In this document: positions 1 through 63,103 of the stretch, piece by piece
Layout: the number at the start of each line of letters is the position of its first letter
Numbering within the stretch: position 1 is the first letter of the stretch
Origin: a virus
Virus record (IMG/VR): IMGVR_UViG_3300026097_000022
Span: 1-63,103 of that record
Length of the DNA: 63,103 nt
Direction: 5' to 3' (one strand)
Notes under the pieces: generated by a model
Told to the model about the DNA's origin: nothing
Databases searched by the model: none
What the model saw: only the letters and a program-made list of their open reading frames with translations
Program-made: the position numbers and the translations under genes

Positions 1-5
1 GAGAG

Positions 6-269
6 ATGAAAGAGGAAGCATTAATATTAGTTGAAGAACTCAACGATAAGGCAATCACCGATTTAGAATACTATTGTCCATTTGAATTTAAATCACACGG
101 ATGGAATAATTCTGCTATATACTTTATGGGAATCATTTTATGGACAGATGAAAATGATGAGCGAGAATATATTGAGGATACAGATGAGCAAGAGCCATTA
201 AAAGATTATATTTTGAGAGAGTCTAAAGTGATACTAAAGGACTTAAACAAAAAGATGAATAACCTTTAA
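6..269 (+). CDS. Hypothetical acidic protein, 87 aa
   Basis: I do not recognise this protein. It is acidic (many Asp/Glu, with a D-E-N-D-E-R-E stretch in the middle), has no membrane segment and no cysteine-rich motif beyond one Cys. The start follows a GAGAG leader that recurs before other genes in this patch. If the window ends are joined, the ORF entering from the right edge stops at the TGA overlapping this ATG (ATGA). The gene would then be translationally coupled to that upstream gene. It lies in the AT-rich junction patch that lacks the ACAGCT word found elsewhere. Confidence 0.7.
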   Translation: MKEEALILVEELNDKAITDLEYYCPFEFKSHGWNNSAIYFMGIILWTDENDEREYIEDTDEQEPLKDYILRESKVILKDLNKKMNNL

Positions 270-285
270 CACCAACGAGAGATGA
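262..285 (+). repeat. 24-bp leader repeat, copy 1
   Basis: This stretch, beginning ACCTTTAACACCAA and ending GAGAGATGA, matches 62955-62978 at 23 of 24 positions. Both copies end in the start codon of a small ORF. In the circular map the two copies bracket the 46-aa and 87-aa genes as a short module that homologous recombination could delete or duplicate. Confidence 0.75.
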
Positions 286-434
286 AAATAACAGTTGAAC
301 ATTATGATGAAAAGGTTTCTATTGAAACAAAAAACGAAGACATTGACTTTAGTGACTTTATGGAATTGGTAAGAAAGGTTGCTCGTGGTGTTGGTTATAC
401 TAATGAAACAATAAACAAATATTTTAATCAATAG
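282..434 (+). CDS. Hypothetical protein, 50 aa
   Basis: The ORF runs from ATG at 282 to TAG at 432-434. It sits in tandem, 12 nt after the previous stop and 2 nt before the next start, and carries the GAGAG-ATG leader shared by neighbours. The product is small, mixed-charge (K/E/D-rich start, NETINKYFNQ end) and soluble-looking. I see no recognisable domain. The tight packing supports it as real. Confidence 0.55.
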   Translation: MKITVEHYDEKVSIETKNEDIDFSDFMELVRKVARGVGYTNETINKYFNQ

Positions 435-436
435 AA

Positions 437-601
437 ATGAGAGAGATACTACTTGAAATGTATGAGCAGCTCTGGGAAGCTGACAAGGATAAGTTCACTT
501 GGAATGCTATCCTAAAGGACACGCTTGAGAAGATAGAGGTGATTCAGCAAGACCCTAACGAGGCTTTAATGAGAGCCGCAGAGAAGTATAAAGAGCAATG
601 A
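437..601 (+). CDS. Hypothetical protein, 54 aa, paralogue of 62774-62899
   Basis: The first 34 residues (starting MREILLEMYE, with W-x-A-D-K-D-K and L-K-D-T-L-E-K) match the ORF at 62774-62899 at about 28 of 34 positions. The DNA also matches, so the two genes are duplicates in the same junction patch. This copy has a longer tail (Q-Q-D-P-N-E-A-L-M-R-A-A-E-K). It looks like a small helical protein; function unknown. The stop overlaps the next start. Confidence 0.65.
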   Translation: MREILLEMYEQLWEADKDKFTWNAILKDTLEKIEVIQQDPNEALMRAAEKYKEQ

Positions 602-726
602 AAGTAAAATTCACAAAACAAACCCAAGTTGGATTTCTTGTCTATTGGGGTTCTGGATGGATGAGAGACCAATACTTTGGTATTGACCTTCCATTCCTAA
701 GTATTCAATTTATCAATAGAAAGTAG
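598..726 (+). CDS. Hypothetical protein, 42 aa
   Basis: ATG at 598 overlaps the TGA of the preceding gene (ATGA), which supports translation by coupling. The product is basic at the N-terminus and aromatic in the middle (Y-W-G-S-G-W-M-R-D-Q-Y-F-G). No family is recognised. Its last six bases lie inside the tRNA-like segment beginning at 721. Confidence 0.5.
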   Translation: MKVKFTKQTQVGFLVYWGSGWMRDQYFGIDLPFLSIQFINRK

Positions 727-801
727 GTTACATAGTTCAACACACCAATGCATTGGTAAAAGTAAGAGGTTGTTAATGGGTTCGTAACCCAACGCCTACT
801 T
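721..801 (+). other. tRNA-like remnant, possibly tRNA-Asn derived
   Basis: A 7-bp closing stem (AAGTAGG at 721-727 with CCTACTT at 795-801) encloses a T-arm-like hairpin (TGGG, TTCGTAA loop, CCCA). It also encloses TTGTTAA, which reads as an anticodon loop with GTT (Asn), and an ATAGTTCAA string like a D-arm start. A canonical anticodon stem and variable loop are missing. A perfect 14-bp palindrome, ACCAATGCATTGGT (744-757), sits where the D-loop would be. It is probably a decayed or interrupted tRNA; chance similarity is possible. Confidence 0.25.
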
Positions 802-827
802 TAACATAAACGACTAAACAACAAATT

Positions 828-1133
828 ATGCTATTTGAAGAACTACAATCAAACGTTGAAGACTGGGCAGATGCCAAAGGTCTACTCAAAAAAGAGAACG
901 CACCTAAGCAATTCCTTAAAGTGATTGAGGAAGTAGGTGAACTTGCAGCAGCAGTTGCGAGAGATGATAAAGAAGAAACCATTGATGCTATGGGTGACAC
1001 ATTCGTTACACTCATCATCCTATCAGCGCAGCTAGGGTATGACCCAGTAGCCTGTCTGAACGAGGCATACAATGTCATTGCTAAGCGTACCGGAAAGACT
1101 GTTAATGGAGTATTTATCAAGGACGATGAGTAA
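828..1133 (+). CDS. mazG-like: MazG-like nucleotide pyrophosphohydrolase
   Basis: The protein is 101 aa, the usual size of single-domain phage MazG-like all-alpha NTP pyrophosphohydrolases. The metal-binding pattern is visible: E-E-V-G-E near residues 35-39, then E-x-x-D-A-M-G-D near 49-57, matching the EExxE...ExxD family signature. The family hydrolyses (d)NTPs to (d)NMP and pyrophosphate, or alters ppGpp-like alarmones. In phages it is thought to clean nucleotide pools or prolong host metabolism. It opens the rightward nucleotide/replication cluster. The next gene starts inside its last codons (ATGAGTAA). Confidence 0.85.
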   Translation: MLFEELQSNVEDWADAKGLLKKENAPKQFLKVIEEVGELAAAVARDDKEETIDAMGDTFVTLIILSAQLGYDPVACLNEAYNVIAKRTGKTVNGVFIKDDE

Positions 1134-1377
1134 GAAAGACAGAATCATAGAGCTGTACTCAGACACGGATGACATCCTGTTTGCTGACGGACTAGACGAG
1201 GCTATCATAGGCTTTGCTGAGAACGACTGGAGAGTAGTATACTCTAAAGACAAGTGCATTGAAATCCTTGCAGAGGATATGTCTGAAGAGGAAGCTGTAG
1301 AGTACTTGGAGTACAATACATTCAATGCCTACGTAGGAGAGAAAACACCTATATGGGTAGACACATTTAATTGGTAA
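1126..1377 (+). CDS. Hypothetical acidic protein, 83 aa
   Basis: I start it at ATG 1126 (MSKKDRIIEL), which overlaps the MazG stop by 8 nt. A longer in-frame version would begin at 1072, deep inside mazG. The product is strongly acidic (D-T-D-D, E-D-M-S-E-E-E-A-V-E-Y-L-E-Y) and ends in W-V-D-T-F-N-W. No known domain is visible. Its place between mazG and the replication genes suggests an early accessory role. Confidence 0.65.
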   Translation: MSKKDRIIELYSDTDDILFADGLDEAIIGFAENDWRVVYSKDKCIEILAEDMSEEEAVEYLEYNTFNAYVGEKTPIWVDTFNW

Positions 1378-1382
1378 TAGAT

Positions 1383-1580
1383 ATGATCAGAAGATATTTA
1401 AGAAAGAAGAGACACATCCGGGAAACCCAAAAGTTTCTTGAGATGCTAGTGATTGATAACACTAACCTGTCAATACAGGCAAGTAGATTTGGTTGGACCA
1501 CAGAGATTCAAAACTCTATCACCAACAACGCACTGCTTATACGTAAGTATCAGCGCAGGTTACGGCTAATAATGATGTAA
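1383..1580 (+). CDS. Hypothetical basic protein, 65 aa
   Basis: The frame opens with a TTG at 1371, but ATG 1383 is the more likely start (MIRRYLRKKR). The product is Arg-rich at both ends (R-R-Y-L-R-K-K-R and R-K-Y-Q-R-R-L-R), with a polar helical centre, so nucleic-acid binding is possible. No family is recognised. It is packed tightly between neighbours. Confidence 0.55.
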   Translation: MIRRYLRKKRHIRETQKFLEMLVIDNTNLSIQASRFGWTTEIQNSITNNALLIRKYQRRLRLIMM

Positions 1581-1590
1581 ATAAATAACA

Positions 1591-1797
1591 ATGGCATACA
1601 CAGACAACAAAGAACACAAGAAGATCATCGATTGCGTACTTCATCAGAATGTACAGCTATTTCAGAACTTAGGGGTAGACAGCTCTAGATCCGAGTACGA
1701 AAAGGCTAAGATTGCCGAGCGTCAAAAGCTACGCAGAATTAGAGACATTGATCCGGAAAAGATTGACAGACTCATTAAAGATTCCCTAGATGACTAA
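1591..1797 (+). CDS. Hypothetical protein, 68 aa
   Basis: This is a charged, probably helical small protein (K-A-K-I-A-E-R-Q-K-L-R-R-I-R) ending in D-S-L-D-D. Its stop overlaps the start of the DUF1599-like gene by 8 nt, so the two are likely coupled. I see no recognisable motif. Confidence 0.6.
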   Translation: MAYTDNKEHKKIIDCVLHQNVQLFQNLGVDSSRSEYEKAKIAERQKLRRIRDIDPEKIDRLIKDSLDD

Positions 1798-2296
1798 GGA
1801 TGACATCGTAAGAATATGCGACAACACAAAGAATCTTCTGATAAAGAAGAACGAAGCATACGGAGACAGCGCACTCAACCCGCTAGGGGTATTTGGAAAT
1901 GGGGATGCTGTAACATCTTTAGGAGCTCGTATGGACGACAAACTTATGCGACTCAAAAGTCTTGGGATGGGCAAAGATTCCGTAGATACTTTATATGATT
2001 TGCACGGATACATTACTTTGCTTATCATTGCAATAGAGAGGAAGGAGAATATCAATAGTATGGACTCCATCTGCGATGATGACAGCAACACTAGTAATTT
2101 AATTAACGAGAGAGAGAATGCAAGAACAAGTAACCCTATTCAAAAACATAACGAGTACACAGGAGCCACATCACTCTACACTGAAAGTAGCACTGGAGCG
2201 TATCAAGACTGGCAGGAGCAGATCCTTGATCGAGAAGGTAAGAGGGGTGCATTCGGTGGACCAACACGGAAATCCAGTACCGGACAAGACAGCTAA
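1790..2296 (+). CDS. DUF1599-like (nucleotide modification-associated) protein with long overlapping tail
   Basis: Residues 1-86 carry the phage DUF1599/Nmad-type signature: K-K-N-x-x-Y-G-D-S-A-L-N-P-L-G-V-F, then R-M-D-D-K-L-M-R-L-K-S and D-T-L-Y-D-L-H-G-Y-I-T-L-L. These proteins are associated with nucleotide modification gene sets; their reaction is not established. From about residue 110 the frame runs through the first 179 nt of the primase-helicase gene. That tail is low-complexity and ends in a Ser/Thr/Gly-rich string, unlike a domain. Either a true long overlap exists or the functional protein ends earlier through a sequence difference here. Confidence 0.75.
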   Translation: MTKDDIVRICDNTKNLLIKKNEAYGDSALNPLGVFGNGDAVTSLGARMDDKLMRLKSLGMGKDSVDTLYDLHGYITLLIIAIERKENINSMDSICDDDSNTSNLINERENARTSNPIQKHNEYTGATSLYTESSTGAYQDWQEQILDREGKRGAFGGPTRKSSTGQDS

Positions 2297-3947
2297 GAAA
2301 CAACTACCGGTAGTACTCTTCAGTGGTAGGTTTGACTATCGAGCTGATGAAGGTCTAGTAGACCACAACGGTCTAGTCATACTTGACTTTGACGACATTG
2401 ATGTTAACTCACTTAAAGCTCAGGTAGCTTGTGACAAGTACACCTACGCCTGTTGGATATCTCCATCAGGTAACGGTCTTAAAGTACTGGTTAAGATCAA
2501 GCACACTGACAGGCATAGAGACCACTACAGAGCTATTCTAGGGCACTTTGAGCGTGAGTATGATGTCGAGGTAGACTCCACGTCTATTAATGAATCTAGA
2601 GCCTGCTATGAGTCCTGGGATGAACACCTAGTATACAACGAAGGCGCTGAGGTATTCACCGGGATGGTATCCGTTCGTGAAGAGCGTGAGAAGTTAGCTG
2701 TAGTTGCACCAACAAAAGGTACTGACTACAACAAGGTAGCTATCATTGTATCGATGATACGTAGAGCACCTGAAGGAGCTAAGCACAAGGAGCTGGTTAA
2801 AGCAGCTTACCTAGCAGGTGGATACATAGCAGCAGGGCGTATTGATGAGCAGGAAATCTACGAGATTATGCTCAATGAGATTGAGAAGAAGAACCCTACA
2901 GATCTCAACCACGCAAAGAGTACCATCATAGATGGCATTGAGGCTGGTAAAAATATACCTCCGGCTGAAATGGTCAGCAAGGAGAATGAAGTACGCAGAG
3001 AGATGCTGGTCCTTGATAATGACTACAGCTTTTTATCTGACGATAAGGATGACTTCTCTTGGATTGACGCTTACGCTAGTGGTGATATCAAGCTAGGTCT
3101 AGACACCGGTGATGAAATCCTAGACAACTACTTCCGATACAAGCCTGAGTTCCTTATTATCAACGGACACTCCAACGTAGGTAAGACCACAATGGCACTC
3201 TATATGATCGTTAATTCAGCTGTAAGACACGACTGGAAATGGATCATCTACTCTTCAGAGAACCGTACAGCTAGTGTGAAGATGCGCCTTATGGAATTTA
3301 TCTCAGGAATAAAGATTCACGAGATGAGCCAGGAGGAACGTACAAACTCTTTTAAGTGGGTTACAAAGCACTTCGTTATCATCGGCAATGAAGATGTATA
3401 CAGCTACAGAGATCTCATCATATTCGCAGAGAAAATGATTCATATGAACGGCAAGTACCAGGGATTCTTTATTGATCCTTACAACAGCTTGAAGATTCAA
3501 ATGAGCCAAGGCAGTAGCATCTCTACACACGAGTACCACTACGAAGCAGCATCAGAGTTCCTGACCTTCGCTAAGCGTAACAATATGGCTGTATGGCTGA
3601 ACACTCACGCTGTAACAGAAGCACAGAGACGTAAAGGAGAAGATGGATTGCCAGTAGCTCCATACGCTGAGGATACTGAAGGCGGGGGTAAATTCGTGAA
3701 TAGAGCTGATGCGTTCATAACATTCCATAGAAAAATTCAGTCACCTGACACCAGAGTCAAGCGTAGTGTTGAGTTCCACGTACGTAAAGTTCGTGAGACA
3801 GAAACCGGAGGAGAGCCTACACCATTTGACAGACCTATATTCTTGTGTATGAATAATGAGAACACAGGGTTCTTATCTCATCAACGTGGACAGCTGTTAT
3901 TTAAGCCACTAGACTTTGAGGCTAGACAGTCAAATTTAACTTTGTAA
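2118..3947 (+). CDS. Primase-like (VirE-N/BT4734 type) and DnaB-like helicase fusion
   Basis: The protein is 609 aa. Residues about 1-180 match the BT4734/VirE N-terminal family common in Bacteroidota elements: V-T-L-F-K-N-I start, F-S-G-R-F-D-Y-R, then L-V-I-L-D-F-D-D-I-D and S-P-S-G-N-G-L-K. The last two look like archaeo-eukaryotic primase motifs. Residues about 205-280 form a helical PriCT-like linker. Residues about 335-600 are a RecA/DnaB-type ATPase with Walker A G-H-S-N-V-G-K-T (350-357), Walker B G-F-F-I-D-P (449-454) and a later L-N-T-H motif. It probably primes and unwinds DNA at the phage fork. The first 179 nt overlap the preceding ORF. No phage DNA polymerase is seen. Confidence 0.85.
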   Translation: MQEQVTLFKNITSTQEPHHSTLKVALERIKTGRSRSLIEKVRGVHSVDQHGNPVPDKTAKKQLPVVLFSGRFDYRADEGLVDHNGLVILDFDDIDVNSLKAQVACDKYTYACWISPSGNGLKVLVKIKHTDRHRDHYRAILGHFEREYDVEVDSTSINESRACYESWDEHLVYNEGAEVFTGMVSVREEREKLAVVAPTKGTDYNKVAIIVSMIRRAPEGAKHKELVKAAYLAGGYIAAGRIDEQEIYEIMLNEIEKKNPTDLNHAKSTIIDGIEAGKNIPPAEMVSKENEVRREMLVLDNDYSFLSDDKDDFSWIDAYASGDIKLGLDTGDEILDNYFRYKPEFLIINGHSNVGKTTMALYMIVNSAVRHDWKWIIYSSENRTASVKMRLMEFISGIKIHEMSQEERTNSFKWVTKHFVIIGNEDVYSYRDLIIFAEKMIHMNGKYQGFFIDPYNSLKIQMSQGSSISTHEYHYEAASEFLTFAKRNNMAVWLNTHAVTEAQRRKGEDGLPVAPYAEDTEGGGKFVNRADAFITFHRKIQSPDTRVKRSVEFHVRKVRETETGGEPTPFDRPIFLCMNNENTGFLSHQRGQLLFKPLDFEARQSNLTL

Positions 3948-3988
3948 AAAAACAATACAAAGTGTTAGGAATTTAACATTCAGTGTGT

Positions 3989-3996
3989 TAGCTTTG
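3989..3996 (+). promoter_or_regulatory. Candidate -7 box TAGCTTTG before the resolvase
   Basis: TAGCTTTG fits the Bacteroidota TAnnTTTG -7 element. It ends 5 nt before ATG 4002, so the predicted mRNA would be leaderless. No clear TTG is present at -33, only TTA. It lies in the 54-nt gap after the primase-helicase. Confidence 0.4.
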
Positions 3997-4001
3997 GTAA
4001 A

Positions 4002-4379
4002 ATGAAATTAGAATACAATGAAGTTACTATCTTTCTTCCCAAACCTCCGAGCCTTAACAAATGGTATTCGGGAAAGCATTGGTCGATTAGAAAAAAGCAA
4101 AAAGAATCCTACAGCAAAAGCATCGGGGATGAGCTTGAAAAGATCGATCAGTTTACTATGGATAGATTTGCGCTTGATGTTCAGTATAATTGTCGCTATG
4201 ACGTTGACAATGCTATTACTTGTATCAAGTTTCTTGCAGACTATCTACGTGGCGATGGTTACGTTGAAGATGACACTCCGAAGTATTTTTTCTCGCAGTC
4301 AACAACCTTTAACAAAGAACTAAATAAAGATGAGTTCAAAGCTACCATTCGGTGTTATGGATACCAAGTCCGTGAGTAA
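4002..4379 (+). CDS. rusA-like: RusA-like Holliday junction resolvase
   Basis: The protein is 125 aa, the typical RusA size. The N-terminus carries L-P-K-P-P-S-L-N-K-W-Y. The catalytic region reads Y-D-V-D-N (D67, D69), followed by K76 and then G-Y-V-E-D-D (D90, D91). This matches the Asp triad of E. coli RusA (D70, D72, D91). RusA dimers cut Holliday junctions symmetrically. In phages they process recombination or replication branches before packaging, so this enzyme should act with the ERF, exonuclease and SSB genes at 59.6-61.7 kb. The next gene starts inside its 3' end. Confidence 0.88.
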   Translation: MKLEYNEVTIFLPKPPSLNKWYSGKHWSIRKKQKESYSKSIGDELEKIDQFTMDRFALDVQYNCRYDVDNAITCIKFLADYLRGDGYVEDDTPKYFFSQSTTFNKELNKDEFKATIRCYGYQVRE

Positions 4380-4578
4380 ATCCTACTTTACAGCTACGTC
4401 CAGGGTATGTGCCTTAATGACAGAGCTGTATGAAGATCTTCACAACAAGAAGGGTGAACCCCTAACTGATATTGAAGATATCACACACAAGATCAACGCA
4501 TACAAGAGAGTCGTCAGGACTGAGCTTGAGCTTATTAAGTCAGCTGTAGAGCAGTATGTCGAAGATAAGGATAGTTAA
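4357..4578 (+). CDS. Hypothetical helical protein, 73 aa
   Basis: I prefer the start at 4357 (M-D-T-K-S-V), which overlaps the resolvase by 23 nt. An in-frame ATG at 4330 is also possible. The product is mostly helical and charged, with E-L-Y-E-D-L-H-N-K-K and Y-K-R-V-V-R-T-E-L-E-L-I-K. No known domain. The next gene begins 23 nt before its stop. This chain of overlaps indicates one transcript from the resolvase onward. Confidence 0.6.
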   Translation: MDTKSVSKSYFTATSRVCALMTELYEDLHNKKGEPLTDIEDITHKINAYKRVVRTELELIKSAVEQYVEDKDS

Positions 4579-4975
4579 CGAGGAACACCTCTTTGAGTTA
4601 CTTAAAGAGAAGATCATATCAGACTTGACTATGTCCGGGGAACAGATGTCTCGATACGACTGCTACTCTCTAGATCACAACGTAGATGTAGAGTTGAAGT
4701 GTCGCAAGAAACATTACGATGACCTGCTCATAGAAAAGAAAAAGTATGATGCGTTAGTACTCAGGGCTACTAATCACGGAACAAACCCGGTGTACATCAA
4801 CTCAACACCATCAGGTGTATGGGCTTTTAGATTGCTGGATATAGACCAGCCCACCTGGGAAGAGCGTGGTATGCCAAAGACCTCAGAGTTTAGGCAGCGC
4901 CAGTTCATCACAAAGGTTGTAGGCTACTACAACATTATGCAGGGCAAAGACATTACGGACCTACTATTTTCGTAA
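4556..4975 (+). CDS. Putative PD-(D/E)XK-type nuclease-like protein
   Basis: The protein is 139 aa, starting M-S-K-I-R-I-V-N-E-E-H. The middle reads N-V-D-V-E-L-K-C-R-K-K-H-Y-D-D-L-L-I-E-K-K-K-Y. The D-x-E-x-K arrangement inside a beta-strand followed by a helix resembles the core of restriction-endonuclease-fold nucleases. Later it has P-S-G-V-W-A-F and a Q-R-Q-F-I-T-K-V helix. A nuclease role next to RusA would make sense, but the assignment rests on a short motif and could be wrong. I infer the fold and do not recognise a specific family. Confidence 0.5.
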   Translation: MSKIRIVNEEHLFELLKEKIISDLTMSGEQMSRYDCYSLDHNVDVELKCRKKHYDDLLIEKKKYDALVLRATNHGTNPVYINSTPSGVWAFRLLDIDQPTWEERGMPKTSEFRQRQFITKVVGYYNIMQGKDITDLLFS

Positions 4976-5013
4976 CTTGCGCCCCCATTGTTTAATCACT
5001 AAAGAAAAGAAAA

Positions 5014-5139
5014 ATGACAGAAGATTTTGAAATGAACGGAGACTTTGATAGTTTTGTTAATGAGTTAGAGAGCTCAGAGAAAAACGCAAATGCAGTCTGC
5101 GGATTAGACAGTAGTGAGTGTGACAGCTGTGGAAGCTAA
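5014..5139 (+). CDS. Small acidic protein with C-terminal cysteines, 41 aa
   Basis: This short ORF ends at TAA 5137-5139. It is very acidic for 25 residues (T-E-D-F-E-M-N-G-D-F-D) and then ends C-G-L-D-S-S-E-C-D-S-C-G-S. Three Cys within 12 residues could bind a metal or form a disulphide. It lies between the nuclease-like gene and a rho-independent terminator, which supports it as the last gene of the transcript. Function unknown. Confidence 0.5.
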   Translation: MTEDFEMNGDFDSFVNELESSEKNANAVCGLDSSECDSCGS

Positions 5140-5165
5140 CACAACACTGAAATATAATTGATTGC

Positions 5166-5193
5166 AGGAGGGACTTAGGTCCCTCTTATTTTT
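5166..5193 (+). terminator. Rho-independent terminator
   Basis: GAGGGAC (5168-5174), loop TTAG, GTCCCTC (5179-5185), extended by a G-T and an A-T pair and followed by a U-rich TTATTTTT tail. It ends the replication transcript upstream of the sigma-like gene. Confidence 0.8.
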
Positions 5194-5209
5194 CACCATA
5201 AGAAAAGAG

Positions 5210-5947
5210 ATGAAGATAACAGAAGAGAAATTAATTGAATTCTTCCCTAGAGATATGAGGTTTGCCTACTTCGTGGCGAACAAATACAATTACAAGTTCA
5301 AGAACGGTTTCGTTATGGAGCAAGCTAATCACTTAGCTATGGAAGCTGTAATGAAGATGTACCGAGAAGGAAAAGAATTTGAGAACGAAGCACAGATGGT
5401 TGGCTATGTTATGAACTCGTTTCGTTTTGCAATGCTTCGTATGTTCAGTGACACAAACCCACAAAACAGATTAAAGCTGTACCTAGAGTCAGATGTTACC
5501 TATGGTGATGACGGAGATGAGTACAGTGTATTTCAAAACACCGCTTTTGTAGAACCAGAAGAGATCGATGACAATGCTTCATTGAAGGTACAGCTACTTA
5601 AAGATTCACTTACCGACAGAGAGCTTGAGATATTTGAGCTACGCTACGAAAAAGGTATGAAGTACGTGGATATAAAAGAGCAAATAGGAATTGCAAATGG
5701 ATCCCTAGAATGGGTGAAGAGTAAGATCAAACGTAAGTATAAATTAATTGACAAAAAAGTAGAAGAAAATGGGAGCGAAGAAGCCAATGCAGCAAAGGAA
5801 AATGCAAGAAAAGAATCTATCGAAAGAGCTAATAGACAAGCTTATCTTGAGCTACGAAGAAAAACACAACGTGAACGTATTGAGGAAGAGAAGAGACAGA
5901 AACACCGTCGTTCCGAGGCATTGTCTTGGCTTGATCTTGACGCATAA
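5210..5947 (+). CDS. Sigma-70-family-like transcription factor
   Basis: The protein is 245 aa from ATG 5210 (an upstream TTG at 5162 would lie in the terminator). The N-terminal half resembles sigma region 2 (F-A-Y-F-V-A-N-K-Y, then A-M-E-A-V-M-K-M-Y-R-E-G, then M-V-G-Y-V-M-N-S-F-R). An acidic linker follows. Residues about 135-178 form a region 4 helix-turn-helix: L-T-D-R-E-L-E-I-F-E-L-R-Y-E-K-G-M-K-Y-V-D-I, then K-S-K-I-K-R-K-Y-K. The last ~60 residues are a highly charged coil that overlaps the next gene in another frame. It probably redirects host RNA polymerase to phage promoters. The family call is confident; targets are unknown. Confidence 0.75.
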   Translation: MKITEEKLIEFFPRDMRFAYFVANKYNYKFKNGFVMEQANHLAMEAVMKMYREGKEFENEAQMVGYVMNSFRFAMLRMFSDTNPQNRLKLYLESDVTYGDDGDEYSVFQNTAFVEPEEIDDNASLKVQLLKDSLTDRELEIFELRYEKGMKYVDIKEQIGIANGSLEWVKSKIKRKYKLIDKKVEENGSEEANAAKENARKESIERANRQAYLELRRKTQRERIEEEKRQKHRRSEALSWLDLDA

Positions 5948-6284
5948 ATATAAGATGACTCTGATGGCTGTAGGATACCTACTCGGAAAGGATCACGCCA
6001 CAATACTACACGGAAACAAAGTAGGAAAGAACTTTTTATCTCAAGGAGATACGCAATACACGGATGCAATGGTTAACTGGCGCATCATATTTGATGAGCA
6101 CGAACTAGATATCACTGAAGAGACTCACGCTATAGCTAGAGTCAAGAAAAGAATACAGTCACTTATTGAGGACTCAATGAGCTACTCCGGAATCAGTAAA
6201 GAAGACACAGCTAAAATGTTAATAGAGCTGTTGAAAGAGAACGAAGTGGGTGCTGAGTATTTGATGAATAGAGATATATATTAG
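5769..6284 (+). CDS. Stand-alone DnaA domain IV-like protein
   Basis: The protein is 171 aa. Residues about 38-90 match the DnaA C-terminal DNA-binding domain: R-x-R-D-x-N-T-V-V-P-R-H, then a helix, then M-A-V-G-Y-L-L-G-K-D-H-A-T-I-L-H-G-N-K, equivalent to the DnaA signature GRDHTTVLHA. The AAA+ ATPase of DnaA is absent. It could bind DnaA-box-like sites to mark the phage origin, compete with host DnaA, or repress. The first 179 nt overlap the sigma-like gene in another frame. A helical C-terminus follows the domain. A bidirectional terminator lies 45 nt downstream. Confidence 0.75.
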   Translation: MGAKKPMQQRKMQEKNLSKELIDKLILSYEEKHNVNVLRKRRDRNTVVPRHCLGLILTHKYKMTLMAVGYLLGKDHATILHGNKVGKNFLSQGDTQYTDAMVNWRIIFDEHELDITEETHAIARVKKRIQSLIEDSMSYSGISKEDTAKMLIELLKENEVGAEYLMNRDIY

Positions 6285-6328
6285 GATATCTCTTTCAGAT
6301 TAATGTTTTCATTTCTCTCTCAATGAAG

Positions 6329-6350
6329 AAGCCCCTAACGGGGCTTTTTC
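6329..6350. terminator. Bidirectional rho-independent terminator
   Basis: AAGCCCC (6329-6335), loop TAAC, GGGGCTT (6340-6346) and a T-run. A-rich sequence on the left gives a T-tract on the other strand. It separates convergent transcription: the plus-strand early cluster and the minus-strand late arm ending with the spanin gene. From 6351 to 6449 I see no gene. Confidence 0.85.
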
Positions 6351-6449
6351 TGTTTTGGGATATTACTGCAACAGGTCTTGCCGCATTCTACCGGTGCAAC
6401 CTGGCACCATTTACTTTCTGTATTTTCTGTAGTGTTTCGTTTGTTTCGT

Positions 6450-6866
6450 TTACCCACGTATCCATCTTATCGTTAAACCAAATGCGATCAGTCCTCCAAG
6501 GACAGCTAACCCAAAGGTAAATAGCTTGTCTTTGAAGCTTTCTTTCTCTACGTAAACAATCTTCTCGTAGGGAACTTCGATCACACTAATAATCGTATCC
6601 GAGTCGCAGATGGCGTCGATAGTAATCGTGTCGTTCACCTTTACTAGCTGTACCCTCAGACGATCCTTCACTAGTGTTATAGTGTCGTGTTGCTTCAAAG
6701 TCACAGTATCCGTGATAACCACAGGTGGGCTGACAACCGTGTTGGTCACAACCATCGTGTCTTTTTCCAGAACCAACGGGTCTTTCTGAACCGCTTTCTT
6801 TAAGTGCCATTGAGCGCTGCAACTCATTAAGGACAGCAATAGAATTGACTTTACCACCCATTTCAT
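6450..6866 (-). CDS. Probable unimolecular spanin (u-spanin)
   Basis: The protein is 138 aa with a lipoprotein signal ending L-S-L-M-S-C (Cys16), a Val/Thr/Asp-rich probably beta-stranded middle, and one C-terminal transmembrane segment (about 116-136: F-G-L-A-V-L-G-G-L-I-A-F-G-L) followed by R-W-I-R-G. An outer-membrane lipid anchor plus a C-terminal inner-membrane anchor is the architecture of u-spanins such as T1 gp11, which fuse the two membranes at lysis. It is the last gene of a lysis cassette and overlaps the endolysin start by 4 nt. A two-component spanin subunit is the alternative. Confidence 0.7.
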   Translation of the reverse strand: MKWVVKSILLLSLMSCSAQWHLKKAVQKDPLVLEKDTMVVTNTVVSPPVVITDTVTLKQHDTITLVKDRLRVQLVKVNDTITIDAICDSDTIISVIEVPYEKIVYVEKESFKDKLFTFGLAVLGGLIAFGLTIRWIRG

Positions 6867-7321
6867 ATAACTCTATATTGATTCATACCATCGACACGAT
6901 CTACTCTGAGCATCTCGCCTCTATTTTTCCCTTTCTTGTAAGATACGTGAACCCAATCCGGTTCATCGTCTGTACCAAACTCCCAGATCATCTGATCAAA
7001 CACAAGGTTATCCTTGATGTACTCAAACAATTCCTTGTTGGTGAATCCACCATACACCTGTGCATCCAGGTCCAAAGCTTCACCCTTACAGTGTTGACTA
7101 CGGCTACTCCCTTTTATAGCCTTGTTAAGAGCCTCGCTTCTATAACCTGAGCTCACATATAGAGGCTTACCGAAGTGCTCTCTAATCGGCTGAAACACGT
7201 GTTCAGCAACAAGCAATAAGTTCGCTAGGTGTTCTGGTGTAGGCTTGTTGTCGATGCCTAATCGTTTAGCTGTGCCTGACTTGATGACCTCAGCTAGAGA
7301 TAAGTTTTCTGTCAATTTCAT
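6863..7321 (-). CDS. Peptidase M15-type endolysin
   Basis: The protein is 152 aa. It carries the M15 (M15_3/DD-carboxypeptidase-like) zinc ligands: S-G-Y-R-S (R61), S-Q-H (H77) with D84 in E-A-L-D-L-D, and W-V-H-V-S (H125). Such enzymes cut peptide cross-links of peptidoglycan. There is no signal peptide, so release should depend on the holin encoded just upstream. Overlaps of 4 nt on both sides bind it into the holin/endolysin/spanin unit. Confidence 0.88.
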   Translation of the reverse strand: MKLTENLSLAEVIKSGTAKRLGIDNKPTPEHLANLLLVAEHVFQPIREHFGKPLYVSSGYRSEALNKAIKGSSRSQHCKGEALDLDAQVYGGFTNKELFEYIKDNLVFDQMIWEFGTDDEPDWVHVSYKKGKNRGEMLRVDRVDGMNQYRVI

Positions 7322-7539
7322 TTCTTTGCAAATTTTTCTAGCCCTGCGATTCCAAAGCTCCCCAAAGTTACGAAAACAAAACTGTTATAAGTGAACTCAT
7401 TGATAGGTAAGTGTGCACCAAATGCACCAGTGATTACATCAGCAAGCATCACCAATACCATTACAGCGAAGGAGAGAAAACCAATAATGGTCTTCTCGTT
7501 CCAGCTGTTGTCGTCTTTAAAAATCTCTAAAAATTTCAT
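7318..7539 (-). CDS. Putative holin, two transmembrane segments
   Basis: The protein is 73 aa with a charged N-terminus, hydrophobic segments at about 18-40 (I-I-G-F-L-S-F-A-V-M-V-L-V-M-L-A) and 50-66, and a lysine-rich end (K-F-A-K-K). Size, topology and position directly before the endolysin fit a holin that times inner-membrane permeabilisation. No family signature is recognised, so the call is positional. Confidence 0.7.
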   Translation of the reverse strand: MKFLEIFKDDNSWNEKTIIGFLSFAVMVLVMLADVITGAFGAHLPINEFTYNSFVFVTLGSFGIAGLEKFAKK

Positions 7540-7542
7540 AGT

Positions 7543-10500
7543 CTATTCGTAAAAAAAGTAATCTTGATCTGCCTCCATTAAGTGTGTCTTGATGTATTTC
7601 TCGGCGTTATCTACCATCTCGTTATTACCTTTCGCGTTACCAATCTTCACTACAGCTAACCACTTCTCACGAATGTCATCTAGCTGTGCTTTTCTCTTAG
7701 CTGGATTGTCGTAGTCTTCGTAGCTCTTTCTAGTCTCTGAGATCTTTCTTAGGTCTTGTAATAGTGAGTTTACAATGTTGTACTTGTAGTCACGTATTAA
7801 CGATCGCTCAGCAACCATAGACGCTAGGTTGACAACCTTGTCTTTCTTTGGTAGATCAGATCTTAAGTAAGCATCTCTAAATGAAGAAGAGATTGTTGGT
7901 GGTACCACGATCTGCTTACCTACATATCCAGAAACCTTTATGATATTGTTGATCTTAGAATCAGAGTAGTCTGCAATCTTTCTACCGTAGATGTCCTCTC
8001 CTTTAATCAAGTTGAACAGAAGGTCTGCTGCAATGTTAGGACGGATAAAGTCCTTCACCATAGCTGACCAAGACTCTGGTCCACCAAAGATATCCGATAC
8101 ATCTCCATAAGGATCTTCAGAAGAGTAGTTGTAAACTCTTACATTACCATCCTTGTCAATCGATCTAGGAATAATAGTCTGACCACTCATCCATTCCGGA
8201 CGTAATAACTTCGCTGCATCTTCGAGTTCTTCGTCATCATCTCCTAAGAAGTAATTCGAAAGCACAGTAACAATAGCTGTCTTCAATGCAAATACAGCTG
8301 CCGATCCAGCAACACGTCTAAGACCAGCTTGTAAGTACGCTTTCTTCTGTACATCTGTTAAGCCTTTTTCTTGAGACTTAGCAATATCCGAAGCACCATT
8401 CCAAACGTTCTGTCCGTAACTACGTAAAGACTCTAGTCTAAACGAAACGAAGTCACCCACTACAGGTATTACAGCCACCTTGTCGAACCACTTAGGTAAT
8501 CTAGAGAATGTAGGAGTACTCTCCTTTACACGCTCTGCTGCTTCCTTGTGTACTCTGTTTTTCTGTGTTCCAGTTAAGCTGTCGTATTCTTTCCCGTACA
8601 GCTTTTTAGCATACGTCTGGATCTCACTTCTGAATATGATAAGCTTAGTGTAGTCATCGACCGCACCATACTTCTCCTGCAACCATTTGTCTTTGTTCTT
8701 GATGTTGCCCCATATACGTTTCGCTCTTTCGTTGTAAGCATTCTCATCACCGTCCATACCATACTGCATAGCAGCTTGAGACATACCGATAAGGTTAGCA
8801 TCAATACTCTTACCAATAAGACCGTACTCAGCCATAAGGTCTAGTAATGATTCGGTCTCAGCATCTGGTGCCCAAGTCTCACCGGTCTTCTTAAACATCA
8901 GCTTAGTACGCTGACTAAAGTCTTTAGCAAACTTAGGGTTAGCAACCCCGTTAGCCATAATGAAATACCAACCACCGGTTAAGTTCTTTCTCCAAGTGGT
9001 GATGTTCCAAATAACCTTAGACTTTCTCGCAAGCTTTAGCACATTGAAGTATCCGTTTGCCCAAGCTTTGTCAGAAGAGTATAAAGGCTTCTGCTCTAGT
9101 GCATCAGTAATTTCATTGTGTACCCACTTGCCGTTTAACTTAGAGTACGGATCGTTAATCTTAGTGTAGTGTTTTTTCTTCGGACTTCCTGGGTCTTCAT
9201 CTAGGATGTAGTCTGAATTCGGACCTACAATATCTAAGATACCTTCTACCATACGACCCTTGTACAATACATTAGCTAACGCTTGTGATGTCTGTGCAAA
9301 CCTATTGATAGGATTCTTCTCTTTACCTAACAGCTGTTCTATGTACGCAGGTAATTCTTGCTTTCTTTTGAATGGAGCATTCGGTAACTTGATACCGGCA
9401 CCACCTTTACTAGGCTGGTACTTCACATCCTCAAGGTCTGAAATGTACCCATCAATCATCTGTACAGCTTCGTCTCTGATCTCATCTCTACGCTCATTCA
9501 CAATGCGCTGGATGTCCAAAGGACTTAAACCTTGAGCATTAAGCAAAGCAATCTCACTAATCATAAGCTCTTTAAACTGAGCCTGGATAGCTGGGTCTCT
9601 ACGCTTATTGATATCAAAGTTCTTATCCGTAAAGAATCTGTATTGAGTTCTCAGGTAAGTAGTAAGGTTCTGCTGGATAGCCATCACCAAGTCATCACTA
9701 AGACCTTCAAATGCAGGGTCGTTAATCAAGCTTTCAGAGATGCCATCAATAAATGCACGAGCCTCACGCAAAGAGCTTAACAGCTTTTCACCTCTAGGTA
9801 GTGCAAGGATTTTCTCCTTAGCTTCTTTCTTGTTGTCAGCTGTCAAGTATTCATTGGCTAATGCTAGAGCTTCCTTAGTCTTAGCATACTTCTTGATCTT
9901 GTTAGAGATGACCCTAGACTTCTCCTCGGTTCTTGATATCAAGCCTTCTTTAGATTCTTGGAGCTTGAGAATCTCTGTCTCTAGCTGTGTTCTAAACATT
10001 GTGTGCCAAGCTCTCATATACCAAGCCTTCTTGTGTGTAGGCTTTGGAATTTCTCCCTTTTCTAGCTCTGTTAATTGCTTCTCTTCAACTTTGCTTACAG
10101 GATCGTTATCGATCTGGAACTTAACTGGCTGACCGTCAGCATCTTTATATCCGTTAACAGTAAACTGGTCATCAGACCAATCAGCATACTCTACATCTTT
10201 AGCATATACCAAACCACCAATCTGTACCACCTCAGCAGCAGAAACAATTGGCTTTCCATTTCTTCTATCGTAGAAGAAGCTGTGACGGAATGGGTTCATA
10301 CCTACCTGTCTCCAAGGAGAGCCTTTACGACCTGCACCCGGAAAGCTGTTCTCAATCTTTACGATTTCCTCAACCTTCTTTACAGCTGATGCATCTCTCT
10401 CTTCTTTAGTCTTACCCTCAAAGTTCTTCCACTTACCAAGCATACGTGCGATGGTAGTCTTGTCTTGCTTTTTGAGGGTATCCATATTCTTACCAGCTGC

Positions 10501-13500
10501 AATGAATGAAGCTACCTTAGGATTGCTACCAAACTTCACATCTGTTGCCCAAGCTACAGAGCCGTAGCTTAAAGACTTTCCTGATGCTCCTTTATCGTGG
10601 ATAGATACAACCCAGATATTTCTGTTCTTGTATGCTGGTATGTCTAGACGAAGACCTACCTCTGTCCCGTCTTCTAGCATCACGTTCAACAGCTTGCCTT
10701 TGTTTTTATCTAGAGACTCCTGCATATCTTTAGTAGATGCCGGAAGGAAGAAGTCAGTGATAGCTTCAATAGCTTGCGTGATACGAACTGTCTCTTTATA
10801 CTCGGTATTGGTAATCTTGCCTTGTAGCAATTCAGAAGCAGCTTCCTGAACCTCTGTAGTTCTGTTTACAATAGCTGGGTTTACCTGACCTCTACCAAAT
10901 AGACTTGGCTTCCAATCGATCTGCTGTTTAGCTTTATCTCCACTAGGTTCTTTATTTGTAGGCAGGTCTGTATTCCAAATAGAGGCATACTTGATATGAT
11001 AGTAAGGTTCTGCTTTTTCTTTTAAGTCGTTAATCTTTTCTTTAGAAATAACTCTTGTAGGTACGCGAGAGTAATTGTTAGCGTATTTAGAAATACCATC
11101 TCTAGCTGCACCAAATTCTACACGTACAGGTAAATGAGACATTCCTAATTCTCTTGCTGCAAGAACTCTGTGGTTACCTTCACCTATCCAGCCGTAGCCT
11201 TGAGCATCAATATCTATGTAGATGTGGTCAGATCCTTTATATTCAAATCCTTCTTTCTTAAATGCTTTAACAAGTTCTTGTACACGCTTCTTATCTTCAG
11301 CTGTTTCGTATAGACCGCCACGATCTCCGTCACGCATATCCATAAGATTGTACAGCGTAGACACAGGGACATAAGCTGTACCCCCTGTTTTGATAATAGG
11401 GTCTGTGTTTCCAGCTGTTTCCTTTGTCTTCATCTCGATGCCTGCAAAGTCAATCTGTTGTTTCGGTATATCTACCTCAGCTACCTTTGCTATAGCACCA
11501 GCACTAGAACTAATATTCGACTCAATGAATTTCTTCATTGTCGTTTCAGCCTTAATCTCAACGACTATTTCATTTACATTATGCTTTGTGTAGCTCTCTG
11601 TAATATCATAAGACTTGTAGTACTTATCTGGATGATAGACACCTTTGATTTTAGCCATAACAACCCAGCCAAACGATGGGTGATGATTAACGTCACCCGG
11701 TTTAGTCTTTACAACTTTAAACGTCTTAGGATCAAATTCTACAAACGACATAATCTCACCACCAGAAACTCCAATATTTAAAGGGTCTGAAATTCTGTTG
11801 TAAAATTCTTTAAGACTCTTTACCCCAATTGCTTTTTGAAAAACTGGGTTCGATGCAATTCTCCCATTAAGTAACTTTCTTAAATCAGGAGAGTAATTGT
11901 TATCTGCATTTAGTAATTCCAATAAAGCATTAGGATCTTTCCTAAAAGAACTCAGGTTTCTTATGTTCTTTCCTGTTTTCTCCTTGTAGGTTTCAGCAAA
12001 AGATATGAATTCATCCTTCAGTGGAAGAACTGTTTTAGGCTCTTTATATATCTTTCTAGGAACCTTCTTTTCTATGACTGTATAATACCCTTTCTTTTTG
12101 AACTCGGCTCGCTTACTTTTTGAAAGCTCTACACTCTTCTCTGAGTTTTGAATACTTGTGTTGAACAAATCTATAAGAGTAGACTTGCTCATAATTCTAT
12201 TGTCTAAAATCAAGTTTACCAGTTCCTCAAAGATGTGATGCTGAAACTGCCAAGATCCATCTAGAGTTCCGGAGTGAGGAGCAAATAAATCTGCCTTACC
12301 TTCTATAGCATTACGGATAAAACCTTCGGCTTGAGTTTTAGAATTAAACGCAGCAAGGTTAGAAACCTCTCCGAGCTCAACACCATTACGCTCCATCATA
12401 AGAGGAACATAATTCCTACCCCCAAGTAGATCGATAGAATAGCCGTTACCTAAAATTGTTACACCAGCATTTGTGTAGTCGTACATATTTGTCACGAACT
12501 TACGACCCTGTAGTGCAGTCATCTTAATGTCGGTCACAAACTTTTGTACAAAGCTTCGGGTATCTTCTGACAGCTTAGGAGCATCAATAACTTCTATCTG
12601 TTGTTTAGGGATGTTGATTGTACCAACCTCTCCTGATTCACCTTGCTCCTCCTCTTCGATTGCAGTTCCTTCTAAGTATGGGTTCTCTACAAACTCATCA
12701 GGCAGTAAGCCTACCTTTTGAGGGGCATACTTCATTATAGCGTAAGCCTTATCAGTAAACTCTTGAGCTTCCTCAAACTTACCCTCTCTGCGTAAAGCTC
12801 TACCTTTATCCCTTAGCTTAAATGCTTCAGTGTTAACCCCTGAGAAGTTTACATAGCTGTTCTGACCTCTGGTCTCAGCTGTAAGTGCTTTGCGTGCTAG
12901 AGGGCTAAACATTCTAGAGTGTACATCCCACGCATTCTCCTCACCAATAGGTCCAAAGCCATTGCCTCTTTCTGCGTGACCAAAGAAGTCGTGCACAAAC
13001 CTAAAGATATCGTTTACAAGTAAGGTGCGACCGTTGACATCTTTGTACTTTGTCTCAGCCAACATAGGGTTATCCTTTCTCTGTTGAGCTGTTATACCTT
13101 CATCACCAAACCCTGAGTCTGTACTGAAGATACGCATATTCTTATTCTTGCGAAGGTCTTCGATCAACTCGTTACTGTTGTTGTAAGGCTCGTTGTTGTT
13201 AACCTCTACCTTGTACCCCGCTTTAATGATAGCCTCGTGCTGATCAATTGTTTCTTCGGCTAAAGCCTTGTAAGCAGCAGCAACCTCTGGGTCTCTAGGG
13301 TTGTCTTTCATCGCTATATAAGCGTCAGAGATTCTCTTAGACAGCTTTTCGTCAAGCTTCTTGATGAGATTACCATCCGTATGTTTCATCCCCTTAGACT
13401 CCATATAAGATATAGCTACCTTACGTGCATCCTTAAGAGGTTCATTAGATATTCTAGAACCTACAGGAACGTCCATCTGAAGCCTAGAAGCCTCGTATGG

Positions 13501-16500
13501 ATTCTTGCTGTTTACTACAGCTGACTTTTCTGCATTGACATTTACCTCAGCACGACCCTGCAAGGTATTGATAAACCCATTGATGAAGTCTAGAGCTTCC
13601 TCTCTGCTTTTAATCTTACCGACCAAGCTCTTGTCTACGATATTTAACTTCGCAAGGAACTTGATTACAGCTGCCTTGATTTTATCTACAAGTGAAATAT
13701 TGTTGGTAGGAGTCATACCACTACTCTCAGAAGCAATAGCGCCTACATACTCTGCTAAGAATTCTTCCGCAATGTCAGCATCATCTTTAGTCCTACCCGG
13801 ACCGTATACCTGTTGATCGATATAAGCCTGTCTAAACGCTGATAATCTATTGGCTAATGCTATCTCTTCAGTAGAACCCTTAAGTAGCTCTGCTTCAATA
13901 ATGTTAGTGAATTCAGAGATCTTTCTTTTATCAAACTTGACAACAGATAAGTAAGCGTGTAGCAGCTCGTGAGGTAACGTTGACTCGAACGCAAGGTCTA
14001 AGTTGATAGTTATTCTTCTTTGAACAGGCGACCAACTACCTCTCGATTTACCTAGATCAGGAGTACCTTGCAAAGCCATATAAGACTTCATATCTAAGTC
14101 ACCTAGAATCACAAACTCTACAGGAGCTGCACCAAGTTTCTTGAGAATCTTATTGAAGTTCTCAATACTCTTAGCCATCTTTCTACCCTGCGCTTCGCTA
14201 ATCTTACCAGCTGTCCAGTGACCTTTCTTTCCTAGATCTTCAGGCTTTGCATTTCTAGACATTAACTCCTCAACAGGGTCGCCTTTGTACTCCTCGGCAA
14301 TGCCTTGCATTGCAGCAATCTTGAAAGCATATTTAGATGTACCTCTATCAGCCTTGTTGACTCCGGGGATAGCTTCAGCTTTACTATAAGGGATAAACAC
14401 CTCACCACCGTCTTCTTTCATACGACCGGTATCTTCCTTTGTTCTGAATAGGATACCCTTGTCTGTGTAGACAGCTGTCATCTTACCAGTGGTAATGTTA
14501 CGTGGGTCGTCTTTCTGACTTTCGGTTAATCGTTTGTCACTACCATCTTCATTCAGTAGCTTGATGTCGAGCTCTAGCTCTTGTTCAACTGCCCCAATTT
14601 CTTCAGTATCTGCATCTTCTGCGATGGGTTGAGCTGGCTCAGCTTCTTCAGTAGGTTGGGTGAGGATTTCTCTTGCTTCTTCATCTGTATCTATTAATTC
14701 TTGTAGTTCTTTTTCTGCATTAGATATATCCTCTGGGGTAGATGCGTTCTTCTGTAACCAGGACTGATATAAAATTTCTTGAGCTGTAGCACCTCTAAAG
14801 GTTCTTTTCTTACCGTCTTCGGTAACAAGAGATATAGATACTACATCACCTTCATCATTGTAGTTTACAGCGTCATCGATGTTATCGGTTTCACTCTTAT
14901 ATTCCTTACCTCTGATAGCGACTTTATTTCCAGCAAGCTGTACATCTGGAGTCATTTGTACTTCGATACCTAGCTCTGATATAGGCTTGTCTTGCACCTC
15001 GCTAAAAGGTCCTAACTCAATGATTCTATCTTTAGTTTCAACAACAGCTTGTTGTCCATCTCTCAATAGAGTACCCTCAACTGTCTCACCTGAAACAGGA
15101 TCTTTGTATTCTATCGATTGGTCCTCAACGTTCTTAACTAATATTGTAGGCTCAGCTGTCTCTTTATTCTGGGTGACTGGTTCTTCAGCTACCGGCTCTT
15201 CTGCTGGAGTTTCTTCAGTCGGTTGTTCTACTGGAGCTTCCTCCGTAGGTTGCTTGCTTAACAACAGCTCTGTAACCTCGTCATCATTCTCTACACCCCA
15301 TTGCCCAGTAGCAATATCCTCAGGAGTAGCATTGTTGACCATCTCTACAAACTCTTCTTTAGAGACTTCTTTGCCGTCACGGATGTAACGTGCACCACCC
15401 TCTTCAGCGTACTTGTTTTCTATAGCTGTCTTCTTAGCACGTAGATCATCAATCTCTTTTTTGATCTCAGCTTTCTGTGCATCACTAGGTGCTACATTGT
15501 ATCTCTTAGAAGCTGTACGTATCTTCTTGTTAAGGTCTAAAACCTCTGTTCTGTCTTGCTCTGTAAACTTACTGTAGAACTCAGCGTCTTCACCTTGTGT
15601 GTTAATGAGCTTACCAACCTCTTCTTCAATCATCTCATCAATGATCGCCTGTTCTTCTGGTTTAGCGTTCTCACGCTTCTTCATCAGCTCAGTAACATTA
15701 TTCTTGGCACGAGCTACTTCACGTTCGTTCTTAGTGCTACCGATAGCGTTAACACCTCTAGATAAACCGTGGATAGAACCACCCATCAGACCACCAATCA
15801 AAGTATTGTCTGCGATTTCTAGCACAGCTTCACGATCCCAGTTATCAAAGTTACCTCTGAGTCCGTTCTCGATAAGATTATCTGTTACAGCTACTAGGAA
15901 TTCTTCTCCAGCTTCTTCTCCGAATGACTTGAGTAAAGTTTCTTTCTTTAGCTCTTTCTTTAGCGCTTTCTTAAACGTTTCTTTAGTTCCTTCTTTACCA
16001 AAGATCCTTGCAAACTGACGGACATCCGTCTTGAATAAATTCTCTGCAACACCTTCAGCTGTACCGACAGCTAGAGAGTATAAAGCTTTTTCTTGAGAAG
16101 AGAGTGTAGGGTCATCCTGAATCTCAGCATACTTACCACCGGCAGCGGTTGCACCTAGAACTACAGCTCCTGCTGTACCTCCTGTTGCAGCCATCACACC
16201 AAGCTGTGGGATTTGTTGCACCATAGTAGATGCAGCCATCTTAGCAGCTGTGCCAAAGTTACCTTCACCTATGTTACCTACGATCCCTCTTGCTGCATCT
16301 TCTTCACTGATACCGTAGTCACGCCACTTATCCTGCATTGTCTTAGCAGCGTCATCCATATAGAAGTCACCCATAGCACCTAAAGCTTGTGACAGCTTAT
16401 TGTCTATAGGAGCAGCACTAAGCATAGCATTTTGTGCAGCAGTGTATGCAGGGTTAGCTGTAGCATAAGCCAATACATTTTCTTTGACGAACATTTCGCC

Positions 16501-16869
16501 AAGCTTGAATGCAGAGCCTACCATAGATTCAATACCAGACTGTAGTTCAGCCAGTACAGGAGTGTTCTTTATAACCCTACCGATAGGATTGAACGCATAT
16601 ATATCATAGTCTCCTTCAGATTTCTCAGATACCTGTTCAGGTGTCTCTTGAGATTGTAAGTCTGAAGATAATTCCGAAACACCGACACGAAAAGGTTCTT
16701 GTGAATCTTCTTTTTTTTTTTGATCTTCAAAAACCACTACAGATTCGTACTCTGGGTACTTGTCTACAATTTTTCTAGACAACTCTAGATCATCAATATC
16801 TTTATACTCAGGATACTTCGCTTTAATTTTTGCAGCGAATTCTGAAACTGTTAGCTTTTGATCTGCCAT
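7543..16869 (-). CDS. Giant 3108-aa polyvalent virion/ejection protein
   Basis: One uninterrupted ORF. The N-terminus has two similar Lys-Tyr-Pro-Glu-Tyr helical modules (about 17-42), then Gly/Ala-rich hydrophobic stretches (about 222-245 and 351-366) like those of ejected channel proteins, and a Glu/Thr/Pro-rich linker (about 536-570). A zincin motif H-E-L-L-H-A-Y is at 967-973. Around 1290 is F-V-H-D-F-F-G-H. A ParB/sulfiredoxin-like G-E-G-N-H-R is at 1896-1901. Around 2190 lies N-P-F-R-H-S-F-F-Y-D, a motif of phage large polyvalent proteins. A hydrophobic segment lies near 2855-2877. It follows the internal protein genes and precedes the lysis genes. Probably packaged and injected, carrying several enzymatic domains; no RNA polymerase DxDGD motif is visible. 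Confidence 0.75.
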   Translation of the reverse strand: MADQKLTVSEFAAKIKAKYPEYKDIDDLELSRKIVDKYPEYESVVVFEDQKKKEDSQEPFRVGVSELSSDLQSQETPEQVSEKSEGDYDIYAFNPIGRVIKNTPVLAELQSGIESMVGSAFKLGEMFVKENVLAYATANPAYTAAQNAMLSAAPIDNKLSQALGAMGDFYMDDAAKTMQDKWRDYGISEEDAARGIVGNIGEGNFGTAAKMAASTMVQQIPQLGVMAATGGTAGAVVLGATAAGGKYAEIQDDPTLSSQEKALYSLAVGTAEGVAENLFKTDVRQFARIFGKEGTKETFKKALKKELKKETLLKSFGEEAGEEFLVAVTDNLIENGLRGNFDNWDREAVLEIADNTLIGGLMGGSIHGLSRGVNAIGSTKNEREVARAKNNVTELMKKRENAKPEEQAIIDEMIEEEVGKLINTQGEDAEFYSKFTEQDRTEVLDLNKKIRTASKRYNVAPSDAQKAEIKKEIDDLRAKKTAIENKYAEEGGARYIRDGKEVSKEEFVEMVNNATPEDIATGQWGVENDDEVTELLLSKQPTEEAPVEQPTEETPAEEPVAEEPVTQNKETAEPTILVKNVEDQSIEYKDPVSGETVEGTLLRDGQQAVVETKDRIIELGPFSEVQDKPISELGIEVQMTPDVQLAGNKVAIRGKEYKSETDNIDDAVNYNDEGDVVSISLVTEDGKKRTFRGATAQEILYQSWLQKNASTPEDISNAEKELQELIDTDEEAREILTQPTEEAEPAQPIAEDADTEEIGAVEQELELDIKLLNEDGSDKRLTESQKDDPRNITTGKMTAVYTDKGILFRTKEDTGRMKEDGGEVFIPYSKAEAIPGVNKADRGTSKYAFKIAAMQGIAEEYKGDPVEELMSRNAKPEDLGKKGHWTAGKISEAQGRKMAKSIENFNKILKKLGAAPVEFVILGDLDMKSYMALQGTPDLGKSRGSWSPVQRRITINLDLAFESTLPHELLHAYLSVVKFDKRKISEFTNIIEAELLKGSTEEIALANRLSAFRQAYIDQQVYGPGRTKDDADIAEEFLAEYVGAIASESSGMTPTNNISLVDKIKAAVIKFLAKLNIVDKSLVGKIKSREEALDFINGFINTLQGRAEVNVNAEKSAVVNSKNPYEASRLQMDVPVGSRISNEPLKDARKVAISYMESKGMKHTDGNLIKKLDEKLSKRISDAYIAMKDNPRDPEVAAAYKALAEETIDQHEAIIKAGYKVEVNNNEPYNNSNELIEDLRKNKNMRIFSTDSGFGDEGITAQQRKDNPMLAETKYKDVNGRTLLVNDIFRFVHDFFGHAERGNGFGPIGEENAWDVHSRMFSPLARKALTAETRGQNSYVNFSGVNTEAFKLRDKGRALRREGKFEEAQEFTDKAYAIMKYAPQKVGLLPDEFVENPYLEGTAIEEEEQGESGEVGTINIPKQQIEVIDAPKLSEDTRSFVQKFVTDIKMTALQGRKFVTNMYDYTNAGVTILGNGYSIDLLGGRNYVPLMMERNGVELGEVSNLAAFNSKTQAEGFIRNAIEGKADLFAPHSGTLDGSWQFQHHIFEELVNLILDNRIMSKSTLIDLFNTSIQNSEKSVELSKSKRAEFKKKGYYTVIEKKVPRKIYKEPKTVLPLKDEFISFAETYKEKTGKNIRNLSSFRKDPNALLELLNADNNYSPDLRKLLNGRIASNPVFQKAIGVKSLKEFYNRISDPLNIGVSGGEIMSFVEFDPKTFKVVKTKPGDVNHHPSFGWVVMAKIKGVYHPDKYYKSYDITESYTKHNVNEIVVEIKAETTMKKFIESNISSSAGAIAKVAEVDIPKQQIDFAGIEMKTKETAGNTDPIIKTGGTAYVPVSTLYNLMDMRDGDRGGLYETAEDKKRVQELVKAFKKEGFEYKGSDHIYIDIDAQGYGWIGEGNHRVLAARELGMSHLPVRVEFGAARDGISKYANNYSRVPTRVISKEKINDLKEKAEPYYHIKYASIWNTDLPTNKEPSGDKAKQQIDWKPSLFGRGQVNPAIVNRTTEVQEAASELLQGKITNTEYKETVRITQAIEAITDFFLPASTKDMQESLDKNKGKLLNVMLEDGTEVGLRLDIPAYKNRNIWVVSIHDKGASGKSLSYGSVAWATDVKFGSNPKVASFIAAGKNMDTLKKQDKTTIARMLGKWKNFEGKTKEERDASAVKKVEEIVKIENSFPGAGRKGSPWRQVGMNPFRHSFFYDRRNGKPIVSAAEVVQIGGLVYAKDVEYADWSDDQFTVNGYKDADGQPVKFQIDNDPVSKVEEKQLTELEKGEIPKPTHKKAWYMRAWHTMFRTQLETEILKLQESKEGLISRTEEKSRVISNKIKKYAKTKEALALANEYLTADNKKEAKEKILALPRGEKLLSSLREARAFIDGISESLINDPAFEGLSDDLVMAIQQNLTTYLRTQYRFFTDKNFDINKRRDPAIQAQFKELMISEIALLNAQGLSPLDIQRIVNERRDEIRDEAVQMIDGYISDLEDVKYQPSKGGAGIKLPNAPFKRKQELPAYIEQLLGKEKNPINRFAQTSQALANVLYKGRMVEGILDIVGPNSDYILDEDPGSPKKKHYTKINDPYSKLNGKWVHNEITDALEQKPLYSSDKAWANGYFNVLKLARKSKVIWNITTWRKNLTGGWYFIMANGVANPKFAKDFSQRTKLMFKKTGETWAPDAETESLLDLMAEYGLIGKSIDANLIGMSQAAMQYGMDGDENAYNERAKRIWGNIKNKDKWLQEKYGAVDDYTKLIIFRSEIQTYAKKLYGKEYDSLTGTQKNRVHKEAAERVKESTPTFSRLPKWFDKVAVIPVVGDFVSFRLESLRSYGQNVWNGASDIAKSQEKGLTDVQKKAYLQAGLRRVAGSAAVFALKTAIVTVLSNYFLGDDDEELEDAAKLLRPEWMSGQTIIPRSIDKDGNVRVYNYSSEDPYGDVSDIFGGPESWSAMVKDFIRPNIAADLLFNLIKGEDIYGRKIADYSDSKINNIIKVSGYVGKQIVVPPTISSSFRDAYLRSDLPKKDKVVNLASMVAERSLIRDYKYNIVNSLLQDLRKISETRKSYEDYDNPAKRKAQLDDIREKWLAVVKIGNAKGNNEMVDNAEKYIKTHLMEADQDYFFYE

Positions 16870-16877
16870 AATATCTT

Positions 16878-18101
16878 TTATAGAATTCCGAGACTATCCT
16901 TACCTTCAGTAGCCTCTGTGGTTTCTTCCTGCGAAGATACGGAATTTCCATCAAGGCTGATTCCGTAGTCCTTTTTCAAAGCGTTTTTGATTCTTGCAAT
17001 TTCGTTAGGTTCAGCGCCTCTAGTTCTGGTTTTTGTAACTGTTTCTTTTTGACCCTGTTGATTACGCTCTTCAATCTCGTAGGTTTCTTCTACCACTAGC
17101 TCACCATCATTGTCAAATGCAAAACCTACAACATTCTTCATAGATCCTGTAAATGGCTTAGCAAATGCCTTGAAGTCAAGTATTAGTGGACTAGCGTCTT
17201 CTGTTGAAGTAGGACCTTCCATCTCTACTTGATAATCTTCTAGTCTTAAGTATTGCTTTCCAGAGCCGCTTTTTGAAGAAGATAGTGAGCTAAAGTCACT
17301 AGGTAGGTTACGCATAAAGTTGTCTACCAATTCTTTCTTATAAGACTGGATAAACTCTTGCTTCTTTTCTTCGGGTTGATTACGTAGGAATTCTAGTTCC
17401 TCCATACTATTGATCATCTCATCTTCACCGCCGGCAAATCCATTACGAACGCCACCCCAGGCTAAAGCCTTTTCTACAGATGATTCGTTAGCATTGATAA
17501 ACGCTTCTGCCATAGACTCTGCGTGAGCTCTAGCAGCACTCGTATTTAGATCCCCACTGTCATTGTAGAAGTCCTTAACCTTAGCACTGCTTAGTTTAAG
17601 CATCTTGTTAGCTTGATCAACAGGGTTAGCCAAGTCGTACTTCATAGATTGAGGAAGCACAAATGGCTCTTGTACAGCTAATGTAAGGTCATCAAGTGTT
17701 CTCTTAGAACGTCTGAAGTTATCTGTCAGCGATAAGAACTCTTGACCTGCGATAGAATACTTACTAGGGTCTGCTTTGTACGCAGCAACCTGTGTTCTGT
17801 ATTGATCAGCATTAGCAATAGCCATACCAGCAATCTGAGTGTACTCACCATACGCTTCATCAGCTTTACGCTTAGCCTCCGGGGAGTCGGACTCGATAGC
17901 CATATCTAGCTGTGACTGATATTTATTCCAAGCTTCTTGAACTAACGGCTTATCACCTTCTAGGTATGCACCCTCTTTCTTCTCGTTGGAATCGATCCAG
18001 CTGTTCATCTCTTTTTGCTCTTGACGCTTTTGTTGCATAGCGTTCTGAGCCATAGATCCAAAGTCTGGTGTCTTGATTATATTTGCTGGTACGAAATCCA
18101 T
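16878..18101 (-). CDS. Putative internal virion protein, 407 aa
   Basis: The protein is Gln/Ala/Glu-rich and helical, with Q-N-A-M-Q-Q-K-R-Q-E-Q-K-E near the N-terminus and a Ser-rich patch near residue 275. The C-terminal third is more beta-like, followed by an acidic tail (E-E-T-T-E-A-T-E-G-K-D). It starts on the stop codon of the previous gene (TAATG) and ends 8 nt before the giant protein gene. Length, composition and location suggest a cargo or ejection protein; no named domain is seen. Confidence 0.6.
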   Translation of the reverse strand: MDFVPANIIKTPDFGSMAQNAMQQKRQEQKEMNSWIDSNEKKEGAYLEGDKPLVQEAWNKYQSQLDMAIESDSPEAKRKADEAYGEYTQIAGMAIANADQYRTQVAAYKADPSKYSIAGQEFLSLTDNFRRSKRTLDDLTLAVQEPFVLPQSMKYDLANPVDQANKMLKLSSAKVKDFYNDSGDLNTSAARAHAESMAEAFINANESSVEKALAWGGVRNGFAGGEDEMINSMEELEFLRNQPEEKKQEFIQSYKKELVDNFMRNLPSDFSSLSSSKSGSGKQYLRLEDYQVEMEGPTSTEDASPLILDFKAFAKPFTGSMKNVVGFAFDNDGELVVEETYEIEERNQQGQKETVTKTRTRGAEPNEIARIKNALKKDYGISLDGNSVSSQEETTEATEGKDSLGIL

Positions 18102-18943
18102 TACTTGAATTGAGGTTTGTTTAATAGCGTGCGAACGAACTTGTGTAGGTCTGAGTCTCCAGACTTAGCTAGCTTCTGCATAGATTTAGCTTGAGTAGGA
18201 TTGAAGATGTATTCACCACCGGTCATCTCTCCAATCTTAGCACCATCCTTCATAAGGTTGATAGGGTTCTCTTTGTGAGAGAATTTACCAGGAGTCTTTT
18301 TTACTTTAGCGCCCTTTTCAGCCGTAAGCGCATTAACTACAGGTTCAAGCTCGTCTTCATTAACTCTATCTGTGGTCTGTGCATTTTTTACACTTAACTT
18401 AGGCTTGCCGTCTTCACCAAGGAGTCCCTCCTTAGAAGCTACCCCATAGTTTAGTCCAGCTTGCATAACATCTCCAATACCTCCAGTGATGTTTTGAGCA
18501 CCTGCTTGGATAGCATTCATAGCAAACCCTTCCTCACGGTTTTGTCTTGCTACATCACGCTGTCTTTGTCTCTCAGCACCACTAGTAGCGATAGTCATTG
18601 CACGCATAATCTCTTGCTGCTGTTGTGACAACGCTTGAGTCTTTGCTGCTGATCCTGCTCCTGTTACCTGTCCAATACCACCAATAAGTGCACGGCTACC
18701 ACCTTGCTGTAATGCAGCTGTAGATGAAGCCATAGATCTATTGATCTCATCAAGTCTACGTCTACTCAAGTCGCTAGCACGTGCTTGCTTGATTAAATCA
18801 GCATACTCTGAAGGCTTGCCTGTTGGAGCTTCATAAGCACCAGCCAAAGCTTGCTTCCCTTGTTTCTTTTGCCACGCTCCGTAACCAGCTTTTCCTAAGC
18901 CGGCTACACCTTGAGCGATTAACATCATTGTAATTGGATCCAT
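18101..18943 (-). CDS. Putative internal/core virion protein, 280 aa
   Basis: The N-terminus is hydrophobic and Gly/Ala-rich (I-A-Q-G-V-A-G-L-G-K-A-G-Y-G-A), then come Gln/Arg-rich helices. The C-terminus carries D-G-A-K-I-G-E-M-T-G-G-E-Y-I-F-N-P-T-Q, a pattern I associate with phage internal proteins near the tail genes. It follows the muzzle-like gene and overlaps the next gene by one base. A TATTTTTG -7 box lies 4 nt before its ATG. Confidence 0.6.
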   Translation of the reverse strand: MDPITMMLIAQGVAGLGKAGYGAWQKKQGKQALAGAYEAPTGKPSEYADLIKQARASDLSRRRLDEINRSMASSTAALQQGGSRALIGGIGQVTGAGSAAKTQALSQQQQEIMRAMTIATSGAERQRQRDVARQNREEGFAMNAIQAGAQNITGGIGDVMQAGLNYGVASKEGLLGEDGKPKLSVKNAQTTDRVNEDELEPVVNALTAEKGAKVKKTPGKFSHKENPINLMKDGAKIGEMTGGEYIFNPTQAKSMQKLAKSGDSDLHKFVRTLLNKPQFK

Positions 18944-18947
18944 ATTG

Positions 18948-18955
18948 CAAAAATA
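18948..18955 (-). promoter_or_regulatory. -7 box TATTTTTG, leaderless start
   Basis: On the minus strand TATTTTTG is followed by CAAT and then the ATG at 18943, so transcription would start at or next to the start codon. The same TTTGCAATATGG arrangement occurs before the gene starting at 45024. No clear -33 TTG. Confidence 0.5.
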
Positions 18956-18961
18956 CTAATT

Positions 18962-21900
18962 TTAGTTATGCGCCTTAGAGTCTGCTACTATCGTATTGAT
19001 AGCAAACAGTTCAATAGGGTCGCTTGAAGTTTTTGTCATTTTAATCTTAGCGTAGTAATCTCTTACCTGATCGCCTTCTACAGAGCTGCTACCAACAACC
19101 ACTAGTAAGTCTCCTGCTACAGCTGTTACACTACCACTAAAGGTAACTTGTTTTGCCCCAGATATACTGACAGGATTTACAGATAAGCTGTTGAGCTCTG
19201 TTGCGCCAACCTTATATGCAGTAGCTGTAGCCCCTAGTGGGAAGCTTGTGCTAATAGAGTTAGTGAAGGTTACAGCTGATCCGTTTACCGAAGCTACCTC
19301 ACCTAAGCTAAAGATTTCACTAGTACTTGTTACAGAATCGATAGTACTTCCGTAAGAAGATGTAGCACCGTGTATGTAAGAGTAGTAGAAACCTTCTCTT
19401 TCTTTGAATAGAGATTCAGCAATAGTAACGCTTTGTGTAGCTGTAGTAATAACAGCTGACCAAGGGGTGTTACCTTCAATAGACACAGACTCGAAGGTCT
19501 TGATAGCAGAAGGTTCTATGTTTGATACTACCTCTACAATAGACTCTGATGTCGCAGCACCGTAGAACGTGTTTCTGTCAGCATTCTCATCGTGTCTGTA
19601 TATCTTACCTCCACTGAATGAATACATTGTAGAGTGTACAGAGTCAATTCGCTCCGGCACAAAAGAATATCTCGTAGCCCACTTTCTTGTTGCTGTTCCG
19701 TAAGCAACAGTAAATGCATCCAGTGTAGATGAAGAAGGGTCAATAGATCCTGTAGAATCTGAGTCACAATAAGCATTATCAAAGAAGAATGAAGGCTTGT
19801 ACATATTTACCCGGATCATCACAAAGAAGTCTAGGTTGCTGTTCGTAGCTACACCTAATACACTTGATGCCTGAAAAGGCAAGCTTGTGTATATTGGTGC
19901 CCCACTTGATAGCTGGTCCAGATAAACTACAGCTTCAATACCCTCATCAAAAACATCACATATATCATCGAATGTACGTGGATCAGTTAAGAATCCAAAT
20001 ACAGCTGTCGGATTGTATTGTATTGGTGCTGATACTTCTGTACCCGTAGAGTCTAGAGAAACTTCGTAGCTGTACTCATCTGTATTGATGTGTACTTGAG
20101 AGCTAGTAATTTCTCCGGAGTGTACAATGTACTGATCAGTATCGTCATCTATACCACCACCAACTAAATGTGTACTGTATTTAGAGATGCTGCCAAACTT
20201 ATCGTCAAAGTAAGACTCCATACCGACATCACTTATAATTGTAATGCCTTGACTATCAATCCTAAGTGCCTTGTTAGCATTAACATCAGCAAAGTATGTC
20301 ATACCATCTTTAAAGGCTACAGACTCAGGGTGAGAACCTAAGCCGTACTCTCCGGTGTAATAGCGTTCATTGCCTAGTACATTTGTAGAAAGAGATACGA
20401 TCTGATCTCCAGATCCTGACTGCAACACCTGTCTGCCTACACCGATCACACCACAACGCTTCTCTTGTAAGAAGTACAAAGCCTCGTTGTATCCTACTAG
20501 ATACTTGATGCTTCCGTGCTCGTAAGCTAAATCCTTATAGTTAGCTAGCGATAGATTAAAGGAAGAGAGGTTAAGTCTTGTGCTGTCTTCAGAATCGTAA
20601 TCAGAATACGTAATAGAACCTCTTCTCTTGACTGTTTTAGCGTCTTGTATATGAGCTATAGGTCTACCAATAGAAGATGCCTTAGAATCAAAGAAATCGC
20701 TCACTGAGTAATCCTCTATATATCTGGCAATTGAAGAGAAACTAGGGTAACCAGAATCACCTGTAAATAGGTAGGATCTGTTTTTAGAAGATGTAAATAC
20801 ATTTCTTCTACGGAAGTATACATCGCCCAAGTCTAGGTTAACAACGCTATCTGGATTAGAAACAGCGTAAGTTCCTGTTGTAGCAGTAATGTTTGACGTA
20901 CCAAATCCAATATATAGAGATCCCTTTCTGTACACGTTACCTACAGTAATAGCTGTAGAACCTGATACAAGTATATCGCCCTTGAAAACTTCTTCGGTTG
21001 TAGTAAACTCTACAGAGGTAGGCGCTCCATTTGTGATGGTTACAGCTACACTGTTTGCAGTTCTTTCACCTTGATGCACGCCATTCACCACTTCGTAAGA
21101 CTTACCAATCTCATAGTAGATGTTAGTAGCTGTCCTGTTGGTATTGTAGATCTCAACCACACACTCCTTGAACCAGTTTGTGTTCTTATTGAGTATGCTT
21201 TGTACGTTAAAACCTATTGCGTTTTTGTTATCCTCTAAGACAACGAACTCCCCAGTAGTATACTCTAAAGAACGGCTAGAAGATTTATCGAGTATAGGGT
21301 TGCTTGAGTCATCAGTGAAATTCTCAAGACCTAATACTTTAAATTCCTCCGTTGTTCTAGAGTCTCCATCAAATGACACAATACGTAGTATATCTCCCTT
21401 TTGATAGGTGTAAGATATATCAGCACCTGTCACAGAGTTGTACCCTGAAGACTTGCTAGACAACGTGTTCAAAGAAAGATATATCACCTTGTTTGGAGTG
21501 ATCTGCAAGGAAACGTCTTCACGGAACGGTAAGTACGCACCACCTACCCCATACATAAGTTTAAGCTCACTCTCTCCACGACCAGTGTATACTGGTGCCC
21601 AACGCTTAGCCCAAGAAGGTGCTGAATGTTGTAACCTCATTACCACAGATGCCGCACCGTATAAATCGTTCTCTGAAGATCTGTCGTTAAGTGATTCAAT
21701 GTAGGTGTTGCCTAGTTCCTGTACACCACCACTTCGGTTGAATTCATCGTAATACACCACACCTAGCTTGTGGCTAGAGCCTGATTTAAACGCTCGTGTG
21801 GACACTTCGTCCTCACTGGCAAAGATACCTCCAGCCTTGTAAATGGTGACTGCTCTGAAGCTTAAATCGTATATCGATGAATCTATATGTATTACTGGCG

Positions 21901-23530
21901 CTGCAAGAACTTCTCTGCGTACACTGCCTACCACAAGCTCTCTTATGTAAAGATCCAACGTTGACAGCTTGAAAGATAATTCGTCAAGTCCAGTAGTTCT
22001 GGAAGCTGTAAACACTGCCTGAGCATCAAACAGTGCATTCTCTTGAGCCATATTGAATCCATTGTTTTCAAGATTCACAAAACCTGAAGCCATACCTGAC
22101 AACGATACATTGTAGCTTGAAGAGGTGATCCCGTTTATTACAGCTGTAATCACATCTGCTTTAGATGTTGCCACAGAAAACTCAATAACATTAGAGATAT
22201 GTATTCCGGAAAACAAGAAATTAATGTTAGTCTCCGTTTGCGCTATGTCTATAGAAGCTGTTCCAGAACCGTCTCTGTTAGAATATACTACAGTGATGTC
22301 ATCAAAGTCAATCTTATCATCATAAGTGTCTCCACCTACCGTGATGTATTCTGCTCCAATATGTGCGTTGATATACACCTTTGAGTTAGCTGGCAATCCA
22401 GCTGTATCATCAATCTCCGAGAAGTCTGGATACATATTACCAGCGGCATCAACAGTAAACGGTATATCGTATACTACACCTTCTTTTGCGTAGTTTGGTA
22501 ACAGCTCTACATCTGTATCTATATTGGGATACCCTTCTGTGTACCCACCGTACATTAATCTACCATTCACAATCTCTTGAGAGTCTGCGATCTGTGGCAC
22601 GTTATCGTACAGCTTGGTTCTTTCGTTCTCGGCAAGGGCTACACCGTACTCATCATTAATGAAGTTGATCGTAGCTGTTGTAGCTGTAGGGACATTGGTG
22701 ACCTCAGCAATCTCATAGAACGTGCCCTCATTACCCTCTCTAGCATACAAGAATATCTTATCGACATCTGCTGAGCTGTATTTCAAGAACACATTGATCT
22801 GATTGTAGAAATTATCTTGACCAGGAGTTGTAAATCCTCTACGTAGCTGATTTTGGTTTACCGTAAGAGAGCTGTAAGGAGAGATAGCACTATGCTCACC
22901 GTCTGCATATACATACTTGTACGCAAACTGAAACACCTTGTCCTTGATGTTGTTCTCCTTTAAGTCGGGGTTGTTAACCACAACGTATGCCGGAGGATCT
23001 AAAGGTGGAGCCTTAGCTACTGTAAGCACAGCTAGCTTTTCGTCATCCGTACCTGTAAGCAACTGAGGGTAACCGTTTACTAGCGCCTTATCTGTATTGA
23101 TCTTCTTAGGAGCTGTAAGCCCATCACTGAAGTACAGAAGCACATCGTTATTGTTATTGACGAATATGTTTCCCTTGACAAATCCTTTCTCTGTAAACCC
23201 TAGCACAGAATCTTTAATAATTCTAAATGCCCTGTTTGCTCCTACACTGTAACGGTAGATGCTATGATCGTCATTACTGTTCCAAACGAAGTAAAATATA
23301 TACCCAAGCTGCTCGTCAGAAACGCTTCCAATAACCTTGTTAGTACCAGCAGGCAAAGACTTGTCTAAATCAACAGCTGTATTACCATAAGCGTTCTTTA
23401 CCACAAAAGCTTGACCCGTATCATCAGAAGACACACGGATGTTAAGCGCATCAGTCATCTCTACAGACTTAATCTGACGCTCATCATCATCTTTATTTAG
23501 GTAATTAGGTGTAAGTTTATGTACAGCCAT
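18962..23530 (-). CDS. Large tail muzzle/stabilisation-like protein, 1522 aa
   Basis: The protein is long and beta-rich, with many Asn/Asp-Gly turns and no coiled coil, starting M-A-V-H-K-L-T-P-N-Y-L-N-K-D-D-D-E-R. Its place after two ring/adaptor-like genes matches the muzzle of crAss-like phages (called P22 gp10-like stabilisation protein in older annotation). Early residues read as repeating strands (I-F-Y-F-V-W-N, then L-L-Y-F-S-D-G-L-T-A-P-K-K-I-N-T-D), compatible with a beta-propeller-like tail-tip body. It is separated from the ring gene by an inserted GIY-YIG-type gene. Placement and style support the call; I cannot run a profile search. Confidence 0.6.
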   Translation of the reverse strand: MAVHKLTPNYLNKDDDERQIKSVEMTDALNIRVSSDDTGQAFVVKNAYGNTAVDLDKSLPAGTNKVIGSVSDEQLGYIFYFVWNSNDDHSIYRYSVGANRAFRIIKDSVLGFTEKGFVKGNIFVNNNNDVLLYFSDGLTAPKKINTDKALVNGYPQLLTGTDDEKLAVLTVAKAPPLDPPAYVVVNNPDLKENNIKDKVFQFAYKYVYADGEHSAISPYSSLTVNQNQLRRGFTTPGQDNFYNQINVFLKYSSADVDKIFLYAREGNEGTFYEIAEVTNVPTATTATINFINDEYGVALAENERTKLYDNVPQIADSQEIVNGRLMYGGYTEGYPNIDTDVELLPNYAKEGVVYDIPFTVDAAGNMYPDFSEIDDTAGLPANSKVYINAHIGAEYITVGGDTYDDKIDFDDITVVYSNRDGSGTASIDIAQTETNINFLFSGIHISNVIEFSVATSKADVITAVINGITSSSYNVSLSGMASGFVNLENNGFNMAQENALFDAQAVFTASRTTGLDELSFKLSTLDLYIRELVVGSVRREVLAAPVIHIDSSIYDLSFRAVTIYKAGGIFASEDEVSTRAFKSGSSHKLGVVYYDEFNRSGGVQELGNTYIESLNDRSSENDLYGAASVVMRLQHSAPSWAKRWAPVYTGRGESELKLMYGVGGAYLPFREDVSLQITPNKVIYLSLNTLSSKSSGYNSVTGADISYTYQKGDILRIVSFDGDSRTTEEFKVLGLENFTDDSSNPILDKSSSRSLEYTTGEFVVLEDNKNAIGFNVQSILNKNTNWFKECVVEIYNTNRTATNIYYEIGKSYEVVNGVHQGERTANSVAVTITNGAPTSVEFTTTEEVFKGDILVSGSTAITVGNVYRKGSLYIGFGTSNITATTGTYAVSNPDSVVNLDLGDVYFRRRNVFTSSKNRSYLFTGDSGYPSFSSIARYIEDYSVSDFFDSKASSIGRPIAHIQDAKTVKRRGSITYSDYDSEDSTRLNLSSFNLSLANYKDLAYEHGSIKYLVGYNEALYFLQEKRCGVIGVGRQVLQSGSGDQIVSLSTNVLGNERYYTGEYGLGSHPESVAFKDGMTYFADVNANKALRIDSQGITIISDVGMESYFDDKFGSISKYSTHLVGGGIDDDTDQYIVHSGEITSSQVHINTDEYSYEVSLDSTGTEVSAPIQYNPTAVFGFLTDPRTFDDICDVFDEGIEAVVYLDQLSSGAPIYTSLPFQASSVLGVATNSNLDFFVMIRVNMYKPSFFFDNAYCDSDSTGSIDPSSSTLDAFTVAYGTATRKWATRYSFVPERIDSVHSTMYSFSGGKIYRHDENADRNTFYGAATSESIVEVVSNIEPSAIKTFESVSIEGNTPWSAVITTATQSVTIAESLFKEREGFYYSYIHGATSSYGSTIDSVTSTSEIFSLGEVASVNGSAVTFTNSISTSFPLGATATAYKVGATELNSLSVNPVSISGAKQVTFSGSVTAVAGDLLVVVGSSSVEGDQVRDYYAKIKMTKTSSDPIELFAINTIVADSKAHN

Positions 23531-23533
23531 TTA

Positions 23534-23935
23534 TTAGTATTTATGTTGGAACCCCTCGTATCCCATTTTATGTAAAAAAGTCTCTGTTAAGTGTGCTTCT
23601 ATAGGGCATTTATATATACCTACAACCTCATAACCCTCGACTATTCTTCCATTCTTTTTATGATCTAACATTCTTTGCCTTAGGTTATTACTAAATCCAG
23701 CATAGTGCTCTTCTGGCAAGTAATACACTGCATAACCTCCAGTCTCTTCCTTGTATATTTTTTTAAACCTGTCTCTACTTTTTTTAACTTTCTCTGGATT
23801 TTTAATTCTGTATTGTCTTGAGTATTCTTTTTTGCACGACTTGCATCTTGAATCAAGTCCATCCTTTGATTTTGGATGACTGTAAAAATCTGATAATTTT
23901 TTAGTTTTGCAGCATTTAGAACATTTTTTCATCAT
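23534..23935 (-). CDS. Zinc-finger plus GIY-YIG-like homing endonuclease
   Basis: The protein is 133 aa. Residues 1-45 hold a Cys4 zinc-finger pattern (C-S-K-C-C-K-T-K-K-L-S-D-F-Y, then C-K-S-C-K-K-E-Y-S-R-Q-Y) often found before HNH or GIY-YIG nucleases. The C-terminal half has Y-A-V-Y-Y-L, then H-Y-A-G-F-S-N-N-L-R-Q-R-M-L-D-H, a degenerate GIY-YIG core with its Arg and a later Glu (T-E-T-F). It sits between two tail genes with 3-nt and 1-nt spacing, as a free-standing homing endonuclease would. Confidence 0.7.
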   Translation of the reverse strand: MMKKCSKCCKTKKLSDFYSHPKSKDGLDSRCKSCKKEYSRQYRIKNPEKVKKSRDRFKKIYKEETGGYAVYYLPEEHYAGFSNNLRQRMLDHKKNGRIVEGYEVVGIYKCPIEAHLTETFLHKMGYEGFQHKY

Positions 23936-24678
23936 TACATTTTTGGAGATTGACGGAAGTTCTTTCTTAGCATTGACAGTACGTCTTGCTTTCCGAATGA
24001 TTTCATACGGGAATTAGCCTTGCGTCTCTCGTTATAGTATTCTTGTCTTGCTCTAGCCTTTTCATTAGCTGGAACATTACTCTTACGCTCAATAATCTTG
24101 TAGTACATATAAGACCTTAGAGCTTCTTCTGCAAAGATGTGAATCACAGGATTCTCTGAACGAGCTTCGTCTCCTACATACTCTATAAGCACCTTAGCTA
24201 CTGCGCTGTTTGTTGACAGCTCGATTCTATTTTGCTCAAAGTTGATTCGGTACTCACCCAATCCTTTACCTCCTCCAAGTCCGTACAAACGTCCGTTAGA
24301 AGTATTAGAGATAAAGTCTCTGTACACATAAGACTCAAAAGCTTCCATATAAGAAGGGAAGCCTGCTTGTGTGTTAGTCTCTAGTAGATTCAAGTGATTG
24401 TTTCTTACAAAGCTGTACACTAAACCATCACCTCCAACAACACCCAACTTCGTGAGACCTACAAAGTCTACAGGTAAATCAGCTGTACTTAATGCACTGT
24501 CAACGTCAAGCTCCGCAGTCTTAATGCGTTGCCCCATATCAAAACCCATCTCACGAATTCCACGTAAGGCAAAGTTTCGGATAACGGTATCACTTGCATT
24601 AGAGGCGTAGTCATCCCCTGCAAGCGTAAGTATGAAGTCATTTACAACCTGACTAACGGCTACTGTTTCTTGTGACAT
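23935..24678 (-). CDS. Putative head-to-tail ring/adaptor protein, 247 aa
   Basis: Helical at the N-terminus (V-V-N-D-F-I-L-T-L, R-N-F-A-L-R-G-I-R-E-M-G-F-D), beta-like in the middle, then an Arg/Lys-rich helical end (Y-Y-N-E-R-R-K-A-N-S-R-M-K-S-F). This mix, the size and the location between a second adaptor-like gene and the muzzle-like gene match tail tubular A/P22 gp4-like ring proteins. It overlaps the preceding gene by one base. Family assignment is inferred from context. Confidence 0.55.
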   Translation of the reverse strand: MSQETVAVSQVVNDFILTLAGDDYASNASDTVIRNFALRGIREMGFDMGQRIKTAELDVDSALSTADLPVDFVGLTKLGVVGGDGLVYSFVRNNHLNLLETNTQAGFPSYMEAFESYVYRDFISNTSNGRLYGLGGGKGLGEYRINFEQNRIELSTNSAVAKVLIEYVGDEARSENPVIHIFAEEALRSYMYYKIIERKSNVPANEKARARQEYYNERRKANSRMKSFGKQDVLSMLRKNFRQSPKM

Positions 24679-25421
24679 TATTTAGTTTCTTCTATCTGCT
24701 TTTCTGCTGAAGCATAATTTACTACGTCAGCATCTCGCAGGTTAACACCAATCATCTTTGCGATCTCTACAACCAAGTCTACATAGTAGTGCTCAGGTAA
24801 TTCAAAGTCAATACTGTTCGACGGGCTGTAGATCTCTACGCCTGGAACAGTCGACAAGTACCCAAAGCTTGGCTGTGAGGCTACTTTAGCTCTCGTTGTA
24901 GGGTTTGTACCTTCAGGTAGCTTATAGTACCTTAAATCGATTCTATTAATAGTTGTAGGGAATACTTCGATATCAGAAGATACTAGAGCAACAGGCGCAC
25001 TACTTGTAGGCTTAGATAAGTCGCTAAATAAAATGCGATCAATATCCTCCTGATTGTACACTAAGTCAATCTGAGTCCCTAAAAACGAGCCTAACGCATA
25101 CGTAGACTTTGTATTTACAGCTATGATTCTACCTAAATCTTCAGGCTTAGTGAATACACCATTAGACTTAGAGAGGGTTGATTTTTTTGCGAATACAGAC
25201 AGGTCTTCCTGTAGCTGTTTCTCTTTTGCTTTATCTCTGCCTTGATCAATACCTGTTCTACGGAAACGCATAGCATTGCGCCCCTCGTCAAACAAACGGT
25301 TATATATGTTCATCTGTGCGGCAGCAGCGAACTCATTAAAGACAGCAGGACTTACGAATCCCTTCTGGTCCTTATTGACCAAGTCCTTTAAGGTGCTGTA
25401 TACTCTATTTACACTTGCCAT
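24678..25421 (-). CDS. Putative connector/ring protein, 247 aa
   Basis: The start is placed at 25421 (M-A-S-V-N-R-V-Y), excluding a 45-aa extension that reads through a terminator. The protein is helical at the N-terminus (F-N-E-F-A-A-A-A-Q-M-N-I-Y-N-R-L-F-D-E) with beta segments and an end reading N-L-R-D-A-D-V-V-N-Y-A. It is next to the MCP block and the other ring-like gene, as in crAss-like neck modules. A TATCTTTG box lies 20 nt upstream, giving it its own promoter just after the head-gene terminator. Confidence 0.55.
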   Translation of the reverse strand: MASVNRVYSTLKDLVNKDQKGFVSPAVFNEFAAAAQMNIYNRLFDEGRNAMRFRRTGIDQGRDKAKEKQLQEDLSVFAKKSTLSKSNGVFTKPEDLGRIIAVNTKSTYALGSFLGTQIDLVYNQEDIDRILFSDLSKPTSSAPVALVSSDIEVFPTTINRIDLRYYKLPEGTNPTTRAKVASQPSFGYLSTVPGVEIYSPSNSIDFELPEHYYVDLVVEIAKMIGVNLRDADVVNYASAEKQIEETK

Positions 25422-25441
25422 TAGATTATTCTTTGTTATGG

Positions 25442-25449
25442 CAAAGATA
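25442..25449 (-). promoter_or_regulatory. -7 box TATCTTTG for the connector gene
   Basis: A minus-strand TATCTTTG box lies immediately downstream of the terminator T-tract (25450-25460) and 20 nt before ATG 25421. No TTG is found at the usual -33 spacing, because that position is inside the terminator hairpin. Confidence 0.55.
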
Positions 25450-25482
25450 ACAAAAAAGAAGGGGCTGCATTTCTGCAACCCC
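25450..25482 (-). terminator. Rho-independent terminator after the head genes
   Basis: Read on the minus strand: GGGGTTGCA, loop GAAA, TGCAGCCCC (plus coordinates 25461-25482), then TTCTTTTTT. A 9-bp stem with a GNRA-type tetraloop. It ends the transcript of the 276-aa head protein. Confidence 0.9.
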
Positions 25483-25509
25483 CTCGGTAATAGTAACTTA
25501 TATGTTTCG

Positions 25510-26340
25510 TTACAGTCTGTTGAGCTCTTCGAGCAAACGATCGTAAGTGTCTGCACCTTTTTCTGTCAAACAGAAACGAGTCATAACATCTACTGGATCT
25601 AGTCCGGCAGCAGCTGTAACAATCAAACGGTTCGTGTCAAACCAGTACATACCGTCAGCCTTCTTGTTAAGGATCTGGAACTCAACTGCTTGAAGTACAG
25701 CTGACTTACACTTAACTTGTGGGTTGTCAAACAACTCTACAAAACGTGTAGGGTTCTTCTTAGCATCAATCAATAGATCTCTGCGGATTTCAGCACTCTT
25801 ACGCTTGGTGTTGATACCCAAGAACATAGCAACAGGTAGAAGCTCAGAGATGTCTTTATCTCGTACGAGAGCTACAGCTTCAAACTGTGTGAACTCACGT
25901 TCTAGTTCTTCTTCTGCTGAACGAGACTTATCAATCATCTCAAACAACTTACCGCCATTGGCTTTGTTGTCAGGGTGCATAGATAAGAATGCTAGTAGGT
26001 TTGGTTTTTCAATAGGGACAAACAACATCTTGTTTCTGAAGACTACGTGCTCACGTTGTGCGTGTTCACTCTGCTCTTCTACATAGATAGATTGTTCGTT
26101 AGGAGAGTATCTGATCTGACGGACTCTATTTTGTTCCGGATCAAATACAGTTACCTGTGTGCGAATAGGACATACAATACCACCACCAGTGATGATTTTG
26201 AATGAGCTTGCTTTAGGTTTTTGTGAATCGAATTCCTTGAAGGAGTATTCTCTTTTTACAGCTGTAGGTTTAGCTGTAACCTTGGGAGTTGCAGTGGACG
26301 CAGATTTACGTGCACCTGCTGAGGGCTTTGTGTTTGCCAT
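25510..26340 (-). CDS. Putative head-associated protein, 276 aa
   Basis: Residues 1-30 are Ala/Lys/Thr/Pro-rich and basic (S-A-G-A-R-K-S-A-S-T-A-T-P-K-V-T), like a flexible nucleic-acid- or capsid-binding tail. The body includes F-R-N-K-M-L-F-V-P-I, an E-E-E-L-E-R-E-F helix and a C-terminal region ending in L-E-E-L-N-R-L. It is directly downstream of the MCP gene and has its own terminator. It may be an auxiliary capsid or head-completion protein. No specific family is recognised. Confidence 0.55.
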   Translation of the reverse strand: MANTKPSAGARKSASTATPKVTAKPTAVKREYSFKEFDSQKPKASSFKIITGGGIVCPIRTQVTVFDPEQNRVRQIRYSPNEQSIYVEEQSEHAQREHVVFRNKMLFVPIEKPNLLAFLSMHPDNKANGGKLFEMIDKSRSAEEELEREFTQFEAVALVRDKDISELLPVAMFLGINTKRKSAEIRRDLLIDAKKNPTRFVELFDNPQVKCKSAVLQAVEFQILNKKADGMYWFDTNRLIVTAAAGLDPVDVMTRFCLTEKGADTYDRLLEELNRL

Positions 26341-26369
26341 TGTATTTGTAATTGAATGAAATTAAAAAG

Positions 26370-26377
26370 TAAAGATA
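26370..26377 (-). promoter_or_regulatory. -7-like box TATCTTTA beside the MCP terminator
   Basis: TATCTTTA on the minus strand differs from the consensus at the last base. It lies at the end of the MCP terminator T-tract and 29 nt before ATG 26340. The layout matches the junctions at 25442, 30908 and 43106. Confidence 0.35.
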
Positions 26378-26402
26378 AAAAGGGGAGACCGAAGCCTCCC
26401 CC
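26377..26402 (-). terminator. Rho-independent terminator after the MCP
   Basis: Minus-strand GGGGAGGC, loop TTCG, GTCTCCCC (plus 26382-26401) followed by TTTTTAT. The UUCG tetraloop is exceptionally stable. Expected after an abundantly transcribed capsid gene. Confidence 0.88.
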
Positions 26403-26421
26403 ATTATCATATGTTTTGATC

Positions 26422-27756
26422 TTACTTGATCAATACGTGTTGGTTAGCTGCACGAGTAACCAAGTTACACTCAGAACGGTAGTTGAACTGCAAGCTATCT
26501 TCGTTAGTGTTAGAAACACCCAAGATAGAACCTGTCATCCAGTGCTCCATTTCACGAGAGTAACCGTTTACAGCTTTGTAGTTCATCTCCAAAGCAGCAG
26601 CACGATCACCTGACTTAGGATCGATAACGCTAGTCAACGGAATCATTACACCCTTGTAAGAAGAACCACCAAGCAATGTTGGGTCGTTCAACAATTTCCA
26701 AGGCTTCTTGTGGAAGGTGTACCCACCACGAGTGAATGACTTGAATCCTAGTTTTACAGCTTGGTCAGCATTAGAGAATGCACCGTAAGCCATTGGTCCG
26801 TTTGTTGGATCTCCAAATCCAGCAGCACCGTTAAGGCTAGCTACCATATCGTCAAGTGCAAGCATCTCAGCTGTGTTAGCGTAGATAGCGTACTCAGGAG
26901 CAGAACCTTGCTTGTCGAGCTCAGCAACGATCAAATCAAGATCAGTCAAACCGTTAGTTCCGAAAGACGGAGTTACGATACCACGATCTTCAATAGCTGC
27001 GAAGTAACCTTCAGAACCTTGAACAGCTTTATCACCTACGGTAGCAGAGTCATTCTTTCCTAACAACATCATCATCTCACGCTTGTCGAGGAAACGCTGA
27101 CGAGTATCTTGCTCACCTTTGATGTACCAACGGTAATCACCACCACCTAAGTTGATGTAACCAATGTTTGTTGCTTGAGAACCAGTAACCTTAAATGTCT
27201 CTTTCAAGATCATATATGGGTTAGTACGGTAAACAACGTTGCTTTCTAGGAAACGCTCTGGTTGATCAGAACCTTCAGCGTACAAGTTACCAATGATTGC
27301 AGCGTCCAATGCGTCAGTTGCAGTTGGAGCTGATACAGTTCCCAATGCCTCTACAGTCACAGTGAATACACCTGCTGCTTCAACGATAGCTGTAACTACG
27401 TAACGATCATCTTCGTGAAGAATAACGTCATTCAAACGAACGAACATCACATCTGAAGCTGTAGTGTCAACTTCAAATTCAAGAGCCGCAGTCCAAGTAC
27501 CTGCTTGCTTAGCGTGTAAGCGAGCTTCCTCGAACCATTCTACTTTGCTTGCAGAACCATTAGCCTTTACAGCTCCGGTCATTTGCAAGAAACCAGTGAT
27601 ACCTTGATCACCGTATGTTTTTACTAAAGCTTCACGTACATCTGGACGCTCTACTTTATTGATGAAGTCACCTAGTGCGGTGTACTTCGCTGGATCCAAC
27701 TGGCGGAAAGACGACTGAACGCCACCGCTAACTGAAGGAGTACTTGATAGTGCCAT
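26422..27756 (-). CDS. Major capsid protein, 444 aa
   Basis: The N-terminus M-A-L-S-S-T-P-S-V-S-G-G-V-Q-S-S-F and the 444-aa length fit the HK97-fold major capsid proteins of Bacteroidota podoviruses. It lies directly downstream of a scaffold-like gene and is followed by the strongest terminator in the arm. The sequence is a balanced alpha/beta mix with no low complexity and has M-M-M-L-L-G-K-N and G-G-Y-T-F-H-K-K-P-W-K segments. Many copies should form the shell. The assignment is from position, size and style. Confidence 0.75.
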   Translation of the reverse strand: MALSSTPSVSGGVQSSFRQLDPAKYTALGDFINKVERPDVREALVKTYGDQGITGFLQMTGAVKANGSASKVEWFEEARLHAKQAGTWTAALEFEVDTTASDVMFVRLNDVILHEDDRYVVTAIVEAAGVFTVTVEALGTVSAPTATDALDAAIIGNLYAEGSDQPERFLESNVVYRTNPYMILKETFKVTGSQATNIGYINLGGGDYRWYIKGEQDTRQRFLDKREMMMLLGKNDSATVGDKAVQGSEGYFAAIEDRGIVTPSFGTNGLTDLDLIVAELDKQGSAPEYAIYANTAEMLALDDMVASLNGAAGFGDPTNGPMAYGAFSNADQAVKLGFKSFTRGGYTFHKKPWKLLNDPTLLGGSSYKGVMIPLTSVIDPKSGDRAAALEMNYKAVNGYSREMEHWMTGSILGVSNTNEDSLQFNYRSECNLVTRAANQHVLIK

Positions 27757-27779
27757 TTCTTATTTCTTTTATAAATGGT

Positions 27780-28910
27780 TTAAAAAAACTTTAATGTCTT
27801 ATCTGCACCAAGCGCATCAATGATTTGCTTAGCGAGATCATCTCCCGGTTGTGCCTGAGCAACACCAGGAGCTTGAGTCGATACATTTGCAGCCTGCTCA
27901 ACAAGCTTACGCTGTCCGTCACTTAAACCCTGCTGATATAGACTTTTCGCAATCGCATCTATATTATCCACCACGGCTTGGTGTGTGTTGAACTTATCGT
28001 AATCCCATTGACCATCGTCACTAACGTATTGATCAAAGAATGATTCCAAGTTTGTATTCTTATTTACAAGCTGGCTCTTGTATTCGTCAGTAATTCCAAA
28101 GTTGAACTCACCGCTAGGTAAGTCAAAGCTTATAGCTTCTAAAGACTCTGTCTCCTGCTTCATACTAGAAATCCACTGCTCGTCAATAGGACTAGTAGCT
28201 GTAGAATCATTATTGTCTACCGGCAAAGTGTATGAGCTGCGCAACTCATCAATCTGCTTTCTAGACGTATTAGCATCAATCTTAAGCTGTAGTTGAGACA
28301 GCTTGATCTCGTCCTCTGTATACAAGTCCTCATCGAGTTTGTACTTAGATCCGAGAAGCATATCAACTTCTTCACCTGAAAGATCTGGATACTCGTTGAC
28401 CATCGTCAGCTTTACAGCTGTCATATCATCCATTTCGGATGGGTTAATCGATTGGTACTTGAACCAGTCTTCTGGTGAGCGTCCGGTACTTTCGACAAAG
28501 TCGGCAATAACCTTCACACGCTCATCAATCTCTGCTTGTTGTGGAGTAAGCATTTCCTTCAAAGAATCGACACTGTTTAGCTGTACTCCTAGCGTTTCGC
28601 TCAAGTATTGTGCTACAGCCTCGTCACTCATCTGTGGCGCTTGCTCCGGTGTTTCCGTATTTAAAGAACTTTCTACTGGTGCCGCTTCCGGCTCAGCTGT
28701 TGCAGCAGGTGTATCGCCTACTGTATTATCTTCTGTTGATGCAGGTGCTGGCTCTGAAAAGTCAAAGTCAGCTACAACGCCCTCAGGTAATCCTGATTCT
28801 TGCGCTGGTACTGGTTCTGTTTGAGCTGCCTGTACATCTTCTACATTTGCAGACTCCATTTCAAATCCTGCTGCACCTAGTGCACCTTCTAATTCTGTTT
28901 CGCTACTCAT
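27780..28910 (-). CDS. Putative scaffolding protein, 376 aa
   Basis: The first ~110 residues are Glu/Ala/Pro/Thr-rich and acidic (E-G-A-L-G-A-A-G-F-E-M-E-S-A, P-A-P-A-S-T-E-D). The rest is helical and acidic, ending in a short basic tail (A-D-K-T-L-K-F-F). Acidic helical proteins with a small basic C-terminal segment placed just before the MCP are typical capsid scaffolds, which bind capsid subunits through that end. There is no protease motif. A TAATTTTG -7 box lies 31 nt upstream of the start. Confidence 0.65.
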   Translation of the reverse strand: MSSETELEGALGAAGFEMESANVEDVQAAQTEPVPAQESGLPEGVVADFDFSEPAPASTEDNTVGDTPAATAEPEAAPVESSLNTETPEQAPQMSDEAVAQYLSETLGVQLNSVDSLKEMLTPQQAEIDERVKVIADFVESTGRSPEDWFKYQSINPSEMDDMTAVKLTMVNEYPDLSGEEVDMLLGSKYKLDEDLYTEDEIKLSQLQLKIDANTSRKQIDELRSSYTLPVDNNDSTATSPIDEQWISSMKQETESLEAISFDLPSGEFNFGITDEYKSQLVNKNTNLESFFDQYVSDDGQWDYDKFNTHQAVVDNIDAIAKSLYQQGLSDGQRKLVEQAANVSTQAPGVAQAQPGDDLAKQIIDALGADKTLKFF

Positions 28911-28941
28911 AGCTATTGTTTTAAATTGAACTTTCGTGTTA

Positions 28942-28949
28942 CAAAATTA
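28942..28949 (-). promoter_or_regulatory. -7 box TAATTTTG for scaffold-MCP transcript
   Basis: TAATTTTG on the minus strand lies 31 nt before ATG 28910, in an 83-nt gap. It would drive the scaffold and MCP genes up to the terminator at 26377-26402. Confidence 0.5.
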
Positions 28950-28993
28950 ACACTTTTCTATATACGCTTTTTAACAGTCTGTTACACAGCTGT

Positions 28994-29305
28994 CTAAAGG
29001 TTCTTGAGTCTTTCGTTCTCACGAGTAAGGAAATCTACCTTGACGCGCAGTGCGTGTACCTCAGCTGTAAGTGCTAGCACCTGCTCACGGAGTTCGTCTT
29101 TCTCGTCTGCGGATCTCGCTAGCAACGACTCCATATTTCTTACTCTATCTTTCAAGTCGTCTCGGTACTGCACACCGTCATCGTTTTGTAGTTGTGATTT
29201 CTTTTCCTCTGCCTTTACTTTGAGCCTAGCTTCAAAGAATTTCCATATACCTGCCGACCCAGCAACGGTAGCTATTGTTACTACTATTTGTGTGATATTA
29301 TCCAT
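28994..29305 (-). CDS. Membrane-anchored coiled-coil protein, 103 aa
   Basis: One N-terminal transmembrane segment (about 5-23, I-V-V-T-I-A-T-V-A-G-S-A-G-I-W) is followed by a charged coiled coil to the end (L-R-E-Q-V-L-A-L-T-A-E-V-H-A-L-R-V-K-V). The topology resembles i-spanin-type or other inner-membrane phage proteins, but it lies far from the lysis cassette. It overlaps the previous gene by 8 nt. Function is open. Confidence 0.6.
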   Translation of the reverse strand: MDNITQIVVTIATVAGSAGIWKFFEARLKVKAEEKKSQLQNDDGVQYRDDLKDRVRNMESLLARSADEKDELREQVLALTAEVHALRVKVDFLTRENERLKNL

Positions 29306-29663
29306 TTCGGTGTAGCTGTTCTGTTTTTAATCTTTTAAGACTGCTGAACGAAGAGATTACCAATAACACCCATCCGTAATGAGACGGAGACGGTAATCCA
29401 ATCGTAAGTAAATACATCATTAGACTTGTAGCGTATAAACCGAATGTAATAACAGACGCTCTAATTCGACAAGAAAGTTTTCCCTTAGCTACACATATAA
29501 ACTGATAAACACCTGCTGCGATAAGCATAAGTTGATACACCGGCATAAACCCTATCTCTAAAGCTGTAGCAATAGGAGCGAGTATCATTAGTGCCATAGA
29601 TAATGTAAGTTCAGTAGGCTGGCTATCGCTATAGGTCCATATGTTCTTTACGTTTTTAAACAC
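29298..29663 (-). CDS. Four-TM membrane protein, 121 aa, paralogue of its neighbour
   Basis: Starts F-K-N-V-K-N-I-W-T-Y-S-D-S-Q-P-T-E and has about four hydrophobic helices with a short basic end (K-R-L-K-T-E-Q). The upstream gene starts with the same F-x-x-x-F-W-Y-S-D-S-x-P-x-E pattern and topology, so the two are tandem duplicates. Possible roles are superinfection exclusion or modification of the host membrane; nothing in the sequence decides. It overlaps neighbours by 8 nt on both sides. Confidence 0.6.
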   Translation of the reverse strand: MFKNVKNIWTYSDSQPTELTLSMALMILAPIATALEIGFMPVYQLMLIAAGVYQFICVAKGKLSCRIRASVITFGLYATSLMMYLLTIGLPSPSHYGWVLLVISSFSSLKRLKTEQLHRNG

Positions 29664-30048
29664 CCTTGTCTAATTTTTCTTTAAACACTCTGATGGTATT
29701 CCAGAAGGCAAACAGACCAATAATTACCCAGCCTATATTAGCGCCTCCTATGATATTCATTTGAATAAGGTTGATGATTGTCATCACAGCTATAAGAGAA
29801 GCAACCTGTACAGCTAACAGTCTCATCTTTAATGTACCGTTCCATAGAACTGCCCACATCTGAAAGACACCTGCAAGGATTGCACCAAGGCAAAGGATTC
29901 TGTTTGGAGTGTGGAACTCTACGATCATAGTTGCTGGTAAAGCAATCATATGACAGAATGCAATTAGAACCTCATTGGGTTCACTATCACTGTACCAGAA
30001 CAGCTCTTTAAATCTTGATAAACCTTTCTTGTATGAATGCATCACCAT
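29656..30048 (-). CDS. Four-TM membrane protein, 130 aa, paralogue of its neighbour
   Basis: Begins with a basic stretch (Y-K-K-G-L-S-R-F-K-E-L-F), then W-Y-S-D-S-E-P-N-E, then about four transmembrane helices and a Lys-rich tail (F-K-E-K-L-D-K-G-V). It shares the W-x-Y-S-D-S-x-P-x-E motif and helix layout with the downstream gene. It overlaps the basic 99-aa gene by 7 nt. Confidence 0.6.
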   Translation of the reverse strand: MVMHSYKKGLSRFKELFWYSDSEPNEVLIAFCHMIALPATMIVEFHTPNRILCLGAILAGVFQMWAVLWNGTLKMRLLAVQVASLIAVMTIINLIQMNIIGGANIGWVIIGLFAFWNTIRVFKEKLDKGV

Positions 30049-30341
30049 TTAACTTTTGAGGACCACCAAGCAGCAGACATTTTACCTTTAGCTATATTCT
30101 TTCTATGTCTAGCCTTGAATGAAGCACGTTTCTTTTTCATACGATCTGACTCACCAGCTTTAGGTTTACCAGCTGTACTAGCGCCTTGTTCTCCAAAACG
30201 AATAGTCTTCACTTTATCTCCAACCTTAGCCACTACAATGTGCGACTTCTTAGGGTGATTAGGGGTGCGTTTAGGCTGATTGTATTTTGTTAATCCAGCT
30301 CTAGATAACCTACTATCAGTTTTTCTTTTTTTCAATCTCAT
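30042..30341 (-). CDS. Conserved basic phage protein, 99 aa
   Basis: The protein is very basic, with Y-N-Q-P-K-R-T-P-N-H-P-K-K-S-H, then R-F-G-E-Q-G-A-S-T-A-G-K-P-K-A-G-E-S, then S-F-K-A-R-H-R-K-N-I-A-K-G-K-M-S-A-A-W-W. I recognise this pattern as a widespread small family in aquatic phages, usually of unknown function and found among virion genes. Its basic, Gly/Pro-rich nature suggests nucleic-acid or capsid contact. The first 26 nt overlap the end of the GIY-YIG gene. Confidence 0.7.
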   Translation of the reverse strand: MRLKKRKTDSRLSRAGLTKYNQPKRTPNHPKKSHIVVAKVGDKVKTIRFGEQGASTAGKPKAGESDRMKKKRASFKARHRKNIAKGKMSAAWWSSKVKW

Positions 30342-30903
30342 AACCGTTTTTTCTCATTCTAGAAGCTAAACCTTTAATGTACGTAAGCTTTACGCCAGTT
30401 TTTTCTGCTATATATTTTCTATCCTTACCTTCTATAAGCATTAACTCTACTTCCTCTCTCTTTGGGTTAGACAGAGTTTTAGAAATTTTTATTTTTAAAT
30501 CTTCACTTCTTTTTTTGCCTTTCCAATAGAGTGTGGGCTTTTCTAATTTAGACTTGCTTAACTTTCTTTTGTGTTCTTCAGAAAGTTTCCTACCTCTCAT
30601 TTTACATAAATCTTCTTCTCTATGTTTATAGCCTTCTGCACCTTCACCGCCATATGTGTAGTTACAAAGGTTTTTATAACCAAAAAAAGAAATTAAGCTT
30701 TTTTCTATACCACAAGCTGTCTTATTGTCAATATTTGATTCTACTATTTCAACATAGTATCCGTACTTATTTACGATACTGTGCCAATGCTTATTTCTAT
30801 TAGATTTACTATTCTCTCTCCACCTTCTGCCTTTACCTACATAAAAGACCTCGTTATTGTCTTTTCTTCTGTGTAAATAAACTTTATAGTCGGTGTGCTT
30901 CAT
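30316..30903 (-). CDS. GIY-YIG homing endonuclease
   Basis: The start is at 30903 (M-K-H-T-D-Y-K-V-Y), about 195 aa. The GIY-YIG core reads Y-K-V-Y-L-H-R, E-V-F-Y-V-G-K-G-R-R-W-R-E, then a Glu in C-G-I-E-K-S-L-I and the N-x-x-G-G-E-G motif N-Y-T-Y-G-G-E-G. After it come repeated NUMOD3-like segments (L-S-E-E-H-K-R-K-L-S-K-S-K) and a C-terminal helix-turn-helix. Free-standing enzymes of this type cut related phages lacking the gene. It is inserted before the conserved basic gene and has its own terminator/promoter junction upstream. Confidence 0.88.
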   Translation of the reverse strand: MKHTDYKVYLHRRKDNNEVFYVGKGRRWRENSKSNRNKHWHSIVNKYGYYVEIVESNIDNKTACGIEKSLISFFGYKNLCNYTYGGEGAEGYKHREEDLCKMRGRKLSEEHKRKLSKSKLEKPTLYWKGKKRSEDLKIKISKTLSNPKREEVELMLIEGKDRKYIAEKTGVKLTYIKGLASRMRKNGYEIEKKKN

Positions 30904-30907
30904 TTCA

Positions 30908-30915
30908 CAAAGGTA
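30908..30915 (-). promoter_or_regulatory. -7 box TACCTTTG, leaderless start
   Basis: The minus-strand TACCTTTG box is separated by 4 nt (TGAA) from ATG 30903, so the endonuclease mRNA would be leaderless. The box abuts the terminator T-tract at 30916-30924. Confidence 0.55.
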
Positions 30916-30946
30916 TAAAAAAAAGGGGCTACGTTTCCGTAACCCC
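30916..30946 (-). terminator. Rho-independent terminator
   Basis: Minus-strand GGGGTTACG, loop GAAA, CGTAGCCCC (plus 30925-30946; one G-U pair) followed by a run of Ts. It ends the transcript of the 84-aa gene at 30977-31231. Confidence 0.88.
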
Positions 30947-30976
30947 TTGAGTGTAAGCAAGTTCCTTGTCGGGTTA

Positions 30977-31231
30977 TTACTTTACCTCTTCAGCTTCTTC
31001 TACTACCTCTTCGTATTCACCTGTAGTAAGGTCAACAGTGATTGATCCGTAGTTAGCTTCTAGTACCTTTTGCTCTTCAGCCATAGCCTCTTCCATAGAT
31101 ACTACTTGTAGCTGTGCTTTGTAAGCAGCGTTGGTAGCATCACCAAGAATAGTCTTAGCTTGATTGAGGTTAGACACAGCAGTCTGGATAGACTTGAGTT
31201 CTTCTTCTTTGAGTTTTAGCTTGTCAGCCAT
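30977..31231 (-). CDS. Small acidic coiled-coil protein, 84 aa
   Basis: The N-terminal half is a Lys/Glu coiled coil (M-A-D-K-L-K-L-K-E-E-E-L-K-S-I-Q). The middle is Ala/Glu-rich, and the end is very acidic (E-Y-E-E-V-V-E-E-A-E-E-V-K). A promoter box lies 33 nt upstream and a terminator 30 nt downstream, so it is a single-gene transcript, suggesting a need for high or separate expression. No family is recognised. Confidence 0.65.
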   Translation of the reverse strand: MADKLKLKEEELKSIQTAVSNLNQAKTILGDATNAAYKAQLQVVSMEEAMAEEQKVLEANYGSITVDLTTGEYEEVVEEAEEVK

Positions 31232-31264
31232 AATGTTTAAATATTTAAGTTAATTAACGTGGTA

Positions 31265-31272
31265 CAAATATA
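31265..31272 (-). promoter_or_regulatory. -7 box TATATTTG
   Basis: TATATTTG on the minus strand, 33 nt before ATG 31231. With the terminator at 30916-30946 it delimits a monocistronic unit. Confidence 0.5.
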
Positions 31273-31281
31273 ATGCAAAAT

Positions 31282-31728
31282 CTATAATGATGACACGATG
31301 GCAATACCTAACCATAATATTGACACACCGTAGTTTAGTACAGCTGTCTGGATGTCATCAAGCGGATACTTTACCGGGTATCCTAGTTTCTTCCCCTCGT
31401 ATTGGAATAGCCCTGGACCGTTGTGACAGCTAAACCATTCCTTCTTACCGAAGATAAGTCTACGTGGCTTGTCAATGAGATCAGGCATACATCCCATAAT
31501 ATATCCAAAGGACGCTAACCAGAAGTTACCAAAAAGGTATGCCCCTACAAGAAACATAGCGAAAGCTGTTGCCTCTATGATGGTAGCGTGAAACTTATCC
31601 TTAAGTCCAGACTCACCGACATAGTCCCATACAAAGTGAGATACAAAAGCAACAGAGCCACCAAGGATATAATCCCCAGTGGCTAGTGTTATTGCTGCGC
31701 CAGTCGTACCGTGAACACTAAACCACAT
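31282..31728 (-). CDS. Multi-pass membrane protein, possibly DUF457-like
   Basis: The protein is 148 aa with about three to four hydrophobic segments. Conserved-looking polar residues sit at helix ends: H-G-T-T-G-A-A, S-H-F-V-W-D, C-M-P-D-L-I-D, C-H-N-G-P-G. This H/D pattern recalls membrane-bound metal-dependent hydrolases of the YdjM/DUF457 type. I am not sure of that match. It starts on the stop of the 124-aa gene upstream. Confidence 0.5.
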   Translation of the reverse strand: MWFSVHGTTGAAITLATGDYILGGSVAFVSHFVWDYVGESGLKDKFHATIIEATAFAMFLVGAYLFGNFWLASFGYIMGCMPDLIDKPRRLIFGKKEWFSCHNGPGLFQYEGKKLGYPVKYPLDDIQTAVLNYGVSILWLGIAIVSSL

Positions 31729-32102
31729 TATTCAGCAGGAGTTTCTTCAACAACCTCAGGAGTCGGTTCTGCAATGGTCAACGTTACAGAAGATGGTGAT
31801 GCAAGTTCTGCGAGTTGAGCATCAAGGTTAGACTCAAATTCAGCAACACGGTCTGCACCAAGTGCTGCTTTAGTCCAAGCAATCATATCTTCGTGAGTTA
31901 CGCTGTCAAATGCAGTAAACCCTGATAGGTCAGCAGTCTCTAAAGTTTGTGTACCGATAACGGTAGCTGAGTTTGTTTCGTCTGATCCAGTAACACGCCA
32001 GTGTACGTTGTAAACTACTTGAGATTCGGTTACACCGTTCTCGTCTGTGTGAGTTGGATACGCATCTACTGTGCGACAGTTCCAAGTGTAGGTATTAGCC
32101 AT
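31728..32102 (-). CDS. Fibre-associated small protein A, 124 aa
   Basis: Begins with T-Y-T-W-N-C-R-T-V-D-A-Y-P-T, then V-V-Y-N-V-H-W-R-V-T-G, and has an acidic Pro/Glu-rich end (E-P-T-P-E-V-V-E-E-T). The gene at 32142-32468 shares F-T-W-N-I-R-E-V-E-V-Y-P-T and I-H-W-S-Y-T-A, so they are paralogues. Proteins with this T-W-x-V...V-H-W pattern recur next to phage fibre genes; a fibre accessory or assembly role is inferred. Confidence 0.6.
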   Translation of the reverse strand: MANTYTWNCRTVDAYPTHTDENGVTESQVVYNVHWRVTGSDETNSATVIGTQTLETADLSGFTAFDSVTHEDMIAWTKAALGADRVAEFESNLDAQLAELASPSSVTLTIAEPTPEVVEETPAE

Positions 32103-32128
32103 TCTAAAATGTTTTTGTTATAACGTTA

Positions 32129-32136
32129 CAAAGATA
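32129..32136 (-). promoter_or_regulatory. -7 box TATCTTTG
   Basis: TATCTTTG on the minus strand lies 26 nt before ATG 32102, between the two paralogous fibre-associated genes. Confidence 0.5.
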
Positions 32137-32141
32137 ATGAA

Positions 32142-32468
32142 TTACAGCGTTCTGGTTTCAGATACCTGCGGAAGCTGTCTCTTTTGAATAGAGTCTGTTA
32201 AGGCGTTTCTCATTCTAACGAGATCTTCTTCAGGTATACCTGACTCAACCCAAGAGGCTACTGTAGCTTCGTCTAACGAGCCGTAAGGGACGAACTGAGA
32301 CAGATTATCTAGTGACAGCTTAAACTCGTCTATATGCTCTTGTGAGTCCTCTCCTTCTTGAGCTGTGTAGCTCCAGTGTATGGTGTGAAGCACATCTATG
32401 TACTCCACATCATCCTTTGTAAATGTCGGGTAGACTTCTACCTCTCTGATATTCCAAGTGAATGTCAT
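32142..32468 (-). CDS. Fibre-associated small protein B, 108 aa
   Basis: M-T-F-T-W-N-I-R-E-V-E-V-Y-P-T-F, then V-L-H-T-I-H-W-S-Y-T-A-Q, an acidic middle, and E-E-D-L-V-R-M-R-N-A-L near the end. It is a paralogue of the next gene in the direction of transcription. It begins 2 nt after the stop of the 1507-aa fibre gene, so it is presumably co-expressed with that fibre. Confidence 0.6.
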   Translation of the reverse strand: MTFTWNIREVEVYPTFTKDDVEYIDVLHTIHWSYTAQEGEDSQEHIDEFKLSLDNLSQFVPYGSLDEATVASWVESGIPEEDLVRMRNALTDSIQKRQLPQVSETRTL

Positions 32469-32470
32469 TG

Positions 32471-35400
32471 TTATATTTCTTTGATTAGTCTAAATGAAAT
32501 GTGTCCTGCGTTTGCTCCTGTCTCTGAGTCTAACGTGTAGTTTAATGATCCAGAGCGTATTGCACTCTTTAAGAATACTGTTGCTCCAGAATCAATAGTT
32601 GCGTAGAACGTAGCTTGAATAGTAGCGTACTCACCGTAAGTAGTGTAACGTAGGTATTCAAAAGATCTTGAACCTAAGAACGTGTTATTACCACTGTCTG
32701 TTACTTGCGCTCCAACGACACATCTGTCCGCATAGTTATTCTTAGCTACAAACTGATATCTGATCTCGTAGTAACCTGTTTCGTTGATAGTAAATGTAGT
32801 GTTGTTTGTACGAGTTACAGGTGTTGTTCCGGAGTGTGAAGCTGTAGACGAAGAGGTGATGTTTTGACCACCGCCAGTATACGTTGAAGCTGTGAGCTTC
32901 CATCCCTTTGGAGAGTAGATACCGCTTTGCGTTAAAGCTGTTGTTGAGGTTGTTGTTAAGTCTCCGTTAGAGTCTGCTTGTAGAAGACCGCTTGTCAGAG
33001 ATTCAAAACGAACAGTGCCGTTAACGTGCAGTTTAGCTTGAGGGTTAGTCGTACCAATACCTATGTTTCCCGAAGAGTTTATTCGTAATGCTTCAGAAGA
33101 TGGGAAGTCTGAAACTATTCCTGAATCACTAACCCCAAAGGTTGCTTTTACTGGTATTGATCCATAAGAAACACCCCCATAAAGTACATCTGTTCCTCCA
33201 AATGTTAGTGTGAAGCTGCTGTCATCTGCTATAAGACCACCTCCTCTAAAGCTACCATTTACATCTAACTTATAAGAAGGACTCGTAGTCCCGATACCAA
33301 CGTTGCCTGCCGAGGTGATGCGCATCTTTTCAGAAGTGTGAATACTTCTAAATATTAGAGCGTGATCATCAGGGTCTAAAGCAATGTCAGCATACTTGTA
33401 AACCGTACTACTGTTTTGCGCCATAAACCTAAGAGAAGACTGTTCTCCAGCACTACTGTTTTGTAGTCTAAGTAAAATACCAGTGGTAGCATCTGATATA
33501 TGAAGTCTAGTATTAGGAGATGTTGTTCCAATGCCAACGTTATCTCCAGATATTATCATTTTGGTATTAGAGCCTGTCTGAAACTGCATAGTATTGCTGG
33601 AATTTTGATATAAGATGCGACCATCTCTATCGTTTCCAGCAGCAGAAAAATCAATGTAGCCTCCAGTTGTTCCAACTAATTGAATCACTCCATATGAACC
33701 ATCTGATGTTTGACCAATATGTACTCCGTCTGTTGTCGGTGAACCCGGAACTGTGCCTACCACTTGTAAAGCTGATTCTGGACTAGTAGTCCCGATACCA
33801 ACGTTGCCTGATGTATTGATAAATACAGCATTGGCAATACCGTTCGGATGCAGTGCTATAGCACCATTACTGTTGTATATATTTAATGATGACGCTCCGC
33901 CAAAACCACTATATGATCCTCCAGCTTTGAATATTTGTGCATTTCCAGAGTTCGTAGTAAGTATGTGGTTGGCATAATTTGAATTACTTGAATCCCCAAC
34001 TTTTAATGCAATAGAAGATGTGTTGTTTTCAAATTTAGCAATGTCAACAGTAGATGATGAAAAAACATTGAGTGGTGCTGATGGGTCTGTTTTCCCTATA
34101 CCAACTTTACCACTTCTCATTGTAAGTGTTTGCGTAGCAGTTCCAGCTGACATTGTTTGGAAGGTCAATGAACCATCTTCAGTCCCATCAGTTACATCCT
34201 CTGCTTTTGCCGTTAAGATTACATATCGTGTATCTTGACTTGCGTCATTATACCCTCTAAAATCTAAAAGACCAATCTCCTCTTCATCAACAGGAACAGC
34301 GTTATGTTGGAAGTAAAGCAATGGTCTATCGCTTGAAGCTGCTCCAAAAACCATCTTAGCATTGCCGTCAGATACATCTAACCTGTCGGCTGGTGCTGTA
34401 GTCCCAATACCAACGTTGCCAGCCTCTGTATCTATTAGCATTCTTACTAAACCATCAGCTCTTCTGAAAGCAATTTCACTTCCTGTCCCAGTAGAGTCAG
34501 CAGCTTGTAAATACGTTCCCAAAGCGGTAGAAGACCATAGTGTATTTGTATCGTCAGCTCCAGTAAACCAGCTTCTAGCTCTTACTTTACCGTTAACATC
34601 AAGCCTCTGAGTTGGATTAGTAACCGCAATACCGACATTGCCTGTGTTGGTAATACGCATACGTTCGGAGTTACCACTTACTCTAAACTCTAAATGGTCA
34701 TCTGCGTGTGCGTATACTATCCCTCCAGTATAGGGAGAAGACGCATCACCAAAATAAACACTAGAATAAGTAGTGCCTAGTACGCCTATAGAAGATTCAT
34801 TAGACTCTTCAACTAATAGTGTGCCGTATACAGATGAGGGGCTTATACTTGAATGCTGTACGTGTAACTTAGCCCCTGGACTAGTAGTCCCAATACCAAC
34901 ATTTGTGCCATCGTGATAAATTACTGAGGAAGTACCATTAGTAATATTTAACGTTGACACATCTATTTTTAAAGGCTTAAAAGTACTAGTATCGTAGTCG
35001 TAAGCAAATAGATTATTATTTGAATCTGTTGCATCAGCATAAACACCAATCCCCTTGTTCCCACTCTGAGCTATGAATCCCCCTGTATGTATAGATACTC
35101 TATGCCAAGAAGAAGCATTACCAATGCCAACTAATAAATCATCTGATACGTATCCAGTACCTAAAACGTGCAACTTCTGTGAAGGATCAGTAGTCCCAAT
35201 ACCAACGTTACCTGATGAATCTATTCTCACAACCTCCGTTGTAGAATCAGCATCTGCAATAAACCTTAAATCAGAATCATAAGCAATGAAGGTAGTATCT
35301 GGAGCAGTACCTGCTGCCGAACGAACAGCACCTAGTTTGAGCTTAATGTCATTATCGTTCTCTATTGTAAATATAGGTGATAAAGTGTCTGATCCAGACT

Positions 35401-36994
35401 CTACGTGTAATAGAGTGTCTGGACTAATAGTCCCGATACCAACACTGTCGTTGTGAACGGTCATTACAATACCGTTATTGCTATTTCCAAATCTAATATC
35501 AGCATCATTAGTACCGCCTCCCCTAGAAGATGTTCTTATAAATACTGTTTCAGCGTTATCCTTGTTTTCTTGAAGTGTTATCTCTCTATGAACTTTTATT
35601 TGACCATCTTTTTCAATAGAGAACTCACCTGCACTAAATGAAGATGTAGTACCAAAAGATTTACCATCAATATCCAATTCTGTCTCAACAGCATCGCCAG
35701 TTGGAAGTGTAGTAACATCTGTAAAGTCTACAGTTACAGCTGAAGTACTTACCGCACTTGCTTCAATATATACAGTTACACCATCATCTGTATATGTCTT
35801 TACATCTACAAATGCAGTTCCATTAGCAGAGTTTCTAACTACACGGATAGCCTTTATTGAAGAGCTGTATCCATTGTGATGTACAGTGATTAAAGACCCT
35901 GAGTTTCCGTAATTAGTACTTACTGAACCACGACAGCTAAATGGACTTCTTGTTCCACCACCAGAGTAGAATGCAAACTCACAAGCACCACGCCCAGCAG
36001 ATCCATTCATATCAATAACACGATACCAATTATCTTCTGTTACGTTAGCAGTATCTGTGTCTTTGTAGGACTGTGGGAAAATCAAAGTTTGATCTGTAGT
36101 ATTACCTCTATCTGTTACAGACTGAAGGGTGTCAGTTTCAGTATAAGAGGTTAAAAATGTGCTATTATCTACAGTTACATTACCGCTAGAATCTGACTTA
36201 AGATATCCTGCTCCGTATTGACTTAACTGCAAACTACCATCACCGCTAAGAATCAATAAGGTGTCAGAACCACCGCTTTGGTAAGACTGAATAGTCCATA
36301 CCTTATTTGGTACTTTTAAGTCTGACGCTGCTGTACCTGCACCATCCCACTGGTAGAAAGTCCAGTTTAGAAGAGGGTCATCGTTAGAGCTATCAAACTG
36401 CACGTATCTGTTTATAGCAACAGGCGCTGAGGCGTTTTCTCCTGCGAAAGTATATATACTTCCACTCTTAGGTCTTGATGAAATAGTGTAAGTAGATCTA
36501 CTATTTATATCCCAACTTGTATGAGCATTATAAGCTGTGCGTGCGTCAGCTGTAAAAGCTGTGTCGTGAGGGTTGTAAAAATCTACTACCTGAGAATCAA
36601 CCCCTGACCCACCATCATCTGCTGGTGCGAAGAAACTACGTCCTCCATATACGTGAAGTAATCCTGCTGGATCAGTAGTACCGATACCTACGTTGCCAGC
36701 AGCTGTAATTCGCATTTTTTCTCCACCAGTGGTATCAAATAAAATGTTCTTACCAGCGTCTTCAACATACAGCTTTAAGTCGCCATCTGTTTTGATTGTA
36801 GCAGTACCTGTTCCTACGTTTCTAAATAGTATTTCTTTTGAACCGTTTGCTGCGCTGTCTAAACGAAGAGTATTTCCAGTTCCAAATACTTCTAACTTAG
36901 CCCCTGGATCATTAGTTCCAATACCTACACTGCTGGTTCCGCTATCAATAACGATAGTTCCGTCTCCTAATTTTCTTTGATATGAGATTGCCAT
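32471..36994 (-). CDS. Giant repeat tail fibre/adhesin, 1507 aa
   Basis: Built of many repeats of the form G-N-V-G-I-G-T-T-x-P followed by K-L-x-V, the beta-helical fibre repeat seen in large marine phage fibres and in proteins that carry S74 chaperone ends. No S74 autoprotease end is visible. The last ~130 residues instead look like a C1q/TNF-type jelly roll (T-F-T-I-N-E-T-G-Y-Y-E-I-R-Y-Q-F, ending H-I-S-F-R-L-I-K-E-I). It starts M-A-I-S-Y-Q-R-K-L-G-D-G, like the neighbouring fibres. It probably forms trimers and binds a surface receptor. Confidence 0.8.
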   Translation of the reverse strand: MAISYQRKLGDGTIVIDSGTSSVGIGTNDPGAKLEVFGTGNTLRLDSAANGSKEILFRNVGTGTATIKTDGDLKLYVEDAGKNILFDTTGGEKMRITAAGNVGIGTTDPAGLLHVYGGRSFFAPADDGGSGVDSQVVDFYNPHDTAFTADARTAYNAHTSWDINSRSTYTISSRPKSGSIYTFAGENASAPVAINRYVQFDSSNDDPLLNWTFYQWDGAGTAASDLKVPNKVWTIQSYQSGGSDTLLILSGDGSLQLSQYGAGYLKSDSSGNVTVDNSTFLTSYTETDTLQSVTDRGNTTDQTLIFPQSYKDTDTANVTEDNWYRVIDMNGSAGRGACEFAFYSGGGTRSPFSCRGSVSTNYGNSGSLITVHHNGYSSSIKAIRVVRNSANGTAFVDVKTYTDDGVTVYIEASAVSTSAVTVDFTDVTTLPTGDAVETELDIDGKSFGTTSSFSAGEFSIEKDGQIKVHREITLQENKDNAETVFIRTSSRGGGTNDADIRFGNSNNGIVMTVHNDSVGIGTISPDTLLHVESGSDTLSPIFTIENDNDIKLKLGAVRSAAGTAPDTTFIAYDSDLRFIADADSTTEVVRIDSSGNVGIGTTDPSQKLHVLGTGYVSDDLLVGIGNASSWHRVSIHTGGFIAQSGNKGIGVYADATDSNNNLFAYDYDTSTFKPLKIDVSTLNITNGTSSVIYHDGTNVGIGTTSPGAKLHVQHSSISPSSVYGTLLVEESNESSIGVLGTTYSSVYFGDASSPYTGGIVYAHADDHLEFRVSGNSERMRITNTGNVGIAVTNPTQRLDVNGKVRARSWFTGADDTNTLWSSTALGTYLQAADSTGTGSEIAFRRADGLVRMLIDTEAGNVGIGTTAPADRLDVSDGNAKMVFGAASSDRPLLYFQHNAVPVDEEEIGLLDFRGYNDASQDTRYVILTAKAEDVTDGTEDGSLTFQTMSAGTATQTLTMRSGKVGIGKTDPSAPLNVFSSSTVDIAKFENNTSSIALKVGDSSNSNYANHILTTNSGNAQIFKAGGSYSGFGGASSLNIYNSNGAIALHPNGIANAVFINTSGNVGIGTTSPESALQVVGTVPGSPTTDGVHIGQTSDGSYGVIQLVGTTGGYIDFSAAGNDRDGRILYQNSSNTMQFQTGSNTKMIISGDNVGIGTTSPNTRLHISDATTGILLRLQNSSAGEQSSLRFMAQNSSTVYKYADIALDPDDHALIFRSIHTSEKMRITSAGNVGIGTTSPSYKLDVNGSFRGGGLIADDSSFTLTFGGTDVLYGGVSYGSIPVKATFGVSDSGIVSDFPSSEALRINSSGNIGIGTTNPQAKLHVNGTVRFESLTSGLLQADSNGDLTTTSTTALTQSGIYSPKGWKLTASTYTGGGQNITSSSTASHSGTTPVTRTNNTTFTINETGYYEIRYQFVAKNNYADRCVVGAQVTDSGNNTFLGSRSFEYLRYTTYGEYATIQATFYATIDSGATVFLKSAIRSGSLNYTLDSETGANAGHISFRLIKEI

Positions 36995-39900
36995 ATATCT
37001 GTTTATGTTATGCTAATACAAATTGTGGAGTACTTGAACCTGTGTCTCCATAAGTAGTTAAATGTAGTTTCCAAGTACCTGTTGTGTCCCCTGCGTAATA
37101 AGGTATATATACAGAGTATCTAACAATAGCGTAAGACCAGTTAGCTGTACCTGTTTGCTCTGTGTCTGTCACGCCATCTGAAAGAAAGTAAGTAGTGTCC
37201 GCTGAGAAGTTCATTCCACCGTTTAGGCTTGATATTAAATGAACGTCTCCTTCTGCTCTGTGTGTGAAATCCTCATCACTTTCCCAGTAGATGTAAGAAG
37301 AATCTTTCAATGTTCCAAAGTTTCTGTAAAGACCGTTTCTACTATTAACAGCTGTCAACTCATATTGATATCCTCCAGAGTTAGGGAACACTAAGTTGAA
37401 GTTGTAAGTACCTGCGGCTGTAAAAGAAAAGTTTAGATTAGCTGTATACATACGCTTATGTGTGTCTTCGTATACCTTAACAAAAGTTCCGTTGTTTGAT
37501 GCTGGATCATTTGAAAGAGAAATAGAACCTACACTAATATCGTTTGTTGTAGTTGCACCTAAAGTAGTTACATCGTCTAATGTCTGTGCTTCTGTGTAAG
37601 AAGCTGTATCTACAGATACTAAACCATTAGCATCAGTCTTCAAGAAACCAGCTCCGTACTGATGTAGCTGTAAGTTCCCATTCTGATAGAACTCAAAGTT
37701 TGGCTCGTTGATATCAGCTAAGTGGAATACAAGTGAGTCATCACCATTACTATCCAAAGCAATGTGGTAATACCCACCACCAGTCTCAAGCTTGATACCT
37801 ACATCTCTGTCGTTCGTGTTTTTAATGAGAAGGTCATCACTATTACCGCTAGCATCAGAGTTTTCAATGATAACAGATTCATTAGAGGTCTTGACAATGT
37901 GTAACGGTCCATCAGGTGAAGTTGTACCTAAACCTAAATCGTGGGTAATCCAAGAGTCATTGTCAGGAGTCAGTTTAATGGCTTGTGTTGAACCATCTCT
38001 AATGTCTAGGTAGTTGTTGCCATCATTATCATCCCAAAGCTCTACACGTTGTCTAATACGCAATACAGAGTCTGCATAGATAGCTGGTGTATCTGAAGAA
38101 CCTGTACCTTGGTTTATATTGGTGTCCTCGTCAATATAGATATCGCTTGTACCTGTATTGATGGTAAGCTTGTGAGAAGGTGCATCTGTACCTATACCTA
38201 CGTTGCCATCAGATGTAATACGAACCGCTTCATCTAATGTTTCGTCATTTTGAGAAGTAAAGAACGCAAGGTGTGTAGTGGAATCAGAATCTCCACTAGA
38301 ACCCCTTATAGCTGCAATACTTGCACCGACTAAACTATTTCCAGGAGTAGCAGTATCGTTTCCTGCAATTCTAAATTTAATACCTACGCCTTCACCACCA
38401 AGCTGATTAATAGAGTTAGCATCATCACGTAAAGACAATACCAATGGATAATCAATGGTTTCTGCGGCAGAGAGATTTTGAGATACCTCAAGTATACCTG
38501 TTGGTGATTCAGTACCGATACCAATACTACCTGATGACTCATAGATTACAGAATCGGTAAGTGTATCGGAATCACTCCACTTAGGGATGTAACTAGCACT
38601 ACCTGTTCCATCTACAACGGAAGTAATAGTGTCTAGGGTGATATTACCACTAGCATCGGTTTTAAGATAACCTGCTCCGTAGCCGTGTAATCTTAAATCT
38701 CCGTTATTATCTATAGTAACTTGATCCGAACCGTCAATTAGTAATCTAATATTACTATCAGCACCTTCGTTGTTTGTATCGGCAGCTATTATTAATCCAT
38801 TAGCTGTATTTGATATGTAAGATGCAGTTGCATTGTCTTTTATTTGAATCCAAGCTGTAGCATCAGTGCTTTCAAATATTGCTACGTGATTTGTATTTCC
38901 TGCGTTAACGTGAAGTTTTCTACCAGGATCAGTAGTACCTATACCAACGTCACCAGTAGGGGATACAGTCATTGCAACACTTGTACCGCCACTAGCTATC
39001 TTAACAGATCCATCGGTGTGTCCATACACCTGACCCTTAATTTCGTCAGAAGCATTTACAAAGTTTACACCTCCAATATTACCGCTTGTTCTGTCAGACT
39101 TGATATCAAAATCCGTAAAGGAGTTACCTTCATTGATTCTAAGATTACCAGCTACATCAAGTTTATAAGTAGGACTGCTTGTTCCAATACCCACATTAGC
39201 ATTAGTAAAGTAAGCATCTACAATACCATCACCACCCTTGATACGGAAGTGTTCATTCTCAGCACCACCTGCCGCAGTACCTGTCTTGATAACTACAGCA
39301 CCGCTTGGAGTTCTGTTTGTCAGATATGGGAATGAAGCGTCATTGGTATTATCAAAGCGTAACCAATATCTCTCTGTTGCTACTGTACTCTCAACAGGTG
39401 TGTACGAAGACCCATCGCTAGAGCTTCCAAACTGCAAAGATACCCCAGCTGAATTTACATTTACTTTGCCGTTAAAGTGAGTTTCCTCTGATGTAGTTGC
39501 ACCCCTGCCTGTAACACTAGCTAATGTATCTACCTCTTCCTGAAGGAATGTGCTGTTGTCTACTGTTAGGTTACCACTAGCGTCTGACTTAACATAACCT
39601 GCACCATATGCATTTAACTGAACAGTTTGGTCATTTTTAACCGTCAATGCAGCAACGCTATTTGTAGCTAACGTGATTTCTCCATTACCAGAAGAAGCAT
39701 TAATCTTATGACCTGCGTGGTCGCTTACAGTGTTATATGAAGATAGTCTAAGCTGTCTTGTTGATCCTGAGCCGAAGTATGCGTACTCACCAATAGTAGA
39801 CTTGTTTACATCAAGCAGTGCATTGGGTAATGTAGTTCCAATACCAACGTTACCATCATCTTGTATCCTAAGTTTTTCATCATTGTCTATATTAAATACC

Positions 39901-42500
39901 ATTACGGTATTATTATGACTGTTAGAAGGATCGGCAGATAAAACTAAATTTTGATTTTTCTTTAATTGATCGGGGTTAGACGTATCAATATACCATTCTC
40001 TTGCAGTAGCACTATTTACTTTAAGTAAAGTCCCTGAACCGTCTATTTCTAATTTAGCTCCAGGACTAGTAGTTCCAATACCTAAGTTACCTGTGTTTAT
40101 GTAACTGACATTGTTATCACATCTAAGAAGAACTTCTGCAGTACCTGCATTGTTCTTCATCTGGAAGTAAGGATCTTCAGATGAAAGATGCCCTAAGTGG
40201 AACGTATCTTGATTATTTACATTTCTAATCTTAATACCTTCTTCACCTGCTGCCGCTTTAATAGCAAGTCTAGAGTCAGGATCTTCTATTCCGATACCAA
40301 CTCTACCATCATAGTTGATACGCATACGCTCCTCAAGAGTAGTACTGCTTGCACCAACGTTGGTAAAGAAAGCTATATCTATTCTGTTTCCCTGACCAGG
40401 CACATCTCTAATAGCATCTATAGCTGCGGCATTAACTCCGTTGGTCTGCCATCTAATTCTACCTAAGCTGTGTTCTGCGTTTACGTCTCCTCCAGAACCT
40501 GTATTCTTGATTGTTAAAGCTTCGGTTGTAGCCGTACCCCAGTCAGTAGATGACGAGATATTCAATACCCCAGTCATCGTATCACCAGTGACGTTCACAT
40601 AACGTGCATCAGCAGTATCTTGAGTATGGTAGTCTGTAGAAGCACTAACGTTACCTGAAGCATCTGTTACAAGAACACCTGTAGTGTAAGTGTTGAGACG
40701 TACAGAACCGTCTGCGTTTACCCTAAAGGTTTCTTGTATTGTACCACTATTTATCTGTTGGAAATAAATGTCACCACTTTCACTTCCATCGGTAACACTA
40801 TCCATTGACCCCATTATTCTAGAGTACAACAGATTCTCAGGAGTAGCAGCATTATTTTTACCGTAGAATGCAAACGAACCTATGTTTTCTCCTGCTGAAT
40901 TTCTATCTGTATTTACAGCTACTGTGGTGAACGATGCTGATTTTACTTCAAGCTCTTCTTGTGGTGATGCAGTACCGATACCCAGTTGACCGCTAGAGCC
41001 TTGTAAGAATAAAGCGTGAGTATTTGTATCAGACTCTACTCTAAAGTCTAAATCTCTACTTCCGTCATTGATAACTACTTCGCTTGTTGTTCCTTCAATT
41101 AATCGCAGCATTTCATAGCCACCAGCTTGAAGAATAATACGATCCCCTGAAAATCTTAAATAAGTATTATTGTCTCCACTATGATATAAGTATTCTGTGA
41201 TACCTACTGAACCGTCAACGTGTAGCTTGTAGTTAGGTGATGTTGTTCCAATACCAACGTTACCATCAGAAGCAATACGTACCCTTTCAGAACCGCTTGG
41301 GCTGAAGGTTAAAAATGAAGTACTAGCTGTTGAACCAAGGTCTATTTGATGTTCTGAAGCTACATCGGTAGGTGATCCGTGTACTCTTAAATGAGCGTTA
41401 TTAGAAGCTGCCTGAAAGAAAATTTCAGCTGCTGCATCTGCATCGTCAGTTCCATTATTATCTAATGAATTTTCAATACGTATGCCCGTTGCAGCATTAC
41501 TATTATGTTTTACGTGTAATTTATGATATGGACTCGTAGTACCGATACCCACATTAGTACCATCGTCATAAACAACAGAATCAGTAATAGTATCTATATC
41601 CGACCACTTCGCTAAGTAATTAGCCGTACCTGTACCATCTACACCCTGGATCTCAGAAAGGCTCACCCAATCTGTACCTGTAGCTGTAGATGAAAGAATC
41701 TGTCCCGATAGACCTGGGGAGTTGTTAGAGTCGTAGTATGCTCCTGTAACTCTTACGTTACCTGTTACGTGTAGCTTTTCAGAAGGTGCTGTATTGCCGA
41801 TACCTAGATTACCAGCTCTTTCAAGAACCATCAGCCCCGATCCGCTTTCACCCATACTGTCTTCCCAAATTAAATATTCAGGAGTTGTACGGTAATACAT
41901 AGACATACCATCTGTTGCAGTATATCCAAATTGAATACCGTGTGGACCACCTGCGCCAGTACCTGGATCGCCCAATCTAATAATAGAGTCTCCTCCAGCA
42001 ATGTGTAAAGGAGTAACAGGCGCAGTAGTATTTATACCCACTCTATTGTTTGTAGCGTCTACGTGTAGTGTATCTGTATCAACTGTAAGCCCTCCAACGG
42101 TAATAGCGTTAGTAGTCGTAGCATTTCTGTCTGTAACGCTGTCTAACGTATCCTCAATGATAGATGTGTCTACCGTAATGTTACCATCTGCGTCAGACTT
42201 TAAGTAACCAGTAGTGTATGAAGTTAGTTGTAAGTTACCGCTTGTATCTAATATCAAGTATCCATTACTAAGACCTTCTTGATTTCCAATATAGAAACTG
42301 TCTGAATCATTAGCTTTAATACCGACTGTCCAAGCAGAAGTAGTATTTATATATTGTGTACCTGCGTTATTTAAACCAGTCTCTACAACAACCCACGTAT
42401 TAGCGTCTGCGTCATAAATCTCTAAGTTCTCTACAGGGTTTGACTGTCCTATACCTACAAGTCCATCACCTGTAATACGCATAAGCTCTGTAGACGTACC
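32990..42500 (-). repeat. Dispersed coding repeats for GxVGIGT fibre motifs
   Basis: Dozens of near-identical 25-40-nt DNA stretches, visible on the plus strand as variations of CCAATACCAACGTTGCC, encode the G-N-V-G-I-G-T-x-x-P repeats of both giant fibres. They give long stretches of intra- and inter-gene homology where recombination could shuffle or change fibre length. Confidence 0.85.
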
Positions 42501-43088
42501 TCCTGCGTAGAATACGTGAGCCTTTGTGTTATCGTGTAGGACGTGCTGCAACGTACCACCTGCCGAACGGATAGATGAGGTACTTGAGTTATCTGTATCT
42601 GTAAGCTTTAGTTGCGGATATGAATTAGAAGATTTTAGGTTTAGCGTAGTAACTAAGTCACCACTAGCCTCGTAGACGTTAGAGTCAGTAAGTGTATCTC
42701 CGTCTAACCATTTAGTAAGGTAGTCTACAGTACCTGTTCCATCAACACCTGCTGGGTTTGATTGAATGGTACTCTCAATAACATTACCATTGGCATCAAC
42801 AGCTAAAGCGTATGCAAGAGTTCCGGTGTTATTACCAGATCCATATGTACTGAACTTGACATCTGTCTCTGCTGAAAATAGACTGTTACTAAAAAATCCT
42901 ACGGCATTGCCATCAACTTGAAAAGTAATACGAGTACTACCTACTGCATCTCCGTGGTCAGCAGTTAGATAAACGTAGTTGTTTGCAGCTCTAAGCCTAC
43001 CAATAAGATTATTAGTAGTGTCCTTTACAATTATATCTGGAGTATTCGCAGCTTCCGCTTGAATATTATTGAGAAACTTTATTGCCAT
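37008..43088 (-). CDS. Giant repeat tail fibre/adhesin, 2026 aa
   Basis: Starts M-A-I-K-F-L-N-N-I-Q-A and then alternates G-N-V-G-I-G-T-T-S-P / K-L-H-V repeats with segments reading D-G-T-G-T-A-N-Y-L-A-K-W-S-D. The same segment families occur many times, so the gene probably grew by internal duplication. The final ~180 residues form a distinct beta-rich head without repeats (Y-T-A-N-L-N-F-S-F-T-A-A-G-T-Y-N-F-N, ending P-Q-F-V-L-A). It is one of two parallel fibre genes, so the virion may carry two fibre types or a hetero-complex. It has its own promoter/terminator junction upstream. Confidence 0.8.
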   Translation of the reverse strand: MAIKFLNNIQAEAANTPDIIVKDTTNNLIGRLRAANNYVYLTADHGDAVGSTRITFQVDGNAVGFFSNSLFSAETDVKFSTYGSGNNTGTLAYALAVDANGNVIESTIQSNPAGVDGTGTVDYLTKWLDGDTLTDSNVYEASGDLVTTLNLKSSNSYPQLKLTDTDNSSTSSIRSAGGTLQHVLHDNTKAHVFYAGGTSTELMRITGDGLVGIGQSNPVENLEIYDADANTWVVVETGLNNAGTQYINTTSAWTVGIKANDSDSFYIGNQEGLSNGYLILDTSGNLQLTSYTTGYLKSDADGNITVDTSIIEDTLDSVTDRNATTTNAITVGGLTVDTDTLHVDATNNRVGINTTAPVTPLHIAGGDSIIRLGDPGTGAGGPHGIQFGYTATDGMSMYYRTTPEYLIWEDSMGESGSGLMVLERAGNLGIGNTAPSEKLHVTGNVRVTGAYYDSNNSPGLSGQILSSTATGTDWVSLSEIQGVDGTGTANYLAKWSDIDTITDSVVYDDGTNVGIGTTSPYHKLHVKHNSNAATGIRIENSLDNNGTDDADAAAEIFFQAASNNAHLRVHGSPTDVASEHQIDLGSTASTSFLTFSPSGSERVRIASDGNVGIGTTSPNYKLHVDGSVGITEYLYHSGDNNTYLRFSGDRIILQAGGYEMLRLIEGTTSEVVINDGSRDLDFRVESDTNTHALFLQGSSGQLGIGTASPQEELEVKSASFTTVAVNTDRNSAGENIGSFAFYGKNNAATPENLLYSRIMGSMDSVTDGSESGDIYFQQINSGTIQETFRVNADGSVRLNTYTTGVLVTDASGNVSASTDYHTQDTADARYVNVTGDTMTGVLNISSSTDWGTATTEALTIKNTGSGGDVNAEHSLGRIRWQTNGVNAAAIDAIRDVPGQGNRIDIAFFTNVGASSTTLEERMRINYDGRVGIGIEDPDSRLAIKAAAGEEGIKIRNVNNQDTFHLGHLSSEDPYFQMKNNAGTAEVLLRCDNNVSYINTGNLGIGTTSPGAKLEIDGSGTLLKVNSATAREWYIDTSNPDQLKKNQNLVLSADPSNSHNNTVMVFNIDNDEKLRIQDDGNVGIGTTLPNALLDVNKSTIGEYAYFGSGSTRQLRLSSYNTVSDHAGHKINASSGNGEITLATNSVAALTVKNDQTVQLNAYGAGYVKSDASGNLTVDNSTFLQEEVDTLASVTGRGATTSEETHFNGKVNVNSAGVSLQFGSSSDGSSYTPVESTVATERYWLRFDNTNDASFPYLTNRTPSGAVVIKTGTAAGGAENEHFRIKGGDGIVDAYFTNANVGIGTSSPTYKLDVAGNLRINEGNSFTDFDIKSDRTSGNIGGVNFVNASDEIKGQVYGHTDGSVKIASGGTSVAMTVSPTGDVGIGTTDPGRKLHVNAGNTNHVAIFESTDATAWIQIKDNATASYISNTANGLIIAADTNNEGADSNIRLLIDGSDQVTIDNNGDLRLHGYGAGYLKTDASGNITLDTITSVVDGTGSASYIPKWSDSDTLTDSVIYESSGSIGIGTESPTGILEVSQNLSAAETIDYPLVLSLRDDANSINQLGGEGVGIKFRIAGNDTATPGNSLVGASIAAIRGSSGDSDSTTHLAFFTSQNDETLDEAVRITSDGNVGIGTDAPSHKLTINTGTSDIYIDEDTNINQGTGSSDTPAIYADSVLRIRQRVELWDDNDGNNYLDIRDGSTQAIKLTPDNDSWITHDLGLGTTSPDGPLHIVKTSNESVIIENSDASGNSDDLLIKNTNDRDVGIKLETGGGYYHIALDSNGDDSLVFHLADINEPNFEFYQNGNLQLHQYGAGFLKTDANGLVSVDTASYTEAQTLDDVTTLGATTTNDISVGSISLSNDPASNNGTFVKVYEDTHKRMYTANLNFSFTAAGTYNFNLVFPNSGGYQYELTAVNSRNGLYRNFGTLKDSSYIYWESDEDFTHRAEGDVHLISSLNGGMNFSADTTYFLSDGVTDTEQTGTANWSYAIVRYSVYIPYYAGDTTGTWKLHLTTYGDTGSSTPQFVLA

Positions 43089-43105
43089 AGTAATATTGTA
43101 TTACG

Positions 43106-43113
43106 CAAAGATA
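43106..43113 (-). promoter_or_regulatory. -7 box TATCTTTG for the 2026-aa fibre
   Basis: Minus-strand TATCTTTG lies 17 nt before ATG 43088 and directly after the T-tract of the terminator at 43114-43149. Confidence 0.55.
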
Positions 43114-43149
43114 AAAAATAAAGGGGTAGCGACATTCAGCCACCACCCC
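43114..43149 (-). terminator. Rho-independent terminator
   Basis: Minus-strand GGGGTGG pairs with CTACCCC (plus 43143-43149 and 43123-43129; one G-U pair) around a 13-nt loop, followed by TTTATTTTT. It ends the transcript of the 379-aa fibre gene. Confidence 0.75.
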
Positions 43150-43173
43150 TCTATATCATTGGTTGTTTTATGT

Positions 43174-44313
43174 TTATGAAAGTCGTGTCACCAAAACTCT
43201 ATATGCATCTGTAGAAGGAGCTGTAGCAAAAGTAACAGTCACTGTATCCGTATCCGTTCTTGTTACATCAGTGAATACTGTGTCTCCTGTAGCCTTATCA
43301 AAAATTTGCACAATGACATCCTTAGTGCTTAGTCCGTGAGTAACAGCTATTGCTGTAGTCGCACCATCACCAATGTCTTCAGCGTGAGAATTACCTTCAA
43401 AGAATCCAGTCAATGTAGCTGGAGTAACCGCACGGACAGTATCTGTTCCTGCGTTTACTTCTCCCTGAGTAGCGAGTTCAATAGAACCACGTACTGTCTC
43501 TGAGGCATCGGCAATAGAAATGGTTAATGCATTGCTCGCAGCTTCAGTAGTGATTGTAGTTCCGTCACCTTGAATTGCTAGGTATGCAGTAGACCCTATA
43601 CTTTCAATACCTGTATTACCTACAAACTGAAGAACAGCTAAGGCAGTAGAGATGTCCAACTTCTTAACCTCACCTGAAGTATGAAGAAGAATTTCAGAAG
43701 TACCTGTAGTAGCTCCAAAGTCAGCAAGACTACCAATGTGTAGCTTTTGGTTTACTGTACTCCAGTAGTCGCTAGATTCATCCCAAACGAACTTTACATT
43801 AGCTGCACTACCTCGGTTGATTTCAATACCTGAATCTTGCGATGGTGCTGTCTCCGCTGCAAGGTTGCTGTTCAATAAGATGATATTGTCAGCAAGGTTA
43901 ATCTCCTCGGTATTTACTGTGGTTGTAGTACCTGTGACAACGAGGTCGGAAGCAATGGTTACCGTAGTACCATCATCGCTAATGCTTGAGTCAACAAACT
44001 TACCATTAGTGGAATCCCACTTAGGAATGCCGTCTCCAGATAAATCACCAGCACCACGGAAAGAGATGGTTACATCACCAAAGTCTGGAGATACATCATC
44101 ACGAGTAACAGTGATACCATCACCCTCTTCAATACCAATAGTACCGACAGTGATCCATATCGTTCCGTTCCAATACTTGATTTCATCATCTACCGTATCG
44201 TAGTAGATTTGACCCTCAACAGGAGAACTAGGTGCTGACGCAAGGTTTTGAATACGTGCGTTCTGTAGCTCGTTCTTGCTGAGGTTAATACTGTTTAGAT
44301 ACTTAATCGCCAT
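43174..44313 (-). CDS. Tail fibre/adhesin, 379 aa
   Basis: N-terminus M-A-I-K-Y-L-N-S-I-N-L-S-K-N-E-L-Q-N-A-R is the same docking-type start as the giant fibres. It is followed by S-P-V-E-G-Q-I-Y-Y-D-T-V-D-D-E-I-K-Y-W-N-G, a repeat common in phage fibres. The C-terminal domain (A-V-T-H-G-L-S-T-K-D-V-I-V-Q-I-F, ending Y-R-V-L-V-T-R-L-S) is a beta-sandwich-like tip related in style to the 108-aa protein upstream. It may be an adaptor or shorter fibre. Confidence 0.7.
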   Translation of the reverse strand: MAIKYLNSINLSKNELQNARIQNLASAPSSPVEGQIYYDTVDDEIKYWNGTIWITVGTIGIEEGDGITVTRDDVSPDFGDVTISFRGAGDLSGDGIPKWDSTNGKFVDSSISDDGTTVTIASDLVVTGTTTTVNTEEINLADNIILLNSNLAAETAPSQDSGIEINRGSAANVKFVWDESSDYWSTVNQKLHIGSLADFGATTGTSEILLHTSGEVKKLDISTALAVLQFVGNTGIESIGSTAYLAIQGDGTTITTEAASNALTISIADASETVRGSIELATQGEVNAGTDTVRAVTPATLTGFFEGNSHAEDIGDGATTAIAVTHGLSTKDVIVQIFDKATGDTVFTDVTRTDTDTVTVTFATAPSTDAYRVLVTRLS

Positions 44314-44321
44314 AATATGTC

Positions 44322-44648
44322 TTAGTTAAAGTAAGCCTTACCTGTAAAAGCTCCTGTAAATGTTAGTGTTACTGTGTTATCGTCTACATATGAAATATCC
44401 CCATAAACAACGTCATCCGCAGAATCTACAACGACTACAGCTGGACGCTTACCTAGGTTATGTGATGCCGTCCAGGTTGACGCAGCTACGTCTTGAACGT
44501 GTACGTAGTTTTTATCACCACCACCTTTAAGACCAGCTATATCTACAGTATTCTGTACCGGCTGCTTAACGACAGTAGTTTTGTTGTATCCACTCTGCTG
44601 AATAGATACGCTAATGCTCTCTTGGTTATTTACGGTTATGTTACTCAC
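44322..44648 (-). CDS. Small fibre-tip-like protein, 108 aa
   Basis: The C-terminal ~65 residues carry V-H-V-Q-D-V-A-A-S-T-W-T-A-S-H-N-L-G-K-R-P, then V-V-V-D-S-A-D-D-V-V-Y-G-D, ending F-T-G-K-A-Y-F-N. This is a fibre C-terminal domain I recognise from many phage adhesins, here as a stand-alone protein after a short Ser/Gln/Val-rich N-terminus. It lies in the fibre operon with 8-nt overlap to the upstream gene. Confidence 0.65.
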   Translation of the reverse strand: MSNITVNNQESISVSIQQSGYNKTTVVKQPVQNTVDIAGLKGGGDKNYVHVQDVAASTWTASHNLGKRPAVVVVDSADDVVYGDISYVDDNTVTLTFTGAFTGKAYFN

Positions 44649-45024
44649 TGACGTCTTCGTTTACTTTAAAGATTCCGTACATCCAAGTAGTGACAACAGC
44701 ACCTTGAGAGCTTTGCAAATCATAAACGTAGATACCACCTTCAATGCCTGACATTACAGTTGCACTTGCCGTTATAGTAAGTTGACCATTGTTATTACCT
44801 GCAAATCCAAAATCATTTGCGGAGACATCGTTAGAATCACCATCTAATAGGGCAGATGTTGAGGTATCAGCCTCACGAACTTGCATCATCCATTCATAAC
44901 CAGAAGAGAGGTCTAAGGGATCTCCTTGCTCATCATTAAATGTCAGTTCTAAGTTGAATGTATCACCACGTCTAGTAGTAATATCCACTCTATTTGATAT
45001 GTCTAAGTTTATGTTGGTTGCCAT
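44641..45024 (-). CDS. Fibre/baseplate-type beta protein, 127 aa
   Basis: Residues about 10-60 read D-I-T-T-R-R-G-D-T-F-N-L-E-L-T-F, then P-L-D-L-S-S-G-Y-E-W-M-M-Q-V-R, an Ig-like beta-sandwich pattern of phage baseplate or fibre adaptor proteins. It is the first gene of the fibre operon and has a leaderless-type promoter box 4 nt upstream. Confidence 0.65.
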   Translation of the reverse strand: MATNINLDISNRVDITTRRGDTFNLELTFNDEQGDPLDLSSGYEWMMQVREADTSTSALLDGDSNDVSANDFGFAGNNNGQLTITASATVMSGIEGGIYVYDLQSSQGAVVTTWMYGIFKVNEDVSE

Positions 45025-45028
45025 ATTG

Positions 45029-45036
45029 CAAAGGTA
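45029..45036 (-). promoter_or_regulatory. -7 box TACCTTTG, leaderless start of fibre operon
   Basis: Minus-strand TACCTTTG is followed by CAAT and ATG 45024. The spacing predicts transcription starting at the start codon. The same arrangement lies before 18943. Confidence 0.55.
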
Positions 45037-45051
45037 CTAATTTACTGATTA

Positions 45052-47463
45052 CTAAATGTCTAGAACGTCTTGCTGCTCTGGTAATTCACCTCGCTTGCCT
45101 TGACGCTGACTCAACAGCTTAGACTGCTCGACAGCTTGCTTTTTAACACGCTCGTCTTTACGGTCTTCTTTCATAGTCTCAGCTGAGTTCTTTACTTGGC
45201 TTTCAATCTTTTGTTCTTCTATTCCGTATTGACCTTTAAGCTGTTCCATTTCCATACGCATCTGGTGTTCTAGCTGTGCTAACTGAGCTTTCATCTCGAA
45301 CTCCATTTGCTTCTTCTGCATATCTAGCTGAGCAAGGACCTGTTCCTTTTGGATCTCTGCTTGCGTTCCAGCTTGAGCTGCTTGTGCGTTAGCTTGTGCC
45401 TGTGCTTGAATGTTTGCTTGCTGCATTGCTTGGATCTGTGCCATACGCTTCTTGCGTCTGATAATGAGTAGACGTTCAGCCTGGTCAATATCCTTAATGT
45501 TACGTATAGCAATAGCATCCTCTAAGTCGATTTCTTTTTGAGACAGTGCAATCTGAATATTCTGCTCTAGGTACTGACGGTCTGTGTCGCTGAGGTCACT
45601 CAACACACGTACGCCAAAGTTGTACATAGGTAGATCCTTAAAGCTGTTTAGTACAGACATATTTGTCTTGCCAATAGCCTTCTCATACACTTGGTACAAT
45701 ACAGACTTATTAGGAAGGATCTGTAGACACTTCACGACATCTTCACAGACTCTACGGTAGTAGATCATAGCTGAGTTGGTAATGTCGTACAGAGCGTTGT
45801 TAGAAGCGTTTACAGCCATCTGATTCACACCGACCAAAGCTTCACCTTTAGGTGTAGTACCATCGACTACCTCATTGATTCCAGTAGTATCACGGATCAT
45901 ACGCAGATAGTGATTATATAGCGCAATCAACTCATTGATGTTACGGATACTGTTGTTAATCTCACGGATAGGAGGGTTTTGGAAACCTCCCTCTGGGTTC
46001 TTACTACGGTAGTAGAACACACCTGTTTGTTCGTAGATGTCTTGAATATCTAATGGCTGCAATTCTCCACCACGACCAAGGTCAACATTCTCTAGACCCT
46101 CGATATCGACAAGTACACCGTCAGGCTTAGCCTTAGCTACAGCTTGTTGTAGTTTCAAGTGAGACAGCTGTAACTGATCAGCAAATCCAATAACGCTAGA
46201 CACCAAAGACTTTGGAATCATATTACGGATATTGGTAGCAATCACACTGTAAGAAAGACGAGCTCTAGTGAGGTCGTGCATATTCTTAGGAACGTTATTA
46301 CACTGCTTGTAGTTGTATACGAAGTCTGTTCCAATAATGTAGCTACCTCCGTAAACTGTAGCGTTGTTCATATTTACAATCTCGCGATCGTATACAGAGT
46401 TCTTTGGTGCTTCGTAAAAGTCTCCTTTGAAGTAGAATCCTTGATTACCAAAGCGTGACATCTTCTTTTCATAGATCATAGGATCTACAGATAAAAACTC
46501 AAAGTCAAGTACCTGAACGCTATACTCATCGTATGGCATTTCTTGAACATTTACAGTATCGCCAAGTTGTACACGAGAGAACTTTTCCGGACTGTTGCCG
46601 TTCTTGTTCATTACGCTTTGCGCCATCGATTGATACTGCTTCTCTGTAAACTGACTACCAGCAATTCTCTTAAGCTCCGAGATAGATACAGTCTTGATAT
46701 GACCAGCATACACTAGATCCGAGAATGTCGCATCTTCTGTAAAGTTATGGATGAACAGCTTAGGGTCTACATATTCTTGGCTAATCCCGTAGTTAGGGTC
46801 ATTAACACGTTTAGACACACCCATACCACAGTTCACTAGATCCTCAACAACCCTTCTGTAGATCTTCTCATCGAAGTTGTTCCAGCTTAGTGTCATCTGA
46901 GTCCCTAGCTGTGCTGCAATCTCTGCGTCTGTCTTTACGTTAGTCTCTAAGAAAATCTCTGCCTCTTCCGGGGTCTCTGGCAAACGATCTGGATCGATGT
47001 CCACCTCTAGTCCGGACTGCTTAGCTTCTTGGAACTTGTCCTTGTTCGCTATGCGTGCCGCAATCTTCTTTTTCTTTACGTCTTTCTCGCTCTGTGATAA
47101 CGGATCTACAGCTTCTACCTGTGGATAGCGATAAGAAGAAATGATTTTGTTTACAACGATCTTTGCGAACTTAGGAACGATAGGTACAGGAGTCCAATCT
47201 AAAGACATAAGAGCACCATCTCCATTATCTGGGTCAAGGCTATTTAAAATCTGTTTATAGATAGATGTGTCTTGAGTACCGGCAGCATATGCGCGAGCTC
47301 TTTCAAACTCTTTGTAGCGTTTGCCGTAGATACTGTTTTGATTATCCAATCCTCCCCACTGCGCTAGCATTGCCTTAGCATACTGCAACCCATAGCTGTA
47401 GTGCATCTTCTCACTTGTGACCGCTAATGGATTAGGGAATCCTCCTTTTTTTTCGTTATTCAT
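45052..47463 (-). CDS. Portal protein, 803 aa
   Basis: The length and style match the large portals of crAss-like and related Bacteroidota podoviruses. Features include R-A-Y-A-A-G-T-Q-D near residue 60, V-P-K-F-A-K-I-V-V-N-K-I-I, a middle alpha/beta body, and a Gln/Ala-rich coiled coil (about 670-750, Q-A-Q-A-Q-A-N-A-Q-A-A-Q) before a Lys/Arg-rich end. Twelve copies should form the DNA entry vertex and bind the terminase encoded just upstream. A TATCTTTG box lies 25 nt before the start. Confidence 0.8.
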   Translation of the reverse strand: MNNEKKGGFPNPLAVTSEKMHYSYGLQYAKAMLAQWGGLDNQNSIYGKRYKEFERARAYAAGTQDTSIYKQILNSLDPDNGDGALMSLDWTPVPIVPKFAKIVVNKIISSYRYPQVEAVDPLSQSEKDVKKKKIAARIANKDKFQEAKQSGLEVDIDPDRLPETPEEAEIFLETNVKTDAEIAAQLGTQMTLSWNNFDEKIYRRVVEDLVNCGMGVSKRVNDPNYGISQEYVDPKLFIHNFTEDATFSDLVYAGHIKTVSISELKRIAGSQFTEKQYQSMAQSVMNKNGNSPEKFSRVQLGDTVNVQEMPYDEYSVQVLDFEFLSVDPMIYEKKMSRFGNQGFYFKGDFYEAPKNSVYDREIVNMNNATVYGGSYIIGTDFVYNYKQCNNVPKNMHDLTRARLSYSVIATNIRNMIPKSLVSSVIGFADQLQLSHLKLQQAVAKAKPDGVLVDIEGLENVDLGRGGELQPLDIQDIYEQTGVFYYRSKNPEGGFQNPPIREINNSIRNINELIALYNHYLRMIRDTTGINEVVDGTTPKGEALVGVNQMAVNASNNALYDITNSAMIYYRRVCEDVVKCLQILPNKSVLYQVYEKAIGKTNMSVLNSFKDLPMYNFGVRVLSDLSDTDRQYLEQNIQIALSQKEIDLEDAIAIRNIKDIDQAERLLIIRRKKRMAQIQAMQQANIQAQAQANAQAAQAGTQAEIQKEQVLAQLDMQKKQMEFEMKAQLAQLEHQMRMEMEQLKGQYGIEEQKIESQVKNSAETMKEDRKDERVKKQAVEQSKLLSQRQGKRGELPEQQDVLDI

Positions 47464-47488
47464 CTTTTCGCTGAATCGTTATCAAACG

Positions 47489-47496
47489 CAAAGATA
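47489..47496 (-). promoter_or_regulatory. -7 box TATCTTTG for the portal gene
   Basis: Minus-strand TATCTTTG lies 25 nt before ATG 47463, in the 40-nt gap after TerL. Confidence 0.5.
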
Positions 47497-47503
47497 ATAA
47501 TTA

Positions 47504-49627
47504 TTAACGTACGATTGGTTTCGCCTTCCTAAAGAACTGTTTACCAGAGAAGTCTGACCTCTTCTTTTCTTTCGCTACACGCTGGGCAGCAAGCAATGCT
47601 AACCCTGAAGATATGGTAAGGTCATACTTGGTACGGTCGTCAATCTTAAAGTTGATCCAGTCTTCTAGTGTACGCTCAAAGTACATACGTCCGTAGTTTC
47701 CAGCTTCATCTAAACCTATGTGCTCGTGAATATATGCCTCGATAGATTGTGCGTGTGCTTGGATTACATCCTGAGAGTTAGATGGTATACCTTTTGTTTT
47801 TACAGCTACCCTAGCCGTAGACTTCAAGTGTTCCGGACGGTCCATTAAGTACCCATCGTACCCTCTGTTCTCAAAGTAACGAGCGATACCGTACTTGTTA
47901 TTCTCGATGAGTATTTCGTAGCCGTAGTACACAGCAGCCATAAGCACATCTTCATAGAAGATCCTTGCTAGTGGTGGACGGCTTGCATACTCTAGTACAA
48001 ACATATTGGAGGGGTACTCCATATTGAACTTGTTGTATAGGTGGTATGCACCCTTGGACCCACGACCATCAACTGTAGCGTCAAGATCATAGCTATCCAC
48101 TCCACCGGTACCTATGTGTTTATTACCTGGAGACTTCTTACCTTTATCTGTAACCACCTTGTTGCGTAGTTCTGTAGGCGGTAGCCAGGCTACTCTGAAT
48201 CGACCATCAGGATCTGGACGGAACAACACCTCTGTGTCTTGTTTACCGTCTTTCCATACAAAGTTTCCTTTTACTACAGGGTGAGGGTACAGCTCTTGAT
48301 TGTGCTCCACCTGTTCGTAGATCTTACCAATGTTGAACAGGCTAGCTTTAGCTGAATCACGGAATGCTTCCTCAGCAGTAAACGGGAACTGACGGATAAC
48401 CTCATTCAGTTCATTGCTGTTATTGGATAGTGACTTACGCTCGTTCTTCAAGTAAGTGCGTGCACCTATCTCAATAAGATCTCCATCGATACCCATCACC
48501 GGTTCTTCTGGATTGTCTACAACGGGATTACCATACACGTCAAAGAAACCTTCTAGTGCTTCGTATGCCGGCACAAATATTCTGTACAGCATTGACTTGG
48601 TCCTACCATTGGCGTTACGCTCAGATGGATCGGACATATCCCAAAGGTCACGGTAGTTCTTACCGCCCTTGTCCAATGGGTTGACTGTAGAACCTACAAT
48701 AGCCTTGCCTACAAACTTACGACCTACCATCAAACAGGTACGCTGAATACGCCAGATCTCTAGGATATCTTCTGGGCGCTCAAATTTACCAGCCTCATCG
48801 ATGAATAGAACCTTTAGCTTCTCACCATCATAGGCATTCGAAGTAGTGTTTCTCCAGCTGACAATTGTATTCAGTGCTTCACCACCACCGGCAGTCTTGT
48901 TCTTCTTGGTGATACGCTTTGACGGCTCACGAAACGCAAGCTCTGTACGTGGGTTTGTGGTACCATCTTGAATAGGCTTGAAGAAGAATGGGTAGTGACG
49001 ATACATACCTACCACCTTTTTCATAAAGATGTTGTCCTGTGCATCACGACCTGTCTTAGACATAATCCCTAGACCGGCATCATACGTAGAAGTAGCTACA
49101 TCATCCACAACAGAGGAGGCTACGTTTGTGTATCCAGAACGTCTACACTTCGTATACATCTGTCCAGCACTTCTAGGATCTACAAAACAAGCTTCAAGGT
49201 GGAGCATAATGTCCCTTTGAAACTTTAAGTAGTACCCATAAAAGCTGGCATCGATCTTACTCCACTGGAGTAGCATATAGTTCTTGCCAGTGATATATGT
49301 TGCAACACCGTTATTGTAGAACCATAGTCCGTTGTTCCTGCGATCAAACTCTCGCTTGATGTATGGCTCGTACTTTGCTTTGAACTCTTTCGGCATATCA
49401 TACCAGTCGTCCATAGACTTGATACGTGACAGCTCCGTAGGCATTGGAATACGTTGCCAGCGTTGCTCAGGCTTAGGTAGGTCACTATAGAGAATCTTAC
49501 TGTCATCAGGTTGCTCAGGTAGCTGTATAGCTAGACCAGCAATCTCTACAATATCACCAGAGGTATCGTTGGGACATATATTTATGACCTTCTCTTCGTA
49601 ACCTTTTATGTCTTTTAGCCCTGCCAT
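47504..49627 (-). CDS. terL: Terminase large subunit, 707 aa
   Basis: The ATPase: a Walker A-like K-C-R-R-S-G-Y-T-N (160-168), Walker B L-K-V-L-F-I-D-E-A (271-279) and coupling motif V-G-S-T-V-N-P (311-317). The RNase H-like nuclease has acidic residues in G-V-D-S-Y-D-L-D (D511, D514, D516) and L-I-E-N-N-K-Y-G (E575). It packages DNA through the portal and cuts concatemers. The K-C-R-R-S-G-Y form of Walker A is the kind seen in Bacteroidota podoviruses. It is preceded by a small coiled protein that could be TerS. Confidence 0.9.
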   Translation of the reverse strand: MAGLKDIKGYEEKVINICPNDTSGDIVEIAGLAIQLPEQPDDSKILYSDLPKPEQRWQRIPMPTELSRIKSMDDWYDMPKEFKAKYEPYIKREFDRRNNGLWFYNNGVATYITGKNYMLLQWSKIDASFYGYYLKFQRDIMLHLEACFVDPRSAGQMYTKCRRSGYTNVASSVVDDVATSTYDAGLGIMSKTGRDAQDNIFMKKVVGMYRHYPFFFKPIQDGTTNPRTELAFREPSKRITKKNKTAGGGEALNTIVSWRNTTSNAYDGEKLKVLFIDEAGKFERPEDILEIWRIQRTCLMVGRKFVGKAIVGSTVNPLDKGGKNYRDLWDMSDPSERNANGRTKSMLYRIFVPAYEALEGFFDVYGNPVVDNPEEPVMGIDGDLIEIGARTYLKNERKSLSNNSNELNEVIRQFPFTAEEAFRDSAKASLFNIGKIYEQVEHNQELYPHPVVKGNFVWKDGKQDTEVLFRPDPDGRFRVAWLPPTELRNKVVTDKGKKSPGNKHIGTGGVDSYDLDATVDGRGSKGAYHLYNKFNMEYPSNMFVLEYASRPPLARIFYEDVLMAAVYYGYEILIENNKYGIARYFENRGYDGYLMDRPEHLKSTARVAVKTKGIPSNSQDVIQAHAQSIEAYIHEHIGLDEAGNYGRMYFERTLEDWINFKIDDRTKYDLTISSGLALLAAQRVAKEKKRSDFSGKQFFRKAKPIVR

Positions 49628-49669
49628 TTGTTTTTTATTTCGTAACTTTACATTAAATTAACATACGAT

Positions 49670-49801
49670 ATGAAGAAGTTACTATTATTTTGTGCGGTAT
49701 TATTGCTATCATCTTGCGCCTCAACAGGCAGCTATGAGTTCACTCAAACCTGCGTATATCCTAGCTGTGACAACCTAGCAATCCACCACCACACCTTCTA
49801 G
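49670..49801 (+). CDS. Tiny lipoprotein, 43 aa, antisense to the late arm
   Basis: A plus-strand ORF with a textbook lipoprotein signal: K-K-L-L-L-F-C-A-V-L-L-L-S-S-C-A-S (lipobox L-S-S-C16). The mature part is 28 residues with two more Cys (Q-T-C, P-S-C) and a His-rich end (I-H-H-H-T-F). A TAACTTTA -7-like box lies at 49643-49650. It sits between two minus-strand packaging genes and overlaps the 3' end of the downstream one by 4 nt. A role in surface exclusion is conceivable; not shown. Confidence 0.6.
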   Translation: MKKLLLFCAVLLLSSCASTGSYEFTQTCVYPSCDNLAIHHHTF

Positions 49802-50094
49802 CGTTTAGCAAACTGCTCGCTAAAACCACCGCCATAATCCTGATCGGCTTCAATACCTCCGGTCTCTTTCAATTCCTTGATCATATTCTCCAGCTTCTGG
49901 TACTCAGTGATCAACTCCTTAGCATCTAGTGCGGATTCTTTAATACTCTTGAGCTCAGCTCTACGTCCTGATCCAGATTGTTCTGTATCGATCGGTCTTC
50001 TGATCTCTTCGGTGATATTCCGGATAGCCTCAGCCATCGCTTCCAACAGCTCTTCACCGGCTTTTACGCTGCTGAATTGTCTCTTGCGCCCCAT
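49798..50094 (-). CDS. Putative terminase small subunit or packaging accessory, 98 aa
   Basis: The protein is helical and charged, starting M-G-R-K-R-Q-F-S-S-V-K-A-G-E-E-L-L-E, with a coiled-coil middle (L-I-T-E-Y-Q-K-L-E-N-M-I-K-E-L) and a Gly/Phe end. It lies directly upstream of TerL in the transcript, the usual place for TerS, but no clear helix-turn-helix is visible. It overlaps the GroES-like gene by one base. Confidence 0.45.
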   Translation of the reverse strand: MGRKRQFSSVKAGEELLEAMAEAIRNITEEIRRPIDTEQSGSGRRAELKSIKESALDAKELITEYQKLENMIKELKETGGIEADQDYGGGFSEQFAKR

Positions 50095-50678
50095 TAGAAT
50101 CCTGTGGCGTAGATATGATCGATATGTGTACGGAATACTTCTTGACCATCTATCTTCATACGGTAGTCAGCGTGCTTCATAATCATAACCTTATCGCCAG
50201 TCTTGAGACCTAGGTCTTGAACCACCGGTGAATCGTACATTACGTAACCGAACTGGTTGTACTCAGGTTTCTTTAGCTCTGTGATGATACCGCTTTCTGT
50301 AATCTCTTCCTCAGGCTGCTCCTCTGGCTTGAGGAATATCCATTCTGACAACAGCTGTACATCGCCATCTTTGTTTTTATAGGCATAAGCTTGTGTAGCT
50401 TGGCTATTGCTTGGGTTGAATCGGACAAAATAGATATCGTCTTTTACACGTTGGCGCTTACCGTCTCCGGCAATCAAAACGTGGTGGTGAAAATACAATG
50501 TATCACCAACCTCTACGCCAGTGTCATACTTCTCAGGGACAGCTACTACTTCTGCCTCCATCTTACGGTTTTCGAATTCGTTCCATTTAGGATCGATGTA
50601 GATTGTAGTGTCTCCTACCTCTACCTCATCGTTGAATGCCTTCGGCAAACGCACGAAGAAATCATACAGTGGTCTCAT
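50094..50678 (-). CDS. GroES-like co-chaperonin-type protein, 194 aa
   Basis: The sequence reads as two GroES-type beta-barrel halves. The first has K-M-E-A-E-V-V-A-V-P, then V-E-V-G-D-T-L-Y-F-H-H-H. The second has S-G-I-I-T-E-L, then G-L-K-T-G-D-K-V-M-I-M-K-H-A-D-Y-R-M-K-I-D-G-Q-E-V, then I-D-H-I-Y-A. V-G-D-x-V followed by K-I-D-G-x-E and a final I-x-A is the Cpn10 pattern. Phage versions such as T4 gp31 replace host GroES to fold capsid protein. Position beside packaging genes agrees. The match is by motif only. Confidence 0.6.
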   Translation of the reverse strand: MRPLYDFFVRLPKAFNDEVEVGDTTIYIDPKWNEFENRKMEAEVVAVPEKYDTGVEVGDTLYFHHHVLIAGDGKRQRVKDDIYFVRFNPSNSQATQAYAYKNKDGDVQLLSEWIFLKPEEQPEEEITESGIITELKKPEYNQFGYVMYDSPVVQDLGLKTGDKVMIMKHADYRMKIDGQEVFRTHIDHIYATGF

Positions 50679-50699
50679 AATAAATTAAATTGGATTGTG

Positions 50700-50933
50700 T
50701 TATGAAAAGTCGCAGTCGTATTCAAGCAGCACTGGCATATCCTCTACAGATTTCCAGAGCATAACACCGTCATCCGGGTGCTTGATGTAGATAAGGTATC
50801 TCATCTTACCATACTTATGCAGGTGCTTTTCATCTACAATGATAGTATCAACTGTACTTTCACCTGCCTTCTGACCTATATAATAAGCCATAGCCTTTAG
50901 GGGATTCACCCCAATGATAATTTTTCTAATCAT
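50700..50933 (-). CDS. Hypothetical protein, 77 aa
   Basis: A mixed alpha/beta small protein: M-I-R-K-I-I-I-G-V-N-P, then A-Y-Y-I-G-Q-K-A-G, V-D-T-I-I-V-D-E-K-H-L-H-K-Y-G-K and an acidic end. No domain is recognised. It lies between the GroES-like gene and an acidic gene in the same transcript. Confidence 0.6.
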   Translation of the reverse strand: MIRKIIIGVNPLKAMAYYIGQKAGESTVDTIIVDEKHLHKYGKMRYLIYIKHPDDGVMLWKSVEDMPVLLEYDCDFS

Positions 50934-50964
50934 TTTATTTTAATTTATGTAAAGAAAACTGGAT

Positions 50965-51312
50965 TTAGTTTACACTATCATCTCCGTTAGATAAGTTTAT
51001 CCAGTAATCTATATTTGAAGGATCGTTCTTTGGATCCTCTTCTTTTTCTTTTTCTACTTGATGGCGGTAGATGTCTACAACGCAAGACAACAGATCATCT
51101 AGCTCTTCTTCGTCTTCTACATCTGCCATACACAGAAGGTTCATCTTAGCCATAGGCTCGTTATCTTCCATCTCAATCGTATCCGGATCAATAAACCCTA
51201 CAGCTACAGAAGAAATAAAAGCATCTCTCAAGCCGTACTTTTCTACGATGTCATTCATAGATAGTAACAGCTCATTAAGCTCTAGCAAACATTCTTTCTG
51301 ATCGTCAGTCAT
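50965..51312 (-). CDS. Acidic hypothetical protein, 115 aa
   Basis: Strongly acidic, with helical start (E-C-L-L-E-L-N-E-L-L-L-S-M-N-D-I-V-E-K), M-E-D-N-E-P-M-A-K and D-V-E-D-E-E-E-L-D-D-L-L. It begins on the last base of the fibre gene's stop codon (TAATG). DNA-mimic or chaperone-like roles are possible for such proteins; nothing specific is visible. Confidence 0.6.
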   Translation of the reverse strand: MTDDQKECLLELNELLLSMNDIVEKYGLRDAFISSVAVGFIDPDTIEMEDNEPMAKMNLLCMADVEDEEELDDLLSCVVDIYRHQVEKEKEEDPKNDPSNIDYWINLSNGDDSVN

Positions 51313-52301
51313 TAGTCAAGTTTTGTTAGGATGAATGTAGATGTAGCAAGAAGACCGGATACGTTATTAGATGAAATCTTGTAGTACAAATCCGTTGCTG
51401 CCGCTACGTGGCGTACAAGTGAAAATCCAATAGCTGTATTACCTGTACTAGAGTGACCACGTGCAATGGATTGAATCAATGTTTCAGAACCACCGTCTGG
51501 TTTTTCATATATAGCTACATCAACATCAGTGTTATTTACTGACACCTCTAACATAAAGTTGATATCAATCTTTACCAAGCCTTCTTGCTGCACATTTACA
51601 GCGCCAGTAGTCGTGGAGCTTGGGAAGAAATGGTTTGATGTATCGTTTACCTCGTGAGAAGAAGCATTACCGTTGTTGTTTATACCGGCTTGAGGAGGTG
51701 TTGCTAAAGTTGTAGTAACAGAGTACAAACCGTTAGGGCGTAAGACAAACATAGGATTGGCAAACACCTGTGAGCTACCACTAGCTGTAGAAGCAAAGCT
51801 AACAGTATTCCCAGAGTACGTGATAGCCATATTACTACCCGCCTCAAACAAGATGTTTCCGTTAGAGTTAGGCGTTGCAAAGTTTACAGCGTTTGAACTG
51901 TCTACAAAAGCAACAGTCCTTGGGGTTTCATCATCGATCCAAGAAGTGCCATTCCAATACAATAAAGCACCTGAAGCTGGCGAAGTAATTGTTGTGTCTG
52001 TAAGATCTGCTAGTGTAGAAACACCACCGCTGCCATCACCAAAAGCACCAGCTCCTAGCTCACGGCTAACCACATCTCCATTTGCATCTAACAGTAAAGC
52101 TGTAAGCTCCGTAGAAGAAACAGTAGGAGTGTTAGTAAAAGAAAGTGTACCATCAATCTCTACAGTGTCTGTAGATAATTTCAATCCAGTGTCGTTCCCT
52201 CCACCATCTTCAACTGTCTTCAATGTAGCTGTAACCCCACCTTCTACGTGGAGCAAATTACCGTACTTATCCTTGATCTTCTGACCTGCTAATGTAGCCA
52301 T
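51312..52301 (-). CDS. Fibre/adhesin with C1q-like tip, 329 aa
   Basis: N-terminus M-A-T-L-A-G-Q-K-I-K-D-K-Y-G-N-L-L is a fibre docking-type start. The middle has S-G-A-L-L-Y-W-N-G-T-S-W-I-D-D-E and other fibre repeats. The last ~130 residues form a jelly-roll-like domain (G-L-V-K-I-D-I-N-F-M-L-E-V-S, ending T-S-T-F-I-L-T-K-L-D), similar in style to the tip of the 1507-aa fibre. It is the first gene of the main late transcript and faces a divergent regulator-like gene across a 54-nt promoter region. Confidence 0.7.
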   Translation of the reverse strand: MATLAGQKIKDKYGNLLHVEGGVTATLKTVEDGGGNDTGLKLSTDTVEIDGTLSFTNTPTVSSTELTALLLDANGDVVSRELGAGAFGDGSGGVSTLADLTDTTITSPASGALLYWNGTSWIDDETPRTVAFVDSSNAVNFATPNSNGNILFEAGSNMAITYSGNTVSFASTASGSSQVFANPMFVLRPNGLYSVTTTLATPPQAGINNNGNASSHEVNDTSNHFFPSSTTTGAVNVQQEGLVKIDINFMLEVSVNNTDVDVAIYEKPDGGSETLIQSIARGHSSTGNTAIGFSLVRHVAAATDLYYKISSNNVSGLLATSTFILTKLD

Positions 52302-52316
52302 ACTGTTTTATTTAGT

Positions 52317-52335
52317 TAACTTTGCAACAAAGGTA
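52317..52335. promoter_or_regulatory. Divergent back-to-back -7 boxes
   Basis: Plus-strand TAACTTTG (52317-52324) and minus-strand TACCTTTG (plus 52328-52335) are 3 nt apart. The first points to the winged-helix gene at 52356, the second to the fibre gene starting at 52301. Two polymerases could not occupy both, so the two directions should exclude each other. No TTG at standard spacing on either side. Confidence 0.55.
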
Positions 52336-52355
52336 CTAATTTAATTTACAGCTAT

Positions 52356-52814
52356 ATGCCCAAGGGTAGAGTCGCCAAAAAGAAGATGTTTAGGGACTTC
52401 TCCTACATCGATGATAAGTGGATCAAAGACAACTATTTAAAGCTCTGGCATCCCACGATGAGAGATATGTCTACCAACTACGATGTCAATGAGTCTCAAA
52501 TGAGATTTATGATCTTCGTGTATGATCTAGAGTTCTGGACCAGGGATTGGATTGCTGATCAATACGGTAATCAGAAATGGGGAATGAGTAAGCACCTCAT
52601 CTACCCACTACTAAAGAAAGGATATCTGTACAAGCACTTCAATAGATACGCACCTAACCACGAAAAGAATGATCACCTGTTCCGTGAGGAGCTAGGACAA
52701 AACTATCGTATACGCTACGCACTATCCCAGAAGGGTAGAAACTTTGTAGCACGCTTCTACAATAAGATGCAGGGTGAGGTTAAGATCAATGCGCCTTTTT
52801 CACGCGAAACTTAG
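52356..52814 (+). CDS. Winged-helix (MarR-like) putative regulator, 152 aa
   Basis: The protein is basic and has a MarR-like layout. A helix-rich centre reads M-R-F-M-I-F-V-Y-D-L-E-F-W-T. The recognition region is G-M-S-K-H-L-I-Y-P-L-L-K-K-G-Y-L-Y-K. The wing reads Y-R-I-R-Y-A-L-S-Q-K-G-R-N-F-V, followed by a final helix F-Y-N-K-M. It is the only sizeable plus-strand gene within the late arm and shares a promoter region with the first late gene, which suits an autoregulator or late-gene switch. Its 3' end overlaps the convergent 54-aa gene by 29 nt. Confidence 0.6.
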   Translation: MPKGRVAKKKMFRDFSYIDDKWIKDNYLKLWHPTMRDMSTNYDVNESQMRFMIFVYDLEFWTRDWIADQYGNQKWGMSKHLIYPLLKKGYLYKHFNRYAPNHEKNDHLFREELGQNYRIRYALSQKGRNFVARFYNKMQGEVKINAPFSRET

Positions 52815-52950
52815 CCTCTAGGCTAGCACCCTTATGTGCAACAAATTCTCCCTTGTGAGGCATTAGGTAGTAACGCCCCTTCTCAAGCATCCAATGATAC
52901 CCAGAAGGAGCCTTTACCATCTCGTGTGTTTTTGCTTTCTTAGCTTTCAC
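52786..52950 (-). CDS. Small conserved basic phage protein, 54 aa
   Basis: The start is probably GTG at 52950, overlapping the previous gene; ATG at 52920 would be shorter. The sequence includes G-Y-H-W-M-L-E-K-G-R-Y-Y-L-M, then G-E-F-V-A-H-K-G-A-S-L-E-A-K-F-R-V. I recognise the H-W-M...K-G-A-S-L-x-A-x-F pattern from other aquatic phages, where its function is unknown. It converges with the winged-helix gene. Confidence 0.6.
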   Translation of the reverse strand: MKAKKAKTHEMVKAPSGYHWMLEKGRYYLMPHKGEFVAHKGASLEAKFRVKKAH

Positions 52951-53089
52951 GTTTTATTTTTTTAACAGCTTCAAGCATTGCCTTAGTAGGCTTCTTGCCA
53001 GAACCTCTATTTGCACGTATGTTGTCCCATAACCCACGAGGTGAGTATGATCCGTCTTTACGCTTAATTAGTTTCTTCTTAGCACGCAT
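52940..53089 (-). CDS. Small conserved basic phage protein, 49 aa
   Basis: The sequence includes L-I-K-R-K-D-G-S-Y-S-P-R-G-L-W-D-N-I-R-A and then R-G-S-G-K-K-P-T-K-A-M-L-E-A-V. This K-D-G-S-Y-S-P-R-G-L-W-D-N pattern recurs in Bacteroidota and aquatic phage virion loci. It starts on the stop codon of the EF-hand-like gene (TAATG) and overlaps the next gene by 11 nt. It probably binds nucleic acid or the capsid interior. Confidence 0.6.
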   Translation of the reverse strand: MRAKKKLIKRKDGSYSPRGLWDNIRANRGSGKKPTKAMLEAVKKIKRES

Positions 53090-53475
53090 TACTTTTTCTT
53101 TTTTACACGCATCATCTTAAAGTCAGCGCCAGAGATCTTACCGTCCTTGTTAGCGTCAAGCTTTACCTGACCACCTTTCAAGTACATACTCATCTTACCA
53201 CCGTTCTTCAAGTACTTCTCTGCAATCTTAGTAGCTTGCTCTGGAGTAGCTCCTTCTTTGATGGCTTGCTTGTACTCACGATCAGCTTCACTACGTCTCT
53301 TAAGGTATGCCTTCTCAGCTTCCATTTCTGCTAGACGCTCCTTAGCGACACCAGCCATCTTAGTCGTTTCTGCTTCACGCTCTGCCGGTGACAGCTTTTT
53401 CTTCTTAGTGGTCACACCACCCTTCTCGTACATACTGTACTTACCGCCTTTGCCGTAATTCTTCTTAGCCTTCAT
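53089..53475 (-). CDS. Basic protein with EF-hand-like loop, 128 aa
   Basis: Gly/Lys-rich ends flank a long charged coiled coil (about 30-85, A-E-R-E-A-E-T-T-K, K-R-R-S-E-A-D-R-E-Y-K). Near the C-terminus is D-A-N-K-D-G-K-I-S-G-A-D-F, which fits the calcium-binding EF-hand loop D-x-N-x-D-G-x-I-S-x-x-D-F. Repeated G-G-K-x-S-M-Y segments sit at both ends. Likely a minor virion protein; calcium binding would suit a marine phage. Inference from one loop. Confidence 0.6.
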   Translation of the reverse strand: MKAKKNYGKGGKYSMYEKGGVTTKKKKLSPAEREAETTKMAGVAKERLAEMEAEKAYLKRRSEADREYKQAIKEGATPEQATKIAEKYLKNGGKMSMYLKGGQVKLDANKDGKISGADFKMMRVKKKK

Positions 53476-53634
53476 CTATTTTTTCTTTTTACAGTCCTTA
53501 GATTCCTCACAGTAGCATACCTCTTCACTACCACAAGCAAACGGTTCAGGGATGTCATAGACCTTCCCTCTGCCCATACGTGCAAGTATAGACACGATCA
53601 CAATGATCCAAAATAATACTACTAGTTCTTCCAT
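53476..53634 (-). CDS. Single-TM protein with Cys/Lys tail, 52 aa
   Basis: Start taken at 53634 (M-E-E-L-V-V-L-F-W), because a TATCTTTG box at 53640-53647 ends just before it; a longer start at 53661 would place the box inside the gene. One transmembrane segment (about 4-20) is followed by a tail with four Cys (F-A-C, V-C-Y-C, D-C) and K-K-K-K. A small membrane protein of unknown role. Confidence 0.5.
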   Translation of the reverse strand: MEELVVLFWIIVIVSILARMGRGKVYDIPEPFACGSEEVCYCEESKDCKKKK

Positions 53635-53639
53635 AGACG

Positions 53640-53647
53640 CAAAGATA
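53640..53647 (-). promoter_or_regulatory. -7 box TATCTTTG, leaderless start
   Basis: Minus-strand TATCTTTG ends 5 nt before ATG 53634, predicting a leaderless mRNA for the TM-Cys protein and the small basic genes after it. Confidence 0.5.
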
Positions 53648-53697
53648 GTAAACATATACATTCAAGATAAACAGCTGTAGACCAGCACATTGGGTGC

Positions 53698-54228
53698 TTA
53701 CTCTGTCGTCCAGTTATTTTCAATCATAAGATCTCTAAAACATACAGCCTCAGAAAGAGATTCAAATCTTCCGAAACTATGTACTTTATTACTTATGCTT
53801 TTCTGAACGTTGTATCTACCTCCTGTAATACTTATGTGTTTCGGTAATTTATATTTCCCCATTGATGATCTTCTTGTATTCTCTGATTGGGAAATCATCT
53901 GTAGGTTTGAAATGCAATCGTTTGAGGGGTCTGAGTCTATATGGTCTATTACCATACCTCTTTTAATAGGCTCGTCAGAAACCTCATTAAACGTGAAGTA
54001 CACCAGATGGCTAACCTTTTTATCAATGACAGATCCTTTATGACTCATAGATATAGATCTGTACTTATTAGACTTGGACCCACCCTTTAGTATTCTTTCT
54101 TTATGGGTGACCTTTTTGCCATTGCTGTATTTTACAGTTCTCTTTTTTCTTCTTACTCTACCTAGATTAGAGACTTCATAATTTTCATTGTACGGATAGC
54201 AGTACACATCTTTCCAAACTTCCTTCAT
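53698..54228 (-). CDS. NUMOD4/HNH homing endonuclease
   Basis: The start is at 54228 (M-K-E-V-W-K-D-V), about 176 aa. NUMOD4 reads E-V-W-K-D-V, then Y-E-V-S-N-L-G-R-V-R-R. The HNH core has H-L-V-Y-F-T-F-N, V-I-D-H-I-D-S-D-P-S-N-D, then I-S-N-L-Q-M-I-S-Q-S-E-N, with a C-terminal AP2-like or helix-turn-helix part (E-A-V-C-F-R-D). It is a free-standing selfish endonuclease at the edge of the late arm. A TATCTTTG box lies 16 nt upstream. Confidence 0.88.
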   Translation of the reverse strand: MKEVWKDVYCYPYNENYEVSNLGRVRRKKRTVKYSNGKKVTHKERILKGGSKSNKYRSISMSHKGSVIDKKVSHLVYFTFNEVSDEPIKRGMVIDHIDSDPSNDCISNLQMISQSENTRRSSMGKYKLPKHISITGGRYNVQKSISNKVHSFGRFESLSEAVCFRDLMIENNWTTE

Positions 54229-54244
54229 AGTGTAATTGTTTCTG

Positions 54245-54252
54245 CAAAGATA
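54245..54252 (-). promoter_or_regulatory. -7 box TATCTTTG for the HNH gene
   Basis: Minus-strand TATCTTTG, 16 nt before ATG 54228. It is the rightmost leftward promoter and so marks the end of the late arm. Confidence 0.5.
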
Positions 54253-54384
54253 CAACAAGTTTAGACACTAAATGATTCACTAATAATTGTTAGTCGAGAC
54301 TAAACCTGACGGCATCTTTCGTTAATCAGTACTTTGCATTACATAGTACCCCCGTAAACACTGGGATTCATTTTCTTATTTATA

Positions 54385-54415
54385 TTGATTCTAAACTTAT
54401 TTTTCCGTAACTTTG
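54385..54415 (+). promoter_or_regulatory. Full Bacteroidota-type promoter
   Basis: TTG (54385-54387), 20-nt spacer, TAACTTTG (54408-54415). Both elements match the Bacteroidota primary sigma consensus. It points into the non-coding region, so its first product is a long leader or a non-coding RNA. Confidence 0.7.
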
Positions 54416-54484
54416 CCTTATGAGGTGACAAGCTCTCAAGTTCCGAGCATCATATCCTCAGACAATAAGAGCAACAATTCACTA

Positions 54485-54517
54485 TAGGGGTGGCGCTCAC
54501 CGCCGCACCCACCCCTA
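54485..54517 (+). other. 9-bp stem-loop downstream of the 54385 promoter
   Basis: TAGGGGTGG (54485-54493) pairs perfectly with CCACCCCTA (54509-54517) around a 15-nt loop that can itself pair GGCG with CGCC. There is no T-run after it, so it is a structured leader element, not a simple terminator. Confidence 0.6.
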
Positions 54518-55241
54518 ATCACTACAGCCAAACATACTCCGTATACGGCACAACTATATCTTGTGACTAGCTGTACACCATCCACCCCCTCCCTACCTAT
54601 TTCACCTCCTTACAGCTACATATTCTGTGGAGTCTTATGGCGGTCTTTCAGCCGCAAAAGACATTCTCCCCATACATCCCCCTCATCCCCAGAAATAAAC
54701 CCCTGAAACACCCCTTAAAACGCCTTAAAAAGCATCTATTCACCACCATTCCCCTCCCTATTTCCATCCATACCCACACAACATTATACAGCTGATCTGT
54801 TGCACCCCATTGTTTTTGTATTGAGTTATTTGTAGGAGTGGGATTCTATATATATATGAGCGCGCACGCGTGTAGCCCGAACCGATTCTCTCGACCCCAC
54901 CCCCCCAGATTTCGTTTTGGATTTCCCTGAGGATTTTGGCTTTTTTGACCGGTGTGCTGAGGCTGTTTTTGACCTGATCGAGACAGGTACTTTTTACCCG
55001 GTGATTTGATGCCGACCGGAGGATGTGAAGAGGTGATATTTGTAGGTTATGTATGCAGGTGAGGAACAATCCCCTCCCAACCCATTTTCCCCTCATCCAA
55101 CGCACTCACAAACACTGCCCAGTTGACTCCAGAGGACCCGAATGTCCAACCCTTGGTACACTGCTTTTGTGACCAGTTGATGCCCCAGTCGTTCGGTTAC
55201 TGGGTGAAAAGTGCCGTTCCAGGAACGTGGTTTTGTGCCCC

Positions 55242-55265
55242 TACGTGCGTGCGTGTACGTGTGCG
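55242..55265. repeat. 24-nt alternating purine-pyrimidine tract
   Basis: Strict pyrimidine-purine alternation rich in CG, TG and TA steps over 24 nt. Such tracts can adopt Z-DNA or melt under supercoiling. A second pair of tracts, (TA)5TG and a CG/CA/TG run, lies at 54847-54874. Confidence 0.7.
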
Positions 55266-55422
55266 GGTATCTTACTCTTGACGGGGATGTTAAATTTTTC
55301 TCCCTGATTTTCAGGCAGTTAGCTGTTGATTGTGAAAAAAGTTTGATTTGCGTTTGGTGGTTTCAGGATGTCGCCGTAGAATTGTGGTGTTGAAACGATT
55401 CAACGACTAAAACAAATGCCTT

Positions 55423-55626
55423 ATGAGAAACCCATTAAACATCCAAACGTTGACCAAAGTATTCGCTGATGTGCTGAATGTGAAATACACTGATTTTGGT
55501 TCGAACAAAAAAGAGATGAGAATAGCTAAAGACCTAGCTGTTAAATTTCACGATTTGCACTTGAGTGGTGGTGACCTGAGCACATTTGCTCCAGTAATCG
55601 ACCAAGCCAAAAAAAAGCTAAGCTAA
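55423..55626 (+). CDS. Hypothetical protein, 67 aa
   Basis: M-R-N-P-L-N-I-Q-T-L-T-K-V-F-A-D-V-L, then K-E-M-R-I-A-K-D-L-A-V-K-F-H-D, ending K-K-K-L-S. A small helical, slightly basic protein without a known domain. The start follows AAATGCCTTATG, the GCCTTATG leader shared by several genes of this cluster, which supports the start choice. Confidence 0.6.
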   Translation: MRNPLNIQTLTKVFADVLNVKYTDFGSNKKEMRIAKDLAVKFHDLHLSGGDLSTFAPVIDQAKKKLS

Positions 55627-55633
55627 CTAGAAC

Positions 55634-55662
55634 ACTAAACTTAAATTAATTGCCTTATGAAA
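55634..55662 (+). repeat. 29-nt leader repeat, copy 1
   Basis: The stretch from ACTAAACTTAAATTAATTGC through ATGAAA is identical to 55889-55917. Both copies cover the leader and first two codons of a gene. The second copy begins at the end of the hammerhead ribozyme. Confidence 0.85.
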
Positions 55663-55830
55663 AATCAAAACTCAATCAACCCACAAGAAGCTAAAGCACT
55701 ACTTGACAACGTACGTGCTGACCTAGACAAGCTCATTGCGCTAGGTGAAAGCTACGCACATTTCCAATCTGCTCAGGCTACGCACAAGTACCTGAAGAAG
55801 GCTAAGAATGCCTTAAAAGGGCTCAGCTAG
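55657..55830 (+). CDS. Hypothetical helical protein, 57 aa
   Basis: Starts at the GCCTTATG leader. Sequence features: N-P-Q-E-A-K-A-L-L-D-N-V-R-A-D-L-D-K-L-I-like amphipathic helices and a Lys-rich end (Y-L-K-K-A-K-N-A-L-K). No family is recognised. The hammerhead ribozyme begins 6 nt after its stop. Confidence 0.6.
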   Translation: MKNQNSINPQEAKALLDNVRADLDKLIALGESYAHFQSAQATHKYLKKAKNALKGLS

Positions 55831-55836
55831 TTAGCT

Positions 55837-55890
55837 GTTACGCTGATGATGGGTGAGCACACCCGAAACTGCCTTCGGGCAGTCCGTAAC
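55837..55890 (+). ncRNA. Type I hammerhead ribozyme
   Basis: Stem I: GTTACG (55837-55842) with CGTAAC (55885-55890). Core CTGATGA (55843-55849). Stem II: GGGTG/CACCC (55851-55855, 55860-55864) with loop AGCA. Core GAAA (55865-55868). Stem III: ACTGCC/GGCAGT (55868-55873, 55878-55883) capped by TTCG. Cleavage triplet GTC with C17 at 55884. Every core base (C3-A9, G12-A14, the A15.1-U16.1 pair, C17) is present. The one deviation is an extra T (55850) before stem II. Cleavage after 55884 would leave the next gene (ATG 55912) a 27-nt leader with a 5'-OH. It lies on the coding strand between two small genes. Confidence 0.8.
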
Positions 55891-55917
55891 TAAACTTAAA
55901 TTAATTGCCTTATGAAA
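55889..55917 (+). repeat. 29-nt leader repeat, copy 2
   Basis: Identical to 55634-55662. Here it starts within stem I of the hammerhead, so the self-cleaved RNA begins just before this conserved leader. Confidence 0.85.
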
Positions 55918-56286
55918 GAATTAATCCCTATGGAATTTATCAGTAGCCACGGAACACTATACGTCAATGAGAACGGCACTATAAACAGCATTGATTGTGA
56001 TGAAGTTGATTGGCTAGGCGATATCAGCAAAGTAGATATCGAAGAGTTGGATTACTACCTGAGCCTATATGACCTTGAACCGACTCAGGGTGGTGATGTA
56101 CTTGACTTCGGGTATTGGGACAAAGATGGTGTATACCATCAGCCGAGTAGACAATGGAGGGAAGATGTGTTTCATAGAATCTCAGTCGACTCCGACCCTG
56201 ATGAAGCCAAGGATTATTGGACTGAAGAGAAGATACAAGAAACCATTGAGAAGAGTTTCGAGTGGATAAAGAAGAATAGACTATAG
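55912..56286 (+). CDS. Acidic hypothetical protein, 124 aa
   Basis: M-K-E-L-I-P-M-E-F-I-S-S-H-G-T-L-Y-V, then D-C-D-E-V-D-W-L-G-D, G-Y-W-D-K-D-G-V-Y, and a helical end (I-E-K-S-F-E-W-I-K-K-N-R-L). Acidic and Trp-rich, with no recognised domain. Its mRNA leader is predicted to be generated by hammerhead cleavage 27 nt upstream. It is followed by 360 nt of structured non-coding RNA. Confidence 0.65.
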   Translation: MKELIPMEFISSHGTLYVNENGTINSIDCDEVDWLGDISKVDIEELDYYLSLYDLEPTQGGDVLDFGYWDKDGVYHQPSRQWREDVFHRISVDSDPDEAKDYWTEEKIQETIEKSFEWIKKNRL

Positions 56287-56294
56287 ATTGGTTC

Positions 56295-56341
56295 GCTCAT
56301 TGGATGCTTCAGGCATCGCCTAGGTCGTGCTAGGAGTGAGC
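56295..56341 (+). ncRNA. Compact perfect three-way-junction RNA
   Basis: The closing stem GCTCATT/AGTGAGC (56295-56301, 56335-56341; 6 Watson-Crick pairs and one G-U) contains hairpin GATGC-TTCAG-GCATC (56303-56317) and hairpin CCTAG-GTCGTG-CTAGG (56319-56334). Only single G linkers separate the stems. All 17 pairs form without bulges in 47 nt. It starts 9 nt after the 124-aa gene. There is no T-run and no hammerhead core. The class is unknown. Confidence 0.65.
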
Positions 56342-56485
56342 TCTAAAACAATTGTGAAAATAATTGTGGAAATGTATTGCGGTCTCGGAATATCTTTTTA
56401 GATTAGCAAAGCAAATGAGGGAGAGCCCGTAAGCCCTACCTCAGCTAGTTAGGTCTAGCAACGTACTTTACTTATTGGAAAACAA

Positions 56486-56622
56486 ATCAGTCTGATGAGG
56501 GCAGTCCATTCAACTGCCTGAGCACATTGTGCTCGACTCCTGAAACGGAGCGAAACCACGGAACGTAGGAAGTACGTATGATATTTAAGAGGGCAGTGTT
56601 ACAGCTGTCCTTGGTTACTGAT
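56486..56622 (+). ncRNA. Second hammerhead-like RNA, elaborated
   Basis: Stem I: ATCAGT (56486-56491) with ACTGAT (56617-56622). Core CTGATGA (56492-56498) followed by G; CGAAAC at 56551-56556. Stem III: ACCACGGA (56555-56562) with TCCTTGGT (56608-56615), 7 of 8 paired. Cleavage triplet GTT with U17 at 56616. The stem II position holds GGCAGT/ACTGCC (56500-56518), GAGCAC/GTGCTC (56520-56534) and CTCC/GGAG hairpins rather than one helix. It lies in the 360-nt gap before the gene at 56647. The rest of 56287-56646 holds the three-way junction and small hairpins, with no ORF. Confidence 0.4.
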
Positions 56623-56646
56623 ATTACTAATTAAAATAAATGCCTT
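56613..56646 (+). promoter_or_regulatory. GGTTACTGATA...GCCTTATG leader
   Basis: GGTTACTGATA (56613-56623), an AT-rich spacer, then TGCCTT before ATG 56647. The same elements precede genes at 57292, 57905 and 58681, and GCCTTATG alone precedes 55423, 55657 and 55912. It could be a promoter for the phage sigma-like factor, a translation leader or a ribozyme product end. Confidence 0.5.
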
Positions 56647-56988
56647 ATGATTACATTCACTGAATTACTAGAATCGTTTGCCTTCAATGAGGAAGGTAGA
56701 CTACCAAATGCAATTGATCCAACCGCACTTTTATCAGGTATTGATATTGTAGGTTTTGAAATCACTACTAACCGAGATACGTATGTTATCGCACTGGATG
56801 ATGACATCGAATACGTAGAAGAAACCGATGATTGGTTTAGCCTTTGCGAAGGCATCGATGCAAACGTGTTCATCACTGAAGCAGGTCTTGTACTGCTATC
56901 GTTTTACCCCGTTATAGATGGTAAGATAGATACCACTGATAGCCGTATGGAAAGTATTGCGTGTTTCACTAAACAATTGAAAAAATGA
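56647..56988 (+). CDS. Acidic hypothetical protein, 113 aa
   Basis: M-I-T-F-T-E-L-L-E-S-F-A-F-N-E-E-G-R, then I-A-L-D-D-D-I-E-Y-V-E-E-T-D-D-W, and a helical Lys end (C-F-T-K-Q-L-K-K). Acidic alpha/beta protein with no recognised domain. Its leader carries the GGTTACTGATA motif. The stop overlaps the next start (ATGA), so the two are translationally coupled. Confidence 0.65.
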   Translation: MITFTELLESFAFNEEGRLPNAIDPTALLSGIDIVGFEITTNRDTYVIALDDDIEYVEETDDWFSLCEGIDANVFITEAGLVLLSFYPVIDGKIDTTDSRMESIACFTKQLKK

Positions 56989-57254
56989 CAAGCAGAGATA
57001 AAATGATGGAAGTACTCGGTGAGTATTTCCCTATCACCGGAACGACCGAAGACTTCGATGGTAGCGAAGGTGGTATTTGGATTTGTGGCGAATGTGGATA
57101 CACCAACCTGAGAGGTGTGCCGTACTTCGATTACTACGCAACAACCGGTTCGTATGAATTCGGTGTATTGTCTAACCTAGTTAAACTAGCTGAGCGACAC
57201 GGATGGTACTTTGAATGGTACGATGCCGGGACCATTATGGTGACTCCTATGTAG
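56985..57254 (+). CDS. Hypothetical protein with one CxxC, 89 aa
   Basis: M-T-S-R-D-K-M-M-E-V-L-G-E-Y-F-P, then G-I-W-I-C-G-E-C-G-Y-T-N (a C-x-x-C that could be half of a zinc site), F-D-Y-Y-A-T-T-G-S-Y-E-F-G-V and Y-F-E-W-Y-D-A-G-T-I-M-V. Possibly a small zinc-ribbon-like fold, but a second Cys pair is missing. Coupled to the upstream gene by ATGA. Confidence 0.6.
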   Translation: MTSRDKMMEVLGEYFPITGTTEDFDGSEGGIWICGECGYTNLRGVPYFDYYATTGSYEFGVLSNLVKLAERHGWYFEWYDAGTIMVTPM

Positions 57255-57262
57255 GGGTTACC

Positions 57263-57291
57263 GGTTACTGATAACTTTAATTAAAAGCCTT
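57263..57291 (+). promoter_or_regulatory. GGTTACTGATAAC...GCCTTATG leader
   Basis: GGTTACTGATAAC at 57263-57275, then TTTAATTAAAAGCCTT directly before ATG 57292. The clearest copy of the repeated leader. Confidence 0.5.
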
Positions 57292-57654
57292 ATGACAAAG
57301 CAAGACTTCGTACAATTACTTGTAAGCCACGATTGGTACTTCGAACGTACCGAAGACCCAAAGATGTACAAAAGAGGCGCAGAACAGCGCAGAAGAATCC
57401 TAGAAGCCAAGAAGAGCCTAGGTACTGATGGTGAATACTTATTTCAAAAGTACGCCAAGAAGATTCAACCGGATGCTCCTATAGCTGTAACCGCTACACG
57501 TTCTGCTCGTGTAATGCCTGAGCTTATCTGCCGGTCTACCGGGCGCATTGGTACGCTTGTAGACAAATCGCCAAACGGATTCTCGGAGGTGATGTTCAAC
57601 GGAGAGATGCGTAGTGAGTTTATGAGACAAAGCGATTACTTTTTACTCGACTAA
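57292..57654 (+). CDS. Hypothetical protein, 120 aa
   Basis: Starts at the GCCTTATG leader. The N-terminal half is helical and basic (R-R-R-I-L-E-A-K-K-S-L-G). From about residue 75 a beta-rich segment reads V-M-P-E-L-I-C-R-S-T-G-R-I-G-T-L-V-D-K-S-P-N-G-F-S-E-V-M-F, like a small SH3-type barrel. No family is assigned. Confidence 0.62.
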   Translation: MTKQDFVQLLVSHDWYFERTEDPKMYKRGAEQRRRILEAKKSLGTDGEYLFQKYAKKIQPDAPIAVTATRSARVMPELICRSTGRIGTLVDKSPNGFSEVMFNGEMRSEFMRQSDYFLLD

Positions 57655-57656
57655 TT

Positions 57657-57857
57657 ATGGAAAAGGATACATTGAGAAACGGATACCTGAGGATAGCTGA
57701 TAAGCTACAAGGTGAAGACCTACACGGAGCAATGGCTGTAGCCAGGAATCTAGGTCTAATGGGAATTATGAATGAGATAGGAGAGATTATGTACAGCCCT
57801 AATGAGGTGTACAATACCTATCGACAAAGGTTAATCGAATACCTTATCGAAGAATAA
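57657..57857 (+). CDS. Hypothetical helical protein, 66 aa
   Basis: It begins 2 nt after the preceding stop. Helical throughout (Y-L-R-I-A-D-K-L-Q-G-E-D, A-M-A-V-A-R-N-L-G-L-M-G-I-M) and ends L-I-E-Y-L-I-E-E. No recognised domain. A CCTC-TACG-GAGG hairpin lies between it and the next leader motif. Confidence 0.6.
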   Translation: MEKDTLRNGYLRIADKLQGEDLHGAMAVARNLGLMGIMNEIGEIMYSPNEVYNTYRQRLIEYLIEE

Positions 57858-57876
57858 TAGAAGCCTCTACGGAGGT

Positions 57877-57904
57877 GGTTACTGATAACTTAATTTTATG
57901 CTTT
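57877..57904 (+). promoter_or_regulatory. GGTTACTGATAAC leader
   Basis: GGTTACTGATAACTTAATTTT, then TGCTTT, before ATG 57905. Copy of the repeated leader. Confidence 0.5.
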
Positions 57905-58228
57905 ATGAATGTATCAACCATTTACAAATTACAACGTGAGAACGGACTTGCAGAGATGCAAGAGATGATCAACACCGGTCTTGCTTTTAAGATGGAAGGC
58001 AGTGTAACTAGAAGAGCTATGGAGCTGTTGCGCTCAGGAGCTTGTATGTTGCCTCTAACAGCTGTTGTCGATGCTTATGGTAATCGTGTACCTAGCCGTA
58101 AAGAACTTGTCTCAGGTACGCTAGGAACGTTTGAGAACGCTGTAAACTTTTGGTCGGATGACGACAACCTTATGATGCTCGAAATGGATAATGAGCCTGA
58201 TGAGGTAGCTTTATTTCACGAACTTTAA
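57905..58228 (+). CDS. Hypothetical protein, 107 aa
   Basis: The start is placed at ATG 57905 (M-N-V-S-T-I-Y-K-L-Q), right after the leader; a non-ATG start at 57875 would lie in the leader. Helical N-terminus, then G-A-C-M-L-P-L-T-A-V-V-D-A-Y-G-N-R-V-P-S-R and an acidic end. No recognised domain. Confidence 0.62.
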   Translation: MNVSTIYKLQRENGLAEMQEMINTGLAFKMEGSVTRRAMELLRSGACMLPLTAVVDAYGNRVPSRKELVSGTLGTFENAVNFWSDDDNLMMLEMDNEPDEVALFHEL

Positions 58229-58240
58229 ATCAATCATATT

Positions 58241-58516
58241 ATGTCGGAAAGAAAACATAGAAATAGAAAAGGAGACATCTGTTACACCTTCGGTTGGGAA
58301 GGCGGTGGTGGTAACCACGTATACGCACACAACAAAAGAGCCGCTTATAGAAGAGCTGTAAAACTGGGTGCCGGAACACATACACGTAACGGGGACAAAC
58401 TCAAAGTACCTGCTCAACATAAGCCATTAGTACCGGTTGAAGATACATTTCGGTCGGTCAACCTCACTGAGCTATTTGAATTCGATAAGAATTTATATCT
58501 AGCTTACTCCCTTTAA
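58241..58516 (+). CDS. Hypothetical basic protein, 91 aa
   Basis: M-S-E-R-K-H-R-N-R-K-G-D-I-C-Y, then G-W-E-G-G-G-G-N-H-V-Y-A-H-N-K-R-A-A-Y-R-R-A-V-K-L-G-A-G. Basic and Gly-rich at the start, hydrophobic at the end (L-Y-L-A-Y-S-L). It may bind nucleic acid; no family is recognised. Confidence 0.6.
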   Translation: MSERKHRNRKGDICYTFGWEGGGGNHVYAHNKRAAYRRAVKLGAGTHTRNGDKLKVPAQHKPLVPVEDTFRSVNLTELFEFDKNLYLAYSL

Positions 58517-58680
58517 GTCAAGGCAAGGCAACTCCCGGATATCTTCGGGAATGAAGGACATTCTGCCGAACTCAATTTAATTAAGGTTAAAGATCGCCTT
58601 GAGCCTCCGGGTAAAGCATCGATCTAAGAATGTTCAAGATTGACAGCAAGGAAAGACTTGCGGTTACTGATAACAACATT
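58517..58680 (+). other. Structured non-coding spacer
   Basis: TCAAGGC just after the 91-aa gene can pair with GCCTTGA about 75 nt later. Inside, TTCGGGAATG pairs with CATTC-TG-CCGAA around AAGGA. CCCGGA can pair with TCCGGG, and GATCG with CGATC, which would cross other stems (pseudoknot-like). It ends with the GGTTACTGATAAC motif (58662-58674) before ATG 58681. No ORF of note. Confidence 0.45.
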
Positions 58681-58803
58681 ATGAATGATTGGAAGATACC
58701 ATTTTTAAACATCGCTAAGATTACCTTTGGGTTAGCCTTGGGTATAGCTGTCGGAGGTGTATTTACCTTTATTGTAAAACAATTACTAAAACTAGTCTTA
58801 TGA
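58681..58803 (+). CDS. Single-TM small protein, 40 aa
   Basis: M-N-D-W-K-I-P-F-L-N, then one hydrophobic segment (about 14-33, F-G-L-A-L-G-I-A-V-G-G-V-F-T-F) and a basic end (K-Q-L-L-K-L-V-L). It is preceded by the repeated leader and overlaps the next start (ATGA). A small inner-membrane protein of unknown role. Confidence 0.6.
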   Translation: MNDWKIPFLNIAKITFGLALGIAVGGVFTFIVKQLLKLVL

Positions 58804-58967
58804 ATTTGAAAGAGATGTACCAGGAGGTTTACCTTCTAACAAGCCGTGTAAAGGAACGTGCTGAGTTAGCAGACCGAACACTAGATGCTCACGATATGGA
58901 GCGTATAGAAGCCCTACTAGGGCAGATTCAGGTGTTTACAAAACAACACCACAGCAACTGCGAGTAA
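58800..58967 (+). CDS. Small helical protein, 55 aa
   Basis: Coupled by ATGA to the TM protein. M-N-L-K-E-M-Y-Q-E-V-Y-L-L-T-S-R-V-K-E-R and D-M-E-R-I-E-A-L-L-G-Q-I-Q form amphipathic helices; the end is H-H-S-N-C-E. No family is recognised. Confidence 0.55.
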   Translation: MNLKEMYQEVYLLTSRVKERAELADRTLDAHDMERIEALLGQIQVFTKQHHSNCE

Positions 58968-58979
58968 TTTGATTACCAC

Positions 58980-59009
58980 TTGTGGGTTAAATAAATTCTT
59001 GTATATTTG
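58980..59009 (+). promoter_or_regulatory. Full Bacteroidota-type promoter for a small RNA
   Basis: TTG (58980-58982), 19-nt spacer, TATATTTG (59002-59009). Near-consensus. No ORF follows; a terminator lies about 100 nt downstream. Confidence 0.75.
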
Positions 59010-59013
59010 CATC

Positions 59014-59116
59014 AACAAACAACCCTCGTGCCAATTGTGGTTGTTTTGCAAGCATACATTTAAGACTCTATCGGAAGTAGTTGAGGGCACGCAACGAAAC
59101 TGATAGGGTCTTTTTT
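59014..59116 (+). ncRNA. Candidate phage small RNA, about 100 nt
   Basis: Bounded by the promoter at 58980-59009 and a terminator. The 5' hairpin: AAACAACC (59017-59024) pairs with GGTTGTTT (59039-59046), 8 bp. The 3' end: GACTCTATC (59064-59072) pairs with GATAGGGTC (59102-59110, one G-U) followed by TTTTTT. CCCTC in the first loop can also pair with GAGGG (59083-59087), so an alternative fold exists. No start codon with a meaningful ORF lies inside. Function unknown. Confidence 0.6.
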
Positions 59117-59621
59117 GTTGCTTGGTATTGAGGCGCAACACAAAACAAAGCCCTTACGTTTGGAAGAGATGGTTACCGAGTAAACAGCATCGCCAATGAT
59201 CCGGATGAATAATACACACCGGATGGAGACCTACGCTATTGGAAACAGCTGTAGTTTCAATGCTCTAAACAAAAGTGTTAGCGAGTGATGGATTCCTATA
59301 CCTTTCCTGCTCGTGGGTGCCGGAGAATGCGATGAGTCAACCTTAAGCTAGTCTCTTTCCTTTATAGGGTTCTATACCCTATAGGGGATTTGAAGGTCTG
59401 CTCAGATATCACCAAAAGCTAGTTAGCTGTAAGAAACATTCACCCTCTACAAGATACATTGAGGGAGGAGGTGGGGGGTTCTAAACCCCCTCCCCCCCGC
59501 CACACAACATTCAAGGCAAGCAACATAATCAGGCAAGAAAAATTACTAACATTTCTTGTATAAGTTACAGCTATTTAGTAAATTGCAATCAACATTAGAA
59601 GTCTAATTAAATTCAATACAT
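59117..59621 (+). other. Non-coding spacer before the recombination operon
   Basis: I see no gene in these 505 nt. Contents: direct repeats CCGGATG (about 59196 and 59215); a bulged 8-bp hairpin ATTGGAAAC/GTTTCAAT whose loop is AGCTGTA (59238-59261); a perfect hairpin TATAGGG/CCCTATA (59363-59383); GGGGGTT/AACCCCC beside a C-run (59473-59498); and a probable promoter, TTG (59556-59558), 20 nt, TAAATTGC (59579-59586), 35 nt before ATG 59622. It could hold replication or packaging signals. Confidence 0.5.
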
Positions 59622-60209
59622 ATGACTTTAGGAGAGAAGCTGTCTTTGATACAGCAAGAATTCAAGGCTAAGAAAAGCCGCTTCAATAGCTTCGGGAAGT
59701 ACAACTTCCGTAGTGCTGAAGACATCTTGGAGGGACTAAAACCTTTCAACACAAAGTACAAGGTACACTTCCTTGTAGAAGAAACATTAACTGATCTTGG
59801 TGGTCACCCTATCATCATCTCTACAGCTAGCATTGTAGACAATGAGAAAGGCGATCGTGTAAGTGCTACAGCTATTGTAGGTGTAGACCTAGCACAAAAA
59901 GGTATGCAGATGCCTCAGGCTTTTGGTTCAGCTTCTAGCTACGGCAAGAAGTACTCACTGGGTAACCTTTTGTTGATTGATGATACAGCTGATGCTGATG
60001 CAACCAATGGACACGGAAAAGCACCTGCTACACCGGCTAAGGCACAAGCCCCAGCTACAGCGCAGAAAGATGACAGCTTCCAGCAGTCTATCGAATACTT
60101 GAAGAGCACACCGGACGACAAGAAAGGTATGGTACTGGGTATGATCCTAGAAAAGTACGGCAACAAGTTCTCGCCTAAGCAGGTTGAGGCACTCAAGAAG
60201 TTTGTATAA
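59622..60209 (+). CDS. erf-like: ERF-family single-strand annealing recombinase
   Basis: The protein is 195 aa. The N-terminal ~120 residues match the ERF family: L-S-L-I-Q-Q-E-F-K-A-K-K, then F-G-K-Y-N-F-R-S-A-E-D-I-L, T-A-S-I-V-D, and Q-A-F-G-S-A-S-S-Y-G-K-K-Y-S-L-G-N-L-L-L-I, the conserved G-x-A-x-S-Y-x-x-R/K-Y region. An Ala/Pro/Thr linker (about 130-148) joins a C-terminal helical domain. ERF proteins anneal complementary single strands after exonuclease resection, for replication or circularisation. It works with the exonuclease and SSB-like genes just downstream and RusA at 4 kb. Confidence 0.88.
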   Translation: MTLGEKLSLIQQEFKAKKSRFNSFGKYNFRSAEDILEGLKPFNTKYKVHFLVEETLTDLGGHPIIISTASIVDNEKGDRVSATAIVGVDLAQKGMQMPQAFGSASSYGKKYSLGNLLLIDDTADADATNGHGKAPATPAKAQAPATAQKDDSFQQSIEYLKSTPDDKKGMVLGMILEKYGNKFSPKQVEALKKFV

Positions 60210-60226
60210 CAGCTAAAGAAACAATT

Positions 60227-60493
60227 ATGAATTATCGTGAGAAAAACCTTATTAGATCAATAGAGCATTTAGGAGTGTCAGCGCAGAACGATGCGGTGGT
60301 AAACCTAAGAGATCAAAACAAAGCAACTGTCTTTGTAATGAACCATCTTAACGAGCTTATAAACATCACCATCCAAAACATTGATAATAGAATGTATGTA
60401 TGGGTAGGCGGTAAGCAATACGAGATCCGAGAAGGTCAGGTAGAAGCTGTTGATGACATTCAGATGCCGGAATCAGAATACGTAAACCTCTAA
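60227..60493 (+). CDS. Hypothetical protein in the recombination operon, 88 aa
   Basis: M-N-Y-R-E-K-N-L-I-R-S-I-E-H-L-G, a helical start, then T-V-F-V-M-N-H-L-N-E-L-I-N and a beta segment R-M-Y-V-W-V-G-G-K-Q-Y-E-I-R. It shares its stop (TAATG) with the exonuclease start. It may be an accessory to the annealing/exonuclease pair; no family is recognised. Confidence 0.6.
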   Translation: MNYREKNLIRSIEHLGVSAQNDAVVNLRDQNKATVFVMNHLNELINITIQNIDNRMYVWVGGKQYEIREGQVEAVDDIQMPESEYVNL

Positions 60494-61302
60494 TGGAGTT
60501 CGCTAGACTACTAGTTGAGAGGACGGGTAAACCATACCTGTCCTACTCAGCGCTTAAGTACGCCGCAGATGGTGGAAAACAGCAGGATATGAAACTATTC
60601 GAGCTGTACATCACCGGTAAACTTAAGAAGGAAAGCCAAGCACTATTCTTTGGATCATTGTACGATATGATGTTGCTAGAGCCTGAGAAGGTGAATGAGC
60701 AGTTCTATGTGCTTGATGATTCCGAAATCATTGAACAGCTAAAGGACAAATACAAAAATCCTAGAGCTTCCAAGCAGTACAAGGAATGGAAAGCAGCTCA
60801 AGAAGGTGATAAGCGTACAGCTGTACCTGAAGAAGACTGGTGGATGGCTAAGAATATGATCAGCCGCCTAGACAGCTCTGAAGTAGTAGATCCTGAGACT
60901 GGTTTGATCACTCCAGTGCGTAACTTCCTTAAGGGGAAAGCTCAGGTAGAATTCAACACTTGGATTGAAGAGATTCCGGTAAGAGGTTTCTTTGATGTTG
61001 AAGGTGATGGGTTCGTAACGGATAGTAAGTCCACACGTAACGTGTACGGATTTAGATACGATGTGAAGAGCTTTGATTACGACATCCAAGCATACATCTA
61101 CACTCAGGTAGCCGGAACAGACACGTTCTATTGGGTAGCTCAGGGTAAGGCTAAGCCATATCTCTGCGCTGTATACAAGGCTTCTCCGGAGATCATCGCT
61201 TCAGGTGAGCGTAAGTTTTGGTCAGCTGTAAACAACATTACCAGATGGCTTAACGATCCAACAAAAGACACCGAAGCATTCGCTATTTATGGTGAAATTT
61301 AA
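60493..61302 (+). CDS. PD-(D/E)XK exonuclease (RecE/DUF3799-like)
   Basis: The protein is 269 aa. L-S-Y-S-A-L-K near residue 16 and L-F-F-G-S-L-Y-D-M-M-L-L (51-62) are the N-terminal signature of RecE-like phage nucleases. The catalytic core is V-R-G-F-F-D (D168), V-T-D-S-K-S (D177, K179), and the helix D-Y-D-I-Q-A-Y (Q199, Y201). It should resect 5' ends to give single strands for the ERF annealer encoded 0.3 kb upstream. Partner logic and motifs agree well. Confidence 0.85.
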   Translation: MEFARLLVERTGKPYLSYSALKYAADGGKQQDMKLFELYITGKLKKESQALFFGSLYDMMLLEPEKVNEQFYVLDDSEIIEQLKDKYKNPRASKQYKEWKAAQEGDKRTAVPEEDWWMAKNMISRLDSSEVVDPETGLITPVRNFLKGKAQVEFNTWIEEIPVRGFFDVEGDGFVTDSKSTRNVYGFRYDVKSFDYDIQAYIYTQVAGTDTFYWVAQGKAKPYLCAVYKASPEIIASGERKFWSAVNNITRWLNDPTKDTEAFAIYGEI

Positions 61303-61312
61303 TCTTATCAAC

Positions 61313-61343
61313 TTGTTTATTAACTAGGAACACTTTATATTTG
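61313..61343 (+). promoter_or_regulatory. Full Bacteroidota-type promoter for the SSB-like gene
   Basis: TTG (61313-61315), 20-nt spacer, TATATTTG (61336-61343), 26 nt before ATG 61370. One of the best promoter matches in the window; gives the SSB-like gene its own strong transcript. Confidence 0.75.
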
Positions 61344-61369
61344 TTCCTGCAACTTTAAATTTAATAGTT

Positions 61370-61654
61370 ATGCAAAACGACAAAATCTTTGCGCAAGGAT
61401 TCTCTTTCAAGAAGAATCCAAACTCTCCTGAATTCGTAGTAGGGAAACAATCTATCAAGGTAGATGAAGCTGTAGCATTCCTACAGGCAAATCAAAAGAA
61501 CGGCTGGGTCAACCTAGACGTGAAACAAGCCAAGAACGGCAACTACTATATGGAGTTGGACACTTGGGAGCCTAAGGGCGGTAACGGTCAATCAGCACCG
61601 GCTTCAAACAATCCGTTTGTTGCAACAACTCCAGGAAGTGACCTACCGTTCTGA
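61370..61654 (+). CDS. SSB-like single-stranded DNA-binding protein, 94 aa
   Basis: The core has beta-strand-like segments (I-F-A-Q-G-F-S-F-K-K, F-V-V-G-K-Q-S-I-K-V, G-W-V-N-L-D-V-K-Q-A-K-N-G-N-Y-Y-M-E-L). It then has a Gly/Asn/Pro/Ser-rich linker and ends G-S-D-L-P-F, the acidic-hydrophobic tip by which SSBs recruit partner proteins. It is shorter than bacterial SSB but typical for minimal phage versions. It follows the annealer and exonuclease and has its own promoter and terminator. OB-fold assignment is inferred. Confidence 0.65.
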   Translation: MQNDKIFAQGFSFKKNPNSPEFVVGKQSIKVDEAVAFLQANQKNGWVNLDVKQAKNGNYYMELDTWEPKGGNGQSAPASNNPFVATTPGSDLPF

Positions 61655-61669
61655 TAGAATAAGTAATAA

Positions 61670-61696
61670 GGGAGGTGGAGCTAGACTTCGCCTCCC
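61670..61696 (+). terminator. Stem-loop terminator after the SSB-like gene
   Basis: GGGAGGTG (61670-61677) pairs with CGCCTCCC (61689-61696; one G-U) around an 11-nt loop, followed by TATTTACT. The T-run is weak, so read-through to the next gene 10 nt on is likely. Confidence 0.6.
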
Positions 61697-61706
61697 TATT
61701 TACTAT

Positions 61707-61925
61707 ATGGAGGTAGAGGTATCTATCTTCAAAGCCAAGAACTGGCACAAGAGACACACTTGGATCGTTAGTGTGATCACTGATCAAAATCAAATCTTAA
61801 AAGAAGATGCCAAAACAAGGTCAAGACTCAACGAAGAGTACTACGGATCAAAGTTCAAAGGACAACGAGGCATCCGGATCGAGCGAATCCACAGCTGTAA
61901 GCAAATCGGCACCACAGCTTGGTAG
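61707..61925 (+). CDS. Hypothetical basic protein, 72 aa
   Basis: The start is ATG 61707 (M-E-V-E-V-S-I-F-K-A-K-N-W); the longer frame from 61617 runs through the SSB-like gene and terminator. Beta-strand then basic helix: K-R-H-T-W-I-V-S-V-I, Y-G-S-K-F-K-G-Q-R-G-I-R-I-E-R-I. Possibly nucleic-acid binding. No family is recognised. Confidence 0.55.
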   Translation: MEVEVSIFKAKNWHKRHTWIVSVITDQNQILKEDAKTRSRLNEEYYGSKFKGQRGIRIERIHSCKQIGTTAW

Positions 61926-61952
61926 CGACTTCAAATTTTTATACTGGGAACA

Positions 61953-62243
61953 ATGAGAACAAAGAAAGAGGAAGAAGATTTTCAGAAATTCAATAAAGCT
62001 GTAAAGCTAACACTACTACTACAAGCATCGCTTGAGTTGATGGATGAGATGAAGGGGTTGAAGATGTATAGACAAGACATCAAGAACCAAATGAATAGAC
62101 TGGAGAAAAAGATTGAGATACACCTGCGTGAAGCTATTGCTCAGATGTCTTCTGATGAAGAGTTTATGATGATGCAGATACAAAGAGGTATCGATACATT
62201 ATTAGAAAAAACATTAGAGGAGATTCACAATGAGGGTATTTAA
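61953..62243 (+). CDS. Coiled-coil hypothetical protein, 96 aa
   Basis: Charged and helical end to end: M-R-T-K-K-E-E-E-D-F-Q-K-F, then L-L-L-Q-A-S-L-E-L-M-D-E-M-K-G-L-K-M-Y, then M-N-R-L-E-K-K-I-E-I-H-L. Coiled-coil register is evident. The next gene starts 14 nt before its stop. Confidence 0.6.
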   Translation: MRTKKEEEDFQKFNKAVKLTLLLQASLELMDEMKGLKMYRQDIKNQMNRLEKKIEIHLREAIAQMSSDEEFMMMQIQRGIDTLLEKTLEEIHNEGI

Positions 62244-62373
62244 AGTAAAGATCAAGGACCAGGTCTACGGAACATACAAGACTATAGAACAGGCTAGAGA
62301 CCTTAGGGATATGCTTAGACAGTGGAGTTATGGACAGCTGTCTATAGTAGTCACTGAAGAGGAGGATGAGTAA
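62230..62373 (+). CDS. Hypothetical protein, 47 aa
   Basis: M-R-V-F-K-V-K-I-K-D-Q-V-Y-G-T-Y, a helix (Q-A-R-D-L-R-D-M-L-R-Q-W), a strand (L-S-I-V-V-T) and an acidic tail E-E-E-D-E: a small beta-alpha-beta-like unit. It overlaps the preceding gene by 14 nt. From 62374 to 62504 there is no clear gene, only a weak GC-rich inverted repeat and an AAATCTTCACA repeat. Confidence 0.55.
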   Translation: MRVFKVKIKDQVYGTYKTIEQARDLRDMLRQWSYGQLSIVVTEEEDE

Positions 62374-62504
62374 ACTGATAAGGGGAGGGGTTTTTACTAA
62401 CTTAAACTAACGACTGTGGTTATTCGTTCCCTCCCTTTATGAGCCAATTAATTAAGATAAACGGCTCAAATCTTCACAGCTATGAACCTTAAATCTTCAC
62501 AATG

Positions 62505-62630
62505 ATGTCAAGTAAATTGCACAAAATAGTTGACACCAACAAGAGGTGTAAGCACATTAAAAGAGAAGGTGAGAGTTGTACGCTCAATAACAACTGCACC
62601 TATCCCAGATGTAAAACCTTACGAGTGTAA
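62505..62630 (+). CDS. Cys-rich small protein, 41 aa
   Basis: M-S-S-K-L-H-K-I-V-D-T-N-K-R-C-K-H, then E-S-C-T-L-N-N-N-C, then P-R-C-K. Four Cys in 22 residues suggest zinc binding or disulphides. The first ten residues recur in the 17-aa ORF at 62925, so part of the gene was duplicated. An ATG one codon earlier (62502) is also possible. Confidence 0.5.
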   Translation: MSSKLHKIVDTNKRCKHIKREGESCTLNNNCTYPRCKTLRV

Positions 62631-62715
62631 CGAATGCCCTTGAGTACCCAACGAGGGTAATGTATCAATAAACAGATTACAATCTGCTTATTTGTAACAT
62701 TAATGATACTTTAAG

Positions 62716-62753
62716 CATATAAAAATAGGCGCACACATATAAAAGTAGGCGCA
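62716..62753 (+). repeat. Tandem 18-nt operator-like repeats
   Basis: CATATAAAAATAGGCGCA (62716-62733) and CATATAAAAGTAGGCGCA (62736-62753) differ at one base and repeat every 20 nt, close to two helical turns. They lie 21 nt before ATG 62774. Such spacing suits two copies of a protein binding on one DNA face. A CAGATT/AATCTG hairpin lies about 30 nt upstream. Confidence 0.7.
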
Positions 62754-62773
62754 AACCTTAATACCAAATAAAA

Positions 62774-62899
62774 ATGAGAGAAATATTACTTGAGATGTAC
62801 GAGAAACTTTGGAACGCTGACAAGGATAAGTGGGCTTGGAATGTGATACTGAAGGACACGCTTGAGAAATTAGAGACCAAAGATGATACAGAACAATAG
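62774..62899 (+). CDS. Hypothetical protein, 41 aa, paralogue of 437-601
   Basis: M-R-E-I-L-L-E-M-Y-E-K-L-W-N-A-D-K-D-K, then L-K-D-T-L-E-K-L-E, near-identical over 34 residues to the 54-aa protein at 437-601 but with a shorter tail. The duplication lies on both sides of the window junction, about 0.77 kb apart on a circle. Tandem operator-like repeats lie just upstream. Confidence 0.6.
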   Translation: MREILLEMYEKLWNADKDKWAWNVILKDTLEKLETKDDTEQ

Positions 62900-62924
62900 G
62901 GTTTTGTGTCTTTAATAGAACATT

Positions 62925-62978
62925 ATGTCAAGTAAACTGCACAAGATGCTTGACACCTTTAACACCAAAGAGAGATGA
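62925..62978 (+). pseudogene. 17-aa truncated copy of the Cys-rich gene start
   Basis: M-S-S-K-L-H-K-M-L-D-T matches the first eleven codons of 62505-62630, then the frame runs into the 24-bp leader repeat and stops (TGA 62976-62978). It overlaps the next ATG (ATGA). It looks like a recombination product; it might still act as a translation-coupling leader peptide. Confidence 0.45.
62955..62978 (+). repeat. 24-bp leader repeat, copy 2
   Basis: Matches 262-285 at 23 of 24 positions and ends at the start codon of the ORF at 62975. Confidence 0.75.
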
Positions 62979-63103
62979 CATCTTTTAGAGAACTCAAAAA
63001 GCGACATAAACTAAAATACTATCTTGGAAAAGATAGTGTTGGAAACAAACTATATGCCGCTGATGAAGTAAAACTCTCTATGCCGATTGAAACAAGGACT
63101 CCT
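62975..63103 (+). CDS. Hypothetical basic protein, partial at window edge (43 codons)
   Basis: M-T-S-F-R-E-L-K-K-R-H-K-L-K-Y-Y-L-G-K-D, ending in frame at the last base. Joined to base 1 it gains Glu-Arg and stops at TGA (7-9), overlapping ATG 6. A complete 45-aa protein coupled to the first gene would result, supporting circularity or permutation of the sequence. No domain is recognised. Confidence 0.6.
   Translation, partial: MTSFRELKKRHKLKYYLGKDSVGNKLYAADEVKLSMPIETRTP

Follow-up and report, generated by a model that had tools for sequence, protein, structure and literature searches.

A type I hammerhead ribozyme between two early phage genes, and a larger predicted hammerhead with dispersed candidate target sites

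Introduction

The DNA that we analyzed, the whole 63,103-nt stretch of virus record IMGVR_UViG_3300026097_000022 (positions 1 to 63,103, hereafter the window), contains between two of its genes an element resembling a type I hammerhead ribozyme, and so raises the question of what such a ribozyme does in a phage operon. The role of phage hammerheads has been open since their discovery. Known natural hammerheads cut themselves, and, as far as is known, the main natural trans-acting RNA-cleaving ribozyme is RNase P RNA. Perreault et al. 2011 described clustered prophage hammerheads that flank single genes or gene blocks, and proposed that they process long transcripts into shorter mRNAs (PMC3088659).

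An earlier note on this DNA, made from the sequence alone, assigned it to a phage, and the window does encode a terminase, a portal protein, an Erf-like protein and an exonuclease. Among cultured phages, podoviruses of Flavobacterium and Cellulophaga come closest to it, with a portal identity of ~30%. An assignment to the crAss-like phages was considered and dropped, because phi38:1 belongs to the Pervagoviridae. Repeated motifs of other kinds were also seen in this group: on the minus strand of Cellulophaga phage phi38:1 (L294) there are 10 copies of AACACTATCA, a possible leader or promoter motif, most of them before genes, and on the minus strand of locus L085 (MW202828) there are 10 copies of the palindrome GTGTCGTTAACGACAC, most of which stand a short way before an ATG.

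Results

The hammerhead at 55837-55890

The element at 55837-55890 (plus strand) reads GUUACG-CUGAUGA-U-GGGUG-AGCA-CACCC-GAAA-CUGCC-UUCG-GGCAG-UC-CGUAAC. Stem I, which is open, has 6 bp (GUUACG at 55837-42 with CGUAAC at 55885-90), stem II has 5 bp (GGGUG/CACCC, 55851-55 and 55860-64), and stem III has 6 bp (ACUGCC/GGCAGU, 55868-73 and 55878-83), with CUGAUGA at 55843-49, GAAA at 55865-68 and C17 at 55884 as the last base of a GUC triplet. The invariant core (C3 U4 G5 A6 N7 G8 A9, G12 A13 A14, the A15.1-U16.1 pair and H17) is complete. These core bases, the three stems of 6, 5 and 6 bp with stem I open, and the GUC triplet were all listed in the earlier note, and we found every one of them in place. 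The direct A9-stem II junction of the textbook hammerhead is not met, one U being inserted at 55850 (core and insert together, 55843-55850, plus strand); we refer to hammerheads with this extra U after A9 as class A and to those without it as class B. Cleavage is predicted after 55884, 27 nt 5' of AUG 55912.

A loosely spaced core is expected about 1.6 times per window, which gives some support to the view that the element is a chance resemblance or a non-cleaving structured spacer. When both core and stems were demanded, our three-stem scanner found no comparable match in 400 dinucleotide shuffles of the window, and a covariance model whose 36 training sequences were type I hammerheads from phages outside the window lineage identified 55837-55890 as its sole match in the window (47.8 bits, E = 7e-13); with covariation added to these results, chance or an inert spacer is scarcely credible. 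A competing fold does exist, since the minimum-energy fold of an isolated 68-mer favours a local hairpin over stem I. We conclude that the element separating the two phage genes at 55837-55890 is, almost certainly, a true type I hammerhead that cuts itself; this reading rests on sequence, there being no cleavage data.

We also examined the element for tertiary contacts. In 4 of 4 class A hammerheads, loop II keeps AGCA and the bases immediately upstream of stem I keep UAGCU, an arrangement that allows 3 pairs. Among 149 type I copies there is no general complementarity between the stem I region and loop II beyond a weak signal, and general Watson-Crick pairing of loop II with the flanks as a tertiary contact is unsupported.

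The earlier note proposed Rfam covariance models as a check, and here the outcome was negative. Rfam gave no match for 55837-55890 at the gathering threshold when run on the window, none up to E = 5 when run over 4 kb, and only RAGATH-1-hammerhead (15.8 bits) with a 91-nt query containing it. A canonical relative without the extra U, in locus L034, reached 29.7 bits with RF00163 against a gathering threshold of 34, and in the type I arrays of L008, L105, L166 and L255 no copy was found at the Rfam gathering threshold. Since a canonical relative and whole type I arrays also score under the threshold, the negative result reflects the model and not the element: compact phage type I hammerheads are missed by RF00163 at its gathering threshold. 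The core, the stem order and the open stem I of 55837-55890 are shared with RF00163 (Hammerhead_1), whereas the extra U after A9 and the compact phage-type stem I and loop II are not.

A survey of 80 loci fetched by terminase (TerL) alone, and hence blind to hammerheads, gave 12 covariance-model matches at E <= 1.5e-10, every one of which lies on the early-gene strand. Class A is present in L008, L014/L015 and L023, and class B in L008, L011, L014/15, L017, L019, L034 and L076. The type of gap is kept in these relatives, with the element following a stop codon immediately and the next ATG ~25 nt further on, and ribozyme and leader are kept while the flanking genes vary from phage to phage. The MAFFT alignment of class A with class B was excluded from the lineage pair counts, because it misplaced stem II. 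The placing of a type I hammerhead in an early phage operon, with a predicted cut upstream of ATG 55912, therefore has covariation, relatives and position behind it, and class A is a cis-acting hammerhead that adds to the known set of phage hammerheads, its cleavage being inferred.

The hammerhead lies between an upstream gene of 57 aa (55657-55830, plus strand), the stop codon of which ends 6 nt before it, and a gene of 124 aa (55912-56286, plus strand), for which no relatives of the protein were found. After the predicted cut the new 5' leader (55885-55914, plus strand) would consist of the 3' strand of stem I followed by AACUUAAAUUAAUUGCCUU-AUG. The leader had been described as a repeated element, and this holds, in that its core recurs at 55638-55659 and the repeat begins just downstream of the predicted cut; an exact search for the leader in viral contigs found nothing. 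Immediately 3' of the 124-aa gene's stop codon, at 56295-56342, there is a conserved three-way-junction-like RNA, in which the hairpin CCUAG-GUCGUG-CUAGG is nearly fixed and the remaining stems covary. This RNA has no Rfam match; it is also present in L008, L011, L015 and L023, and has diverged in L082/L334/L335/L336.

Hammerheads in phages generally

Pattern scans of viral contigs identified full hammerheads in 113 of 117 loci and, for the insert-bearing core, in 50 of 60. Applied to bacterial and archaeal genomes, the insert-type pattern yielded full hammerheads in 3 of 27 loci, with a total close to chance expectation, and the insert-type signal is therefore viral. The extra T had been singled out as an oddity; given the full stems at the 50 viral loci, it is tolerated natural variation, and does not exclude the element from membership. 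Stems I and III are formed in 81 of 85 non-redundant phage sites, compared with a mean of 7.0 and a maximum of 13 when flanks were swapped, a test that is unbiased in that the 85 sites were chosen by core and stem II only. Our A2 pair counts, by comparison, are biased, as the sequences had been selected for pairing.

These hammerheads occupy a characteristic position. Type I hammerheads start within -20 to +30 nt of a sense stop codon in 150 of 210 distinct copies (9.4 expected), and 81 of the 210 type I copies in phage contigs fit tightly between stop and start (0.95 expected). Other ribozyme types are found between genes too: comparison with the annotation placed all of the type II copies in Streptomyces phage Paedore (L290), at least 12, in inter-CDS gaps on the gene strand, and Daudau (L292) has at least 8 type II hammerheads between genes. 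A type III hammerhead with an extra U is present just before ORF2 of Pseudomonas phage LKA1 (L291, 1501-1554).

In the 39 viral loci with at least three type I copies, the likeness of stem I is 0.765 within a phage and 0.512 between phages, and the within-phage excess is greater for stem I than for stems II and III. Identical stem I sequences within a genome were considered as a sign of circular RNA, with only partial success.

Hammerheads elsewhere are often located in repeats and retrozymes (PMC4918200), and this, together with the higher stem I likeness within phages, could be taken to mean that phage hammerheads are mobile or selfish elements, left over from DNA repeats or mobile RNAs that carried ribozymes, and take no part in mRNA processing. 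Such an origin accounts poorly for the sense strand, the stop-to-start placement, the absence of coding content and of any larger repeat unit, and the occupation of the same slot elsewhere by other ribozyme types, as in the Paedore arrays, and we regard it as highly improbable.

The products predicted for the different types share a further property. Hammerheads of types I and II would leave the stem III hairpin at the end of the upstream product, whereas type III would cut 5' of its own hairpins, so that a need for hairpin-capped 3' ends would predict an additional hairpin before type III copies. Counting hairpins of at least 6 bp that end within 8 nt of the ribozyme, we found an extra 5' hairpin in 21 of 50 type III hammerheads (2.4 expected from dinucleotide shuffles), compared with 11 of 156 for type I (3.9 expected) and 1 of 24 for type II (1.4 expected); type III hammerheads with an adjoining 5' hairpin occur, for example, in L165, L164, L244 and L134. 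The extra hairpin 5' of type III suggests hairpin-capped 3' ends as a shared purpose, and points to mRNA 3' ends made by ribozymes and bearing a stabilising hairpin, which remains an inference.

A second, larger predicted hammerhead and its candidate target sites

Aligning the non-coding region 56290-56665 with relatives revealed a second, larger predicted hammerhead at 56486-56622. Of the earlier note's account, the hammerhead at 55837-55890 (plus strand) stands, and what it overlooked was this second hammerhead 0.6 kb downstream with its dispersed candidate target sites. The order of parts is AUCAGU-CUGAUGA, two hairpins, stem II, GAAACC, a hairpin, hairpin-GGUU^ACUGAU (^ marks the predicted cut) and the leader of the gene at 56647. 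The catalytic strand of this hammerhead, which we term class C, extends over 56486-56558 (plus strand, as are all parts given here): it begins with the arm AUCAGU (56486-91) and the core CUGAUGA (56492-98), continues with hairpins HP1 (56500-18) and HP2 (56520-34), and ends with stem II (56535-51), GAAA (56552-55) and the stem III arm ACC(A) (56555-58). A further hairpin, HP4 (56563-56577), follows it and has four compensated pairs. The scanner missed this hammerhead because its stem III loop is long. Upstream of it, 56400-56485 forms a conserved structured leader, with a hairpin CUAG-UUAGGU-CUAG whose stem covaries and whose loop is fixed.

Across eight relatives, 97% of cells in 56486-56622 pair, and 15 pairs show compensatory changes, a number above that in all 500 shuffles. 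Stems I and III barely vary within lineage A, and there is no lineage-internal covariation for them. HP1 and HP2 are inserted between A9 and stem II, the point at which class A has its extra U; no precedent for two hairpins in this position was found in the literature searched. They could impair catalysis, and the minimum-energy fold of 56486-56622 competes with the hammerhead fold; both points count against the explanation that we prefer. The complete class C catalytic strand is present once in each of nine related phage genomes or contigs, and a search of cultured phage records for the enzyme region gave no matches of substance.

The 3' part of the larger hammerhead, hairpin-GGUY-ACUGAU-AACUUAAAUU..AUG, is repeated before later genes. 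In the window, site 1, the hammerhead's own, consists of a hairpin at 56589-56612 and GGUU^ACUGAU at 56613-56622, with a predicted cut after 56616 and an AUG at 56647. Three more sites, all on the plus strand and without a local core, have hairpins at 57239-57262, 57863-57876 and 58646-58661 followed by GGUU^ACUGAU at 57263-57272 (AUG 57292), 57877-57886 (AUG 57905) and 58662-58671 (AUG 58681), respectively. Gene boundaries with the arrangement hairpin-GGUH^ACUGAU-leader-AUG number 4 to 14 per genome, mostly without a local core; in whole records we counted 4 in the window, 6 in G001, 7 in G002, 12 in G003, 14 in G004 and 13 in G005. All sites are downstream of the catalytic strand and before genes, mostly one per gene boundary. 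In class C genomes every GGUY^ACUGAU is on the early-gene (sense) strand and none is on the opposite strand, and three relatives lacking a class C strand with this arm have zero GGUY^ACUGAU sites.

Taken over 79 sites, position 17 is U in 66, C in 12, A in 1 and G in none, matching the N-U-H rule, and none of the six class C records searched contains GGURACUGAU. Of the 79, 74 have a hairpin of 5 bp or more immediately before the site. Orphan sites have no arm AUCAGU within -120 to +60 nt, save for one chance copy in G006, and cannot form a hammerhead locally since no arm copy is nearby. A catalytic strand acting on them would have to do so with short helices, of 6 bp and 3 bp, with duplex energies of about -4.8 and -0.9 kcal/mol.

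Arm and sites also change together. The L084 contig and the 64-kb genome G006 contain an element of the same layout with the arm ACAGAU, which differs from the arm of the window lineage at 4 of 6 positions, and every site has changed to match: there are 8 hairpin-GGUY^AUCUGU sites in L084 and 9 in G006. Genomes with one kind of site have essentially none of the other, with the exception of a single GGTNACTGAT in G006. When all fetched loci were scanned for arms with matching orphan sites, just these two arm types were found, so that only two combinations of arm and site are known; orthologous sites are not independent.

The simplest alternative is that the class A and the larger hammerhead each cut themselves once, and that the other hairpin-GGUYACUGAU copies are duplicated leaders that are never cut. 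The leader module is indeed also repeated without any hammerhead (55638-55659), and a site of the larger hammerhead's own lies 121-130 nt beyond its arm. Duplication alone does not account for a core, GGUH-ACUGAU, that is nearly invariant beside hairpins that differ in sequence, with only one one-mismatch site among the 79, which retains pairing through G-U. Nor does it account for the joint change of sites and arm in L084 and G006, or for the local stem III being no longer than that of the distant sites in L015 and G006. We therefore consider self-cleavage alone unlikely.

Another reader of the shared sites, for instance a protein, could in principle be what maintains their likeness. If hairpin-GGUYACUGAU were the recognition site of a regulator, an RNase or an RNA polymerase, the hammerhead would merely overlap one copy, and the other repeated intergenic motifs in relatives (the L085 palindrome, and AACACTATCA in phi38:1) show that such repeats occur in this group. 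This would leave unexplained why each of the nine genomes or contigs has a single catalytic strand complementary to the motif, why arm and sites changed to match each other, and why G never precedes the cut at the 79 sites, and it appears to us very unlikely.

Discussion

Our analysis indicates, with good confidence, that 55837-55890 is a functional type I hammerhead within an operon-wide system of ribozyme processing. The architecture, the covariation, the placement and the matching of arm and sites are features legible in the genomes themselves; from them we infer that the RNA is cut, that distant sites are reached and that mRNA is affected. It also seems to us likely, if somewhat less secure, that a natural trans-acting or long-range multi-target hammerhead, a single catalytic RNA derived from a leader in the early operon, cuts the operon mRNA before most of its genes, with an arm and targets that co-evolve between phages; this cleavage is untested.

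In the mechanism that we propose, class A would cut the early polycistronic mRNA between the stop of the 57-aa gene and the AUG of the 124-aa gene. The class C catalytic strand (arm AUCAGU, core CUGAUGA, stem II and GAAACC) would pair with its own downstream site, and the same strand would also pair with the equivalent hairpin-GGUH^ACUGAU sites before later genes and cut each, reaching distant sites either along the same transcript by looping or in trans after release. Each cut would leave a hairpin and a 2',3'-cyclic phosphate at the 3' end of the upstream message, and would give the downstream message a short leader beginning with a 5'-OH. In this way the early mRNA may be diced, some cuts being made by hammerheads on themselves where they lie and others by a single catalytic RNA that serves many sites; the likely benefit is separate, stabilised mRNAs without a host nuclease.

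Known systems resemble this one in part. Like the prophage hammerheads of Perreault et al. 2011, the hammerheads described here lie in numbers beside phage genes; new are the window lineage and the quantification of stop-start placement for 210 copies, and dispersed sites for one catalytic strand are absent from that description. Rodent Clec2 mRNAs contain a discontinuous hammerhead (Martick et al. 2008, via PMC6155905), in which a long spacer parts the enzyme and substrate strands as in class C. Clec2 pairs one enzyme with one substrate, whereas one class C enzyme strand would serve 4 to 14 substrates over several kilobases. Artificial trans hammerheads of the Uhlenbeck type, like class C, bind an N-U-H target through short arms I and III (PMC6155905; PMC6412130), but are engineered, whereas class C is natural and has two accessory hairpins and a hairpin adjoining each target. 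We found no natural trans-acting hammerhead and no dispersed substrates described in the literature searched; because most subscription papers and all preprints lay outside the search, priority is not established.

For phage hammerheads generally, the placement data turn a suggestion into a testable rule, namely a stop-start gap, the sense strand and a hairpin at the new 3' end, and the hammerhead arrays of cultured phages such as Paedore and Daudau offer a handy laboratory system. If one strand does cut dispersed sites, it would be a small natural ribozyme with many targets, and these phages would possess an RNA-only operon-processing system, built on a natural trans-cleaving hammerhead design that might work at cellular magnesium.
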